Below are positions 1 to 64,000 of a stretch of DNA of 64,000 bases, piece after piece. Where the stretch lies: NCBI GenBank assembly GCA_010909725.1, contig JAACMV010000003.1, positions 1,054,001-1,118,000 of the forward strand. Reading direction: 5' to 3'. The position numbers and the translations under genes were made by a program. Under the pieces are notes generated by a model that made no database searches, was not told the DNA's origin, and saw only the letters and a program-made list of their open reading frames with translations. The DNA is from Picochlorum sp. 'celeri' (lineage: Eukaryota; Chlorophyta; Trebouxiophyceae). Position 1 is the stretch's first letter. The number at the start of each line of letters is the position of its first letter.

Positions 1-497
1 TTCATTGGCTTTCCACTGTGAGTGCTCCTGTGTGGATCGACATGCACCCCATATCCCTTCGAATAATTCCTCAAGCACGCGATAATATCTTCTTTATGGA
101 CCATTGGGAGCAAGGGACTCAACTGTGCGTAATCACCGCCATCAAAGTTGAGGGCTTCGCACGAAGGCCCCTTGCACTTGAGAGCCATGATATCGTGGCT
201 TCTTGCAGCCAACAACTCTGACTCAAATCCCCCAAGGTATATCTGTTTCTTACTCTCCCAAATATGCGCTTCATATCTCTGCGTCCTCTTGTGCTTTGTC
301 ACACCCCTAAATTTCTTCAATCCCCTCATCCTCAAAATATCTGCCGCCACATGGCCCACCATTTCCTTCTTCAATGTCTCCGAAAACATCGCTTCAACGA
401 TGCCCTGGAACTTTTCAAATGCAGTTGGAGTATCACCAATCATCTCGCTCTGAGGCTCCATCATATTCCCAAACGCAGACAAGCTCTCCCACGTCAT
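1..497 (-). CDS. AP2-domain transcription factor, N-terminal part (runs off left edge)
   Basis: The minus strand is open from an ATG at 497 to the window edge (165 residues plus two bases); no stop is visible, so the gene continues to the left. Residues about 61-123 form an AP2 DNA-binding domain. It shows RGVTKHKRTQRYEAHIW, then YLGGF, an AAR helix and a DIMALKCKG stretch, the order seen in AINTEGUMENTA-class AP2 domains of plants and algae. Proteins of this family bind DNA in the nucleus as transcription regulators, often through two tandem AP2 domains; a second one may lie outside the window. The 60 residues before the domain are Met/Glu-rich and unremarkable. An in-frame stop lies about 33 codons upstream of the chosen ATG, so either this is the start or a further 5' exon is spliced on. 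The family call is firm; target genes cannot be inferred. Confidence 0.85.
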   Translation of the reverse strand, partial: MTWESLSAFGNMMEPQSEMIGDTPTAFEKFQGIVEAMFSETLKKEMVGHVAADILRMRGLKKFRGVTKHKRTQRYEAHIWESKKQIYLGGFESELLAARSHDIMALKCKGPSCEALNFDGGDYAQLSPLLPMVHKEDIIACLRNYSKGYGVHVDPHRSTHSGKPM

Positions 498-1528
498 GGG
501 TACAGAAGCGTACACACACAAGTGTCTTGAAATATTGTAGACTTTACCACTCGTCGAGTATCTTCTCCAAATCTAGAAACAGAATAGACTCTGTACTGAT
601 TGGTGGTGTATTGTTGATATCTCTGCACAACACTCGAAAGTCAGAATCCCATGAACAGGAAGGAGTGACGTGTCTTCCCACCAAAAGTACCGCCCACAAA
701 CGGTTGCACCACACATCGTAGTATACCCAAACCTCCCCAAAACCACATATAATAGTCTATGTATGTATCATATTAATATGCTATGCCCAACCCAACCCAA
801 GCATGACCATGGCAACGCGGAGTCGGTCGATTCGAATCGAATCGAATCGAACAATCCACACACTGCTCTCACCAACCCTACCACGACAGAGCCACACAAA
901 CGGTATATATTCGTATTACCAACGTACTTTTTCAGAAATGAAACGAAATTACACCTATGAAAATGAAATGAATCTTTTTCGACTGGATTTTGCGGACACG
1001 GTTGCTACTCTACCACGGTAGTACCGACACCATCATCATGTTACGACCATGTACCGTCAGAGGATGCGCTTGACCGAAGCATAGTCTGTAGCCACATCAG
1101 ACCTGTGACTCAGCGAATCTGGACAAAGGGCGCCTAATTTTGCGGTGGACACGAAGCACCCCTAGAATGTACCTTGGGACCCAACACAAAGACAGTAAGG
1201 AGCTCTGTAATCACATATGACAAGCATAATACTGCATATATGTGACCAGTAGGACCAAATCTGTCACGAATGGGCATATTTTGAATGGAAAACATAGTGT
1301 CCGATCCAAGAGGATGTTTGATGGGGAGATTGACAGGGTGACACATGGATGTGATCCCTCATGGCTCATGGGTACTCTATGGAGAACAAGGCGACTGCAT
1401 GGGTACAATATTTCTTAGTTTGTTGTAGAATCGTCGTTTTATTCCTACATAAAACAGTCGAATCGATTCGCATCGCATATCGTTGACACGCATCGTAATA
1501 ATTTCCGGGTGCATACACAAACGGCAAG
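498..1528. promoter_or_regulatory. Divergent intergenic region between AP2 factor and eEF2
   Basis: About 1 kb separates the divergent AP2 and eEF2 starts and must hold both promoters. I find no convincing coding frame in it: the short open frames on either strand have no recognisable product. A GAATC-type tandem repeat lies at 827-850, and a related 12-bp palindrome, CGAATCGATTCG, at 1459-1470, about 60 bp before the eEF2 ATG. No clear TATA element was identified for eEF2. Confidence 0.5.
827..850. repeat. Short tandem 5-mer repeat (AATCG)
   Basis: The stretch tcgattcgaatcgaatcgaa and its continuation is a tandem run of a 5-bp unit and is nearly palindromic. The same core (CGAATCGATTCG) reappears at 1459-1470 close to the eEF2 start. 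Whether this is a binding site or a chance microsatellite cannot be told from one window. Confidence 0.6.
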
Positions 1529-4395
1529 ATGGTCAAGTTTACGATTGATGAGATCCGGTACGTAATTAGCTCAAGCTATTTTGATAGAGCATGGGGACTG
1601 CAATGGATCATACGCGGAGACTCGGTAGGCGAGATTGGCGCATGAGATGCCGTTGGTCGAGGTGCTCGGGAGCGTATGAGGGGGTTACACGCATACGAAT
1701 GGTTCCATATATTGATTATTTTTATCATATGGTCTTGGGTACTGCGGGGTGTTGGGAAAGAATGGGTATTGAGGAGGAATCCGTAGAGTGCCGCCGACGG
1801 CGGTCACTCTTGGTGGCTCCTGGTGGTTCTACAGTCGATCACATGCTTGATCATGGTCTGGACTGATATGATGTTTGTGAATGCAGTGCTCTCATGGACA
1901 AGAAGGATAATATCCGTAATATGTCCGTGATTGCTCACGTTGATCACGGAAAGTCCACATTGACGGATTCTCTTGTTGCTGCTGCGGGAATTATTGCCGT
2001 AGAGTCTGCTGGTGATCAGCGTTTGACTGATACTCGTGCTGATGAGCAGGAGCGTGGTATTACCATCAAGTCTACTGGTATTTCTCTGTACTATGTTATG
2101 GAGGAGGAGAAGCTCGATGGTTTCACAAAGAATCGCGAGGGAAACCATTTCTTGGTCAACTTGATTGATTCTCCAGGGCACGTCGATTTCTCCTCAGAAG
2201 TGACTGCTGCTCTTCGTATTACTGATGGAGCTCTCGTTGTCGTCGATTGCATTGAGGGAGTGTGCGTGCAGACCGAGACTGTGTTGCGTCAGGCTCTTGG
2301 TGAGCGTATCAAGCCAGTGTTGACCATCAACAAGATTGATCGTTGCTTCTTGGAATTGATGCTCGACCCAGAGGATGCTTTCACGTCTTTCAGACGTGTG
2401 ATTGAGAATGCCAATGTTGTTATGGCTACCTATGCTGACGAGGCTCTCGGAGACACTCAGGTGTACCCAGAGGCTGGAACTGTATGCTTCTCTGCTGGTC
2501 TTCACGGATGGGGATTCACTTTGACTGTGTTCGCTGACTTGTACGCCAAGAAGTTCGGAACAGACAGAAAGAAGATGATGGAGAAGCTTTGGGGAGATAA
2601 CTTCTTTGATCCAACAACCAAGAAGTGGACCAAGAAGCACACTGGAGCTGCCACCTGCAAGCGTGGTTTCTGCCAGTTCATTTATGAGCCAATCCGTACT
2701 GTGATTGATGCCGCCATGAATGATGAGAGAGAGAAGCTCTTCTCACTTTTGGAGAAGCTCGAGGTGCTCAAGCTCCTCAAGCCAGAGGACAAGGAATTGA
2801 TGGGAAAGCCATTGATGAAGCGTGTTATGCAGTCCTGGCTCCCAGCCCACGAAGCTCTTTTGGAAATGATGATCTGGCACTTGCCATCCCCAGCCATGGC
2901 ACAGAAGTATCGTGTTGATGTGTTGTATGAGGGACCTCTTGATGATGTGTATGCCACTGGTATCAGAAACTGTGACCCAGATGGTCCAATGATGATGTAC
3001 ATCTCCAAGATGATTCCAGCCTCTGATAAGGGACGTTTCTATGCCTTCGGACGTGTGTTCTCTGGAAAGATCGCCACTGGACGTAAGGTTCGTATTATGG
3101 GACCAAACTATGTCCCAGGATCCAAGAAGGATCTCTTCATCAAGACAGTGCAGCGTACTGTACTCTGCATGGGTCGCAGACAGGATGCTGTCGAGGATGT
3201 GCCATGCGGAAACACTGTGGCTCTGGTCGGTTTGGATCAGTTCATTACCAAGAATGCTACACTTGCTGAGGAGAAGTCTGATGATGCTCACACCATCAAG
3301 GCCATGAAGTTCTCTGTGTCCCCAGTCGTGCGTGTTGCTGTTGAGCCAAAGCAGGCCTCAGATCTTCCAAAGTTGGTCGAAGGTTTGAAGAGATTGGCCA
3401 AGTCTGATCCTATGGTTCAGTGCCAGATTGAGGAGACTGGTGAGCATATTATTGCCGGAGCTGGTGAGCTTCACTTGGAGATTTGCCTCAAGGATCTCCA
3501 GGAGGACTTCATGGGAGGAGCTCAGATTAGAGTGTCCCCACCAGTTGTGTCTTTCCGTGAGACAGTGAATGCTACATCTGACCACGTTGTCATGTCCAAG
3601 TCGCCAAACAAGCATAACCGTATCTATCTCCAGGCTCGTCCAATGGAGGAGGGTCTTGCAGAGGCTATTGACGAAGGAAAGATTGGTCCACGTGATGATC
3701 CAAAGGTTCGTGGAAAGATCATGTCTGAGGAATTCGGATGGGATAAGGATATGGCCAAGAAGATTTGGTGCTTCGGTCCTGACACCACCGGTCCAAACTT
3801 GATGAGTGATATTGCCAAGGGAGTTCAGTACCTCAATGAGATCAAGGACTCTTGCGTTGCTGCCTTCCAGTGGGCCACTAAGGAGGGTGTGTTGGCCGAA
3901 GAAAACATGAGAGGAGCAATCTTTGAGATTTGCGATGTGGTTCTCCATGCTGATGCCATCCATCGTGGAGGAGGTCAGATCATCCCAACATGCCGCCGTG
4001 CCATGTATGCTGCCCAGCTCACAGCCGAGCCAAAGATTATGGAACCAGTGTACCTCGTGGAAATCCAGTGCCCAGAGCAGGCAATTGGAGGAGTGTACAA
4101 TGTGCTTAACCAGAAGCGTGGAGAAGTGTTCGAGTCCATCCAGCGTCCAGGAACACCAATTTTCAACTTGAAGGCATACTTGCCAGTCATTGAGTCATTC
4201 GGTTTCGATTCTCAGTTACGTGCACAGACTGCTGGACAGGCTTTCCCACAGTGCGTGTTCGATCATTGGGAGCTCATGACTGCCAATCCTCTCGAGGAGG
4301 GATCCCAGGCCAATGAGATTATTTTGGATATTCGTAAGAGAAAGGGTCTCAAGGAGAATCCATCCCCTCTCAACGAGTACGAAGACAAGCTCTAA
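1529..4395 (+). CDS. EEF2: Translation elongation factor 2 (eEF2)
   Basis: This is the cytosolic GTPase that translocates peptidyl-tRNA on the 80S ribosome. Two exons are inferred. A 29-nt first exon (1529-1557) encodes MVKFTIDEI and the start of an Arg codon. An intron follows (1558-1886, GTACGT...TGCAG), and exon 2 runs 1887-4395. The join gives the family-typical IRALMDKK and a protein of 845 residues, the usual length. The G1 motif AHVDHGKST follows immediately, with DSPGHVDF (G3) and NKIDR (G4) further on. The diphthamide target His is about residue 702 within [14 protein letters not shown]. Codon use is strongly biased (CCA, GGA, TCC, AAG), as expected for a highly expressed gene. Starting at the in-frame ATG at 1894 would lose the conserved first 12 residues, so the tiny exon is preferred. 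A TGTAA element follows the stop. Confidence 0.97.
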
Positions 4396-4426
4396 ATGTG
4401 TCGATTATATTTTTGTTTGCACAGAA

Positions 4427-4431
4427 TGTAA
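4427..4431 (+). terminator. TGTAA polyadenylation-type signal after eEF2
   Basis: TGTAA lies 32 bp after the eEF2 stop. TGTAA is the usual poly(A) signal of chlorophyte algae. Similar elements occur after the MFS transporter (20279-20283), the CHRD-like gene (21599-21603) and psbTn (28505-28509). The repetition supports a green-alga origin. Confidence 0.55.
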
Positions 4432-4479
4432 ATGCAAATTATCCTTACACCTTGAACTATATATATTTGGTTATATTGT

Positions 4480-5283
4480 TCAACTCTTTTCCTTCTTCTT
4501 CTTCTTCTTCTTCTCCTTTTTTTCCTTCTTTTCTTTCTTTTCTTTCTTCTTCTTCTCGCCCTTGAGCCGCTTTTCTGACACCGCAGACTCCACAACATCA
4601 CTACCTCGCCGCTTCTTGCTCCCCACCACAGCACTACCATACTTTTTGACAAACTCTACATTCCCAGTGCCACCAACTCCCGCTGGCAAAGAACCTACTA
4701 TCGTAACATAACCTCCCCCATGCTTGTCCACCCTCTCAACAAGAAATCGCACCCTATCCCCAACCGATATACTATGCTCGCTGCTACTCTGACTCTTCCA
4801 GCACTGCCCAAACACCGAATAGGTAAAGTCTGGACGAATACTCCCTATTTGTATCACACAGTTGAGATAATCGAATGCCAAAAGTCCAATAAAGGTATCA
4901 GACATCTCCGTCACCTTGCCCACCAACAGCATACCAGGCCTTGGCCTCAGCAGTGTCATGGACACAGAAACAGGCACATGACACAATGGAAAATACGGAC
5001 TCACAGCCCCAGTCTTTGACAATCTCTTCACATCAGAGTATGCTACAGGAATCCCGTCTAAGTTCTCGTTATACCGCAGTAAGAGAGAATTAATATGTTC
5101 TTCAACCCCAAGGTGAACGTCCAACAACGACGAAGGATGCAAATGGATATGAAGGAGCGCCCGTGTTTTCTCAATTGGAGATGCATCTAAAATTGATGGA
5201 TTCTTTCCTCCACTGCCGCTGGCATTGCCCTGCCGCTGTCCTCCACCGTGCTTGCTCATGGCATGAGAATCTACCAAGGCCAT
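4480..5283 (-). CDS. RNA polymerase I subunit RPA43-like protein
   Basis: A 267-residue protein is called from the first ATG at 5283; the frame extends further upstream only through a GTG codon. The middle resembles the RPA43/RPB7 family. A tip-domain segment (HPSSLLDVHLGVEEHINSLL, then GIPVAYSDVK) is followed by an OB-fold-like part (RPRPGMLLVGKVTEM, FIGLLAFDYLN). In Pol I this subunit pairs with RPA14 to form the stalk that contacts the initiation factor Rrn3 in the nucleolus. The C-terminus is an extreme Lys/Glu tail of about 25 residues encoded by a pure polypyrimidine tract on the plus strand; basic nucleolar tails are common in RPA43 proteins. The stop lies 85 bp from the convergent eEF2 stop. 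Other RPB7-like subunits are less likely because of the lysine tail and the motif spacing. Confidence 0.7.
   Translation of the reverse strand: MALVDSHAMSKHGGGQRQGNASGSGGKNPSILDASPIEKTRALLHIHLHPSSLLDVHLGVEEHINSLLLRYNENLDGIPVAYSDVKRLSKTGAVSPYFPLCHVPVSVSMTLLRPRPGMLLVGKVTEMSDTFIGLLAFDYLNCVIQIGSIRPDFTYSVFGQCWKSQSSSEHSISVGDRVRFLVERVDKHGGGYVTIVGSLPAGVGGTGNVEFVKKYGSAVVGSKKRRGSDVVESAVSEKRLKGEKKKKEKKEKKEKKEKKKKKKKEKS
4484..4557. repeat. 74-nt uninterrupted pyrimidine tract inside coding sequence
   Basis: Only C and T occur on the plus strand across this stretch, mainly CTT units. On the coding strand this is a polypurine run that encodes the Lys/Glu tail of the RPA43-like protein. Such tracts are prone to slippage and to triplex formation; tail length may therefore vary between strains. 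Confidence 0.85.
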
Positions 5284-5503
5284 GATCCCATCTCTCACAC
5301 GCGTAAACACTGATATATTGATTTTTTACTGGAGAATATTCAAGTTGAAGGGCATATAGATGGAGGATGGCGCCACATAATGGCATGCATGCATGCATTG
5401 TTCCATCACCCCACCCCTGAGATTGGGCATCTGATGTCTGTTGCCGAGAATTCCTCCCGAATAATCAAAATTAAGTAAAACCCACTACTATTTATTGATA
5501 AAT

Positions 5504-5839
5504 ATGGCAGAAGAGAGTGCTCCAGTGTCTATTGGGTACAAGACATTTGCAAACGACGACGAATGCCGGGCGTATTTCAGGCATATTCTTACGAGTTATA
5601 GGCGGCATCAGGATTTAAATGACTATGAGAAGCATAATGTGATAGATTTGATTGAGAAGGGGCATCCTCAGGCGGAGAGAAAGATGAGTGGGGGTGTCAA
5701 GGCTATTCAGGTTCGTGAGAAGCGAGTGGACGGGCGTTCGTCGAAATGCTTTCACTTGATTCGGGAGAATGGGGATTTAGAGGATGTGTCGTACGTTAAA
5801 TGTGTAGAGAATTTGTTTGGTGTAGCAAAATCTTCCTAA
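5504..5839 (+). CDS. DCL-domain (DUF3223) small protein
   Basis: A 111-residue protein starts at the ATG at 5504; an upstream in-frame TTG was not used. Almost the whole length is one DCL (defective chloroplasts and leaves) domain. It contains NDDECRAYFRHILTSYRRHQ, then DYEKHNVIDLIEKGHPQAERKM, then GVKAIQVRE and a C-terminal SSKCFHLIRENG...FSYVKC-like segment. In plants the domain occurs in plastid DCL proteins needed for plastid rRNA processing, and at the C-terminus of Pol IV/V largest subunits. No obvious transit peptide precedes the domain here, so location is open; a nuclear or nucleolar role is possible. The gene is divergent from RPA43 with about 220 bp between starts. Confidence 0.85.
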   Translation: MAEESAPVSIGYKTFANDDECRAYFRHILTSYRRHQDLNDYEKHNVIDLIEKGHPQAERKMSGGVKAIQVREKRVDGRSSKCFHLIRENGDLEDVSYVKCVENLFGVAKSS

Positions 5840-6051
5840 TGTAAGACATGGTAGATCAATGCCCAGCAATGGCGCTGGTTTTGATTGTTTCAACTATTGA
5901 GAAGACTCAAGACTTCTTCTTGTTTTCATAAAAGAGACTGACTCATTATGCAATGCGTGAAATGCATCCACTATACTGCGTATGTGCTGTACACTACCTG
6001 CATCAAAAAATAAGTAAAAAGACATAAAACACCAACAAGATGTGGACTCTG

Positions 6052-7666
6052 TCACGCAAACTCCCACAGTCTCACAGAGTGATCCCACCCTGTGGTCATG
6101 AGAGTATCTTCGTGCATCATTGCACGGCATACACGGTCCTCATGCTGTCCAATTGTGTACAATCGTTTCATCATTCGACAATCTAGGACATATACTGATT
6201 TGTCCATCGAACCCACCGCCATGTGCCATCCATTGCCACGCAAGGCGACACCGGTGACTGGATAAATATTCCCTGGGCCATGCGCTGAGACATTAATCTG
6301 TCCCACCGATGTCCCGGTTCGGGTGTCCCATTTCCTACAGAATCCATCTGTTGAGGTTGACATGGCTACGTTGAGAAAAGGGTCTAGAGGCTTCACATTC
6401 CAGATCCATCCAGCATGGCCCTCCATCCTGGATGTGATGACATTATGCTGCATATCCCACACCTTGACTCGCATGTCATTTCCTCCAGTGACCATGATAT
6501 CACATGCTTCGGACATTGTTAAAGCAGACACAGGCTTGCGTTTGACTCTGCTAGTCGTATTATTCTCCGTCACAAGGAGTTCAACATCATCGTACAGTTC
6601 TGCACTAGGACTCAATGTGGCCTCCTTACCTTGATTGGCTTCTTCTCCGTCTTCTTCGACATTTAGAGAACAATTTGTAATCCACTCGGGTAGTGAGTAC
6701 AATCGCACTGCACCATCGAGGGACGGGATTGCCAATATGCGGGAGTTCTTATCCACAAATGTCTTGGCACACGGTGCCTCTTGTCCCAAGCATTCCAAGA
6801 CAGGGTAAAAGCTGTACGTCGAACCTCCAGAATTCACATCATTCTTTACAGAAAATGATCTTTGGAGACAGTCATCGTCTTCCTCTCGCTCTCGTTTACC
6901 ACTACTGCTACTAGGTCGCTCATCCATTGATTCCTCATGCACCACCTCTCTTGCTCTCACAATATGCACTCCCGACTCAAAAGTTGTGCACGCAATTTGC
7001 GGTGTCCCATAGAGTTGATATAAACTTAAAATCCCCGATTTTGTCACTTCCTCCTTCGTGTCAACTTGAACAGACGTTGACCTGTCCTCCAATGAATTTG
7101 CTACTTTTGAAGGTGTTGTCCCTCTGGACGGCAACCACATCTTGATCTCACCTCGAGACGACGTATCCAAGTATGCGCCAGTAACAATAGTTCCAGGCCG
7201 GAACGGTGTATCCAAAAACGTCGCAGCATACACCGTCCCAGCATGACCGGTGAGTACTACAGCCTCTTTACTCAGCTTCCCAGTCCGCCAACAATACTCT
7301 CGATGTGCCCGGTCCATATACTCCGAGTACCATGCCACTCGTTTATTCCTTCTTTGTTTTCGGCTCGTCACGCGCTGCGCATAGTACGGGAAATCGTTTC
7401 GGAATGACGACCTGCAGTACAAAAATAATCAGCATGTAAGAGCACACGCAACAAAGCAGGACTGTCACACACACTCTACCATACAGCGCAGACAACACGT
7501 ACTCCCAAACAGAATCATTCTTCACAATCTCCCTGAACGATTTGCTCGCCAACTGCACGTTCACCAACGTGGTGGCATCCAAATATCCAAACACCTTGGC
7601 CAAAGCTGCTCTGTCCCACTGGAGCTCACGAGGATGGGATTCCCCTGAGCTTGAAATTTTATTCAT
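6052..7666 (-). CDS. F-box/WD40-repeat protein
   Basis: Two exons are inferred on the minus strand: 7666-7473 and 7411-6052, joined across a 62-nt intron (GTGTGT...CTGCAG). This gives 517 residues. The N-terminus carries an F-box (WDRAALAKVFGYLDA, then ASKSFREIVKNDSVWE), which in this family binds Skp1 in SCF ubiquitin ligases. WD40 repeats fill the rest. Clear examples are TGHAGTVYAATFL near the junction and, in the C-terminal third, VTGGNDMRVKVWD, EGHAGWIWNVK, STSTDGFCRKWD and TTGWDHSVRLWEF ending the protein. The middle has an acidic low-complexity insert (RPSSSSGKREREEDDD). It is probably a substrate receptor; the target is unknown. Without splicing, the first exon would read through into a short unrelated tail. 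Confidence 0.85.
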
Positions 7667-8199
7667 GGTACTTTTATTGGAAAATGTGTACTATTCAAAC
7701 AAATATAACAGGGCTAGACGCCCGAAGAGTGGACGTTAGTCGAAGAAACTAGTTTGTCGACACTATAGGGTACACAACCTCCTAGCTCCATACATCTGTG
7801 TGTTTCAGAATTAGTCTGACATTTAAAAACAACACATTTGGAAAGATGGAATATTAACACCTATGCAGTGTGATTGGAAAATCTTGTTGGATTCGTGAAC
7901 GACAGAATTATCGTCTTGTTTTATTGTATCTTTTAAGGAGAGTCCGAGATCAACTCAAATCCATGCTTGTCAGCTCACTTTTTATCAATGTTGATACGGT
8001 TCACGTATGCGTGAAGATAAAAGAGTGCCTGTGGGGGTACTGAGAGGACATGAAGCGGATCCGCAGTGCGGGGCATTGCATGATTCTCAACAGCACGGTC
8101 TCGTTTTGATTTCTGGGTGGGTTATTGTCGCCATATCGACCAATACTCGCATCTATATATGCGTTTATTAACATATAGATATAATTCATTGCTGTAGGG
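7667..8199. promoter_or_regulatory. Divergent intergenic region, F-box gene / GNB1L-like gene
   Basis: The two flanking genes diverge from this 533-bp stretch. I find no open frame with protein-like sequence and no strong repeat. AT-rich blocks lie near 7840-7990. It presumably holds both promoters. Confidence 0.4.
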
Positions 8200-9290
8200 A
8201 TGCTGGGGGCACTGTGTGTGTTTGGAGCTGCACATCCTTTCGCTGCCTGTGGTCTCAGAGGTGCGTTAGTGTAGATGGGACTGTCTTTTGCAGTATGGGC
8301 CCGTTTTTACAAATTGCTCCCGGTACAGACTAATACCCATCATCCGGATACCATGTATATATCTGTGTATCGAATGAAGAATCATGGCCTGTCTCTCTCA
8401 GCTCTTTTTCTTACGTTGTGGATTGCAGAGTTCATGATGTTGGGGCAGGTGTGATTCAGGTGGTTGTAGTGCCAAAAGAGACATCCAGGCCGGACAATGG
8501 TTGTACTTCAACGCGTGGAGATGTCGTGGTGACTCAGAGCAGAGCAGGGCATGTGTATGTGTGGAGAATTGTGTGGGAAGAGAAGAGGTTTGAGTGTCTT
8601 GAGAGATTCTCTGAGAATAGTGTTTTTAGTTTCACCAAATGCAGTGTGCTCAAGCCAAGCACGCATTCGTTACATACACTCATGGCATGTATCGGTGTTC
8701 ACGAATCTATTGTGGTGGTGCGATGTGCAATGTGCAGCCATATAGAGTGTACATTTGATGCCAGAACACTGGCAGGAACAAACCATGGCATGTGCACAGC
8801 CGTGGCAGCACACCATGATGCATTGTCAGGAGATGTAGTTGTCTTTGCTGGGTATGAGGATGGGAGTCTATTATTGTGGTCAACATCATCCCCAAAATGT
8901 CCGACATACGTACTGGATAAGATTCACAAGAGCCCAATTTTGTCAATCAGCACCATGCCATGCATGCACCGTGGTGTAACAGGATCAGCAGAGGATAGTT
9001 TGCTGCAACTGTTCACGTATGGTGAAGAGGGGATTTCTATCGAAAAATCTCTTTCTATAAAAGACTCTGGGGTGGATCACGTGGTTTTTCGAGGGGATGG
9101 AAAATATATAGCTGCTGCATGCTGGGATGGGAGAGTCCGCATCTTTCATACATCTCGGGGGAAACTTGTTGATATATTTAAGTATCATTCTAGTGGTGCG
9201 ACATTCGTATGTTTTAGTGATTCAACACATCCTTGTATCATCTGTGTTGGATCAAGAGATGGGACAATCTCGATATGGAGCATACCATAA
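8200..9290 (+). CDS. WD40 protein of the GNB1L / ASTRA-associated ASA1 family
   Basis: Two exons are inferred: 8200-8264 and 8429-9290, giving 308 residues, with donor GTTAGT and acceptor TTGCAG. An alternative, donor GTGCGT at 8261 with exon 2 from 8431, is also in frame and would give 306 residues. WD-like units include SRAGHVYVWRIVWE, then AGYEDGSLLLWST, AAACWDGRVRIFHTSRG and a terminal GSRDGTISIWSIP. The order 'GYEDGS' then 'WDGRVRIF' then a final 'RDG.ISIWS' matches human GNB1L and yeast Asa1. Those proteins work with the Tel2-Tti1-Tti2 (TTT/ASTRA) complex in stability of PIKK kinases. Length is close to the family's. Another single-domain WD40 protein cannot be fully excluded. Confidence 0.7.
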
Positions 9291-9439
9291 GGCAAGGAGT
9301 GCTTCAAATCCGATCAGACATGCATGGTCTTCATGCACGCAGACAGGTGCTGCATGGGAGTCGTCCCGGGATTGAATCCAAACTCATACATATCTTGTTG
9401 CATAGCCATTTTTGTTTTGTTTCAAATTTAATTATTTAT

Positions 9440-11986
9440 ATGAATAGAAATATGAGTCTGTCGACGCATCAGTATGCCGAGAGGGAGGCTGTGCTTTCAC
9501 ATGCACGAGCTGTGCTGGAATCACTTCTTTCATCCGAGGCGACGACGGATCTGTGCGCAGATATAGAATTCGCAATAGATGATACTTTTAATAGTGAAAA
9601 TGAATGCCATACGACAAAGGACAGGGATTCTTTGCGTGTATGGAGGCTTCTTGGCGAAGCTCTCTCGGGGTCTCCGACAGGACGATTGCCGCCCGTAGAT
9701 CTACCGAAACCTTTTCAGGGAATAGAAAAGCCGTTTTCTATGATTAAAGAGTGTATGGATCAGATTGACGACGTGAAAGGGAGAAATGGAGGTTTCTTGT
9801 CCGACGCGGTCCGCCAGACAATAGATTGGTCCCTGTCGACTTGTGATCCAACATTACGGAGTGCGGATGTGGTTGGTATATGCGACAATATCAAGAAAAA
9901 GCATAAGATGGAGAAGATGGACGTTATGGGAAAAGAATATTTTCTTTCAGGCTGGGAGTGTGACATTGAGAATGTGGTGGAGATGGCACTGCATCTCACA
10001 GAGACTCCTCATGAAGAGGAGGAAGAAGATCCCACGCCCGACAAGAGGAGTACTCCAAACGATTCACCGAGAGAACATGGGATTAACACAAGTCGAAAAC
10101 TTGTTTTGGATCAAATGGTACAATGTGTGGAGAAGAAGTCCTCACATGGAGGGTGGTTGGAGCAGAATTCGTCATCCATTGAGCTGCTAGCATTTCCTGA
10201 AAATCAGTCAGGGTCGACAGAAGAATTACTCTTTCAGTTACCAATACAGTGGATAGAGATGATGCGCCAGTGTCTAAGTGTCCTTGCATCAGGTATACAG
10301 TGGGATAGGCTGCTGGAGCAGGAAAAGTCTCAGTTGAATCATGTCAGCTTCTCTGATCCTGAAACAGCTGCTCAAGTTTTGCATGAGCTGTGTCAGCGCG
10401 GCGTTTGTGACAGCAGACTGCTTGATGAGTGTGTTTTGTTCTGTCGAACAATGATACATAAAGGTTTGAAGGCTGTGATGAAATTGAGGGCTCAGTTTGA
10501 GGAACTTGGTGGGTTCGTACGAGGCATTTCTGAAGGCTGTCAGGAGGCTGTGCATCCCAAAGTCCAGGTGTTGAGGAATACCGTCATCACGTTTTCCACG
10601 CTCATGCCGGTACGACAAGTTTGGTTTGATATGTATATTTATCTGTGGTTTGCTTGGATGATGCTCATCTCATGTCGATGCTTGTAGAATACGAGGCAAT
10701 TGATTCTTTGTGACAAAGGAGATTGGTCAGATCTGTTCGAGTGTCTTCAAAACATGCGGATCTCAATCTTTCAACTGAGTTTTCCGCATCATTTAAGTTT
10801 GATAGATTCTGATGATTCGAGAGAAATCCTGATGGATTATGATTGTTTCTTTATTACGGTCAAGGATGCTGATATGGTGTATCAGAGACTGGCAGCGAAT
10901 GGCAATGAGTTTTTCAAGCATTTCCAAAGAGTTATTCTCTTCGACTCGGACCCCATGGTGATTGAACCTATCCAAGAAGTGCTCGAGATCATGTGCAAAA
11001 GCGGTCTGTTCTTTTGTCGTATGAAGCCTGACCTGTCGGATGTGCTGATACGCTTGGAGGAGCCCAGTGCTGGGAGTGTCAAAGAAGATGCCATGCTCCC
11101 TGATCTGTTTTGTGTGTCTCATGTGGCACCCCAAGCTAATGATTTTCATAGGAGTAATAATTGGATGCAAGATCAAGAGCGAGAAGAAGCACATCAAGAA
11201 CAAGATGATGTCTGCTATCCCAATGGACATATCTCACCATTCAGACAAGGCCCTCTGCCATATGGAAATCTGTTTGAGGAGCAACAGGGGGTATCGCATT
11301 CATATCAAAAAAGTCCAGAATCAAATTACAGCATGGGAATTAAAGAGAATAAGAGTCCTCTACTGTTCCAAGATCGTTTACCTGGACACATATGTCAGAG
11401 AACAGAAAACCTCTTTGACAAACATTCATCTAGTTTATTATCGTTTGAAGCTCCCTGTGCCATTGATAGACAAAGTGGCATCATAAGAGAGGGACCATGT
11501 ATTGATGCACTTCATCAACATGTGCATCAGATGCCGCCACCAAGCTATGCTGTCCACGATGATGTGCAAAATCTGTTTGAAGAGCCATTTCCTTCACAAC
11601 CCAGCAAGATCAGCCCGCTGACAGCCAGATATGGCACATATTACGCTGAGAGCACCCCACAAGGACAGGCAATGCTTTTCAACACGATTCCAAGGTACAC
11701 ACGTCCAGTTTTTGAGTGCTCTCCGTACGCAACAGCCGTACATCAACAGCCCTTGCAAAGCCAGCAGCCCACCTACCTGCATCATGCCAGTCCTTCCCCA
11801 AGCCATTTGCACAGTGTGCCCCAATTCATGACTCCGCGTCATCAAGTCACACCAACATCCTTCTGGCCACCAGTCATGGATCCCATGAACGGTCTCAAAC
11901 ATGTCGAGAGGCTCTATGAAGAAATGAGAAGGCCCAAGACCAGGAGAAGGCTTCAAAAGGGAGAGAAATTCAGAAAGTTAAAATAG
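9440..11986 (+). CDS. Unrecognised 822-residue protein with three NLF-acidic motifs
   Basis: Two exons are inferred: 9440-10609 and 10688-11986, with a 78-nt phase-0 intron (GTACGA...TTGTAG). I do not recognise the family. The N-terminal half is acidic and probably helical. After the junction there is a compact, probably folded segment (LILCDKGDWSDLFECLQN, FFITVKDADMVYQRL, RVILFDSDPMVIEPI) with alternating hydrophobic strands and helices. From about residue 540 the protein is disordered and rich in Pro, His, Gln and Ser. Within this part the motif NLF(E/D)(E/K) occurs three times (bases 11267, 11408, 11570). The last 25 residues are basic (RRPKTRRRLQKGEKFRKLK). The architecture suggests a nuclear scaffold or DNA/RNA-processing protein; that is inference only. 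The ATG at 9440 is the first after the preceding gene's stop; 9452 is a possible alternative. Confidence 0.75.
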
Positions 11987-12004
11987 CGCTCCTCCATCAA
12001 ACTA

Positions 12005-13498
12005 TCATGCATCTTTTCTATGTAACACAGCTACACATTCGACATGCATCGTCTGGGGAAACAAATCAAAAGGCCTCACAGATTCCAACCAGTACCCATT
12101 GTTCAAAAACTCCCTCACATCTCGAGCCTGAGTAGCTGCATTACAGCTCACATACACTAGTTTTTTCGGCATGCATTTCAAAAGCCCTTTGATAGCTCTT
12201 TTTGACAGCCCTGCCCGTGCTGGGTCCACAACAACAATGTCTGGTTGCCTGCCATGCGTGAGCTGAGATATATGGCCCACATCTCCTTGTACAAATTCAA
12301 CATTGTCCACGCCGTTCAACGCCGCATTATAACGAGCGTCTGCAACAGACGATTCAGATATTTCTATTCCATACACTGACTTAGCGTTCGATGCCAGAAA
12401 CAATGACATGCTCCCTGCTCCTGAGTAGAGATCAAACGCGACATCATCAGATGAAATTTGTGCCTGCTCCACAACATACTCGTACAACCTTTCCGCTTGC
12501 TTTGTGTTCGTTTGAAAAAACGAGTTTGGAGATATCCTATAAGTAAAGCATGATAATTTCTCCAACAGATCCCCCTCTCCCCAAAGAACATGCTCAGTTT
12601 CCACCTTCCGCTCCTCCAGTAGCGTACCGTCCTGTGAGACACTGTTCACAATTCCTCTCAACGTATCAGCATGTCTTTCCGAAACATACTCCACTAAACG
12701 ACTCAGATTATTAGGTGCATCATCCTTCGTAACAATATTCACCAAGAATTGCTGAAATGCATTGCTCCATCTAATGACAATATGTTGTACTGTGGAGATG
12801 ACGGCATCTTCTTCCAATACTACAGCGCAAATATCTCGATACAATTGGTTCGCTGCATTCGTTTGCAAAACACATTCTGATATAGGTACCAGGGTATCCG
12901 CAGATCCTCGCACATGCTTACCAATGACCTTGGCATGCGAATCAACACTGAATTCAACCTTGTTCCTGTAGTGAAATTCATCATCACAGCCCACAATGTC
13001 TCTAAAAATACCTTTTTCTCCAAGTGACTTCACACCTCCAATCCTCTTGAAGGCATTGAATACAGAGTTCTGTTTCAAGTCAAGCTGATGAGGAGAATAT
13101 GTAAGATTTTGCAAAGAGCAACCACCACACGCATGTGCATGGAGGCACATATGCCTTCTACTCCCATCATGGCTCTTCAAAGTCTCCAGTTTCACCCCAT
13201 GTGCAAACGACTGCTTCCCTGATTTTTCTATCCGAGCTCTCAAGACCTCACCAGGCAGCGAGTCTGGCACAAAAACAACAAGACCAGTCTCCTTGTCTTT
13301 GCAAACACCAGAACCTTGACTGCTCACATCAACACAGGTGAGCACTCTGGCCTCTCCGTCTGCCACATCTAACCCCTTGCCTTTTACCACCAAAGAAGAG
13401 CATCTCCTAGGAGTAACGGAACATGGCAAACGGGTTTTCGGTCCTGAAAGCCAAAGTTGTGAAGCAGTTCGCAACGACATGCACGTGTTATAGCGCAT
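12005..13498 (-). CDS. RNA uracil-C5 methyltransferase, TrmA/RumA family
   Basis: This 497-residue protein belongs to the SAM-dependent RNA m5U methyltransferases. After a Ser/Thr/Arg-rich N-terminus typical of an organelle transit peptide comes a TRAM-like beta domain (RVLTCVDVSSQGSG...LVVFVPDSLPGEV). A cysteine cluster, CLHAHACGGC plus a later Cys, resembles the Fe-S ligands of RumA/RlmD. The SAM fold is marked by FDLYSGAGSMSLFLA, YGIEISESSVADARYNA and VVVDPARAGL. The catalytic Cys is in VSCNAATQARD and the terminal Glu in MHVECVAVLHR. In bacteria the family makes m5U in tRNA (TrmA) or 23S rRNA (RlmC/D). The Fe-S-type cysteines favour the rRNA branch, acting in plastid or mitochondrion; this is inference. 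The gene converges with the preceding gene, with 18 bp between stops. Confidence 0.88.
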   Translation of the reverse strand: MRYNTCMSLRTASQLWLSGPKTRLPCSVTPRRCSSLVVKGKGLDVADGEARVLTCVDVSSQGSGVCKDKETGLVVFVPDSLPGEVLRARIEKSGKQSFAHGVKLETLKSHDGSRRHMCLHAHACGGCSLQNLTYSPHQLDLKQNSVFNAFKRIGGVKSLGEKGIFRDIVGCDDEFHYRNKVEFSVDSHAKVIGKHVRGSADTLVPISECVLQTNAANQLYRDICAVVLEEDAVISTVQHIVIRWSNAFQQFLVNIVTKDDAPNNLSRLVEYVSERHADTLRGIVNSVSQDGTLLEERKVETEHVLWGEGDLLEKLSCFTYRISPNSFFQTNTKQAERLYEYVVEQAQISSDDVAFDLYSGAGSMSLFLASNAKSVYGIEISESSVADARYNAALNGVDNVEFVQGDVGHISQLTHGRQPDIVVVDPARAGLSKRAIKGLLKCMPKKLVYVSCNAATQARDVREFLNNGYWLESVRPFDLFPQTMHVECVAVLHRKDA

Positions 13499-13744
13499 AC
13501 ATCGAGGTCTAAAAGAATCTGATGTATACTAAAGTAGTCATGACGAATAGACAGAGTCATCAGATGGGGATTCTACGCAAAGACGCCAAGCTATATTTAA
13601 ATGCACCAGCACGGAATAAAATATTAAAACGGAGGAATCCTTAACAGCAAGAACCACCGCCGCCTACAGTGTATCCAAATATTCCTCGAAAAGTGGTATA
13701 GACTTTAAAATCTCGTGGAATTTGGCAAAGCCCCTGTCATTGTG

Positions 13745-14871
13745 ATGGATATTGCTGCAACCCTGCCCAAGTCAGGTTCAACAACTTGGGCTGACGAGGT
13801 TGAAGCCGAAGAAGCCGAGTTCGGACAAGGTATGATTTTGATTGATCTATGTCATGGTTGCATGCAATCGACATTGCGCCTCGCGGGTATTCGTCTGCGT
13901 CGCCAGACATTGCAACGAGGCGCAATGTCGATTGCATGGGGCAATGGCACACTCCATCGTGCATTATACTCGTGCATAATTTTTATGATCATCATGAAAG
14001 ACGATCGCGCGATGTCTGCGCCTGCTGGTTGTGTTCAAACGACTGAAGAGGTTCTTGTACTGCAGCTCCTCTTCCCATTGATAGCGCGATACATCATGAT
14101 AGATACGAGCCAGTGTCACCAATATATGGGAGAACTACAAAGTCAGCTCAAGCTCCAAAGAAACGGACGAAAATTCCTGATAAACCGCCCTATAGGGCTT
14201 TCATTGGCAATGTGGCATATGATCTGACTGAAGATGCTGTTGAAGAGTTTCTTGATCATAAGAGGGTTGTGGAGATTTTGATTACGCGGTACAGGGATAC
14301 TGGGAAGGCAAAGGGATGCTATATTGAGTTTCAGAATGTTGATGATCTGAAGGCGGTGTTGGACAAGGATGGCCAGACACTTGCTGGGAGGGATGCCCAT
14401 GTTCAAGTTGCTCAGCCACGAGACAAGAAGCCGGATGCAAGGAGGCGGCAACCAAGAAGAAATGAGAAAGGAAGAAAAGATGCATCATCAAGAGGTGGTG
14501 CTTGGGAGCCTCCGATGCCGACGGAAGAGAGTTTGAAGGCAAGGCCTGTATTGAAACTTAAACCACGGAGCCAAAAGATCCAAAATGATGATGTGGTAGT
14601 CAATAGCGATTCATCACGGGCTAATCCTTTTGGTGGAGCAAGGCCAGCTGATACAGCTTCCAAGCTTGCAGAACTTGAGATACGGGATAAGGTGAAATCA
14701 GAGCCAGCAGAGAGCAAGGATGGTGAGAGGAACACAGAACCCAGAGAGAAGAATAGAAGTAAAGATTCAAGGAAAAGAGTAGAGCCTAAAGGGCCAGAAT
14801 ACTTTAAAGAGGCGACTGTATTAACAAAGATTGACAATCCATTTGACCTGCTTGCTGAGGATGATGCGTAA
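13745..14871 (+). CDS. eIF4B/eIF4H-like translation initiation factor with one RRM
   Basis: Two exons are inferred: 13745-13829 and 14066-14871, around a 236-nt intron (GTATGA...TACTGCAG); together 296 residues. Exon 1 encodes the N-terminal acidic motif (TTWADEVEAEEAEFGQ) and exon 2 begins APLPIDSA, matching the 'W.DE ... LP.AP' start of eIF4B. The RRM spans roughly residues 62-140, with RAFIGNVAY (RNP2) and KGCYIEF (RNP1). After an Arg/Lys-rich linker come RPVLKLKPRS and ANPFGGARPAD, the repeat-type motif of plant and fungal eIF4B. eIF4B stimulates the eIF4A helicase during mRNA scanning. The intron acceptor at 14065 is chosen because it restores the conserved LP motif. An acceptor at 14113 would also stay in frame but skips that motif. 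The intron carries a long inverted repeat, listed separately. Confidence 0.85.
13861..13938 (+). repeat. Perfect 23-bp inverted repeat with 32-nt loop in the eIF4B intron
   Basis: Bases 13861-13883 (beginning catgcaatcgacattgcg) are exactly the reverse complement of 13916-13938 (ending gtcgattgcatg). The 32-nt loop holds a further 5-bp stem, gtctg at 13893-13897 and cagac at 13904-13908. The element sits wholly inside the intron, about 30 nt after the donor and 127 nt before the acceptor. As RNA it would form a hairpin of about 78 nt. It could be a precursor-type small-RNA hairpin, a splicing control structure, or the remnant of a small inverted-repeat element. The sequence alone does not decide. 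Confidence 0.9.
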
Positions 14872-14885
14872 TACAAATGATACTT

Positions 14886-17369
14886 TTATGCACTGGGTTT
14901 GAGTGGTGTGTCGAGCATGCCTTGGCATTTTAAAAGGAATGCAAATTCTGTTGCAGTTTCAACAAGCCTGTCAAATCTTCCGCTTTTAGAAAAGTGTCCA
15001 GCACCCATGTCCATTTTCAGTAAAATTAGACTCTGATTGCTTGCTTTTCTCCTCAGGTTTGCTACAAGTTTGGCAGGTTCCCAATATCCAACACGTGGAT
15101 CATGCAATCCGCCAGTGACTAGCATATTTGGATACTTTTTTCCCTCGACAATATTGTCCATTGGTGAGTAGGACTTCATGTATTGGTAATACTCCTTATC
15201 CTTTGGATTGCCCCATTCTTCAAACTCAATTGTTGTCAATGGAATAGTTTCATCGAGCATTGTTGTAAGTACATCCACAAATGGTACACCGGCAATGGCA
15301 GTGCTAAAATGAGGGCCTTTGGATGATTTGATTGATTCGTTTATTGAAGCACCCATGGTGAGCCCGCCAGCAGAACGACCTTGAATGCAGAGCTTTTCTG
15401 GGCTGGTGTACTTGTTCTCTGCAAGATATTCAGCACACGCCAGAAAGTCTGTAAATGTGTTTCTCTTCTTCAAAAACTTTCCATCAAGATACCATGTGCG
15501 GCCCATCTCACCTCCGCCTCGAACATGTGCAATGCCAAAAATGAATCCTCTGTCCAACAGCGACAAACGAGATGATCTGAAGTCGGCATCATTGCAAATT
15601 TCATACGATCCATATGCATCCAGGAGCATTGGATCTGATCCATCCAACTTGACCAAATCCTTTCGGTACACCAGAGATATTGGAACTTGTACCCCATCTG
15701 GAGCAGTTGCATGTACTCTCTCACTTTTGTACAGCGACGAGTCAAATCCGCCGAGAACAGGGGCCACCTTCCTCACCTTCTTCTCTCCACGTGTCATGTG
15801 GTAATCTACAATTGTCGTCGGGGTTGTGAACGAGGTATAGACATAGCGAAGCCATGGAGAGTCAAAGTCTCCTTGGGCACCATCGTGGAGCTCATACGTG
15901 GGTTCATCAAATTCTATTGCTTTGCCAGCCTTGCGGTCAAAGCTTTTCGGGTTGATGGCCTCCTGCTTTCCCAGACTGTACACAATAGACTGCTGAAGAC
16001 CACCACTCCTCTGGAAAACAGCCATGTATTCAGCAGATACTTCAATATTTTCAATTTTCACCTTGTCATCATGAGGAATCAAAACTTGGTATGCTTCTGG
16101 ATTCTCCACAGGTGCAACCAGTATCTCAGAGTTGAATTTCTTCACATCCCGCCTCGTGATGATGAATTGATCTCCTCTATCATCAACACTATACTCAACA
16201 TCACTCTGTCGAGGAAGAATCTCTTTAAATGCATCTTCAGGCCGATCTGCTTTGATAAACCTCACATCACTTGTGATTGCAGAGCCTGCATGAATATAAA
16301 TGTATTTCTCTGATCTCGACAAGCCAATACCCAAGTAAAATGCATCATCCTTCTCATGATATACCATCTCATCCTCCGATGGCTTTGTTCCAATTTTGTG
16401 CTTCCATACTTGATACGGTCTATCCAGGTGATCCTTCTTGGTGTAAAAGATTGTCGCGTTGTCAGTGGACCAAGCAAATGACCCATCTGTGTCTGGAATT
16501 GGCTCTGTCAGTATATTCTTTCCTGTCTTTAAATCTCGCACGTACAGAGTAAACTTTTCATTTCCAGTGGTATCGAGACCAAACGCAACGCGTTCTCCAT
16601 TGGGTGATACATCAAATCCCCCCACCATGTAAAATTCAAAACCTCTTGACTCCTTGTTCTCATCAAGCAAAATCTCTTCCGGAGCAGGATTCTCTTCAAT
16701 AGAAACCATGGTATCACCAGGAGCACACTTTTTCCTGCAATGTACAGCATACTGCTCGCCCTCCTCAGTGCGTGTGTAGTACATGTATCCTCCCAAAACA
16801 AGAGGTGCAGAAACATCTGCCTCCTGTATCCTTCCTCGAATTTCCTTGTACAATCGCTTTTGCAACTCCTCCGTGTCTGCCAAAACAGATTTTGTGTACT
16901 CATTCTCAGCCTTTAAGTAGTCCAAGACCATCGGATTTTTGCGATCGTCGTCTCGGAAGTAATAGAAAGGGTCCTGTCTTACATCTCCCTGTTCCTCAAT
17001 CTCGTGCTGGATTTCCTTTGCAACCGGCGGGGTCAGCAATTCCAAACGCATCTTCTCCATCTCATCTGGACTTCCATTCTCTTCTTTGGAAGCCATCGTA
17101 ATGAGGGAGCGCTTCAAGCCATCTTTCACGCCAGGCGAAGGCCAACCACGAAGAAGAGGTGATTTCGCCTTTGCCAAAGCTCTGATGGTTCTCAAATGCA
17201 TTTTCGACCCATTAAATAATTTCAAATTACCATTCATAATTCTGTTTAGATGCCAATGATCCCAAAAGACCTTGAAGATGCAGACTCCTGCAGCAGCCAG
17301 TGCCCCTCCTAGAACAGCCCTTTGTGTCGTCTTTCCTTTCGGATGTTCCGTTTCTTCCTCTGTTGCCAT
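14886..17369 (-). CDS. Oligopeptidase B (prolyl oligopeptidase family, S9A)
   Basis: This is an 827-residue serine peptidase. The N-terminus has a hydrophobic stretch (residues about 17-35, VLGGALAAAGVCIFKVF) before a basic segment, compatible with a membrane anchor or organelle targeting. A beta-propeller region follows, with VSPNGERVAFGLD and FAWSTDNATIFYT-type blades. The C-terminal alpha/beta-hydrolase domain has GRSAGG with nucleophile Ser666, RGGGEMGRTWY, Asp757 in GGLHDPRV and His792 in GAGHFS, so the triad is intact. Oligopeptidase B cleaves after Arg/Lys in short peptides, the propeller keeping out folded proteins. The lineage is common in bacteria, trypanosomes and plants. The stop is 15 bp from the convergent eIF4B stop. 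A prolyl-specific relative is less likely because of the RGGGEMG and GLHDPRV motifs. Confidence 0.9.
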   Translation of the reverse strand: MATEEETEHPKGKTTQRAVLGGALAAAGVCIFKVFWDHWHLNRIMNGNLKLFNGSKMHLRTIRALAKAKSPLLRGWPSPGVKDGLKRSLITMASKEENGSPDEMEKMRLELLTPPVAKEIQHEIEEQGDVRQDPFYYFRDDDRKNPMVLDYLKAENEYTKSVLADTEELQKRLYKEIRGRIQEADVSAPLVLGGYMYYTRTEEGEQYAVHCRKKCAPGDTMVSIEENPAPEEILLDENKESRGFEFYMVGGFDVSPNGERVAFGLDTTGNEKFTLYVRDLKTGKNILTEPIPDTDGSFAWSTDNATIFYTKKDHLDRPYQVWKHKIGTKPSEDEMVYHEKDDAFYLGIGLSRSEKYIYIHAGSAITSDVRFIKADRPEDAFKEILPRQSDVEYSVDDRGDQFIITRRDVKKFNSEILVAPVENPEAYQVLIPHDDKVKIENIEVSAEYMAVFQRSGGLQQSIVYSLGKQEAINPKSFDRKAGKAIEFDEPTYELHDGAQGDFDSPWLRYVYTSFTTPTTIVDYHMTRGEKKVRKVAPVLGGFDSSLYKSERVHATAPDGVQVPISLVYRKDLVKLDGSDPMLLDAYGSYEICNDADFRSSRLSLLDRGFIFGIAHVRGGGEMGRTWYLDGKFLKKRNTFTDFLACAEYLAENKYTSPEKLCIQGRSAGGLTMGASINESIKSSKGPHFSTAIAGVPFVDVLTTMLDETIPLTTIEFEEWGNPKDKEYYQYMKSYSPMDNIVEGKKYPNMLVTGGLHDPRVGYWEPAKLVANLRRKASNQSLILLKMDMGAGHFSKSGRFDRLVETATEFAFLLKCQGMLDTPLKPSA

Positions 17370-18356
17370 AAGAATTAGTATATTGAATTAATTCATGGAT
17401 CTAAGCGCTAGCGATCCTCTGGATTCTACTTGCGTGTGTTGAAGATCTTTCCTGCCCAAATGTGGGCACAAGTGCCAATTGAAACCCCATTGCAGCTACA
17501 GTTTCCATGTGGCTCATCGGCACATACCAGTGGTCCCCTTGATGCTTTCTAGGATTCTGTTGGGTATTCATAGAGTGATATTTATGTTCTCTAGAAATCA
17601 TAAAGCATATCAGGAGACGGAATGCAACCAAAGTGGCTACAGTGGTTGGGCAGTCTGTGATGATGACATGGTACCTCATCTATAGAAAAGATGCCGTTTG
17701 GGCATCTATCCAATGGATTGTAGCATGTACAGATTCCAACAAACACAGCATGGCATCAATGGGAATATTCCTTCGTGTAGTAGACTTGCGCAGTATGAAT
17801 CACTGTCTTTGCTCAATCTCTCGTTGAGATTACCAAACAGTGTCCTTGAAGAAGATGCCCACGGCACTGTGTGTACAAGTTGGGACTAGGCCTGAGCAAC
17901 TCGCAGATCAAGACAACCCTATGAGAAAGATGCCGTGAACACCATGGCATCTCGTATACGGCATCAGTTTGGTATGTAGATGCCAAGAAGCATGTGTTCT
18001 AAGGACACGTGTTCGTACTTTTCAGGTGCTCCCATGAATGAAGCAATTCGAAGGGTCCCATCGGTCGTTCCCGCTACGGAGGAATCTAAGCAAAGATTCC
18101 TCGGGTCGCTCAAAAGTAATCCAGCATATTCTCACCCAAGTCAAATGTTTTGTTTCGTCAATGTTTTGAGACCGATATATTGGTGGTTGGCGACCACATT
18201 GGGAGGCATTGGTATTCACATCTTAACACGAGCGTGTAAAGCACCAGGCACACTAGAGAGAGGCCTGCAGAGTGCCTGTTGAGCCCTACGGTTTCAATCG
18301 TACCTACAGATCGCATCATTCGGGAGGTCTTACGTTGTTGAGCCTACAATATCAAA
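17370..18356. promoter_or_regulatory. Divergent promoter region, oligopeptidase B / MFS transporter
   Basis: This 987-bp stretch separates divergent starts and lacks any convincing reading frame. Its middle contains eight copies of GATGCC or its complement (listed separately). A 9-bp hairpin (gaggaatct, aagcaa, agattcctc) lies at 18079-18102. The region nearest the transporter start is AT-rich without a clear TATA box. Confidence 0.6.
17690..17984. promoter_or_regulatory. Cluster of eight GATGCC/GGCATC hexamers
   Basis: GATGCC occurs at 17690, 17854, 17929 and 17979; GGCATC at 17701, 17752, 17946 and 17960. The first pair forms a 7-bp hairpin (agatgcc gtttg ggcatct), and two copies share the longer context AAGATGCCGT. 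Eight hits of one hexamer on either strand in under 300 bp is far above the roughly 0.15 expected for random sequence. The cluster ends about 370 bp before the transporter ATG and begins about 320 bp before the oligopeptidase ATG. It looks like an array of binding sites for a transcription factor; the factor is unknown. Confidence 0.6.
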
Positions 18357-20144
18357 ATGGAGAACAAGAATAAATCTGAGGTGGATGGGGAGAACCCGGA
18401 ACCCATCTACAGTTTGAGGAGTGTTGAGCATGGTGAGGAGGCGCTTGCCCTTGCCAAGTCGATGACAAGTTTATCCGACATGTCCGAGACAGATATTGCC
18501 ATCATGTCTCGTATGACATCTGAAGATCATGATCTTATTACACCGGAAAAGCCAAGCAAGAATTGGTTCATGTTTGCCATCAATTGGTGGTTGAGTTGGG
18601 CCATTCCAGGTATGGGGATGTTTGCAGAAGCATACATCCTCTTTGCCATTGGAAACATCAAACCCTTGCTCAGAATCATGTATCCCAACTGCTGGGGAAA
18701 AGCAACCCCAACTGATTGCGATACATCTGTCGTAGGTGATATTGAAACAATTGAAATTTGCGGAATTATTGGTGGTATGTTGATTCTTGGTTTCTCAGCT
18801 GACTGGATTGGAAGGAAATGGGGAAGCAGGCTCTGCACCACCATTATGGTTTTCGGGTCAATTCTTCTGACTGCTGCTTCTGGATCTGCGACAGCATTCT
18901 TGGTTGTCTTCGCCACAGGTCTCTGCTCGTTTGGCTTTGGTGTAGGTGGAGAATATCCTCTGGCATCTTCAAGTGCTGCAGAAAGGGCTGAGGGTAACCC
19001 TGCAATGAGAAAGAGAAGAGGAGAGACTGTTGTACTCACATTCACTCAGCAGGGTTGGGGTAATTGGTCCAATACTTTGGTGATCTTGATTCTTCTTGCA
19101 ATGGTTGGAGCTACTGGAAATGATCCAACTTCAAATGATGCTTCCATTGTAATCCATGTACAATTTGCTGTGGCTCTTGCTATTCTCCTGGGATTAGCTG
19201 TGTACAGGTTTACCAAGTTGAAGGAAAGTGCCGTATGGGAAGCTGAGCGGAAAGGTGTAGATAAAGAGATGGAAATTGAAGGGGAGAAGGACAACACCAG
19301 AAAATTGTACTGGCTCATTTTCAAGAGAAACTGGTCCAGACTCTTGGTCACTGCTGGAGCTTGGGTTGTCAATGACTTGGCATTCTATGGTAATAAACTG
19401 TTCCAATCCCAGTTTATTGCCGTCATATCTGGAGGAAATGCCACAATCTACAAGAACATGCAGTGGACTTTGCTCAATTCAACGGTAGCCCTTGCTGGAT
19501 ATTTTTGTGCTGCATTCCTTGTTGACAAGCCCTGGTATGGTAGAGTCAGAATGCAGGCAATTGGATTTTCCATGATGTTCATCCTCTTTTTGATGTGCGG
19601 AATTTTCTACAATCAGTTGGTGGAAGACCAGATTCATGTGTTCCAGTTCCTCTACTTTTTCAGTTCCTTCTGGAACCAATTCGGTCCAAACGCAACTACA
19701 TGGCTTGTGGCCGGTGAAGTGTTCCCAACAGATGTCAGAGCCTTTTATCACGGTATTAGTGCGGCCTTCGGAAAGGCAGGTGCTCTAGCTGCGAGTCAAA
19801 TTTTCAACAGAATCTCTGAGCAGGCAACATTTTATGTCTCAGCAGGTGCCGGAGCTTTTGGAGCACTCATCACTATTCTCCTTCTCCCAGATACAACTGG
19901 ATTGGACCTGGCTGAGATTGATAGACTCAACAGATATCTCCTTGCAGGAAAAGAAAAGGAGTATCATGGTGAGGCCGTGAACCCAAAGCATATGTCATTG
20001 TTTGAAAAGATGCTTGGCTGGCACAAAGCATATGACCCAGTCATTGATGAAGAACAACGCACTCTCCAGAATTTCATGAGCACCAAGAGCCAGCCGCTCG
20101 ATACCATTGCAGAAGATAAAGGAATCCCTGGTATTGATAACTAA
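18357..20144 (+). CDS. Major facilitator superfamily transporter, phosphate/metabolite:H+ symporter type
   Basis: This 595-residue membrane protein has an 80-residue hydrophilic N-terminus, about 12 predicted membrane segments and a cytosolic C-tail. The MFS signature between helices 2 and 3 is GFSADWIGRKWGSRL. Helix 4/5 carries GFGVGGEYPLASSSAAERAE, the GGEYP motif of phosphate:H+ symporters and related metabolite transporters. TFTQQGWGNW and FQFLYFFSSFWNQFGPNAT mark later helices. A charged loop (VDKEMEIEGEKD) lies between the two six-helix halves. It probably sits in the plasma membrane and imports inorganic phosphate or an organic anion with protons; the substrate is not settled by sequence. 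The GATGCC cluster upstream suggests regulated expression. A TGTAA signal follows. Confidence 0.8.
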   Translation: MENKNKSEVDGENPEPIYSLRSVEHGEEALALAKSMTSLSDMSETDIAIMSRMTSEDHDLITPEKPSKNWFMFAINWWLSWAIPGMGMFAEAYILFAIGNIKPLLRIMYPNCWGKATPTDCDTSVVGDIETIEICGIIGGMLILGFSADWIGRKWGSRLCTTIMVFGSILLTAASGSATAFLVVFATGLCSFGFGVGGEYPLASSSAAERAEGNPAMRKRRGETVVLTFTQQGWGNWSNTLVILILLAMVGATGNDPTSNDASIVIHVQFAVALAILLGLAVYRFTKLKESAVWEAERKGVDKEMEIEGEKDNTRKLYWLIFKRNWSRLLVTAGAWVVNDLAFYGNKLFQSQFIAVISGGNATIYKNMQWTLLNSTVALAGYFCAAFLVDKPWYGRVRMQAIGFSMMFILFLMCGIFYNQLVEDQIHVFQFLYFFSSFWNQFGPNATTWLVAGEVFPTDVRAFYHGISAAFGKAGALAASQIFNRISEQATFYVSAGAGAFGALITILLLPDTTGLDLAEIDRLNRYLLAGKEKEYHGEAVNPKHMSLFEKMLGWHKAYDPVIDEEQRTLQNFMSTKSQPLDTIAEDKGIPGIDN

Positions 20145-20841
20145 TGTCATTTTATGCACAATTCTGTGGATGATGAGTGTACTCATCTTCTCTCTTGCAG
20201 CATGCAGCACATATTCTCGTCTTGTTTTAATTCTTGTATACAACTGTCAGTCTGGTCGTGAACATAAAGAAACCCATTTGTAACACGTGTTATACTACAC
20301 ATAAGATAATAGTGTTAATCACATCATCAATCATGAGTCAACACACTCGTGCCATCATCCGAATGCAGTACAAAGGAGTCAACCAAGGCCTTTGCCCAGT
20401 CGAGAATCCGGAGAATCTCTTCTAGGAAGATGAGAGAGCATCTACCAGAAGATTCCGTTCATCAAGCGCATCGATGAACGATATGCCCTCTATCCAAGGA
20501 TACCATTGACCGGAGAGAATGATTCTTCTTCCGGAAAGGAATCTTTCATCGCCTCCTCAGCGGCACATAATATGTACACAACAATCCAAAGCAACACATC
20601 TAAACAATAATCAGCGTACGTAAAAGGTATGAATCCGATCTTTCCTGTATGAGTGATTGCCGATCGACAGACTAGCGGTTTATGTACGGTTACGGCCTTT
20701 AACAAGGCTGCAGAGGTTTTCTTCTCTGTCCCTGTATCTGTCACAGCAGGATCATCTGCGCGAATGATATACAATGCTTTGGAAATAACATAATTAATTA
20801 CAAGTAAATATGTGATGGATCTGTGCAGAACTCAACACATC
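20145..20841. other. Intergenic region between MFS transporter and CHRD-like gene
   Basis: The 3' UTR of the transporter (TGTAA at 20279) occupies the first part. An 8-bp hairpin lies at 20456-20480 (cgttcatc ... gatgaacg). On the minus strand 20774-20490 is open for 94 codons without an ATG at its head. It ends in a possible membrane helix (CLDVLLWIVVYILCAA) followed by an acidic tail. I do not call it a gene, because an upstream exon would have to lie within the opposing CHRD-like gene. The remainder shows nothing I can support. Confidence 0.4.
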
Positions 20842-21507
20842 ATGATTGCCAAGATTGCCGTAGTGCTTGTAGCCTTTCTGGCTGCTGCAAACGCCCAACT
20901 CGGGACTGCCAACTTCACACTTGTCAGCGGGGCTGTTTCTCCAGGAGCAGGTGGTTCTTTGGTTCTGACTCCTCCAACCAACCAGGACGATGTTGGAGAG
21001 ATCATCTTCTACAACCTCATTGTAGAAAATTTGGTGGACTTTACCTCCTCTCAGATTCTCATGAATGGAGAAATTGTGGTTGCAGTTGCACCAACCGATA
21101 CAGATGTTGATAATGCAGACTACGCTGGAATCATCACCTACAACGAGGACGAGGAAAACCCATCCTCCGATGTGGAGACTGCCACTGTTGATGGGGTTGA
21201 GATTTTGCAGTACAAGGATGGTGTGACATTTAATGGAAAGGCAAAGATTTCCTCCTCCTTCTCCGCCGATGATCTTATGGGACCAATGGAAGGAAAAACA
21301 ATTGCTGACTTTGAATCTGCCATGGCAGCTGGAGAGCTCACAGCTGTGGTGAGAACAGCAGCCTATCCAAAGGGACTGCTCACTGGTGACCTCAAGGCCA
21401 CCTCTGCAAGCAACCCAGCCGCTGAGGCAATTATTTCAGAGAAGAGCTCTGCATCCAAGACTGTTCTTTCTATTGGAGCAGCTGTCGCAGCTCTCTTTGC
21501 TTTCTAA
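20842..21507 (+). CDS. Secreted CHRD-like protein with GPI-anchor-type tail
   Basis: From the ATG at 20842 the protein has 221 residues and begins with a signal peptide (MIAKIAVVLVAFLAAANAQ). An in-frame ATG at 20815 would add nine polar residues in front and spoil the signal. The body resembles a CHRD domain: strands such as GEIIFYNLIVENL and the closing ELTAVVRTAAYPKGLLTGDL correspond to the '...V.T..YP.G.I.G.L' pattern. CHRD domains occur in animal chordin and in many bacterial and algal secreted proteins of unknown role. The C-terminus is Ser/Ala-rich followed by a hydrophobic end (TVLSIGAAVAALFAF), as for GPI anchoring. It probably sits on the cell surface. Codon use resembles highly expressed genes such as eEF2. 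Confidence 0.75.
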   Translation: MIAKIAVVLVAFLAAANAQLGTANFTLVSGAVSPGAGGSLVLTPPTNQDDVGEIIFYNLIVENLVDFTSSQILMNGEIVVAVAPTDTDVDNADYAGIITYNEDEENPSSDVETATVDGVEILQYKDGVTFNGKAKISSSFSADDLMGPMEGKTIADFESAMAAGELTAVVRTAAYPKGLLTGDLKATSASNPAAEAIISEKSSASKTVLSIGAAVAALFAF

Positions 21508-21886
21508 AAATTCTTCAGGGCACAAGGGTTTGACCTCATCTGATTGCATATGACATTCAATATCTCGGAATACACATCCCACATGCAGCTGTGGATTTTG
21601 TAACAGCATATTCCTTTACAGAGGTGTTTTTTGAATTCTTTCTTCTAGCAAGTACTCCCGTCCTGTAATTCTCATGGAGCTGTGGACCCAGTTGTATCAG
21701 GGCCTGCAACAAGTACAAAAGCCATATGGCGCCAAGTAAGAGGAGAAGGAATCTGGAAATTCGAATCTAGGAATTCATGCCGATCAGCATACAATGGCGA
21801 CTACAGTAGCAATAAAATTATTTTATTTTGTAATACGACTGCTATAGAGATTCATTGGTAGTAATAATAGAGCTCCGAGTCGCTGA
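21508..21886. other. Intergenic region, CHRD-like gene / 5'-nucleotidase
   Basis: A TGTAA signal at 21599-21603 probably ends the CHRD-like transcript. The rest is AT-rich before the next ATG (for example aaaattattttattttg near 21815). No gene or repeat is evident. Confidence 0.4.
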
Positions 21887-23620
21887 ATGGGGATTTCTAT
21901 TCAGGGTTTCGGTACAAAGAGTGATTTCATGAGAGCAGGATATCAACTCAGACGAGTGGTGTCGATTCAAAACTCAAGTTATAGATTCAGTCGCTTTACG
22001 TCGATGATCGGTGCAAAGCGAAGCGTGACGGAGAGGGAGGGTGAGGAGTTTATGCCCCCTCCCCCTCGTCCAGAGAAAGGCACATCTGTTTGGGAGATTG
22101 AGAGCGCATACAGTCCATTGGAAGCCCCTCGGAGGATATTTTGCAATCGATCTCTGAATATGGGTTCTATCAAAGCGGTTGGATTCGATATGGATTACAC
22201 GCTTGCGTCGTACAAGCCTGAGACGTTTGAAACGCTTGCTCATGAGCAGACAGTTGACAAGCTAGTAAAGCATTTTGGATATCCCAAGGCATTGTACGAT
22301 CTAACGTTCGATTATAGATATATGACACGAGGTCTTGTGATCGATAAAGAGCGGGGGAATGTTCTGAAAGTGGATCGTCACAAATATGTCAAGCTTGCGT
22401 ATCATGGGTTTATTCCGTTGAGTCGTGAAGAGCGAATGGATCAGTATAATACTGCAGGTCCTCAGTTTGATTTTGAGGAGCCAGAGTTTGCACTCATTGA
22501 TACATTGTTTTCTTTGGCAGAAGCGTATTTGTTCATGCAGTTAGTTGAGATGAAGGATGCTGCAGTTGCTGGGTTTCCCCTTGAGAAACCGTACTCCGAG
22601 TTGTACAGGGAAGTGCGTGGTGCAGTAGATTTGTGTCATAGAGATGGATCGATTAAAAGAGAAGTAGCCAAGACGCCTGAAAAGTACCTGTATAGTGACC
22701 CAGGAATAGTAACTGTGCTGAATATGATTCGCGAGAGTGGGAAGAAGGTTTTTCTGGCGACGAATTCTTTGTTCGACTACACGCATGTTGTAATGAATTG
22801 GTTGATCGAGCAAAAATCGGGAAAGGATCGAGACGAGAAATGGCTGTCGTACTTTGATGTCGTAGTAACGGGATGCGGGAAGCCACGTTTCTTTACGGAG
22901 CGAAAAGATTTGTTTGAAGTGCAGCCAAGTACATTTACTCTTTTGAATACAGAAGGTGGATCTCCAATGATTCCGATTGGTGAGGATGATTTGCCGTCCC
23001 AATTATTGGGTTCTACTGCACCTGAAGGATGCGACCATGTCCATGCAAAAGATGGGAGGGCGAGGGTCTTCCAGGGTGGATCGTACATTGATTTGCACAA
23101 AATGCTGGGGGTTCGTCCTGGTGGCGAAGTTCTGTATGTTGGAGATCACATCTATGGGGATGTTCTTCGATCCAAAAAGGACCTGGGGTGGAGGACATTA
23201 CTTGTGATTCCAGAACTTGAAACAGAGTTGCATAAAATGGCGAGTCTTCAGAGTCAATTTGAAGAGCTCAGCTGTCTCAGACAACAACGCTCAGCCATTG
23301 ATGATCAGCTTCAGCGATTGGAATGGAAGTTGGAAAACGGCAGCACAGAGGACACAGCAGGCCTTAAGTACATAACAAATAATTTCCGGGAACAAAGTGA
23401 TTCAATTCGAGCACGACACAAACAACTGTTGAAGGAATACCACGAAGCCTTCCACCCTATCTGGGGCCAGTTAATGAAGACAGGGTACAAAAATTCCAGA
23501 TATGCCCACCAGACAGAGCGTTTTGCGTGCATTTATACAAGCCATGTCAGCAATCTTATGTTTTACTCCCCCATGAATAAGTTCAAAGCACGAATGGACT
23601 CGATGGCACATGACATGTAA
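21887..23620 (+). CDS. HAD-family 5'-nucleotidase (purine 5'-nucleotidase / NT5DC type)
   Basis: This 577-residue protein belongs to the HAD-IG 5'-nucleotidases. The first 45 residues are Arg/Ser-rich and may target mitochondria. The HAD motif I is GFDMDYTLASY, with catalytic Asp101 and Asp103. The family-typical FDYRYMTRGLVIDKERGN and KVDRHKYVKLAYHG follow. Motif II is LATNSLFDYT and motif III/IV is VGDHIYGDVLRSKK. The C-terminal third holds a helical region (QRSAIDDQLQRLEWKLE) and closes with FACIYTSHVSNLMFYSP, as in human NT5C2/NT5DC proteins. NT5C2 dephosphorylates IMP and GMP; NT5DC members are poorly characterised. All HAD catalytic residues look intact, so phosphatase activity is likely. 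Confidence 0.9.
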   Translation: MGISIQGFGTKSDFMRAGYQLRRVVSIQNSSYRFSRFTSMIGAKRSVTEREGEEFMPPPPRPEKGTSVWEIESAYSPLEAPRRIFCNRSLNMGSIKAVGFDMDYTLASYKPETFETLAHEQTVDKLVKHFGYPKALYDLTFDYRYMTRGLVIDKERGNVLKVDRHKYVKLAYHGFIPLSREERMDQYNTAGPQFDFEEPEFALIDTLFSLAEAYLFMQLVEMKDAAVAGFPLEKPYSELYREVRGAVDLCHRDGSIKREVAKTPEKYLYSDPGIVTVLNMIRESGKKVFLATNSLFDYTHVVMNWLIEQKSGKDRDEKWLSYFDVVVTGCGKPRFFTERKDLFEVQPSTFTLLNTEGGSPMIPIGEDDLPSQLLGSTAPEGCDHVHAKDGRARVFQGGSYIDLHKMLGVRPGGEVLYVGDHIYGDVLRSKKDLGWRTLLVIPELETELHKMASLQSQFEELSCLRQQRSAIDDQLQRLEWKLENGSTEDTAGLKYITNNFREQSDSIRARHKQLLKEYHEAFHPIWGQLMKTGYKNSRYAHQTERFACIYTSHVSNLMFYSPMNKFKARMDSMAHDM

Positions 23621-23665
23621 CTTTTATGATTCTTGTATTGTTAGTGGCAAAGATGTGGATTGATG

Positions 23666-24928
23666 TCATGCCCCGACTGGAATCAGTTGGTACAATGACA
23701 ACCCAATTTCCATTGCAATCAACACAATGATGATCCATTCAAGGAAATCGCTCTTTCTGTTCTGCAATATTTCCAAAAAGTACTTCAAATTATCCTGAAT
23801 GAGATTCAACTTCATATCTAATGTTTCAAACCTGGTCTCAATCTCCAATTCAGTTCTTGCAAAATCCCACACATGACCATACTTTGCATCTTTCCACGCA
23901 ATATCATACCGCTCATGCACCCCTAATTTTGATATAATCTCCGTCATTACGATATTATTCTCAGCAACGAGTTGCAACAACACCTGCTTGTTCAATTTGC
24001 TTATATTTGCCGTCTCCATCATTTCCTGATTCAGAGAACAGAATGTCTCTAGGGTCCTCTCTACGTGGTTTGAGTAGTAATCTAACGCAACACTCTGAGA
24101 CAGAACGGTTGAAATAACGTGCATATTTCGCAAGTCCATCCTCTGAAAGGCCATACAATCTGGGTCCAGTTTACTCCAGGCAGTTAATTGAGGGTCCACC
24201 GACAGCGTAAACTCCTCTGTGTACTTTGTATCCACAACAGGGTCAACCACAACTTGCTGCAGCAGCGACAAACATTCATTCTTCAACTCGTCCGGGGTAT
24301 CAAAAAACACTGCCGAACCATAGGTTGTGACTCCCATGTATGGCCCAAAAGGCACTTGATCACTGTCCCGATGGGATGCCAATAATGATGCCCCAGACTC
24401 TTTGGGGGACATTGATAATGGAGATGAAGTAGCAGGACCATCAGATCTACGACCATCTAAAGAAGGCCGCAGTCCGATCAACGCAGATCCTTTGTGAATT
24501 GCCTTGAAATTATTCTTAAATTCCTCCAGATTCAGCAAATCATACATTCGTATCATGGAGCCCACATATGTGGCTTCCACACGAAACATCCTTTTCCCCC
24601 AGGATCCTTTTTCTACACTCGTGCCCAAGAACCTCTGCTGCAATGTAGTATTATGTAGCATTGAAAAGAGAGACTTGCTATTTTGGTTCTTCCTTCCACT
24701 CAGTTCTTCCAGTCCACGCCTACATGGCGATTGTCTCAAAGCATCGTATACAGCATTTGATGTATGGATATATGAAGAAATAATACCAAGGCCAAATCGA
24801 GACATCGGTGCTCCTTGTGACATGTGACATGTCGCTGGTGACATGCCATGGAGCACAGAAGCGACATGTCTCGCCACCGTGGATGTACTGAGACTATCTA
24901 TATGCTTATATAATGCTATTCTATTCAT
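23666..24928 (-). CDS. RMND1/DUF155-family mitochondrial protein
   Basis: This 420-residue protein starts with a Ser/Thr/Arg-containing mitochondrial-type presequence (MNRIALYKHIDSLSTSTVA). The C-terminal 250 residues match the DUF155 (RMND1/YagE/Sad1-interacting factor) domain. They include VTTYGSAVFFDTPDE-like strands, the block ISTVLSQSVALDYYSNHVE and GKLGVHERYDIAWKDAKYG-like sequence (here SKLGVHERYDIAWKD). Helices follow, then RFETLDMKLNLIQDNLKY and a terminal membrane segment (WIIIVLIAMEIGLSLYQLI). Human RMND1 is an inner-membrane protein supporting mitochondrial translation; yeast relatives act similarly. The TM position at the extreme C-terminus fits the family. The stop is 45 bp from the convergent nucleotidase stop. 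Confidence 0.88.
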   Translation of the reverse strand: MNRIALYKHIDSLSTSTVARHVASVLHGMSPATCHMSQGAPMSRFGLGIISSYIHTSNAVYDALRQSPCRRGLEELSGRKNQNSKSLFSMLHNTTLQQRFLGTSVEKGSWGKRMFRVEATYVGSMIRMYDLLNLEEFKNNFKAIHKGSALIGLRPSLDGRRSDGPATSSPLSMSPKESGASLLASHRDSDQVPFGPYMGVTTYGSAVFFDTPDELKNECLSLLQQVVVDPVVDTKYTEEFTLSVDPQLTAWSKLDPDCMAFQRMDLRNMHVISTVLSQSVALDYYSNHVERTLETFCSLNQEMMETANISKLNKQVLLQLVAENNIVMTEIISKLGVHERYDIAWKDAKYGHVWDFARTELEIETRFETLDMKLNLIQDNLKYFLEILQNRKSDFLEWIIIVLIAMEIGLSLYQLIPVGA

Positions 24929-25677
24929 CAGGGTAAATATAACGCTAAATTATAACAATATATAACAATATGGCTCCGTCTCTGTCTCTGTCTCTCCTCC
25001 CCAGGTATAGGGTGCACTCGCGAGTGCATCTATTGACTCAACATGTATGCCATTCATCTGTCCCTAAAGCATTCGTATGACTACAGAACAAGCCTCATGT
25101 CTCACTCATTCCTTCGCTTGGAGCATACATTGCCTTATTCAATGGTGTTGACTAGAGTACATCAGTCACATGTGGAATCATAACCACCTCAGCCGAGTCA
25201 GTTGAGGCCAAGGACACGTATATATGTTCTAGGATCACTGACACCATGCATGGCATCCTGTGATACATATAAATATCCTCAGCCAGTGTACTGATGAAAT
25301 CAGGTACAAGGTTTCACTGGTACTGCAGGCATGAGGATACCAATTCTAAAGATTCTAAGCACAAAGGAACGTGTGATGCTCATGTATCGGATCCACCCAT
25401 GGTGTATTTCGAATAACATGCCTTATGATGGTGGATGAGAGGGCGCCAGGAGACACTGTGTGTCGCGCGTGCTTTTGAATTTCGGACAAGGATTCGGGAA
25501 ACCCCTCACCATGTTGATCCCGGTATCTTTGATTCGCGATACATACAGTGTAATATAGGCATCCGCGAGGCTTCGCGTTCATACAATACAAACAATTATT
25601 TACAAAATTCTCATCTTTTTAATTCGTATATATAGTATACGTCGGTGTGACACCGAATTACTACTTTTTGACTCAGG
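24929..25677. promoter_or_regulatory. Divergent intergenic region with a 16-bp palindrome
   Basis: No reading frame here looks like protein. A directly repeated tataacaata (24951-24970) borders the RMND1-like start. A perfect 16-bp palindrome, tgcactcgcgagtgca, occupies 25013-25028. A TATATA-like element near 25627 lies about 50 bp before the next ATG and may be its TATA box. Confidence 0.5.
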
Positions 25678-26220
25678 ATGAAGTTTTCTCTACTCGGGAC
25701 AAGCCTCCTTCTCGGCGCCGCGTTGCAGGGAGTCCGCGGACAGGATGACAACAAGTACTGCGTGACAGAGGCCAGAGCTACTGATATCATTCGTCTCTGG
25801 GATGAAGAATTGGGTGAGACCAAACTCTCCAAGGTCATCATCCCAAACTGTGACGACAAGGGGTGGAGCCAGATTGAGAGAAACCAGCAAAACGTGAGGT
25901 CCGACATGTGGAACCAGGCTGCTGATGTCCTCACAGAAGAGTTCCAACCAACTCTTGCCGTTCAGGTAGGTGACGCTGAGGACTATCTTTGCCCAGATGG
26001 TATCAGGTGGTACACGGTGAACGACTTCAAGGGATGCGCTTTGGATGATGGACAGAGCTGGGAGTACCGTGGCAAGACGTACAAGGCTGAGGGCAACAAG
26101 GGTGTCATGACTGTGGGCATGACACTTTCCTACGTATGCAATGGATCTGCCAGAAGAAAGGACGTTGGCCTCAGTTATTCCACCGTGACAAAGACTGACT
26201 GCCGCCCAAACAACAACTAG
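25678..26220 (+). CDS. Small secreted six-cysteine protein, family not recognised
   Basis: A 180-residue protein has a clear signal peptide (MKFSLLGTSLLLGAALQGVRG, cleavage near residue 21). The mature part has six cysteines, suggesting three disulfides: NKYCVTE, IPNCDDKG, YLCPDGI, KGCALDD, YVCNGSA and TDCRPNN. It is mixed-charge, rich in Asp and Trp, with no transmembrane tail, so it is probably released or wall-bound. I do not recognise a family. Codon use is of the highly expressed type (AAG, GGA, CCA), as in the CHRD-like gene, which hints at an abundant extracellular product. A TATATA element lies about 50 bp upstream. Confidence 0.8.
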   Translation: MKFSLLGTSLLLGAALQGVRGQDDNKYCVTEARATDIIRLWDEELGETKLSKVIIPNCDDKGWSQIERNQQNVRSDMWNQAADVLTEEFQPTLAVQVGDAEDYLCPDGIRWYTVNDFKGCALDDGQSWEYRGKTYKAEGNKGVMTVGMTLSYVCNGSARRKDVGLSYSTVTKTDCRPNNN

Positions 26221-26644
26221 GGTGAGACAGACTGACAATGAAAAGTGTGTGTGTCTCTCTCTTGGAAAAGAAGGACAGGATTGTGTTTCCTTGAGAGGAT
26301 CATCACACATACGTGACTCTATGTAAGATTGCACATCTTCTTCGACGTATCATCATCATCTTCTTCTTCTTCATGCATTTCCAAATGCCCATCATCCTGT
26401 AGAGATATCTCTATATAAGGATGAGGAAGATGAGAACACACAAGCTTGTGTGCTTGCAAGCATTGGTTCTCATCAACCTATGAGTTTCGCCACCCCTCAG
26501 GGTGATTTGTAAAACCAAATTGAACATATTTGTACTTATTGGGAGTATAGAAGGAATTGATAGTACAAACAGCGTCGATTGCATTGTCATCCCATTACTG
26601 CTTTGTTTTGTTTCCTTTTCCTTTGGTAATGGTATACGAATGCC
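26221..26644. other. Intergenic region with nested palindromes
   Basis: After the 3' UTR of the secreted protein comes a CTT/ATC-rich patch (26340-26380), a TATA-like ctatataagg at 26411-26420 and then a nested inverted repeat. Arms gatgagaac (26429-26437) and gttctcatc (26466-26474) enclose a perfect 16-bp palindrome (26437-26452). Placed just after the TATA-like element, the structure would lie in the leader of the next gene. No coding frame is evident. Confidence 0.5.
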
Positions 26645-27711
26645 ATGGCAGATGAATTGGAATTAGAATTGGATTATGAGCAGGATTATGAAGATGTAGA
26701 GCGAGTAGTAGACCACGGTCCCGAGAATGGGAATAGCCCAGCTGCGAGAGACGCAGAACTGAAAACTGATGATCGGAATGGCGATGCAGAAATAAGTAGT
26801 GAGGAAGATGAAGAACGGGAATATTATCGGCGAGGGGAGGGGCCTCGAGATGAGGGTGATCGTCGTCGTGGCAGGTTTGAAGAGGACAAGGACTGGGTAG
26901 GTGTTTGTTTGTGTGCTCCAGTATAAAATAAGACACCTTGTGATGTGTTTGTGAGAGTAATGAATGAATTTGATGTTTCATGTGAATGTAGGATGGGCAA
27001 AGGCGGGGAGACAGGTCTCGCGATGAGGGATACAGGTATTGGAATGGTGGACAGAGTCGTGGGCAGGGGAGGCCTGGTTGGAGTCAACCACGCCATCAAC
27101 CTTCTTCTGCCGCTGCTGCTATGCGTCGGCCCTCTCATCCCCCTCCTCCTCCTCGGCCCCCTCCTTTCTCGGGACCCCCTTCATCTCTTCATCGGCCTCC
27201 ACCTCCGCCTCCTCCTGGAGCGAGGACAGGGCAGCATCACCTGCCTGGAGGTATGGCGGACGTATATCATGACCATGGCATGATGATGATGATGCCACCT
27301 GGTGATACAATGGGGTGGCATGGTGGGTATGCTCCTGTGCGCAAGAGAAAGAAGATGGCATATGTTCGGCCAGCGGATGCATTGCCTGGAAAAGAGGGGG
27401 AAGAGAACAAGGAAGGCATGCCCGAGGAAAGCGAGGAGGAGAAGAAGGCAAAGAAGTTGGCATCAATTAGGGCAATGCGAGAAGCGCAAGCGGCAAAGAA
27501 TAGAGCGTTGGCTGAAAAGAGGGAGGAAAAGATCAAGCAAATGAATGTATTGCAAGAACGGAAGCGTAAACTTGTAGAAGAGAAAAAGAAGAGGATGGAG
27601 GAACTGCAGTTGAAACGAGATGCCGTGCTAGCTGCAAAAGAGGCAGAACTGCAAGAACTTCGACAGAAATTGGCAGAAAAGAAGCAGGAGCAGCACACTG
27701 GAGAGGCCTGA
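26645..27711 (+). CDS. Low-complexity acidic/RGG/proline-rich protein with C-terminal coiled coil
   Basis: Two exons are inferred: 26645-26896 and 26992-27711, with a phase-0 95-nt intron (GTAGGT...ATGTAG), giving 323 residues. The N-terminal 70 residues are very acidic. An Arg/Gly/Tyr-rich stretch spans the junction (GQRRGDRSRDEGYRYW, GGQSRGQGRPGW). Next comes a proline tract (RPSHPPPPPRPPPFSGPP) and a Met/Gly-rich patch, then VRKRKKMAYVRPADALPG. The last 100 residues form a highly charged Lys/Glu/Ala helix, a long single helix or coiled coil. RG-rich plus coiled-coil architecture is common in RNA-binding and splicing-associated proteins, but I recognise no family. The splice is chosen because it joins two like-composition segments in frame. 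Confidence 0.7.
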
Positions 27712-27973
27712 CTGATGTCTCGTACAATGGATCCCCGCCTGTGCGTTGCCCATCGGTCATTGATGAAGTTTCACGGGAGGGACAGTGTCGACTGGAATGT
27801 ATCTATGCCTCCCATCAGGCGCATCCTTCCACCGGTGGATCATATCGTCGTTGCGGATAAAATCTGAGTTTGATCCTATCCAACCTTGTTCATCCAATAG
27901 AGTACCGGAACTTTGCATCCCCCGTATTCAATATCTACTTACATTTGATCACTTGTAAACAGAACTAATCACA

Positions 27974-28400
27974 ATGCAGACCGTAGCCATGATCCAGTCC
28001 GCTCGCCCAGCTGTTGCCGTCCGCCCGGCTCGCAAGTCCGTGTGCGTCAAGGCATCCGCACAGGCTCCAAAGGTGCGTTCATCTATCGAAATCAGAGTAT
28101 ATAGAAAACATTAGAACAGGCGATCGCCTCTCATCGTCGCGTGTGAAGGAGCTAATGTCATGTAACAGTTGATTCGCTCTTTGTGTTTGACGCTGTCGAG
28201 TTCTGTGGTTGATACGGTGCTTGTTTATTCATATGTAGGCTCCAAAGCAGCAGAAGGCTGCTTTCGCCACCTTGGCTGCCTTCGCCGCTGCTGCTCTCCT
28301 CACCACTGCTACCCCAGCTCAGGCTGATGTGAAGAGCACCGTGTGCGCCTCTAACGCCACTGCCAAGATCTGCCTCAAGGACTCTGCCAAGAAGAATTAA
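27974..28400 (+). CDS. psbTn: Photosystem II PsbTn (5 kDa lumenal subunit) precursor
   Basis: Two exons are inferred: 27974-28072 and 28239-28400, with a 166-nt phase-0 intron (GTGCGT...ATGTAG), giving 86 residues. The N-terminus is a chloroplast transit peptide (Ala/Arg/Val-rich, SARPAVAVRPARKSV). A thylakoid-transfer hydrophobic stretch ends in the cleavage motif TPAQA. The mature peptide is only 24 residues and keeps the PsbTn signature VC(x4)TAKIC, here VCASNATAKICLKD, with two cysteines likely forming a disulfide. PsbTn is a nucleus-encoded lumenal subunit at the PSII periphery of green plants and algae. Exon codons are strongly biased (GCT, GCC, AAG), fitting high expression. An 11-bp sequence, aggctccaaag, is repeated at both intron borders (28062-28072 and 28237-28247). 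The frame is too short to appear as a single long ORF. Confidence 0.88.
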
Positions 28401-28504
28401 GCGTGGTTTTCCATGTGTAGAGGAGGACGTGGCCAGAAGAGTTAGTGTTTAGGGTGATTGTGTGTTTGCCTGATTCTCATTGTATTGTGGTATTGTGCAC
28501 ACAA

Positions 28505-28509
28505 TGTAA
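28505..28509 (+). terminator. TGTAA polyadenylation-type signal after psbTn
   Basis: TGTAA lies about 105 bp beyond the psbTn stop and about 50 bp before the convergent COG3 stop. It is consistent with the chlorophyte poly(A) signal seen after other genes here. Confidence 0.5.
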
Positions 28510-28561
28510 CTCAAAATATATACAGCAATGTACAAGTATACATGATTATGTTCATACGTAT

Positions 28562-31123
28562 TTACATGACAGGAAGGATTCGCTCCACAGTGTCTCGTGT
28601 GGGAAGGCCTATGGTATCTGCCTCTTCTGCAGTGTATTCCTCCTGTATGATTGTCTCCAGTTGACTATACGCATCCATCACGTTTTCATGAATTGTCTTC
28701 ATGATGACAGATAATTCCTTGTCAGTCATGAGTATGGCCAGCAGAATGAGATTGCGGAATAAGGGACCCTCAACTGTTTCAGTGACAGACTGGCATAGAT
28801 GGGTGACCCGCTCAACAGACGCAAATGCGTGCTGTTTAATCTCTTTCTTCTCCCCTCCATCTGCAGTAACTCTAGCTGCAGTTACTTTGGTTAGGAAGCT
28901 CAAAAGTGGATTGATAACCTCCTGGCTACATGTTAAGATGCAGAAATCACGAGCGACCTGGAGCTTCTTTGTCAAATCTGCGTGCACGTCCACCTCTGAC
29001 TTTCGTGATGCACCAGATGTAAAGGATGAGAGAATAGGAATTTGATTCGTGAGTCTGTGGCCAAACTGTGCGAGGCTGCTCTTGGTTGGAACCACACTAA
29101 AGTCCACATGAAAGGCATCCAGACACTCTGCCAAAAGTGCCAATTGGCGCAGGTTGAATATGGCACCAATTGTTTCCCCGTGTGAATCTGTGCAACTTTC
29201 TGATGCCTGATGTACTCTATCCAGCACATCTGGAAGTATGCCACGGCATAATTCGACAAACTTTTCCTTCCCAACAGCAGGATAGACCTGGTTCAAGAGG
29301 TCAACGACTTCTGACACGGGCCGGAACCCAATGACATGGGATCTCATCTCTGCACATGATTCCATATTCAATGGCGGTGATGCACTCTTTGCAAACTCTC
29401 GGGCCTCTGAATCCAAGACTTCTAATCTCTCCTCAGACAACACAGCTGCAAGGATTTTCTTCTTACAAGTAGACTTTGCCTCTGCAACGACCACTTCTTC
29501 AACCTCTTCCAACAGTTTTTTCATGGACTGTACTCCAAAGACGGGCGCTGAGGCTTTATTCGTCACCAAGGAGGATATAAATGCATTCACTTTGCAGAGG
29601 CCATCCAGCCCATTTGATTTAGATGCGTATATCATTGGCTCAACAATTGCAGAGAGCAAAATACACATGGAATCAAATAGCAATGATAACGATGCGGCTG
29701 CTTCACTGCTACTCACCCCACTAAATATCTGTCGATACAATTGGAGTTCCACCTCTGCACTCCGTGACACGATATCTGACCCTTCTTTCAACGCATCCAG
29801 AGGCTGTATAGATGTTCCAAACTTTTGCATTTCCGTCAAAAGATTATACCGCACAAGTTGAAATCGCGCTTTACAATACATGGACGTGCAATCTTTCAGC
29901 AAAGATTCAATCTGGGGCGAACTCTGTGCATGCTTGCTGATCCCACCCATCAGCTCCTTCAGCTTGGGCTCCAGCACAGCCCTAAACTTGACATTCTGAA
30001 GCGTCATTTCTGTATTATCGACGTCTGGCTCTTTTTTCTCATCTTGTTCCTCTCCGCGTACCATTTTTGTCGTGTTCTTACTCTCTGTCACAGCAGCAGC
30101 AACAGACTCTTGAAAATATGTCTTCACCAATGACATTGCACGACTCTGCAAGTTCTTAAATTTCGCGTTATATTTACCAGACTCTAAAAACTCTGGATGC
30201 TTTGCCGTAAACTGCAACGACATATCCAGCCCCTCCAGCCCTTCAAGTATCTCCCTTGGACTACTCTCAGCATTCACAGGACCATGGAACAATGATGACA
30301 ACGTTTCCAACCTATTAAAATGCTCCAATCTCTGATGAACCATATCCGATATATGCGACAACTTTTCTCTCTCTGACACCAACATATCACATTCCTCCTT
30401 CAACGCATCCGTCCTATCGCTAATTGTCTGCTGTGTCGCCCTCAACCCCGCAAAAATATCCAACACCTCATCAATCGTCCTCAACATATCATTACACACA
30501 TCTATATGCTTCTCCAACGCTTCAGCATGCCCTTTATACTTCGCCTCCGCCTCCGACGCGCGCGTAAGCTCCAACTCAGAAAACCATTTGTAAAACTCTG
30601 ATCGTGTTTGCAACACAGCATCCACCCCAGAGCGTGCACTTCCACCATCCTCACCCCGCTCCTCCTCTCGCTTTTCCTTCCCATCTTGATACGATATTGA
30701 AGAATACTTTTCACCACTCGAATCATGAGCATCCTCACCCACAACCACCGCATCAGCCACCAACCGTTTCACTTCAGCTAGTGCCTCCTCCTGCCTCAAA
30801 CTCAACCCCTCCGCATACCGCTCCCAATCACTCGCCTGCACACCACAAATCTTTACTAATGAATTCATCAACCAGAATCGACATGCCAAAGACTCTCCAC
30901 ATACCTTGACTCTGACACCCGTCGGATTGAACTGTGCCTGATGCACCTCTCCACCCAAAGACGCAGCATTGGAGCCCATCACCCCATTCACAGCACCAAT
31001 ATGCGTCCCATCAATCACCATCTGTCCATTTCCACCCCCTACAGACGAAGAAGTTGTCGCTGCGTGATCTTGATTGTCGCCAGGCGTAAAATCATCCTGG
31101 TAGTGACTCTCTGGATCCCACAT
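28562..31123 (-). CDS. COG3: Conserved oligomeric Golgi complex subunit 3 (COG3/Sec34)
   Basis: This single-exon gene encodes 853 residues, the family's usual size. The conserved N-terminal Sec34 domain is seen from about residue 190. It has SEFYKWFSELELTRASE, the heptad-rich HIDVCNDMLRTIDEVLDIF, ERE-KLSHISDMVHQRLEHFN and GPVNAESSPREILEGLEGLD, followed by KAKHPEFLESGKY-like sequence (here FTAKHPEFLESGKYNAKF). The rest is predicted mostly helical, as in CATCHR tethering proteins. COG3 belongs to lobe A of the eight-subunit COG complex, which tethers vesicles for retrograde transport within the Golgi. The N-terminal 60 residues are Gly/Thr-rich and poorly conserved. No catalytic site is expected. 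Confidence 0.93.
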   Translation of the reverse strand: MWDPESHYQDDFTPGDNQDHAATTSSSVGGGNGQMVIDGTHIGAVNGVMGSNAASLGGEVHQAQFNPTGVRVKVCGESLACRFWLMNSLVKICGVQASDWERYAEGLSLRQEEALAEVKRLVADAVVVGEDAHDSSGEKYSSISYQDGKEKREEERGEDGGSARSGVDAVLQTRSEFYKWFSELELTRASEAEAKYKGHAEALEKHIDVCNDMLRTIDEVLDIFAGLRATQQTISDRTDALKEECDMLVSEREKLSHISDMVHQRLEHFNRLETLSSLFHGPVNAESSPREILEGLEGLDMSLQFTAKHPEFLESGKYNAKFKNLQSRAMSLVKTYFQESVAAAVTESKNTTKMVRGEEQDEKKEPDVDNTEMTLQNVKFRAVLEPKLKELMGGISKHAQSSPQIESLLKDCTSMYCKARFQLVRYNLLTEMQKFGTSIQPLDALKEGSDIVSRSAEVELQLYRQIFSGVSSSEAAASLSLLFDSMCILLSAIVEPMIYASKSNGLDGLCKVNAFISSLVTNKASAPVFGVQSMKKLLEEVEEVVVAEAKSTCKKKILAAVLSEERLEVLDSEAREFAKSASPPLNMESCAEMRSHVIGFRPVSEVVDLLNQVYPAVGKEKFVELCRGILPDVLDRVHQASESCTDSHGETIGAIFNLRQLALLAECLDAFHVDFSVVPTKSSLAQFGHRLTNQIPILSSFTSGASRKSEVDVHADLTKKLQVARDFCILTCSQEVINPLLSFLTKVTAARVTADGGEKKEIKQHAFASVERVTHLCQSVTETVEGPLFRNLILLAILMTDKELSVIMKTIHENVMDAYSQLETIIQEEYTAEEADTIGLPTRDTVERILPVM

Positions 31124-31153
31124 ATTTATATTACATAATAATAATTTATACGT

Positions 31154-31645
31154 CTATTCTTCTGATGGCGCTGGTTCATCTGGATTGTTCTCATCGTCAT
31201 CTTCATCCGGGTCATCAGGATTCTTCTTCTTCTTCTCCTCTTCCTCCTCTTCTTCCTCATCAGGCACTTCTGGATCCCCAGGTAATGGCTTTGGAAGTGG
31301 CGTTTCAAGCCTTTCAAACTCTGGGAAAATATCTGGGCGTCTACTGGGTTCAGGGGTAATCCATTCCTGTGGAATATCAATAGGAGAACGTTCCTTCTCA
31401 GTCTCTGGCTCTGGGTATGTTTGCACGATGAGCAGCCTCGTGCGTCTACTATTCTGAGCACATCTCCTCATACCGAATCCCATGCTCTCGTGGCGCAGCG
31501 CTGGCGCACATGACAGCGAGAGTGACGACAACGTCGTCGTCGAGCAGGAACAAGAGGGCACGACACTGCCTATTCTCCGCGCTACTGCTCTCTGCTTTGC
31601 CAAACCTGTAGAAAATGACATTCTACATGTACTACTATACTGCAT
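31154..31645 (-). CDS. Small plastid-type protein of unknown function with acidic tail
   Basis: The frame is open further upstream from a TTG, but the first ATG is at 31645, giving 163 residues. The N-terminal 80 residues are Ser/Thr/Arg/Ala-rich, as a plastid transit peptide (QRAVARRIGSVVPSC). A short block follows, PIDIPQEWITPEPSRRPDIF and ETPLPKPLPGDPE. It reminds me of an uncharacterised plant chloroplast protein with 'SRRPDIFP' and 'TPLP.P.P.DP'; I am working from memory and do not name it. The C-terminal 45 residues are Glu/Lys/Asp/Asn-rich and probably disordered. It starts 22 bp behind the COG3 start (both minus strand), so COG3 could begin inside or very near its 3' UTR. Confidence 0.65.
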   Translation of the reverse strand: MQYSSTCRMSFSTGLAKQRAVARRIGSVVPSCSCSTTTLSSLSLSCAPALRHESMGFGMRRCAQNSRRTRLLIVQTYPEPETEKERSPIDIPQEWITPEPSRRPDIFPEFERLETPLPKPLPGDPEVPDEEEEEEEEKKKKNPDDPDEDDDENNPDEPAPSEE

Positions 31646-31846
31646 TATTGGATTCTCTAGTCTAGTGTCAAATGCGCTCGGTATCTGCTGAAATGGAGCC
31701 GTCAGGATTACAATGTGCCTCACAGAGAGCTGCCTTACAAACTTCAAGGTTTTCTATAAATAAATTTATGGTTCAAGTGATTTTTTAATGGGTCAATGTG
31801 GCTGCAAGTGCGACGTCTTTTCCTTTTTCATCAGATGGATTACCGG

Positions 31847-32596
31847 TCATTGCGCCCCATACCATGCTGGTTCAGAGCCTGGATTCCACTTTACATTACA
31901 GCCAATGCTTGGTCTCCAAGGCTGAGGCACCTCTTCCCCCTGTAGTATACAGTCCAAAGCTCTCCTCACATCCTCTCCAGTCACGGGAGGTGATTCCCCA
32001 TATTTACTTGGTCTGCTTGAATCAAACTGTCCATGGTATGCCAGCTTCAAGTCGGCATCAAAAACAATAAATTCTGGAGTACACGCTGCATTGTACATCT
32101 TGGCAACCTCCTGCGTCTCATCAAAGAGATAGGGAAATGGGTACCCTTGCTTTGCCATTTCCTCTGGTCCGTCTTGAGGGTGGGTTATGATTGAATTGGC
32201 CGAGATCCCTACAAATGCCACTCCCTTGGGACTGTATTCTTCAAACACATCAATAATGGCCTCCTTCAGGTGCACCACGAAAGGACAATGATTGCATAAT
32301 ATCATCACCACGGTCGCTTTGGTGTCTGGCTTGACGACATCCTTGCGCAGAGATACCATCTGATTGCCCTGGGATGGGTCAGGCAAGCTAAACTCTGCTG
32401 CCTCCCACCCCTTCTCCAGAAAGACAGTTTCTGTCCTCGCCATCCGCACTCGCACTGATGAGGATGAGGATCTTCTTGGGCACCAGGGATTTTGTCTTGG
32501 CGATGTCAAGACACTAGTAGTAGTAGAGGACTTCACAAGATGTGGTGGTCCACATGAAGATACCCTATGGCCCATCGATCTGCCGACAGAATGCAT
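31847..32596 (-). CDS. Plastid-targeted thioredoxin-fold (AhpC/TlpA-like) protein
   Basis: A 249-residue protein has a long Ser/Arg/Val transit peptide (residues 1-52, with TSPRQNPWCPRRSSSSSVR). The thioredoxin-like domain that follows has the active-site-type motif CNHCPFVVHLKE, a CxxC (Cys-Asn-His-Cys). Further on are VAFVGISANSIITHPQDGPE, YPFPYLFDETQEVAKMYNAACTPE with the cis-Pro context, and FDADLKLAYHGQFD. These are typical of the cyanobacterial and algal 'thioredoxin family protein' related to thiol peroxidases and TlpA. The C-terminus ends IGCNVKWNPGSEPAW, with a Cys/Trp signature of this subgroup. It probably acts in plastid thiol-disulfide exchange; substrate unknown. Confidence 0.85.
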   Translation of the reverse strand: MHSVGRSMGHRVSSCGPPHLVKSSTTTSVLTSPRQNPWCPRRSSSSSVRVRMARTETVFLEKGWEAAEFSLPDPSQGNQMVSLRKDVVKPDTKATVVMILCNHCPFVVHLKEAIIDVFEEYSPKGVAFVGISANSIITHPQDGPEEMAKQGYPFPYLFDETQEVAKMYNAACTPEFIVFDADLKLAYHGQFDSSRPSKYGESPPVTGEDVRRALDCILQGEEVPQPWRPSIGCNVKWNPGSEPAWYGAQ

Positions 32597-33086
32597 TCTT
32601 CCTGTATGTTTTTATTAAAAGTGCTCTGGAATAATGAAATATAATGAATTGCAGTACAATCTTGGTCGGTAGATTGCGACAAGGAAATGCTCAAACACCC
32701 ATGGAGAGTATTGCTGTCTCCTATCAACACGCACAGTTGATGGGAGCCATCCATGTCTACCATCTGCCACGCACGTAGTGCCCACAAAGCCATGGGAGCG
32801 ACGAGCATCGAGTCATACGAATTTCAGGCATATTTATTATGATTGACTCATGAAGTAGTATATTTATATACATATTTAACATATGCGAGTATTGAAAAGG
32901 AGCTTTGTTGGTAGAGAGCGCAGTTTTGCTGCAGGAAATGACGAGAACAGGACTTGCTGAGTCAGCATTCTTCCCGTCACTTTGTTCTACCACGAGCGTG
33001 TTTTCGCATTCATTAAATCGTTATAGAGTTGGAAATATTTTTATACTAGTTACTAAATTTTAAATAGACGAGAGGGTGCGGTGAGA
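32597..33086. promoter_or_regulatory. Divergent intergenic region, thioredoxin-like gene / GAF-pseudokinase
   Basis: This 490-bp stretch lies between divergent starts. It is AT-rich around 32820-32890 and 33000-33065. I see no gene-like frame, repeat or strong palindrome. Confidence 0.4.
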
Positions 33087-35411
33087 ATGGCACTGCATCC
33101 GACGTACAAGACGACGACAAAGGCAGCACCTCCTGTACATGGTGGATTGGTGGACAAGAGTGAAGACCGGCAGGGCTATGCTACGTTGACTGGTGCCGGA
33201 GAGAGTCCTGTGCATTCATACATACCAGCATGTCATGACTGTGTCAAAGGTGGAATGTCTTCCGAGAGCAGTGGGGTGCGTGCTGCTTGCCTGTACAGAG
33301 ACAGAGCCTTTCGGGATTCTTCGTATAATGAGGAAGAGATGTGGTGTCCTGAAGATCATGGCGAACTTTCTCAAGGGACTAGAAGCGATGTTGTTAACAA
33401 TAGTGGTGCGCTGCCAGACGAGATGCAGTGTCGGATGATTCATTCTATAGAGTCATGCTCTCCAGAGGATCAGGCTGGGTTGGTGACGCACGTCTGCAAG
33501 GGGCTGCACGGTTCCACTCTCCAGGATGAGTGTGAGATATGTGCGGCATTGGATGATAATTCATTTTCACATACACTGCGCTGGATGCAACGGTTGCTCA
33601 AGGTTCCTGTGTGTGGCCTGATTCTTGGGGATGGAGAGGTGGTTTCTCTTCGCTGCGTGAGTGGCGTATATAAAGCGACGCGTCCGTCGATTGGGTCTCT
33701 GCTAGATTGGCTTGTGAGTAGAAGATGCATGACTAAAGGATCTGTGGCAGTGTGTGATACGTACCAGGACGAGGATTACCGGTATGATGCACAGGTGTGC
33801 GGGAATGCTGGGGTGCGGTTTTATGCTGCCAGGCCTGTTGTGATGGATGGGGAGGTGATTGGAACAGTATTTATATTGGATCGTGTTGCAAGAGAATTTA
33901 CTGAGAATATACGGGATGGTTTGGAGTATTTCTCGCTCATTTTCATGCACAAGTTGAGCGAGGTTGAGTGGAAACCAGCTGTACCGGGCTATTGCAGACG
34001 GAAGATGCTGGAGATGGCATTTGATACTTCTTCTTTTCCTCTTATGATTGCATCGTTATGTTCATCTCCAGATGGACGAACGTCGTTGGAGATTGAAAGG
34101 GTGAACATGAGTCTACAAGAGTGGTTTGCACGGGGAGATTGCCTTGCAGCTGCAGACCATCAGGGTGATGTGTGGGATGCATTGTCTTTTGCTCTTGATT
34201 GCAAGGATAGGGATGTTTGGGATGATTTAATTAGAAATTCAGATGATGGGTTCTTTGAAGTTGGCGTGAAAGAGGGAAAGCGTCGGGCCAAGATGTGTTT
34301 CAGCAGGGCTGTTGGGTTGCTGCCAAAATCATTGCCAGAGAATATGCAAGAGACGTGCCGAATGCTCGTGAGATGTATGCAACATGCCAACGATTCTTTG
34401 ACGCAAAAAGTATACTATGTTGTGTCACTGAGGGATGTTGCTCCGTTGAGTTTGCAAAGAACATCCCAGGGATTGGAACCTTCCCCTGTCTCATGCCATG
34501 GTGTTTCGTGGCTTCAGGATGTCTGTGTTGGACGTTTCTCACATTCTTCAAAGGTCTCAAGAGTATATAAATGTACCTTCAGGGGACGCAATGCGACTGT
34601 GAGGATTTCTCGGTTTGATAATGCTGCTCTTGATGCTCATGCTTCTGCAGTCATGGATGCATTCATGGCGTTGCCTCCACATCGTAATATTCTCGAGAAG
34701 TTTCGAGCTGGCACGATACAAAAGAAGAGAAATACAGGGTATGGATACCAGACCCTGCATGAGCATTGGCTGGTGCAGGATTATCCTGACAGAGGCTGCT
34801 TAAGAGATGCATTATATTCTGGCTTGTTCTCAGATGAGGAGAAGAAGCCGCTCTTTATTGCACTGACGATGATTGATATTGCACAAGGAGTGTTGCATAT
34901 GCGGAAGGAATCACTTTTGTTCGGAGAATTTTCAACAAAGGATGTGTATCTGAAATCAGATCCAACGGATCAGTTGAGGGGCTGGAAAGCTGTGCTTGGT
35001 GCCCCTGACATTGTGACTAATTGCCGTGCATTCAACAAGAATATTCCACCCATGTATGCTTGTAGCAAGCTTTCTTCTCCAGAGACGCTTTTGGGAAGCG
35101 AGGTATCGGCTCAGTCAGAGAGCTTTTCCCTTGGAATAGCATTGTGGGAAATGTGGCTTGAAACTGAGGCCTGGCCACAATTTAACTCTGAGGATTTGCT
35201 ACAGATGCTTTGCTTTGAGGATCAAGGGGGTCTGTATGTATCGCATGATATGCCTGCGCATTTGGCTCGAGTTTTATCCAAATGTCTGAGCACTAAGGAA
35301 AATTCAAGACTCTCTGTTCTCACTGTTGTGACGCTGTTGCAAGACTATGTTCAAATCCTTACAGGACGATATCATGCTGGAGATTACTTTGCAAATGAGC
35401 TTGTAGAATAA
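33087..35411 (+). CDS. GAF-domain protein with degenerate protein-kinase (pseudokinase) domain
   Basis: The first ATG is at 33087 (the frame opens six bases earlier with GTG), giving 774 residues. Residues about 150-290 look like a GAF sensor domain (HTLRWMQRLLKVPVCGLIL, then GNAGVRFYAARPVV and GEVIGTVFILDRVAREF). A PAS-like or linker part follows. From about residue 480 there is a protein-kinase fold: a glycine-loop-like VGRFSHSSKVSRVYKC, then HRNILEKF, VQDYPDRGCLRDAL and SFSLGIALWEMW. Key catalytic residues are missing. The VAIK lysine is replaced in VRISRFD, the HRD loop reads FGEFSTKDVYLKS, and the DFG position reads LGAPD. It is therefore probably a pseudokinase: a sensor coupled to a signalling scaffold. 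Ligand and partner are unknown. Confidence 0.75.
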   Translation: MALHPTYKTTTKAAPPVHGGLVDKSEDRQGYATLTGAGESPVHSYIPACHDCVKGGMSSESSGVRAACLYRDRAFRDSSYNEEEMWCPEDHGELSQGTRSDVVNNSGALPDEMQCRMIHSIESCSPEDQAGLVTHVCKGLHGSTLQDECEICAALDDNSFSHTLRWMQRLLKVPVCGLILGDGEVVSLRCVSGVYKATRPSIGSLLDWLVSRRCMTKGSVAVCDTYQDEDYRYDAQVCGNAGVRFYAARPVVMDGEVIGTVFILDRVAREFTENIRDGLEYFSLIFMHKLSEVEWKPAVPGYCRRKMLEMAFDTSSFPLMIASLCSSPDGRTSLEIERVNMSLQEWFARGDCLAAADHQGDVWDALSFALDCKDRDVWDDLIRNSDDGFFEVGVKEGKRRAKMCFSRAVGLLPKSLPENMQETCRMLVRCMQHANDSLTQKVYYVVSLRDVAPLSLQRTSQGLEPSPVSCHGVSWLQDVCVGRFSHSSKVSRVYKCTFRGRNATVRISRFDNAALDAHASAVMDAFMALPPHRNILEKFRAGTIQKKRNTGYGYQTLHEHWLVQDYPDRGCLRDALYSGLFSDEEKKPLFIALTMIDIAQGVLHMRKESLLFGEFSTKDVYLKSDPTDQLRGWKAVLGAPDIVTNCRAFNKNIPPMYACSKLSSPETLLGSEVSAQSESFSLGIALWEMWLETEAWPQFNSEDLLQMLCFEDQGGLYVSHDMPAHLARVLSKCLSTKENSRLSVLTVVTLLQDYVQILTGRYHAGDYFANELVE

Positions 35412-35574
35412 AATGTGTTTGTTGAAAAGACACGTAATGATGATATTTCTTTCAACATATGACCATTTATACATATTTTCTCAAGGTGTTTTTTCCTTCT
35501 TCTTAATTTTTGGATCTGTTGTAAGTCTTTTTTCTTTTCTTTTTGCACAACTCCAAAGTTGGCAAACTTTGTGA

Positions 35575-37254
35575 TTACATCATCTTTTTATGCTTTTTAT
35601 TTTTCTGATGATACCGATGTTCGACAGCAGGGTCTTGCAGTCGACGGCCTGAAATTCTGGATGTCATACACATTTCACACCAACGTTCTGTTCCACAATT
35701 CCGGAATGTACATGCTGGGCATTCCCATTCAGCCATTTCCCTGACTTCTTTTACTGAGCCGCTCTTTTTTTCTACCTTCTTTGGTTCTTTCTCATCAGAT
35801 TCTCGAAAGTAACTTTCTAGGCCCAACTGCCCTCTATCTCGCTGTAGCTCTTCTTGGAAATTGCTCATCCTCAAGCCCATCAATCTGATTTCTGCAGGCA
35901 GCTCAGATCTCAGCAATTCCCTTCCGCGAGCAAAAATTTTCTCTTTCGAGCAAATATATTCATCTAATGTCAGGCATCGAGTCTTTACCAAGAAATTAGA
36001 CAGTTTAATTTTCAATGTGAGTGTCTTGCCACGCAAACTCTCTGCATCCATATCCTGCGCTAAAACCCCAGCAATGTCGAGTAGTTTGGCCTCCAAAATA
36101 TCAGCATTGTCTGTTGGCTTGAATGTCCTCTCACAAGAAATTCCTTTCCTCCCGAGACTCCCTTCTTCGTGCTCCTTGTGAGTGTATGATGCTATACCAA
36201 GTGCAGACCGCATAAAGAATTCATATGATGTTTTTGAAAAGAGCAACGAAACTTTTGCTGCATTCTCAATAAGATCTCCACATGTCTCAATACCTAGTGA
36301 TTTTTGCAGTAGTTTCTCAGTCACTCGGCCAATCCCTGGAATTTTTCTGCAGGGAAGTTTTCTCATGAAATCCAGAATTGTCTCCCTGGTACTCTCCAAG
36401 ATGTATTGGCCATCTGGTTTGTTCAAGTCTGAGCAGATTTTTGCCAACATCTTGTTCGGCGCTACCCCAACGCTACATGTCAACCCCCCGGTAGCTTCAC
36501 ACACTGCCTCTCGGATTTTTCTAGCGCATGCCTCTGTGGACAAACCATGTACACGTATGTAGTCTGTCACATCCATGGAGGCTTCATCCAGACTTTGTGC
36601 TTCAAAATCTGGATCAAATTTGGCAAATATACCGCGGGTGATCATACTAAATCGTTTATATTGGTCAAATTTTGGCTTGACAAAACGAATATGGGGACAG
36701 AGGGATTCAGCTATAAAACCAGGCATTGCACTGCGAACTCCAAACTTTCGAGCAGCATACGATGCTGTACTGATCATAGACTTTGAACCGACAGCAAATG
36801 GAACACCCGCAAGACTTGGATCCAATATCTGCTCCACAGAAGCATAAAATGCATCCATGTCGATATGGCACCACACCCGTGTGAGGTTCCTCAAACTCTC
36901 CAGGTACACAATGTCCTGTTCTTGTACAACTACAGCTGCCTGAGACAACTGTTTCGCAGTCAGCCCACGCAATTTCTCCTTCATTCTCTCGATACGCTTT
37001 TCTGTGGCCACATTTTTTCTTGATTCATTCTCAAAATATGCCGAATCTTTAGACATCTCATAGACCACCTGCTTCACCTTCTCTTGGTCAACCTCTTCCA
37101 TCCCAGCCTTTGCATTCGTATAGACAGTGTCATAGTCCACTGCATTGCTCCTGTGAGCATTTGTACCCGGCATGGGGTTGGTAGACGCAGGATCCATCCC
37201 ATCCTCCCTGCCAACCCGTTGCTGTTGTTTGAACAACTTGTGCTCAGCGGCCAT
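35575..37254 (-). CDS. POLK: DNA polymerase kappa (Y-family) with C-terminal NZF zinc finger
   Basis: The ATG at 37254 gives 559 residues; the frame extends four codons further only through GTG. The N-clasp that marks Pol kappa is present (NAKAGMEEVDQEKVKQ, then ESRKNVATEKRIERMKEKL). Catalytic palm motifs are CHIDMDAFYASVEQ and SLDEASMDVTDY, and KFGVRSAMPG lies in the fingers. The thumb has CRKIPGIGRVTEKLL, and the little finger includes GKTLTLKIKLSNF. The enzyme bypasses lesions during DNA replication. The last 60 residues hold WECPACTFRN and CEMC, a four-cysteine RanBP2/NZF finger, where animal Pol kappa has UBZ fingers. The TF pair after the second Cys and the Met in CEMC are the ubiquitin-contact positions known from Npl4. 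The final residues are basic (QKNKKHKK). Confidence 0.92.
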   Translation of the reverse strand: MAAEHKLFKQQQRVGREDGMDPASTNPMPGTNAHRSNAVDYDTVYTNAKAGMEEVDQEKVKQVVYEMSKDSAYFENESRKNVATEKRIERMKEKLRGLTAKQLSQAAVVVQEQDIVYLESLRNLTRVWCHIDMDAFYASVEQILDPSLAGVPFAVGSKSMISTASYAARKFGVRSAMPGFIAESLCPHIRFVKPKFDQYKRFSMITRGIFAKFDPDFEAQSLDEASMDVTDYIRVHGLSTEACARKIREAVCEATGGLTCSVGVAPNKMLAKICSDLNKPDGQYILESTRETILDFMRKLPCRKIPGIGRVTEKLLQKSLGIETCGDLIENAAKVSLLFSKTSYEFFMRSALGIASYTHKEHEEGSLGRKGISCERTFKPTDNADILEAKLLDIAGVLAQDMDAESLRGKTLTLKIKLSNFLVKTRCLTLDEYICSKEKIFARGRELLRSELPAEIRLMGLRMSNFQEELQRDRGQLGLESYFRESDEKEPKKVEKKSGSVKEVREMAEWECPACTFRNCGTERWCEMCMTSRISGRRLQDPAVEHRYHQKNKKHKKMM

Positions 37255-37522
37255 ATCTAAATACACTCCTCACATATTTATATTCATATTCGCATGCGAA
37301 TTAATGGTTCTTTGAGGAAAAAAAAAGGTTAGTTTCTCAAAGAATGACGAGTACATCAAGGTGGTTGTTCATTTTCATCGACATGGCAGCAACTGTCGAT
37401 GAATGCTTCAAGATTTTTTTATTCCGTAGTCAACCTATTCGAAACCAATGGCCAGGACGTCATGAATCGCAATATAACTTCCGATCGAGTATTCCATGTA
37501 CACCAATATAAAAATATACAAA

Positions 37523-38473
37523 ATGAGTACGAATCCGAAACGAGTATTATCCATCCAGAGCCATGTCGTTTCAGGGTGTGTTGGGAACAAATGTGCTGTG
37601 CTGCCGCTGAATAGGATGGGATTTGAGGTTGATGCGGTCAACAGTGTTCAATTTAGCAATCATACGGGGTATAGTTACTTTGAGGGACAGGTTATTGATG
37701 GGAAAGATCTTGGGAGTTTGATATCTGGCTTGGAGGTGAATGACTTGCTGTCAGGGTATAGCCACGTTCTTACTGGGTACATTGGGAGTGTGTCGATGCT
37801 GGAAAGCATTTCCAAGACTGTCAGGAAATTGAAAGAGTTGAATCCAGATCTAATATATGTGTGTGACCCCGTGTGCGGTGATGACGGCAGATTGTACTGC
37901 ACTCATTCTGATATTCCAGATGCATTTGACAAGGTGTTGCTGCCCTTGGCAACCATTATTACACCAAACCAATTCGAGGCAGAGCTCTTGACAGGTACCA
38001 AAATTTCTAGTATAGAGGATGCAGTCCGTGTGTGCCGATTATTGCATGACAAGGGACCTACCACGGTGATACTCAGCAGCCTGTCACTGCCAGAGGCAAA
38101 AGATACTATTTCCATCCTTGCCAGTGTCTCCTCGACAAATACAAGCGATGTTTTCATGATTGATGTTGAGAGGATTGATGGATACTTTACCGGAACAGGT
38201 GACTTGTTCTCTGCGTTGCTGCTGGGCTACATTGATAGGTATCCGAACAACTTTGGTCGGGCATTGGAAATTGCTGTGTCTGCGTTGCAGGTAGTTCTGA
38301 AGGATACAGCTGAAAAGGCGGAGCAATATTTACAAGAGAATCCAACAATAGAAAAGGGATCTGCAGCATGGTGGCGGTGTCGAGAGCTGAGATTGGTAGA
38401 GAATCAAGATGCACTGCTGAATCCTCCCATTCCTGTCAACCAACGATGTCGACACATCGACGATACAATATGA
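37523..38473 (+). CDS. PDXK: Pyridoxal kinase
   Basis: Starting at the ATG at 37523 (good context, caaaATGag) the protein has 316 residues; an ATG at 37496 would add nine residues not seen in the family. The N-terminus has RVLSIQSHVVSGCVGNK and AVNSVQFSNHTGY, both diagnostic of PdxK/PdxY. CDPVCGDDGRLY and TPNQFEAELLTG follow, and the ribokinase-fold anion hole is YFTGTGDLFSALLLGY. The enzyme phosphorylates pyridoxal, pyridoxine and pyridoxamine with ATP in the cytosolic vitamin B6 salvage pathway. Its stop is 2 bp from the convergent phosphoglycerate mutase stop, so the 3' UTRs must overlap. Confidence 0.95.
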   Translation: MSTNPKRVLSIQSHVVSGCVGNKCAVLPLNRMGFEVDAVNSVQFSNHTGYSYFEGQVIDGKDLGSLISGLEVNDLLSGYSHVLTGYIGSVSMLESISKTVRKLKELNPDLIYVCDPVCGDDGRLYCTHSDIPDAFDKVLLPLATIITPNQFEAELLTGTKISSIEDAVRVCRLLHDKGPTTVILSSLSLPEAKDTISILASVSSTNTSDVFMIDVERIDGYFTGTGDLFSALLLGYIDRYPNNFGRALEIAVSALQVVLKDTAEKAEQYLQENPTIEKGSAAWWRCRELRLVENQDALLNPPIPVNQRCRHIDDTI

Positions 38474-38475
38474 TA

Positions 38476-40039
38476 TCATGTAACAAGATCTGAAAACTTT
38501 TGCAGGGTAGGTATAATGAAATTTCCTGTGAACCGCCCCAGGTGCCCCTTGGTGGACTCTATCTCATCAAAGCATGTAACTGGATCAACAAACCTATGCG
38601 GAATAGAACCAACCATGTTTCTTTCAACACAGCGTTTCCATGACAAATCTGAATCATCCTTGGATGATACGATCATCTCAGGTTTTGGCAACGGTCCGAG
38701 CGGGATCGTACTGACAATGTCACGGCCACCAAGCACCTCCACTGCTCTGTTCACAGTACTCACTGCAAAAGGAACAGGTTCGTGAGAATGGTCACCAAAC
38801 TCCACTGGAGTCGAATGATCACCAGTAATGCCAATCACAACATCCTTTCCAGCCTCATACAGCATGCGAATCAACTGACCCACCATGGCATCCACAACAT
38901 CTATACATGCCATCTTCAACTTGGTGTTTCCATCATGCCCAGCATCATCCACCGCCTTGACATGAAGAAACCCAAACTCAAACCCTTCCATACACATCGC
39001 ATCTACCATAACTTGTGCCTTTTTACTAAAATCAGATCTATAATCTCCCGTCGCTCCTGGAGCATCAAGCACAGTCATGCCAACACTCATACCCACACCA
39101 GCAATAATCTTTGTTGGAGCCACCATACATGAGCTTGCGAATCCATGTTTTGTATTAAAATCATCGAGAGACAATCGGCAGCCACATCCCCGCAAGAGGA
39201 CAACATTCGCCGCATCTTTCCCTTGCGTTCTCCTCTCTTCATTAATTGGATGCTCCCGCAGTTTGGACCGTATACAATCTGATGCTGCATTCACCACCTC
39301 TGCTGTATGCACAGCGGCAGCATCGTCTTGATCTAATGCGGATGCTTTCTCTAATAATAGATTATCCTTCAAAGGATCAGTTCCTTGGATGGCATCTGTC
39401 AATCCAGGACCTCGAATCACCACACCACACCGATGCTCTGTTGCATACTTGACAAACATGGTATACTCACCGTCGAATCCAGGAATCTTTGTCCCATTCA
39501 AATCCTGACATAACAACGGACCTTCTCGCTCAAAGTTTCTATCTGCCCGCCTTTTGACCACCACACCAGTCTCCTCATCGATAACTGCAAAATTGCTCTT
39601 GAAAGCAATATCCCCAGGAAGCATCTCCATCCCAGCCCCCATACTCTCAAACGCACCCCTACCTCTATAATACACTCTAGGATCGTATCCAAACAATGAC
39701 ATGTGAGCTGTATCACTGCCACATGCCAAACCAGGCTCCACTGGGTCCATCAGTCCATTCACTCCTGACCCTGCATGCATTCACATCATGACAATGACCC
39801 ACAGAGCACAACACACACCCTCATATAACCCATATACAAAACGCACGTGCTATACTGTCCAGAAAAGGTGTCGACGTTGACTGTAATGGGGTAGAATATG
39901 AAACTGAAGGGTCGCCGTGGTCAAGGCAGTCTCCCTCCAGCCCACCAGAGTGTCTCGTGTTTTGCAAGGGAATGGAGACATCGCCCACCCCGTCGATGAG
40001 AACAAAAAGAATGGGTCTCTTTTCCTCCTCCTGTGTCAT
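38476..40039 (-). CDS. 2,3-bisphosphoglycerate-independent phosphoglycerate mutase, archaeal (ApgM) type
   Basis: Two exons are inferred: 40039-39847 and 39770-38476, separated by a 76-nt intron (GTGCGT...CATGCAG), giving 495 residues. The metal-binding N-terminus is LFVLIDGVGDV. Across the junction the frame reads DSIARSGVNGLMDP, the conserved 'TPNLD.LA..G..GL..P' region. GSDTAHMSLFGYDPRVYYRGRG carries the catalytic Ser position of the alkaline-phosphatase superfamily. The C-terminal metal sites are VDDAGHDGN and TGDHSTPVEFGDHSHEPVPF. The enzyme interconverts 3- and 2-phosphoglycerate in glycolysis. Plants normally use a different iPGM family (GpmI type), so the archaeal-type enzyme in an alga is notable. 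The frame opens upstream only through TTG, so the ATG at 40039 is used. Confidence 0.92.
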
Positions 40040-40063
40040 CTCATGCAATTGATCCAATTGGAA

Positions 40064-40209
40064 ATGGCAGAGAAACGTGATTGTACGTTTCTTTATAGAG
40101 CAGAATCGCCTTCAACAGAGATTGATGAAAGCCTTCGGTCAAATGATTTCAACGATAGGTGGTATCATAGTATTGGATGGATGTGGGTTCCGTGTCATCC
40201 TTGGGACAG
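40064..40209 (+). other. Possible upstream in-frame exon of the DUF1517 gene
   Basis: An ATG at 40064 opens a 49-codon frame ending at a consensus donor (gacag|gtatgt at 40209/40210). A good acceptor, gaatag, ends at 40298. Joining the two restores the frame exactly into the DUF1517 protein start (reading ...HPWDRQN-MAYMASIS). The peptide (MAEKRDCTFLYRAE..., WYHSIGWMWVPCHPWDR) is not transit-peptide-like. Either the gene has two N-termini with different targeting, or this is a separate short transcript or 5' leader. The start lies only 24 bp from the divergent phosphoglycerate mutase ATG. Confidence 0.35.
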
Positions 40210-40305
40210 GTATGTACAATATATTTCCATCCTTTACATAGAAATCATAAAGAATTTATTATATCAAGTATCTCGCGAATGAATTAACGAGGGAATAGGC
40301 AAAAC

Positions 40306-40971
40306 ATGGCATATATGGCGTCAATCTCTGTATCAGTGTCTCGTCGTCCACAAATTGGACCACAGACCGTAAGTCTGTCAAGCTCTAATCGAGCTTTGGG
40401 AAGCAAAGCATTGATTTCAATGCGTAAAACTTCAACAGTTGCAGTCGCCAAGGCTGAAAGGACTGGTGTGGTGTCTCGAGCGAGTCAGGATGATGTGGCA
40501 GAGTTGAAGAAGGTTCCAGAGCCACAAACACGCTCATGTGTGGACCAAGAGGAAGGGTCGAAGGATTTTAAGCGAATGGTTTCTGCTGGTCTGCTCGCAA
40601 CTCTGATTATGGCGGGGACTGCATTTGCGCATCCTGAGGAAGCGTATGCTGCCAGAAGTGGAGGGCGAGTTGGTGGTAGCTCATTTTCGAGACGTAGTGC
40701 TCCGCCTCCGAGGGCGGCGCCTGGTGGAGGAGCTGTACGTAATTATAATTATTACAGCGCTCCGCCGTTGGTGTCTCCATATGGATTTGGAATCCCATTC
40801 TTTGGAGGGGGGATGTATGCCCCATTCCCTCTGTTTGGTTTGGGAAGCATCTTCAACATTATCATCCTGATGTTCATGGTGAATGTTGTGTTCAACGTTG
40901 TGACGGCATTTACAAACTCCAAAGGCGGTAAGGGACGCGATGACAGCTGGGACGATGATGATCGATGGTAA
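40306..40971 (+). CDS. Short DUF1517-type plastid membrane protein
   Basis: This 221-residue protein begins with a typical chloroplast transit peptide (SVSVSRRPQIGPQTVSLSSS). A hydrophobic stretch near residues 90-110 (VSAGLLATLIMAGTAFAHPE) resembles a thylakoid-transfer or membrane segment. The mature part has RSGGRVGGSSFSRRSAPPP and a Tyr/Pro/Gly-rich loop, then a second hydrophobic helix (FGLGSIFNIIILMFMVNVVF) and an acidic end (DDSWDDDDRW). The GRVGGSSF motif and following helix match the N-terminal half of the DUF1517 family. I recall that Arabidopsis FLAP1, which affects photoprotection in fluctuating light, belongs to it. The usual C-terminal globular half is absent and the frame closes cleanly, so this is a short form or lacks a 3' exon. 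An optional upstream exon is listed separately. Confidence 0.75.
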   Translation: MAYMASISVSVSRRPQIGPQTVSLSSSNRALGSKALISMRKTSTVAVAKAERTGVVSRASQDDVAELKKVPEPQTRSCVDQEEGSKDFKRMVSAGLLATLIMAGTAFAHPEEAYAARSGGRVGGSSFSRRSAPPPRAAPGGGAVRNYNYYSAPPLVSPYGFGIPFFGGGMYAPFPLFGLGSIFNIIILMFMVNVVFNVVTAFTNSKGGKGRDDSWDDDDRW

Positions 40972-41051
40972 AGTACTGTACAACACATGTGGTCCAGTAT
41001 TCTCAGAGACGAGAGGGACTGCAGAGAACAGAATGAATATGTGACGCATGA

Positions 41052-41074
41052 ATTATTATTATTATTATTATTAT
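41052..41074. repeat. (ATT)n microsatellite
   Basis: About seven ATT units occupy the gap between the DUF1517 gene and the convergent CruP stop. It is a simple repeat in non-coding DNA, useful only as a polymorphic marker. Confidence 0.95.
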
Positions 41075-41107
41075 AGTACTATGGAGAGATCATGTAAATC
41101 GAACAAT

Positions 41108-42934
41108 TCATGAATGTGCATCTAGGCCAGAGCCAAATGTCCATCGCTCCAAGGCACGAAGAGCAATAAAGCGTTGTTTTGGATCTGTCACTCGAGCTTC
41201 AATCGTTTCCTTGATATTCTTTTCTGTTGCTGTTGATGATAACCATGTGTATACGACAAGAGCTATATAATGTGTAATGAAATCGGTCAGCGCTGGGAGG
41301 CCTACAGTTTGCATAATGACTGGGACAAACAAAGGGGAACTCTTCATTTGGCTAAGAAGAGTTTCTGTCAAAGGCCTTGCCTGAATCACATCCTGCAGGA
41401 ATGGCTTTAAAACTGCGTCGCCCTTTTGATCCATGATTTTGAAATTCATCCCCAATAAGCGATTGATGAAGTTCACATTGTAGCGGGATGCACCAGCTGG
41501 AATTGACATGGCCTTTTGAAACATCCATGCAACGCTCAGCGAAGGATTGTATGCGTTAATGTACCTGAGGCTCCATTTATCCAGACATTCGTATCGAATG
41601 GCGTCCTCTATCGCATTTGTAAGTCGGCCGAGGTGTCTGGTCAGAGCTGCAAAGCCTCCAAATGACAATGGGCTCTGAATCCCTGATGCATCCCCAATGG
41701 CAAGTATTCTGTCAAATGATGGTTGGAGTGGAGAGTCTCTATACGTCGGGAACAATCCAAATAAAATTCTTTGTACTTGTATATCATCTAGGGTCGAAAT
41801 ACCTTGGTATTTGGGCATTTCTCTCCAATAATGCTCCATCATGTCCAGGAATGAGGGACGATCAGCTTCTGCATCCATGTATGAAAACATGTATGTTGTT
41901 CTATCAGTTGGGCCGCTTCCTGCAGGAAATGCCTCCCAAAACATTTGTGTATTCCTACATCCAGCGTGCTCTGCATTTGGAGACTCTGATGGGGAGATGG
42001 TTCGAATGATATCACCATGGGAATTGTCTGTAAATCCTCTTCCACAGGACCCTACAACAAGACAGACACCATCAGGTTTCTGGCCATGCCGGACCTGTCG
42101 AACAATTGGACTCTGATTTCCCATACAATCTATGAATAATTTACTCGCGAGAGCCAAGGTCTTTTCCTGCGATTGATTTCTCACTCTGGCTTGAACCCCG
42201 TTTGGATGCACCCATATCTTTTCCAGAGCAGCAGATTCCACAACGAGCCCACCTGCATTTTCATAATTCTCGCGTACATGATCTATCAATGTTTTAGGGC
42301 TTACACCAAGATTCAGAACATCGCGGGTGACAATATCCTCGCTCCCATGGAATCCAGCCCTGATTGGATTGAACTCAATGGTGATGGAATCATCAGCCTG
42401 TTCTTTTGACACAACCCCTGCATCCACCAATGCATACAATTCTTCCCTGGATATATTCCAGTCCTGATCTCTCCCTCGTAACGCCCCTCGCTCTATAATT
42501 GCCGTTCTCAATCCACGTGCCTGAAGTGCCATGGCCAAAAAGACACCCAATGTTCCTCCTCCAACAATGACATCCAACCCTGGAACCGCAGGAAGGGCAT
42601 CCTTTGTCACCTTGACTGTCTTTGGAGGCAATCCATAGACGGTTCGATTCCTCAAATCGCTCCAAGCTGCGTCCAATCTCTGAAAACTCTGCAGTGTTGT
42701 TGCACCACCAGCTCCACCACTGGTGCCACGATCCGCCGATGAAGCAGCATCCATGCGCTCAAACATTTTCTCAGTCAATGTTCCTGTAATCTGGTCCACT
42801 GTATTGTGTCCAGAATTGATATGAGCAGAGGCGACTATTTTCTTCCCAACACTCCTCCTGGTTGTTGGAGTAGTAGTCCCAGGACGGAGGAATTGAATCC
42901 TCTGTCCCATGCCTCGATGTGAGGCCAATTCCAT
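41108..42934 (-). CDS. CruP: CruP-type lycopene-cyclase-like flavoprotein
   Basis: The ATG at 42934 gives 608 residues; the frame extends 16 codons further only through GTG. A Thr/Arg-rich transit peptide (RPGTTTPTTRRSVGKK) leads to a helical stretch. The FAD-binding dinucleotide fold follows: DVIVGGGTLGVFLA, then IIERGALRGRDQDWNIS. Later come FIDCMGNQSPIVRQVRHGQKP, RTTYMFSYMDAE and LAIGDASGIQSPLSFGGF, the C-terminal FAD motif. This is the CruA/CruP family found in cyanobacteria, green algae and plants. CruA cyclises lycopene; plant CruP is linked to oxidative-stress tolerance in the plastid rather than robust cyclase activity. RDQDWNIS and the DASG...GGF motifs place it near CruP. The last 100 residues include a possible membrane-associated helix (ITHYIALVVYTWL). 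Confidence 0.88.
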   Translation of the reverse strand: MELASHRGMGQRIQFLRPGTTTPTTRRSVGKKIVASAHINSGHNTVDQITGTLTEKMFERMDAASSADRGTSGGAGGATTLQSFQRLDAAWSDLRNRTVYGLPPKTVKVTKDALPAVPGLDVIVGGGTLGVFLAMALQARGLRTAIIERGALRGRDQDWNISREELYALVDAGVVSKEQADDSITIEFNPIRAGFHGSEDIVTRDVLNLGVSPKTLIDHVRENYENAGGLVVESAALEKIWVHPNGVQARVRNQSQEKTLALASKLFIDCMGNQSPIVRQVRHGQKPDGVCLVVGSCGRGFTDNSHGDIIRTISPSESPNAEHAGCRNTQMFWEAFPAGSGPTDRTTYMFSYMDAEADRPSFLDMMEHYWREMPKYQGISTLDDIQVQRILFGLFPTYRDSPLQPSFDRILAIGDASGIQSPLSFGGFAALTRHLGRLTNAIEDAIRYECLDKWSLRYINAYNPSLSVAWMFQKAMSIPAGASRYNVNFINRLLGMNFKIMDQKGDAVLKPFLQDVIQARPLTETLLSQMKSSPLFVPVIMQTVGLPALTDFITHYIALVVYTWLSSTATEKNIKETIEARVTDPKQRFIALRALERWTFGSGLDAHS

Positions 42935-43132
42935 CTTGATGTATCTGCATATATGACGTATGGGAAGGTGCTGGATGGCCACCAGTGTTGTGCTGTTTCT
43001 GTTTTTGAAATACGCCCGTCAAGGAATTTGAGAATTTTCAAAAAACCATCATCGGATCATGATGCTTCCTGATGAGGACAGAACTCTGCATTAGTTAGTA
43101 TTCTTTAACATTAAAGAGAGTGTTGAATTGAA

Positions 43133-43531
43133 ATGCTGCTTCGTGTCTGTCGACAAATAGCCCAGGCTGGTGGACTAGGACCCACTCTGGTACCCACAAC
43201 TACAGTTGTTGTTTGTCCTCATATGTTCCAGATCCGCAACAGTAGTAGTGCGTCAGATATAGAAAAGTCCCTAGAAAATATTAATGGGTTATTTGTGGAA
43301 GCTCGAGACGAGATTGAGTATGCGAATGAGGATTTGGAGACTGTGTACTTCAACGAGTCCTTCAAAGAAGCCAAGGAACGAGTGCATTCGTGCCTTGACG
43401 CATACAAAGAGCTGCTGGACTCGTTTGGTGACGATGAGCAAGGTAGGGGTAAGATTGAGAGGAGCATGGGCATGAAGATGGAGCAGCTCAAGGCAGAATT
43501 AGACCTCTTGGACAAGCACTTGTTAGAGTAG
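43133..43531 (+). CDS. Embryogenesis-like family protein, probably mitochondrial
   Basis: This 132-residue protein has an N-terminal organelle presequence (MLLRVCRQIAQAGG). A short helical domain follows, with ENINGLFVEARDEIEYANED, ETVYFNESFKEAKERV and ERSMGMKMEQLKAEL. These match the plant 'embryogenesis-like protein' family, where 'EARDEIE.A....ETVYFNE...A' and 'IQRSMGLKIEQLKAEL' are conserved. The function is not established; the helices suggest a small assembly or scaffold protein. It is divergent from CruP (about 200 bp between starts) and its stop is 21 bp from the convergent ELL-like stop. Confidence 0.8.
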   Translation: MLLRVCRQIAQAGGLGPTLVPTTTVVVCPHMFQIRNSSSASDIEKSLENINGLFVEARDEIEYANEDLETVYFNESFKEAKERVHSCLDAYKELLDSFGDDEQGRGKIERSMGMKMEQLKAELDLLDKHLLE

Positions 43532-43552
43532 TAGTAACATAAACAGCATTTA

Positions 43553-44341
43553 TTAAAATCTCTCCTGATATCGCTCGATGTGATATTTAATGCGCTCTAG
43601 ATGCTCTCGTACTTGCGTGTACATGTTGTATAATGAAGTCTTCTGAGATTCTTCCTGTGCAGTCTGCATCATCCGCAGCTGCTGGTGAATTCGGAATGCA
43701 GTGGCATATTTCTCCTCGTATTCTGCACAGTACAAGTCATACTCCTCTTCTGTTTCTATATCCCGACTCCATCCACCTCGCTCTCCGAATCCAGTCACAA
43801 GGCCATCCATGGACTGCTCTTCTTGAGAAGGATGAGCAATGTGGCTAATAGCAGGGTCACGATGAAATTCTTCACGTAGCACGTACATCCCCGGTGGTTT
43901 ATATACACATATCTGCTTCAACAATACTGACAGTTCTTCTTGATTCACGTATCGCACACTCTCCTGCTTTGCACACGAGCCTCGGCATCCAACCACTGAC
44001 ACACCCTTGGTTTCCAAAAGTTTCTTCTTCAGCTGGGTCATACCACACGGCTTCGCGGACAGTATAGATATCACACATGACTTTAAGGACATTTTTTTAT
44101 TCTCAGAACCGCGGTTCTGCTCCCTATTGCGGCTAGAGTCTCGCTGCAGCGGTGATGAAAATGCATGTTTAAGATTCTCACTTGTCGTCGTACTCGCTGT
44201 TTCTTGTGATACAGTGCTAGCTAATCGACATGATTCTTCATTTAATCGCTCTGTTGTGCAGGGAACAGAGCATTCTGTTCTATCCGTGACAACAGTAGAA
44301 TTCCTCTTCTCATGAGCAAGGTCGTTTGTCTGCATTGCCAT
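43553..44341 (-). CDS. ELL-like RNA polymerase II elongation factor (winged helix + occludin/ELL domain)
   Basis: A 262-residue protein. Residues 1-80 are Ser/Thr/Glu-rich and probably disordered. Residues about 85-157 resemble the winged helix of ELL (LKSCVISILSAKPCGMTQLK, then LSVLLKQICVYKPPGMYVL), corresponding to '..VI.LLALKP....L...L ... LL..V.......Y.L.'. Residues 195-262 form an occludin/ELL-type helical domain (IETEEEYDLYCAEYEEKYAT, ending REHLERIKYHIERYQERF). ELL stimulates Pol II elongation in super elongation complexes with EAF and AFF proteins in animals. The N-terminal ELL domain is missing, as in short protist versions. The weakest link is the divergence of the winged helix; the C-terminal pattern is the better evidence. 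Confidence 0.65.
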   Translation of the reverse strand: MAMQTNDLAHEKRNSTVVTDRTECSVPCTTERLNEESCRLASTVSQETASTTTSENLKHAFSSPLQRDSSRNREQNRGSENKKMSLKSCVISILSAKPCGMTQLKKKLLETKGVSVVGCRGSCAKQESVRYVNQEELSVLLKQICVYKPPGMYVLREEFHRDPAISHIAHPSQEEQSMDGLVTGFGERGGWSRDIETEEEYDLYCAEYEEKYATAFRIHQQLRMMQTAQEESQKTSLYNMYTQVREHLERIKYHIERYQERF

Positions 44342-44468
44342 GATGGCCCCGTTAAATTTGGGGTCTATTGCCGTCTAGAGAAATAAATAAAACAGAGTTC
44401 TATATGAAGAAACGCTATGCGGTATTACACATGTGGTAACCCAATTAAAAATTAAAAAAAAAACATGT

Positions 44469-47400
44469 TCAACGACGAGCAGACGGTGGGGGAGATGTGC
44501 TCATGGCAGCGTCCATGTCCCCCTGGAGACTTCTGGGGGCACTTGTTCCTGCAGCAGAGGGGATTCCTTGTTCGTTTGTGCGGATCTTTTGGACAGAATT
44601 TCCATCATGGACAGGTTGATCAGGTTGCGACATGGGGGACAAGATTGCATCATCCTCGTCACAAGCACCCGTTTCGCTATCCATTGCAGAGTGCAAGCGT
44701 GATCTCTTCGTACCTGTCGACTTTGACTGACCCTTTTTCTTATGCACAGTCCTCATCCACTTTCCAAATTTCAAAAGATTGTCAAACTCTCGTTTGAACA
44801 CGTCAATGTCATGAAGGCCAAAGCCCTCAAGATTGTGTGTATCTGGGTCACACATGAACTTCTCTGGGAACACACCTGGCAAGGTCTGGCACAAAATCTC
44901 CATGAATGCCATGATGGTTGGCCTTTCTTTCTGGACGTCACTCCGTAGAAATTCAAAAAATGCATTTGTCATTGCATCTCTTTCATCCTTTAGAGCATCG
45001 AACGACGCTTTATAATCCTTGGACTTATAATGATTTTGCCCCCCGCTGTTCACGATGGCATTTTCAAAATCACCAACACCCTGGAAACCCACAATGCTCC
45101 AATCGATATCAGCATCTCTATTCCTGATAGACTCTAAAGGCATCCTATCTTTGAAAGGTTCAACACCACTTGACCACAAATACGTCTCTTTTGTTTTCGC
45201 AAAATCGAAATCTTTGTGCATGTGACGATGATGACAGCAGGCACAACATGCTATGAGCAAGAATATTCTGGATTTCTGTTCATGTCTTATTTTCCTCAGG
45301 TCCTCTGCTCCCGTACGAGGATCTCGTGGAGTAGCATTGGGATCCACCTCTTTTTTACCCCAAACATTGAGCAGAAATTCAGAGAAAGATTCGTCATAGA
45401 CCGGTACATGAGGTTTTCCCTTGGAGTCGCCCATGATGTTTTTCAGCAAGCCCTTTGCCGTGGTAGCAGAGTCTTGTTCTACCTTTCCTGATTTCTCCGT
45501 CTCCAATGATCCTTCGATGATACTGGTTATCATGCCAATATCTTTGTCCATCATGGCTTTGAGGACTCGTACTTGCAGCCAAAACTTCTCCTCAAATGAA
45601 TTCATCACAGGTGCACTCCAAGATTGAGGTGTAGATTGAGTGTTTGTATTTACCGGAGTTCCGGCAGGCTCCAGGCCCGTAGAAGTTCTCATCGGTGTAC
45701 TGGGATTCTCTTGGATTGCAGAGAGTCCCTCAGTAAATTCGGAAGCCGCAGGAGTGCATGGTGCATTGGCGTCCACAGAAGCATCATCATGTGATGTATC
45801 AGAAAAATCCCAGCTGGGCACGATTATTGTTGCGATTTTATCCGATACTTTTGGATCAACCCTCAATGCTCTTCCATCTTTTTGAGTGATGTCAGAGGGT
45901 GACTTACCAGGGTTCACAATGAGGGCTGCATCGATTGAAGGAAGGTCCACCCCAATACCAACTAGTTTGACATTGAACAACACTCCTCGGCGAGCTTGAC
46001 AGAAGCAAGAGATGGTGTCTTGCTGATCCTCGTATGACATGTCAAAGTCGTCTTCATCTTCAGCAGAAGCATCTGATGTGTATATGATTCCTGTGAAGAA
46101 CTCCTCTGTCTCTGGGAAACGTCCCCTGGCATACTTGTCCAGCAGTGCATCGAAGATTCTCTTGCAAATCTTTGACTCCTCTGTCTTCAGGCAAAACACC
46201 AACGCCGTTCTAATTGGTTTCTCACTCTCTTCAAGCATGAAACAATCAAGCAAAAGTTTCATCGACCTAAAATGGTGAGCGGTTCCATCGACAATAGTAC
46301 CATCAATGGTCAGGCGCCACTGCACTTTGTTGGGGCTTTTCACCACGATTTGTTCCTGCATCTTTTGGTCAGATACTTTGGATTTGCCGAAAATAGCGTC
46401 GAGATATTCGGTGCCCTCCAAATTATACCTTTGATACTCCAACTGAGGGATTTTCTTCCGCTCAAGCATAATCAACCTGGGTTTTGCCAGGCAATTTAAC
46501 TCCATGCACTCTTGGTAGCCGAGTTTGTGGATCACAGGACCAATCCTATTCTTTGGACCAAGACCTGTCATATCATGGATAGAAAATCCTCTTCTCTCAT
46601 TCCATGGCACAAAAATCTTATTGAGTTCCTTGTTTACTCCATAGCAAATCGAGTTGTGATCTATTTCGAGATAGATACCAGTTTCCGGATTGCTGCATCT
46701 AACCACTCCAAAATACTCAGGATTGCCATCATCGTCCAGCACTATATCATAGCACTCGATATGATCTGGCGACGTATACACGATTTGATCCTTGACATAG
46801 AATACAACAATGCCTCGTCTCTCGTTATTCGCCTGATTTTGAAAATATGACCAATCATACTGGTCTCCTCCTGTGTTGTTTTCCAAGCGGAACAGCATAT
46901 CTTCTGACAGCAAATCGATGGGGCTCCATTGCTTTGTATCGTACCCATTTAAAGTCTGTTCATTGTTTCCCGCAAAGTTTCGCAACTTTTCAACATCAAT
47001 TTGAGGGAAAATTCGACTGCTTGGGAGAGACAAATAGGTGGCATTTTGGTCCAAGGAAAATTCCTGATTTTCTGGGGTTTCATCTGGAAACATCATGTGG
47101 ACATTATCAAGGTCATACTTGGGTGACGCAGTAAAACTCAGTCCAATATATGTTGGCAAATAAAGACTCGCTGAGTAGCTTTTGCTACCTCGACCAACAG
47201 CGGTATGCGCTTCATCTCGCACAGTCACACCAAATAGGGGGGCAGTGGGGACTCTCTGGTACAGTTCCAAATTAATCCTTCGCATTGTCTTCATCAATAC
47301 CTTACCACCCTGATATGTCGTAAAAAATCTGCAGAGGTGCAATGTGTGAGTGTCCTTGTGATGCTTGAAGACGGAGAACAAGTTCTCACTGGTTATCAGC

Positions 47401-48947
47401 CGCACTGCTGTGCAGCCAGACAAAGAAATCATGTTCTTCTCCTTTTTCAAAGAGCAGACACAATAGTAAATCATCCTCATCTCTTCTCGCTCTCTAGCAA
47501 GTTCCTCAGCAAGCCACTGCATAAATATCAAACAATCGATTACTTTCTGGCTATGACAGGGTCAATAATGGTAGCATACCTCGTGTGCATTTTGCATTAC
47601 CAGCCGTATCATCGGTGATAGATGAAGAGAGGCTGCAATGTTTTCTTCTTTGATAGTATTTTGTAAACGTATCTGTAGCTTAATTGAGCTCAAAAAGGAT
47701 GTAAGAGTCTTCCCAGAACCGGTTGCCATGATCACTGAAGCATACTGAAGCATAGTAAGAGTGCCAGGTGTGAACCCTTCAAAACGTGTTTCTACAGATT
47801 GAATGGCTTTCTCCTGATAAGAGCGGGGATTCCTTGGATCTTTATACTTGAAATTGGATATCTCATTGCTCTCTGATATGATTCGCTTTTTCCAGCAAGT
47901 CAACTCATCATGGATATTCTCAATCAGGTTGCACACTGTGTTGTCATCACTCATTGCCATATTCCCATAAAATTTCACACGACCATATTGGCACAGCGTT
48001 GAAAAGTAATTCATTGGATCTTGTCTTATCTGTGTCGACATCCAAAAGAATGGACAAAGCATCAGAGATGACGACCTTCCTGCTTTTTGGATGGCTGAGT
48101 TTATTTGATCTAGCAAATGTACAAGTGGGTAATACTTTCCAATGTATTCTGCCATGTTGACTTCAGCAAATTGATTTGACCTGTATTTGCATTGGGCTAA
48201 AATCAAATGAATATGCCGATTTGAATCGACCATAGATTCCTCCTCCAACTCAACCAGCAGGTCAAATCCCAAGTCTTCTGCAATGTTTTTTCTCAGCTCC
48301 TCAATGAAAGTCTCCACAAGAGTTCCAGGGGCATCGAGACTATCAAAGTACTGCGCTATTCTCTTTCCAAAACTTTCCAAATTTTGATCATTAGCATTGT
48401 CAGGCCAATGCAATGAACCTGTTCCAAACTTTTTTTCAGACAAAAAGACATTCTTCACTGAACATCTCACATCTTCACAATCCTCATGTAATTCATGATA
48501 GTAATTTTTTATATTAAGAGGTGTTTGCTTCTTGCATTTAAATACAATCGCACATAATATTTCATATGCTTCTCCTTTGATGTGACTTGAAGTGATTTCT
48601 GATACTTCACCATTTCTGCTGACCAGCAGCTTTCCGTCAGTCCAACGAAGACCACTCACCAAAGATTCTTTGTTGGCACCGTATTCACTCTGTACGTGAT
48701 GTAAAAGCCTTGGTAGGTTGAATTCTTTCGTCAGAGTATCTATGTTCTTGGTAACATTTGTAATTGTTGCACAGTAATTCATCTGATCATCATGAGCACC
48801 AAACCACGGCCCATCGTAGATTGCTTTGCCCAAACAGGAGATGGCCAAAAGGCGAAGCAAGTCGGGCTGCGAACACTTTGCTTCGTCTCCTGTCTGTGAA
48901 GGGCTGACCTGGGAAATTGCAGCAGGTAGCTCCAATATATCAACCAT
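44469..48947 (-). CDS. Restriction-type nuclease fused to SF2 (DEAH) helicase, 1471 residues
   Basis: Two exons are inferred: 48947-47580 and 47516-44469, joined across a 63-nt phase-0 intron (GTATGC...ATGCAG). The N-terminal 300 residues look like a Mrr/PD-(D/E)XK restriction-endonuclease fold. A helix GEAYEILCAIVF (Glu126) is followed by GFD (Asp229) and AQCKY (Gln252, Lys254), the D...QxK pattern of Mrr enzymes. The helicase follows: RSYQEKAI, Walker A MATGSGKT (about 408-414), FTTYQGG, DEAH at 557-560, SFTASP at 584-588, motif V VGIGVDLPS and motif VI QKDGRALR (1001-1008). About 250 residues separate the two RecA lobes, more than usual. A Ser/Thr/Pro linker and a helical C-terminal region with a basic patch (KKKGQSKSTGTKRSR) end the protein. 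The layout resembles prokaryotic DNA-defence or viral enzymes; the cellular role in an alga is unknown. Confidence 0.8.
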
Positions 48948-49126
48948 ATTGAAAGATTAATCTTTTTGTCTCCGATGCACTTTGTTGAAGGCTGTCGCTT
49001 CGTGTCCCGTGGAAGGTTCGCAACTGAAGTATTCAAGAATTCTACTCCAATCTAATGGTGCACCCGTTATTTATAATTACTTAATGCCCAAAGAAAGATT
49101 TTTATCGATTTGAATATGCGAGTACG

Positions 49127-49501
49127 ATGTCAACACGGTGGCTTACATCGATTGATGAACTGTCCGTTTTTGAAGAAAAAGGCGCCCCTGCCCATGTGCG
49201 CAGCGCAGCGCTAGCGCTGCGGGTTCTGCAGAAACTCGTCCTCCAAGATTGGTTCGGTACAACCATACGGTCCTCAGACGCCCTTATTTTCCAAGGAACC
49301 AACGATGATGAATACTATAAGAATCGATGCCTCAGAATAGATGATCTGGAGCATGTGGAGCCTATATGCAGAGTTATAGTAGCAACTATTAGATCACGAC
49401 AGGTGGCCTCCAGGGTCTCATGTGACCTCTCGTGGATTCAGGCTGGCGCATTTCCACTCTCCATCCCAGTGCAACGTCCGTACATATTTCCCAGTTGGTA
49501 A
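49127..49501 (+). CDS. Small unknown protein, probably first exon of a spliced gene
   Basis: An ATG at 49127 opens 124 codons (MSTRWLTSIDELSVFEE, AHVRSAALALRVLQKLVL, YYKNRCLRIDDLEH). The composition is protein-like with helical stretches, but I recognise no family. A stretch at 49653-49778 looks like a downstream exon. It follows a good acceptor (tattttag) and reads VLRNAQLNASPGVRLAY, then PEQLMSSIPLGQCPKCTSS and a stop, with a Cys-x2-Cys. A phase-0 donor would be needed, and cgacag|gtggcc at 49400/49401 is one candidate. Splicing there would remove the last part of the single-exon frame. The gene is divergent from the nuclease-helicase (179 bp between starts). Confidence 0.45.
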   Translation: MSTRWLTSIDELSVFEEKGAPAHVRSAALALRVLQKLVLQDWFGTTIRSSDALIFQGTNDDEYYKNRCLRIDDLEHVEPICRVIVATIRSRQVASRVSCDLSWIQAGAFPLSIPVQRPYIFPSW

Positions 49502-50002
49502 CTCATATTATTCAACCTAATTCTGCTCAATATCCAAGTTAAGCGAAACGTTTGCGAGAAAGATGATGGGTTCTAGTACTGTGTGCTGGTCAGCCCAATC
49601 CAGCCATACCCGAGAGAATATCAAGGGGCTCTGATATCTATACTTATTTTAGGTTCTTAGAAATGCTCAGTTGAATGCCTCGCCAGGAGTCCGACTCGCA
49701 TACGCGCCGGAGCAGCTAATGAGCTCCATACCACTGGGCCAGTGCCCCAAATGTACCAGTAGCAAACTTCTACGTTGATTTCAGAGAGATATGGGGCAGT
49801 TTATTCAAGAACATAGGTCAAGTATAATATGTAGACCAAAATCCGACTTGTATATCTCATTTTATCCGTTGTAATGAGTCAATACAACTGCGATTATTCA
49901 GAGCAGCCATAGTTAAATAGTCTGTATGACCACCAGGACTGGTGCTGTAACCCACACTAATTAATTCATTGACTGCCCTCAAGTCTCGTGTATTTAATGT
50001 AT
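49502..50002. other. Region after the small unknown gene, with a candidate exon at 49653-49778
   Basis: Bases 49653-49778 are a likely coding exon of the preceding gene, as described there. A further open stretch at 49516-49634 (SETFARKMMGSSTVCW) could be a middle exon ending at a donor near act|gtgtgc. Beyond 49780 the DNA is AT-rich without a recognisable gene until the aspartic protease stop at 50003. Confidence 0.35.
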
Positions 50003-51521
50003 TTACATCCAAGCAACAGCAGCAGCAGATACAGAGAAAAATATATTTAAAATCGATACAAGAGGTACATTGGACCCAGAAGTATTCGCAGTTTCTCTCG
50101 ACGATGCCTTTTCTGACTCAGTATAGCCGTTCTCAAAGGTGCACCCAGGTGTAAGATCAGAGATCGCCATTGATGATGTGTCTGAATTCACCTGGACGAA
50201 CCGATCGTACACAATTGTCGTTCCCAAGTTCAATCCATCAGCCTCGTCTAGGCTCTCCGACGTCCCCAAGGATGAGAATTTGACAGAAAACCCAGCAACA
50301 CCATCAATCTCTGCAGAAACGACATAAGCCTCTGGGTATATCACAACTTCCACTGGATCTTCACCAAGAAGAAGCGTTATATTGGGAAAAATATCGTTGA
50401 TGACAGATGTGTCAAGCATTCCTGACGTAGGAACCACAAGAATGGCATCTCCTACAAAGGGTAAGTTTTCTTTCACAAACTCATACTCTCCCCCTAAACC
50501 TGACACGGTGGCATTGATGTGATCTGCAATCGCATCGAAATATTCAGATGGAAGAATGGTTGATGGGGTACCAGTATCAAACATCGTTGGTAGTGAAGAA
50601 TAGGATGCATCCTCGATACGATTGCCATTTATCTCCACCCCAGAAAACATGACATAATATGCTGCAGAATCACCTGCAATATTGAGAACGGCATTTTCAA
50701 ACGGCTCACCGAGACCATCAAGGGTTCTCATTTCCGTTCCAGTATACAACTTGATCAAATCATAAGAGGAGGTAGGCAGATACGAGCCAAAGACACCAAA
50801 TGATCCATTCATTGATGGAGAGGTGCCACACTGCCCAAACGCAAAGCTGCGTATGCCCCCACTGCCACGTAACTGGCTCACCATAGATATATTTCCTCGA
50901 TCCACACCGACTATGCCATTATTATTCACCTGATTTGGTGCATTCTCGATATCTGTGATCACTCCCAGGACAGTGCCCCCAGAGCCATCTGTGGTGTTTG
51001 CATTTTCAAACACCACAGTATCTCTGACTGCATACCCAGTCAAAGACGAACCATCCTGATAACTCGAATACACTGCACATTCTGTTGAATTGGAAAATCC
51101 ACCGTAAGAGCTATCTCTAATGATACCACACGCGTCATCATCCACTCTCACGTCTACAGCATCTGATGATGGTGTGTAATATTCTTCTGCGACCGCCACC
51201 AACGAAGATCCAGGATCCAAGAGCAATGAAACCGTCCCATTACTATCCCCAAATGTCATTCCAGCTTCGTACTGGCTGCACAAAGCACTTGTCAGCCTGC
51301 TGAATCACCCCTCCAACCAGAAGTAAACGGTGCACTCACACACTTTAAACGTACCATGCACTCGGATACACATCAGTCACAAAGTCAGAATAGCACGTAG
51401 ACATGGGTACAACGCGCATAGGAAGGAGGATTGAGCCAGGCTCTGTGTCGGCCAGCACTCGGTGGTGAGCAAACACCAGGACAAGCACAAGTATGCCATG
51501 TGTTTGCCACCAGAGAACCAT
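50003..51521 (-). CDS. Secreted, GPI-type pepsin-like aspartic protease with altered first active site
   Basis: Two exons are inferred: 51521-51355 and 51275-50003, with a 79-nt intron (GTACGT...GTGCAG), giving 479 residues. A signal peptide (THGILVLVLVFAHHRVLA) starts the protein. Pepsin-family features are YQDGSSLTGYAVRDTV (flap and flanking strand), GIVGVDRGNISMVSQL, FGSYLP, and the second active site MFDTGTPSTILP with Asp289. The first active site reads LLLDPGSSLVAV, so DTGS is changed to DPGS with Asp76 retained. The C-terminus ends in a hydrophobic stretch (VSILNIFFSVSAAAVAWM) after a Ser/Asn-rich spacer, as for GPI anchoring. It probably acts at the cell surface or in the wall. Both catalytic Asp residues remain, but the Thr-to-Pro change next to the first may weaken or alter activity. 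Confidence 0.8.
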
Positions 51522-52226
51522 GGTAATCGATGATGTAGATATAAGAGCAGTGCCTACACGTACTTTTACGGAATTTGATAAATAACTGTTAAGCATCATC
51601 ACGAGATATGACAAATCGTCAATTGATGGATCCTAGACGATCCGCCACTCCTGCAGTTCGAGATGTCATACAGATCTGTTCTGCCTCGAGGCAGAATGTT
51701 ACGTAAACACCCGAAAATATCTCCCCCAATCCCCTGCTCTCTCCTTTTCAGACACATTGTCTGTTCTCTGTCATAGGTTGGAGAGAGAATGATAGAATGT
51801 CCACCGACTAGAGACCATGGTGGCAGAAGTGGGACACCAACAACCTGAGCAACATGCCTGTGCAGGAGAGAAGTTTACTGCACAGGACTCTCAACCCACC
51901 CTAGACCTGTACCGCATCTACGCATTGACGTGGCACATATTGCACACCAAATATACATGAGAGATCAGAAACAAAGAAAAAGACATCGTCCTTGGCCATC
52001 ACCTACTGGCATTTTGCTGATCAGAATCAAAGGATACCTAATGTATTATTATAAGGAGAATGGCGCCATCGACCTTCATATACGAAGCACCTCCCCATGC
52101 AGAGAGTCACTTTATTCATTTTAAAAACTATCATTTAGAGATAGATAGACAGCGTTGAACCATCAGCAGACTGACCGTGTCTTAGGATAGAACCTGCTCT
52201 CTGTTCCACAGCGAGCGCCGGTATCA
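51522..52226. promoter_or_regulatory. Divergent intergenic region, aspartic protease / LSm7
   Basis: The stretch contains no gene-like frame. A 9-bp hairpin with a 12-nt loop lies at 51857-51886 (cctgtgcag ... ctgcacagg). The rest is unremarkable mixed sequence and presumably holds both promoters. Confidence 0.4.
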
Positions 52227-52630
52227 ATGGGGTCTAGACAAAAAGATAATGCCTTAAATTTGGCTAAATTTATAGATAAAAAGATATTAGTAAAGTTATC
52301 GGGTGGTAGAGAAGGTATGTACTGACGTACACTGTCCTGAAAATTCATTTTCCCAAAGACTGAGAACAATAGTAAAACGTTGCTGTTTCCTTTTTGACTC
52401 GATACTATGATGCCATTCTTGTAGTGGTTGGAATACTGAAAGGGTATGATCAGCTATTGAATCTAGTATTGGATGAGACGGAGGAGAGCATGAGGGATCC
52501 AGAGGACTCCCTGGCCCTGTCTGGTGAGAAGAGAAACCTGGGTTTGATTGTCTGTCGGGGGATAGCAGTGATGCTTGTGTCTCCGATGGATGGGACAGAG
52601 CCGATTGAGAATCCATTTGTTCAACAATAA
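52227..52630 (+). CDS. LSM7: U6 snRNA-associated Sm-like protein LSm7
   Basis: Two exons are inferred: 52227-52314 and 52425-52630, with a 110-nt phase-1 intron (GTATGT...TTGTAG), giving 97 residues, close to the family's length. Exon 1 encodes LNLAKFIDKKILVKLSGGRE; the junction continues VVGILKGYDQLLNLVLDE, which is Sm motif 1. Sm motif 2 is LGLIVCRGIAVMLVSP, and the LSm7-specific ending DGTEPIENPFVQQ is present. LSm7 sits in the LSm2-8 ring on U6 snRNA in the nucleus and in LSm1-7 for mRNA decapping in the cytoplasm. The second exon alone would lack the first strand of the Sm fold, which confirms the splice. The stop is 34 bp from the convergent CIA30 stop. Confidence 0.95.
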
Positions 52631-52664
52631 CATACAAAACTATCCATGTGATACATGACTGCTG

Positions 52665-53443
52665 TTATGATGCTTCTTTTTCATCAGGGTGTGTGATGGA
52701 TGACGCTGCATCTAATTCATGCCGGGCCTTGATGGACTCAATTTCGATACAGAATGGCCCCTCTGGTTGTTCATCGTTACCAAGTAACGATATCCCTAGA
52801 GCTGTGACTTTCGTCTTGCCAAGTTCGACTGGAGCATCAACCACACGGCCCTTCCATGTCAAGACAAAGCTGGTCAAGGGAATCTCGACATCCTTCCAAC
52901 CAGAGTCGCATCCTCCGTCACTGCATGCATAGGACACTATATATAATATTATTCATGTGTATGTCCATTTGACAAGATGCATACGCACTCTTTCGAAAGC
53001 AGAACAGCCTGCCATATATCTTCAGAGTTGCCATCACCACCAGTCACCCAATTATCTGTCCGGAGATTGGCCAAATACGTCCTCCCATCGCCCTTGACTC
53101 TATATATGAGCGATTGATAACTTTCTAAATCTATATAGGGGCTTAATGAATCATTCCTACCGGTCATGCTCACAAAGCCACTCTTTTTCAGCTTTGGATG
53201 AGCATTTGGGCCAATACCCTTGGAGTACATTCCAGAAAATCTCCCAACCGTGGATGCTCCTTGGCTTTCAGCAACTTGAATAGTACCACTCGATAGACCA
53301 CCGAACGTTGAATCTGAAGATACTCGCCAGCGAGCAGCATCCTGTGCGGATTTAAATTCAAATACTATAAAAGGCTCTGTTGATAACGGGTCCTTCACCT
53401 TTTCAGCAACATTTTGTACTGACTTTAACAGTCGACGCAGCAT
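52665..53443 (-). CDS. Complex I intermediate-associated protein 30 (CIA30/NDUFAF1)
   Basis: Two exons are inferred: 53443-52989 and 52920-52665, with a 68-nt intron (GTGCGT...CATGCAG), giving 236 residues. The N-terminus (MLRRLLKSVQNVAEKV) is short and basic. The CIA30 domain shows FEFKSAQDAARWRVSSDSTF, GGLSSGTIQVAE, FSGMYSKGI, LESYQSLIYRVKGDGRTYL and, after the junction, GWKDVEIPLTSFVLTW and a C-terminal ALGISL strand. NDUFAF1 assists assembly of mitochondrial complex I; plant and cyanobacterial relatives also exist as sugar-binding-like beta-sandwich proteins. The donor chosen restores KDDGGCDSGWKDV, the expected position of the family's conserved stretch. Confidence 0.9.
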
Positions 53444-53771
53444 ATCCTCTTCCTATCGAATATTTCCACGTGATGGTATCAGGAAAATCACATGGTTTTT
53501 TTGGAAATGGCCGTCCATCATGGATGACAACCGACCTGAGAACAAGGGGACATGGAACCCGACCCCTAATTAAACATTAGAAACTCATGCTCATCTCTCC
53601 TGATTATATTGAAAAATAATTGAAAATTTACACTAGTAGGGTGGCGTACAGCACTCAAAAGTAGACAACGTCCTTGTACTAGTGGCCATGCGAGAATTTC
53701 ATTTTTCATGTCGCACACTCATATGAATATGAGAGGAAAGGATACATGCCTTGTGTATGAGATAATCAGTC
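53444..53771. promoter_or_regulatory. Divergent intergenic region, CIA30 / VPS13
   Basis: This 328-bp gap lies between divergent starts. I see no coding frame of quality and no notable repeat; an AT-rich patch lies at 53600-53630. Confidence 0.35.
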
Positions 53772-56700
53772 ATGTTTGAAGGCTGGGCGACAGATTTGCT
53801 GGCGTCCTACTTGGGCAAACTGTTGGATATCCAACAGGAACAGCTAAAGGTCAATTTGTGGACGGCTTGGAAGACAGGTGTGACGCTGGAAGATGTCCCT
53901 TTGCGGGAAGATGTGGCACTGGATCAATTTGGAACTATTCCCTTCACGTTGGTGGGGGGTACGATTGGAAAGGTGCAAGTATCAGTGCCTTGGGGTGCAT
54001 TGATGGCACCAGTGGTGGTTTCCCTGAATGACGTTGCCATCGTTGTGCGCATGCTTGGTGACGATGAGCTGAGCGGAAGGAAAGCATATGAACGCTATAT
54101 TGATTTCAAAAAGGGTTTGATTGCATCCCAGCAGTTGAAGGCGGTGGCTTGGGAAGTTGACAAGGCTTCGCCGTCCTCGTCCAAGGATGGGTCTCCTTTA
54201 ATGTTTGGTGGCGTGATGTATTCCTTCCTAAAGCACGCATTGTCGTTACTGCTTGGAAGATTGCGTGTCGATATTCGAAATGTTCGAATTACACTTGTGG
54301 ATGGAGAAGAAGGGTCTGCGCCAATTTGCACTTTTTCTGTGGGACAGATCCAAAGTATTGATACGCCTCTTACATTCAAGCTTGATAAAAAAGACGCATA
54401 TAGGATTCCGGGACGGGATGATACTATTGTAGACTTGGCTGATAGGTCGTTGAAGCTAGGGGCATCGAAGAATTTTCGATTCTTTGGTATCAAAGTGATG
54501 TGGGGGGCAGCGTCATGCTTGCTGCACACTGATTTCAATGCAAAGATTTTTTATGATATAAAATCGACTCCAAGCCAGATACTTTTTACACTTGAGTTTG
54601 ATACGCTGAAGAGTCATATGAATACGGATGAGTTACAGGCGATGGTCGAGTTGATGGAGGATATAGAATGGAAATCTGTCCGATTAAAAGTTGGGCATCT
54701 AAAGCCGCAAGATGGTGCGTTTGATGCATCAAGTAGGTGGAAATTCGCGGTGAATAGTATATTGCTACAATTGTATGGTCCTTTAAAGTTTTCCTCGTGG
54801 AAAAGTCCGAAGGAGAGATTGCAGGAACGGAGGCGATATATTCTCCTGTACAGGAAAAAGATTGAGAAAGAGGTAAGGGAAGGGTTGACCAAGAGTGACC
54901 TTGTTGGAAGTAGTGATGTCGGAGTGTCTCAGAGTTTATCTTTGGTTGGTGAGAATCAACTGGCACTGCTGGAAGAGTCCATGTCTGTTTCTGACATTCT
55001 GGCTTGCCGGACAGCTGCCAAGAGGAGTTTGGATCACAGGGGAACCCAACTGGTGGGGAAGTCATCGAACTCGACAAAGATCGGGAACTATGAATTGGTA
55101 GATAATTTGAGTGGTGAAGATACTTCAGAATCGTGTTGGGTGAAAATACCCTCCTTGGCAGATATGGAAGAACTTTTCAAGGCAGTGGATTTCTCACCAG
55201 AAGAGAGTGTTGCAGAGCAGTCATCGTCAGGGCTGAACATCCAGACGCTCGTAATGGTTCATATACCAACATCTCAAGTTGAGATTTGCAATAATGCCGG
55301 GACTGTGGATGTGTGTGTCAAGTTGGCAAATATTGCATGTGGGTTTGTTAGTGCTTTGGAGAAGGCCTCTTACGGTATGGGCAGTTTGGAAAGTTTGTCC
55401 TGTAGTAGTCCAAACGGTAGTTTTGTGAATTCAGTGGTAAATGACTCATTATCGTTTGTCAAGTTGGAATATAGCAGTTTGACAAAATGTATTCAAGCTG
55501 ATATCTCAGGCATTCAGATCAAGGCTGTTCCACAAGATATCCAAAGTATTTTCCATAGTATTCCTGTGCAGTCGCCAGAAGCTTACTCTTTGCAGTGGAT
55601 GAGATCCGCATTGTCCATGGAGAAAATAGGTTATTGTGTGGAGACAGTGCAACGAATAAAGTCCTTAGGAAATTTCATTGATTTTGCCATACGGCTTGGA
55701 GAGACAACTGTTGATGTCCATGATTTGCAAACATCGTTCAGCTCATTAACTCTTGGCACATTGATGGAGTCTGAAAATTTTGATGAGTTACACCGCGTCT
55801 ATAATGTGATCAGCTCGCTGAGACCTCAGGAAGAGGCATCCAGAGTAGTACAGGATGCAATGCAAGCATTAGAACATCGGTTGATTTATAAAGCGTTGGA
55901 CATTCAAGTGGAGAGTCTAGCAGTATATCACCACAAATTTATTGTGCTAAATCCAGTGAGCTTTGGCGTGTCAACGAAAATAAACAGACTACTGGGTGAT
56001 TTCTCCCACCCCCAAGTTATCTTGGGAATCTCCCTCACTTCAATAGATCTTCAAGCCAATGATGAAGTTATCAGAACTCTCATGTATATTGCAGATGAAT
56101 TCACACAAACGAATGATGGTGTCCCCAGAGAGAATGTCCCTGAAGACACATTGGAAGTCAGGGTAGATTGGTCTTCAATGCAGGTAGGGTGGTTTGATGA
56201 CCAAAAGCAGTTTTCTGTGCAAACTGGGGCGGGTATGGTGAGCTCACAAACTTCTATGAGCACGTCTGTATTTCAAACAAAAATAAACAGCATTGAAATG
56301 GAGCACTTGAGAGGCATGGAAAACATTGAAATGCCTGTTTTCGACCTATGTATACCATATATAGCAAAGGTTCTTCATATTGGGCACTTTACTGGTACAG
56401 CTGAGAGAAGCAAAAGATCAAGATCAGCAAGCTTCAAGCTATATGATTTAAACTTGACGGGAGACGACAGTGATCCTTCGAATTTTATCAAGAGGTGTGG
56501 ATTTATTAGTCTGTTTGCATGCATTGGTCGTTTTTCAGTATCTGAATTGCAACTGCGATGATGCAGGTTGGGACCTGAAAAGAAGACTCCAGGAGTTGCA
56601 GTGACGTACACAGAGGATTTCGATGGTCGCTCCTGTGTTCAAGGAGAATTATCCAACATTGAAATAGGCCATGGCGTGATTCTGCGCGCATCTTTGCTTC

Positions 56701-59700
56701 CTTTGGTGCTCTCCGCGAACACAAACTCAATAGTTCCAGAGGATGATAAACAGGACAAGGCCCGTCCAGTCTCTGTTCAAATTTCCCTTCACAATTTGAG
56801 CCTTGCCTTTGCACACGATTCGCAGAGCAATGTGCGAAACATGCCAATAGATTATCTCGATTTCTCATCTGTGCAACCTCGCATTGCATCCTGTTCCATC
56901 AACAGGCTCCAGCTGGGAATCACATTGTCAGAGAAACCGTCAGTTGACTCATTTGAGATGGAGGCACTAAAGCTGCGCTGTGGAATTTTGAGCAGCCGGG
57001 GACCATTGCTGACTCCGATTTTAGATATTCCGGTTGTCAATTATTGTCTTCAAGACAATAATGTCTTGGTGGTCAAATGCAGGCAGATTGAAGTGGGAAT
57101 TCATCCGTATCAGTTGACTTTACTTCGAGCCTTGGCACTTCGATGGGAGTGTCAAAGAGAACGTCTGTCTCAGTCATACGCATCTAAGCAGGGCTCTTTT
57201 CCTGATAGTACTGACACTTCTTTGGCATTGCCTCAGATGGATTTTTCTCCAGTGGAGGTTCAAATTCAGGATATTGATGTTTCGTTATTGGGATTACCCT
57301 CATTGAACGGCGGGGTGCTATTAGTAGGCCGATCTTGTAGTGCACGTATGCAACCAAAGTCTTTTAGGTTTTGCTGGAATAAGTTGGAAATACTCTTCAA
57401 GGAATCGCAAGTGGCACAAGTGGATCCTTCTGGTTCAAATGATGAAAGCAGATCCATGTCAGGCTCCAACAGTCCATGCAAGACAGATTTTTCCCATTCT
57501 TCCGACCTTGATAACCACACTGAATTCTACGACGTTTCAAGAAACGCAAGCAGCGCTTCTTTCGTGTCCAAATATTACAGCATTGGAGACGATGAAACCA
57601 CTTCTGTTTCCTCTCACTCACTAGGTATGCTATGCTTCTATCTTTCCCTGCTCTCCATACCACAGTTTTACATTAATTGCTTCTTTTGTACTTGCAGTCG
57701 AAGAGGGTAATTCTGCATCAACTTTGAATGTTGAGTCCCTCACTAGTGTTGTGACCATTGCATTTGACCAGGAGCAACAAGGGGTGGAAGTTTCCCTTTC
57801 GGGTAAGAGTGCAAAAGTATCAATCTCACCGATTTATATCGCTTTTTGTATTGATCCTATTGCATCGATAGTTCACTTTGTGGAAGCCTATGGGAATTAT
57901 CTATCGACTCATGTTTGTGTTGAGGATGACCATCAAAGCTCTGTGATATTGCGGGAGAGAGCACCACGTGTCCGGGACTTGGAAGTAGAGCTTCAATGTG
58001 TCTCTCTCATGATGGAGACAAAACATCGTAGAGGATCCATCGCTGAACAATTGTCTTCTTCCATTGATTCCACAGAAGACTCGAGTTGCTGCACTTCAGA
58101 GGCGACCAAGGATTTCTTATCAGTGAGGCTGAATAAAGGTCTTTGCTCTTATAGCTCGGGCAATGCTGGTCAAAAGATTTCTCTTCGTGTTCTAGGGATT
58201 CTTTTTGCGGGCGACTCTTCCTCTGAAGGGAAGCAAAAGGAGAATTGGCAATCCTCAGCAATTGTTGGAGTGCAAAACCTCAACATACAGTGCAGCATTT
58301 TGCACAAGAAGAAAGAAGCCCAGGCTTTCAAATCCGATGCTTCATGCGATCAGATATCTGTATGGATCAACCAAGAGAATATACCTCCAGTCCAACATGT
58401 GATTCTGAGACTGAGAGACTGTATGGATGAAGCCAGAGCAACATCCCATTCAAACAGTGGCAGCCAGATGACTCAAAGCTGGTCATCAAATATGATCAAC
58501 TCAACAATAATGATGTCTTTAGGTAGATTTTCTATTGTCCTTGCATCATCTATAGCTGACGAGCAAGTTTATCTTATGGAAGGGAACCTAAAAGACATCT
58601 CTGTGATGGCATACTTCATCAACGGAGTTGCTCATGGATCTGCATCATGCAGCATTGGAGTGGCGGTTCCAATTGTGCAGTACGGGGTATGGGCCAATGT
58701 CCTTGATGATACAGTTGTCAAATTCCAAGCCATATCACCGCATCTTGATCAAACTAGCAATCCTTCACCTGGAAGCAAGATTGCTCACCTTGATCTGGAT
58801 GTAGGATCAGCAAATCTCACGATCACGAGTGACATACTCCACTCAATCAGCCTTTGTGAGGCATTCGTCACTTCATTGATTAGCTCACAGAATCAGATTG
58901 ATTTTGAAGTGAATACGGGTATGGATTGGGTCGTTAATCATACTGAATTTGACATTCTGCTGTGCCTCCCAGGAGACAATGAAGCATGTAGTCATGCTGG
59001 TGCCATTGTTTTGGAGCCTGGTGCTAAATATTATCCCAGTCAAATATCAACTCAGCCCTATAAATCCGGATTGCCTGATATAGAAGAAAGCATTTCAGAG
59101 CGAGGAGAATGCAATGATATATCAAGATGTCCATCACCAGATTTCATGGATGTCAAACTTTCTGGAAGTGACAGTAGATATTGCAGGATTGACTTGCAAC
59201 GGTAGGTTGAGATTATCAGGAATTCTTCCTTTGGCATCTTAATATCTGTATTTATGTTCAGGGATCGATGCTCTCGGCATTGCTTTAATGTTGAAGGACA
59301 AAGCCTGGCTGTGATCTCCAAGACAAAAAGGCTGCCTTCCGGGGCTTGGAGGACTTCTCTTGAACCAAGTATTGAGTTTCAAAATAATACAGTTTTCCGA
59401 ATAACACTCCGATATATTTCTGATCACAGTCCAGAATACCCACTGATAAGGGTAGTCCCTCAAAATGCAAAAATTTGGCTCCCTTTGTCTGCTGTCTCAG
59501 GAGAATATAGGTTCAAGATTGACACTCAGGAGACCATGCTAACTGAGACTGAAAAGATCGACGATATATCTCCAATTGGATTGTCAGAGCCATTACTTTT
59601 GTGGGACTCGATGTTTCAGACTGAGTATTCTGATCAACTTGATATCATTTCTGACCATGAGACGGCTCAGTTCTGTATGTCATTGACCATAAAAGGTATG

Positions 59701-62700
59701 TTTCTTTACTTTCTTTTTTGCCAAAGCAGCAGCCGTTAAGTTGCACAGAATGACCGCTACTATAATATGTCTACAGGAATTTCTGGCTCAATCTCTTTTA
59801 TTGCAAGCCCAAAAGTTCTACTTCAGAATCTTTTGCCAGTTCCCATGACAGTTGTCTCAGAAGACCTCTGTACCAGACTTTGTGCTTCTCCCACTGAAAC
59901 GTTGATGCTTACTGATGTCCACCATCTCCCCTGGAACTTCAAAATATCTCCAGTGGATTTCAATGAAAGTCCTATGTTTTGCTTGAGTGATACAGAGGGC
60001 ACGTCAAGAATCAGCTGCATTGGAGATCCTGAGCAAACCTCTATGCTATCAACAATATTCAGTGATAGCTCTTCAGGAAACACTGAACTTTTTGCTCAGT
60101 TGATAACTCATAGAAGTTCGGATACCGGTACAGTTTTGTTGAAAATTGTGGCGCCAATTTGGGTATATAACTACACAGGATTGCCAATCTCTTTGAGCTG
60201 CCTGCTTTCTTCTGAAGTGGCGAATGAAATAGATAAGTGGGAGGAACCGGATGATGGAGAAATAATGGACATTGTGCCTGAATCTTGGATACTGCCACTT
60301 CAGATATCCGTTGGTGCTGAATTAATTTCAGTCCGATCTGTTCCATCGTCCCTCCATATGTCTTTATCTGAGCCATCCATTTGTGAGACTGAGCGGGGTG
60401 AACGTGACACACTGGATCACATGCTTGGTAGACAGAGAGGATACACTGAGCAAAATGTTAGCGAGGCATCTACTGATATTTTTCTAGGTCTGGGCTGTCT
60501 TGCACATGATGCCGAGGGTGTAGAAGATGCGTCATTGATACATCACCCTCATGGGCAAGCCAATGCAGTGGATTCTCCCAGCGGCAGAATGCCAAAAGCC
60601 CATTCAGCATGGCCTTCTGGATTGAACCAATTTGCCGTGAGCTTATTGAAGCAGCCAATGAAAAAGATTCGCATTCGGTCATCCAAACAGAAGGCACGCA
60701 GTGGTTCTACTTTCTGGTCGTCTCCTTTGTTCCTAGGTGGCCTGCACGACCGACATGAGATTGTGCAGATTCCAACCCCAGTCTCTACAGGGGGAATGTC
60801 CAAGGACAACTTCAGGTCTGGGGAATACCCTGCTGTTGTTAGTCTGAAAGTTCTCGAAGAAGGCGTGGAAGAAATAATAATCTCGCCGCAATTCGTCATA
60901 ATTAATCAATTGAACTCCTCAATCCAGTATCGCCAAAAGGGGACAAATGCAGAGGTTAAGATCAAGCCAGGAGAGTACAGCCCACTTCAATGGACAGACT
61001 CAGGGCTGCCTCGAAAATTATCTGTGAGGATTTTAGAGGCGGGTTGGTTGTGGTCCGGTGGATTTTCTCTCGAGCATGCCGGTGATATTTTCCTCAAGCT
61101 CCGCCATCGAGACAGAGGAATCACTAGAATCGTTCGGGCAGATGTCTCCCATTCTTTGAAGGATGGCACTAGAAGAATCATATTCCGCTCAAATCCAGAT
61201 GACTTTACACCATACAGGATCGAAAATTGCTCCCTTGAAACATTAATAATCCGCCAAAAAGGTGTCATGGACCAGCAGGATGTTCTGAGACCATATTGCT
61301 CTTTGGATTACACCTGGGATGAGCCCTCCTTATCTCATTTTGTTGTCATCGAGAGACCTGGTGGCCTTTTTGTGGGAAGTATAGATCTTGATAGGGTTGG
61401 TTTGAAATTCCAAGTGAATGTTAAGGATAAAATGTCGGACAAAAAGGTGAGGCTGTCCATCTCTGTCCACTCGGAGGGCCCAATGCGAGTTCTTCGAGTG
61501 ATGGACGAGAAATACCATCAAAGTGTTTCGCATAACGGCAATGACCTCACTCGTGTGGATGGAGGACTGAATAATACATTCGATTTGAAGTGCACTTTCA
61601 ACAGCATCTTCATCTCCTATGTGCAAAAGAGGGAAGAAAAGTTGCTATTGGCAATTAGGTATTTTGCTCTGTCATGCTTGACTAGTCCCTCGAGAATTTC
61701 CATCTCTGGGTCAATTGATTTGATACAAGTCGATAATCCAAGGATTACATCTATATTTCCTGTGGTATTGGTTCTTCCAGCTCCAGAGAGTTCCCTGACT
61801 TCCAGAGTCCGAAAGGGAATTGAGCCACAGAATGTCAAAAAGCCTTTAGCATGGAATTTGATTGTCTGGAGAAAGAAACCACAGAACAAAGTGGTTTGTT
61901 TTGAATTGGCTGAGATACATCTAAAATCCCTCGGGATTTATATCGAACAAGACATATTAAATTTGTTCGAGAATATCTCAGAAGAATTAGAATCTTTGCA
62001 GAGGTTGAACATCACTCACTCCAAAGGCTTCCAAACAAGAAACGGCAAGATTAGCTCTCTGGACCTCTCGACTTTAGAGTTTTCAAAGACAAAACAGTAC
62101 AGAGATGACAAGTATTACTTTGATCGCATAATTATCTCTCCGGTGGAGGTCAGGCTCAGCTTCAATTCGTCATTGGTCCAAGATTCAAGCAGAGCTTTCT
62201 TTCAACAAGTGATTGCGCTAGCGGATATTGAGGATGCCAGGCTGTGGCTTGCCGGTGTCATACTAAAGAATGCTCTTTTAGATGAGATCACAATGCAATC
62301 GTTTTTATCAAGCCACTACCGCAGAGCACTTTTGCTGGAATTGTTCAAAATTGTTGGTGCAGCAAATGTTCTTGGGGATCCAATGGCGTTGCTCCACCAT
62401 GTTGGGCTTGGAGTGTGGGAGTTCTTCTCTGGACCTGCTGTGGGCCTCATTGAAAGTGCTAGAACATTCGGACCTAGGGAATTTATTTTTGGTTTCATAT
62501 CGGGTACTAAAGGATTGCTGCAGAACGTCCTTTTTGCAGCTTCCAATGCAACAACAAAAGCATCCAGTGCTGCCCACAAAGCGATACTACTTTGGGGCTT
62601 TGGGAGGGACGGCCGCCAGAACGATTTGCCCATGAACACAGTGATGCAGCACTGGGTACGAGTAGACGAACACCTCCCTGATGAGGAAGGACTGATTGGA

Positions 62701-63402
62701 GCTATACTTCGAGGACTAGTTGGACTTGCTACCGATCCCATCAAAGGAGCAGAGGAGAGAGGACTGTTGGGTTTTGTAGATGGAGTTTTCCATGGTCTCC
62801 TCGGTACAATATTGATTCCACTGTCAGCATGGCTTCAAATGTGTGCTTCTACTGCTCGCAGTATTCGAAAAGCTGTAGCTGGAACAGCAAACCTTAGCTG
62901 GACTAGGCCTCCAAGATGGATTGATTTATCTAAAGCCCTAGAGCCATACAGCAGGACTGAATCCATGGGCAGATGGCTTTTCGTCCAATTATCCATGCAA
63001 CAATATTGGAGAAAGAAGATTGAGAATGACTCGTTTGTGGTATGCTGTAGATTATACAATGCAGAAAACTCTGATGAGTCCTACTTGGTATTGACTGATA
63101 GGAGGGTCCTTGTTGTGACAGCAAAAGGAAATAATTGGAATCCACGAGTACTGTGGACTTCTAGGTTGGGAGCGATTGAAACAATCCATACAGATCAAAA
63201 ATCAGTTCTTATCATTGCGAACCCAGAATTGGTGAAATCCTCAATGTTGAGGATGCATGAAGAACAGGGCAAACTCTTCTCAGTATTTATTGCACGCCTT
63301 GAGACCGAGAGTGAATCACAAAATTTTTCTGCTAAACTGACGTACGAATGCTCGAAATATTTACAAGACTATTACAGCAATAGGATTGGGTTCAACATTT
63401 AA
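53772..63402 (+). CDS. VPS13: VPS13-family bridge-like lipid-transfer protein
   Basis: Five exons are inferred: 53772-56494, 56567-57624, 57698-59201, 59262-59695 and 59777-63402. The introns are 72, 73, 60 and 81 nt, all GT...AG, and every join is in frame. The product has 3114 residues, the usual size. It opens with the chorein domain (MFEGWATDLLASYLGKLL, LDIQQEQLKVNLWTAWK, VVVSLNDVAIVVRML). About residues 2280-2530 form the VAB/SHR-binding region (YRIENCSLETLIIRQKG, RPYCSLDYTWDEPSLSHF). Residues about 2690-2960 are the conserved VPS13 C-terminal domain, with LSSHYRRALLLELFKIVGAA and GLIESARTFGPREFIFGF. A PH-like end follows (YLVLTDRRVLVVTAKGN). VPS13 proteins form long hydrophobic grooves that move phospholipids between organelles at contact sites. 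Confidence 0.95.
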
Positions 63403-63403
63403 T

Positions 63404-64000
63404 TTATTTATTCATCAAAGCATGTGAATTTGCACAAACATATCCGACGCCATTTGCCTTGTATAGAGGGCCACATTTTTGCACTTTAGGTTCCTGTCCA
63501 GCATGAAAACATTGCAGGTCTTTTAGGATTTCATTTGACCCCTCATAACCCTCCATGATGCGTGACACCATACTCTCTAGCTCTTCAATCCTGACTTGAT
63601 AACTGAAACAAATACTATCAGAGCTATATTGCCTATGCGACAGCAAGAGGTGGCCGTGATTGAGGCACATTTTGTCTTCATCATTCTCTATGGAATACAA
63701 ACCAAAAAGCCATAAATCGCGGTTACACACTGCACAATCCGCTTCTTTTGTGGATACTCCAGAGCCATCTTTCTGACAAAACTTTGGGATGGAATCTAGG
63801 TCTACACCAAACTTGCGAAACTCCGCCTTTGCTGTCTTCCAATCTTCTTGTATCTCTTGCAATCGCAAATGCAATTCGCAGGCTGCTTGCACGATGACAT
63901 CACTCATGCCAGCGTGTTCATCACAGTTCACAGAAACCAGTTTGCAGAGCAGAGCATCTTGGCTAATGGTGACAGGCTTAAGCGACTTTTGGTATTTTCT
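63404..64000 (-). CDS. KDM5/JARID1-type JmjC histone demethylase, C-terminal part (runs off right edge)
   Basis: The minus strand is open from the window edge to a stop at 63404 (199 codons incl. stop), so the gene's 5' part lies to the right. The C5HC2 zinc finger of KDM5 is visible: ADCAVCNRDLWLFGLYS, then KMCLNHGHLLL. The segment before it (KPVTISQDALLCKLVS, VVQ-like IVQAACELHLRLQEIQEDW) matches the 'S..EL.CK.A ... L...V..EL' linker after the JmjC domain. After it, FSYQVRIEELESMVSRI matches the 'YRY.L.ELP.ML..L' start of the PLU-1 region. The last 40 residues add Cys/His pairs (LQCFHAGQEP, KCGPLYKANGVGYVC), possibly one more finger. KDM5 enzymes remove H3K4 methyl marks; the catalytic JmjC domain itself is outside the window. 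The stop is 2 bp from the convergent VPS13 stop. Confidence 0.85.
   Translation of the reverse strand, partial: RKYQKSLKPVTISQDALLCKLVSVNCDEHAGMSDVIVQAACELHLRLQEIQEDWKTAKAEFRKFGVDLDSIPKFCQKDGSGVSTKEADCAVCNRDLWLFGLYSIENDEDKMCLNHGHLLLSHRQYSSDSICFSYQVRIEELESMVSRIMEGYEGSNEILKDLQCFHAGQEPKVQKCGPLYKANGVGYVCANSHALMNK

Follow-up and report, generated by a model that had tools for sequence, protein, structure and literature searches.

A two-exon gene for a predicted nuclease-motor protein

The window, the whole 64,000-nucleotide stretch of Picochlorum DNA analysed here, carries on its minus strand a gene for a protein that is predicted to run from an N-terminal nuclease, through an SF2 motor split by a family-specific insert, to a helical C-terminus (Table 1). 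The initial annotation had proposed a 1471-residue product interrupted by one 63-nt intron, and this structure holds: when 48947-47580 and 47516-44469 are joined on the minus strand, all 1471 residues read through without a stop, and the intron removed (47579-47517) reads GTATGC...TGCAG. The motifs fall at GEAYE from residue 125, D229, Q252/K254, GSGKT from 410, DEAH from 557, TAS from 585 and Q1001..R1008, and Pfam finds ResIII (4.2e-9, residues 373-589) and Helicase_C (9e-7) in the whole protein, with DEAD under cut-off.

Table 1. Features of the nuclease-motor gene, in window coordinates.
Feature	Coordinates	Strand	Basis
Nuclease-motor protein CDS, 1471 residues, two exons	44469..48947	-	spliced translation
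Exon 1, residues 1-456	47580..48947	-	
Predicted core of PD-(D/E)XK-type nuclease, residues ~117-345, with E126, D229, Q252 and K254	47913..48599	-	invariance, model, structural matches
First lobe of SF2 motor, residues ~366-600, coordinates take in intron	47085..47852	-	Pfam; hhalign to Type ISP 6.8e-18
GT-AG intron of 63 nt; position common to relatives	47517..47579	-	
Exon 2, residues 457-1471 and stop	44469..47516	-	
Family-specific insert between lobes, residues about 601-770	46575..47084	-	unmatched in four Type ISP proteins
Second lobe of SF2 motor, residues ~880-1030, with motif VI at Q1001-R1008	45795..46247	-	hhalign to Type ISP 1.2e-14
C-terminal helical region, residues ~1197-1376	44757..45296	-	weak exon-2 model, mean pLDDT 53.8; here 59-89 per ten residues
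Block A, residues 1254-1306: haplotypes identical; P0001 differs at 25/53 residues	44967..45125	-	base/residue comparison
Block B, residues 1330-1390: haplotypes differ at 49/177 aligned bases	44715..44897	-	base comparison

A protein search of the genome (27.4 Mb in 30 contigs, two haplotypes, G+C near 45%) returned two copies of the gene, which are alleles on the contig that holds the window (C3) and on C23, both longer than 1.2 Mb. The gene is thus single-copy per haplotype and paralogues were rejected. Its codon use, previously described as normal, is indeed typical, with a correlation of 0.93 to 16 pooled window genes, while each of those genes compared with the rest gives 0.50-0.90.

A nuclease-like domain joined to a Type ISP-like motor

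The nuclease reading originally rested on D229 and Q252-x-K254 with an upstream Glu helix. These residues lie where they had been placed, and E126, E129, D229, Q252 and K254 are identical in all 14 aligned rows, which comprise exon 1 and 13 of the 20 relatives described below (the region is absent from P0001, P0002, P0005, P0007 and P0017, P0010 begins inside it, and P0019 is a near-copy of P0011). The predicted model places D229 by a strand spanning residues 230-236 and Q252/K254 on a strand spanning 246-254, so that in every row the conserved acidic residue and the (D/E/Q)xK motif would lie on adjoining strands, as in PD-(D/E)XK nucleases. Structural comparison of the model with VIA gave middling Z scores (best 7.2), and all 50 matches listed are PD-(D/E)XK nucleases; Avs3, Avs4, LmuA, HerA-DUF and HamA among them come from defence systems. 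LlaBIII is absent among these 50 matches, which excludes nothing. On the model, a nuclease-like fold for the N-terminal domain is probable, and a structural match of the kind asked for in the initial annotation exists. The profile searches suggested at the same time divided: ResIII and Helicase_C match the motor, while no Pfam nuclease model, Mrr included, matches anywhere in the protein, and the nuclease region has no sequence match in PADLOC or Pfam. When the algal nuclease was aligned with hhalign to that of Type ISP enzymes, which is Mrr-like (Mrr_cat_2), the active-site stretches fell in register at an E-value of 0.012, against 0.023 for an unrelated control segment; nuclease-to-nuclease homology with Type ISP is, on this comparison, not significant. 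The Cap4/DUF4297-like defence nucleases, to which Avs3, Avs4, LmuA, HerA-DUF and HamA belong, differ in not being fused to a motor of the algal type, and they too provide no PADLOC or Pfam sequence match over this region.

The DEAH-type helicase motifs likewise occupy their proposed positions, and DEAH, T585, A586, Q1001, G1004, R1005 and R1008 are identical in all 12 rows of an alignment of exon 2 with P0001-P0010 and P0017 (alignment A3). At a threshold of 0.01, the family profile retrieved three PDB sequences in all: LlaBIII (6.3e-14), LlaGI (1.5e-13) and RadD (1.2e-5). Alignment with hhalign to four Type ISP proteins, taken from six plasmid regions, gave 6.8e-18 and 1.2e-14 for the two lobes, so both the PDB profile and hhalign identify an SF2 translocase of the Type ISP kind. 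Foldseek also ranked LlaBIII first for the weak exon-2 model (E 7e-3), while VIA on this model placed LlaBIII level with Brr2 and Dicer. A plasmid search returned 237 records, the best of which is labelled type ISP (27% identity over 33%); none of the 237 covers 80% of the query. Overall, sequence comparison places the motor closest to the Type ISP restriction enzymes. The fusion of a restriction-type nuclease to an SF2 helicase, as first proposed, is partly supported: the motor is of restriction type and more specifically Type ISP-like, and the nuclease-like fold is probable.

According to a review (PMC3874165), Type ISP enzymes begin with a nuclease, typically of the PD-QXK form, followed by the translocase, methyltransferase and target-recognition domain (TRD), and the nuclease of the Type I HsdR subunit of EcoR124I also stands in front of its motor. 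With LlaGI and LlaBIII the algal protein shares a single chain in which nuclease precedes SF2 motor, the D...QxK motif, and a motor for which they are the best profile match in the PDB. It differs from them in its insert of ~170 residues, its intron, its eukaryotic host and its lack of significant nuclease homology, as well as in the domains expected after the motor. Neither Pfam nor hhalign matched a coupler, N6-methyltransferase or target-recognition domain in the nuclease-motor protein; the motif [ND][PI]P[YFW] is absent from it and from the seven relatives examined; and the insert and C-terminus have no hhalign match to the four Type ISP proteins, so the C-terminus was rejected as a hidden coupler or methyltransferase. 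A six-frame genome search found no match to N6_Mtase, Mrr_cat_2 or Type_ISP_C, although a domain divided between exons may escape a search of this type, since each exon is read separately. Because these later domains were tested and not found, the protein is not a Type ISP member as defined. The lack of a Type I or ISP methyltransferase match is an observation beyond the initial annotation. Both haplotypes carry an MT-A70 methyltransferase gene (G000:C7:1478090-1478593 and G000:C24:1456126-1456629), which may be relevant to adenine methylation in this alga.

Other SF2 enzymes are more distant. Type I HsdR and Type III Res share a restriction-type motor (Pfam ResIII), but their motor matches are weaker than those of Type ISP. 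Unlike in Type I systems, no M or S gene stands beside the algal gene in the window. In Type III Res the nuclease follows the motor, whereas the algal nuclease-like region precedes it and no nuclease model matches after the motor. RadD and Dnd-type helicases match the motor at 2.9e-9 and 1.4e-8, but these matches fall far below the curated cut-offs of 720 and 600 bits, and such helicases are not known to have an N-terminal nuclease of this kind. Restriction-type nuclease-motor enzymes have been studied as prokaryotic systems; an intron-bearing, resident version that keeps its catalytic residues and has no methylase match raises the questions of how the nucleus avoids cutting itself and what is cut.

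A family probably resident in algal nuclei

Three protein searches, each of which scored only the ~8000 candidates with most words in common, yielded 20 family clusters (P0001-P0020) and, beyond these, three Streptomyces helicases whose matches are confined to a small part. Two clusters carry organism names, P0006 (Picsp_1, which we take to be Picochlorum sp. SENEW3) and P0017 (Nannochloris 'desiccata'), both small green algae. P0006 is labelled 'type iii restriction protein res subunit', so the family has not gone wholly unnoticed; a literature search, covering mostly titles and abstract openings with subscription journals largely outside its scope, found no publication on the nuclease-motor gene. 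Identity among relatives is low (about 31-47% outside the nearest group), and in the trees that include P0008-P0012 these five form a group separate from the other members. A housekeeping family throughout eukaryotes, which would have spoken against the initial proposal, did not appear in the three protein searches.

The intron position recurs among these relatives. Open reading frames of six of them stop within 43 residues beyond the intron point, and in five (P0013-P0016 and P0020) QNA[HQ]E is followed by V, encoded by a GTN codon, as expected of an unspliced intron; P0020 shows this pattern at about 30% identity. The sixth, P0018, reads across the splice point, as do P0003, P0004 and P0007-P0012, which may have no intron or derive from a spliced source. 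P0001 and P0002 begin ..MQ, then WLAEE, which is the 3' side of the splice point, while P0006 and P0017 are gene models. A common intron position suggests long residence in nuclei. Together with the codon use, the alleles on two contigs and the relatives named from two algae, it supports the earlier view of a resident nuclear gene; bacterial contamination was rejected on the intron position, the codon use and the two alleles.

Scans for close members outside eukaryotes each used two short peptide patterns, which distant members could escape. In viral_contigs, two such scans turned up 150 and 34 pattern matches with none confirmed, and in prokaryotes two gave 424 and 160, with none and one confirmed; the latter, from Pararhodonellum, was rejected because on inspection its gene looks like a Type I HsdR with HsdM and HsdS next to it. 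A BFVD fold search produced no match below 1e-3, and tblastn of P0003 against phages returned six records, all inside the motor part. The whole family is likely to be eukaryotic.

Haplotype divergence and the possible role of the enzyme

Aligned over 74 kb (the window and 10 kb more), C3 and C23 differ by 572 mismatches, 135 of which fall in the 4479 bp of the gene (30.1 per kb versus 6.3 per kb outside it). Four other genome regions, for which the best alignment of each was taken and 23,010 of 24,000 bases counted, gave 4.2, 8.7, 11.3 and 21.5 mismatches per kb. Gene-wide divergence is therefore high, though not unique; what stands out is its distribution inside the gene. Residues 1-340 are nearly identical between haplotypes (dS 0.005) and residues 457-1024 have a dS of 0.058, while dN and dS reach 0.287 and 0.634 in block B, after which the next 81 codons hold four differences. 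The most diverged 150-bp stretch of the 74 kb starts at 44726, in block B, with 32 mismatches; no stretch of this length outside the gene has more than 10, and the maximum in the four other regions is 11. This hypervariable C-terminal block is likewise new relative to the initial annotation. Across the 74 kb, divergence varies from place to place: it almost vanishes around 38-44, 48-53 and 56-63 kb, amounts to 1-2% at 20-27 kb and rises to 3.5% at 7-8 kb, a pattern that resembles loss of heterozygosity in some segments.

A third sequence, P0001, resembles C23 without being identical to it: the two differ by 0-4.3% in six of seven other exon 2 stretches, by 12% in residues 1025-1090, and at 5 of 61 residues in block B. 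In block A, where C3 and C23 show no differences in 159 bases, P0001 departs from both at the residues counted in Table 1, a difference as large as that of P0002 and P0005, which differ from C3 at 27-29 of 54. These comparisons rest on three sequences, with block limits chosen after the differences were seen. The simplest reading of the sequences is block-wise replacement, which could come from diverged alleles exchanging sequence, from introgression or from balanced alleles of long standing; a search for donor copies of the blocks elsewhere in the genome found only the two alleles. Since dN/dS is below 1 wherever dS exceeds zero, we claim hypervariability and not positive selection. In the weak exon-2 model, both blocks lie within the helical part of the C-terminus. 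A sharp allele difference in one short segment can occur in genes that recognise changing targets, and by analogy, not proof, the C-terminal region may be a recognition region.

The explanation we prefer, held with about even confidence, is that this nuclear gene, resident in the alga, encodes an ATP-dependent DNA endonuclease organised like the first half of a Type ISP enzyme, which probably restricts foreign DNA and carries hypervariable C-terminal blocks. Nuclease and ATPase activity, translocation and choice of substrate or target are extrapolated from the families to which its domains belong, and foreign DNA is the most likely target. The insert and the helical C-terminal region stand where the methyltransferase and target-recognition domains are missing, and one or both would engage the substrate and license ATP hydrolysis; the motor would then travel along or remodel double-stranded DNA, with the nuclease cutting after motor action. 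The enzyme would thereby restrict viral or other incoming DNA, distinguishing self from non-self by something other than a cognate Type I or ISP methyltransferase, and the hypervariable blocks would be the part under changing selection. The defence role is inferred, and the polymorphism pattern is an indirect hint of it.

The main rival is a nuclease-helicase of repair or organelle DNA, in which the front half was recruited to act on DNA that is damaged, replicating, or of plastid or mitochondrial origin, with drift or introgression behind the variation at the C-terminus. Such a role would suit a single copy per haplotype under purifying selection (dN/dS 0.26 in the nuclease and 0.30 in the motor) with no methylase partner found and a motor that also matches the repair helicase RadD. 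However, a family of 20 clusters at such low identity is unlike a core repair gene, and one extremely divergent block between alleles does not fit it well; we consider this explanation unlikely, though a serious contender. It is rather improbable that the hypervariable block merely records introgression or hybrid haplotypes and has no functional meaning, the role of the enzyme being unrelated to recognition. Haplotype divergence ranges from 0 to 47 mismatches per kb within the 74 kb, another region reaches 21.5 per kb, and block boundaries set after the fact also leave room for this reading, but block B far exceeds any 150 bp outside the gene (32 versus 10-11), and P0001 shows separate variation in the second block. 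A gene for allorecognition or mating, with diverged alleles maintained as self markers, could account for block-wise difference within an otherwise near-identical gene stretch, but with three sequences only it is highly improbable.

A more ambitious form of the restriction explanation is tentative and, in our estimate, doubtful: a family of eukaryotic innate immune nucleases of small green algae, methyltransferase-free and Type ISP-like, would restrict large-DNA-virus or other incoming DNA, with its specificity residing in a pair of C-terminal blocks that alleles exchange, much as bacterial restriction enzymes swap TRDs but in a nucleus. In a pond used for industrial algal culture, the occurrence of large DNA viruses was found to correlate with Picochlorum (PMC11633385).

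Several other reading frames in the window were noted. Frames at 10688-11986 (plus strand, 432 codons) and 43553-44374 (minus strand, 273 codons) have no Pfam match at 1e-3. A single open frame at 33057-35411 (plus) encodes a GAF domain followed by a protein-kinase domain, and 35575-37269 (minus) encodes a Y-family DNA polymerase with IMS domains, in which a RanBP-type zinc ribbon is weakly matched. The stretch 53766-63402 (plus) is a large lipid-transfer-like gene whose first frame matches VPS13_N and, more weakly, ATG2.
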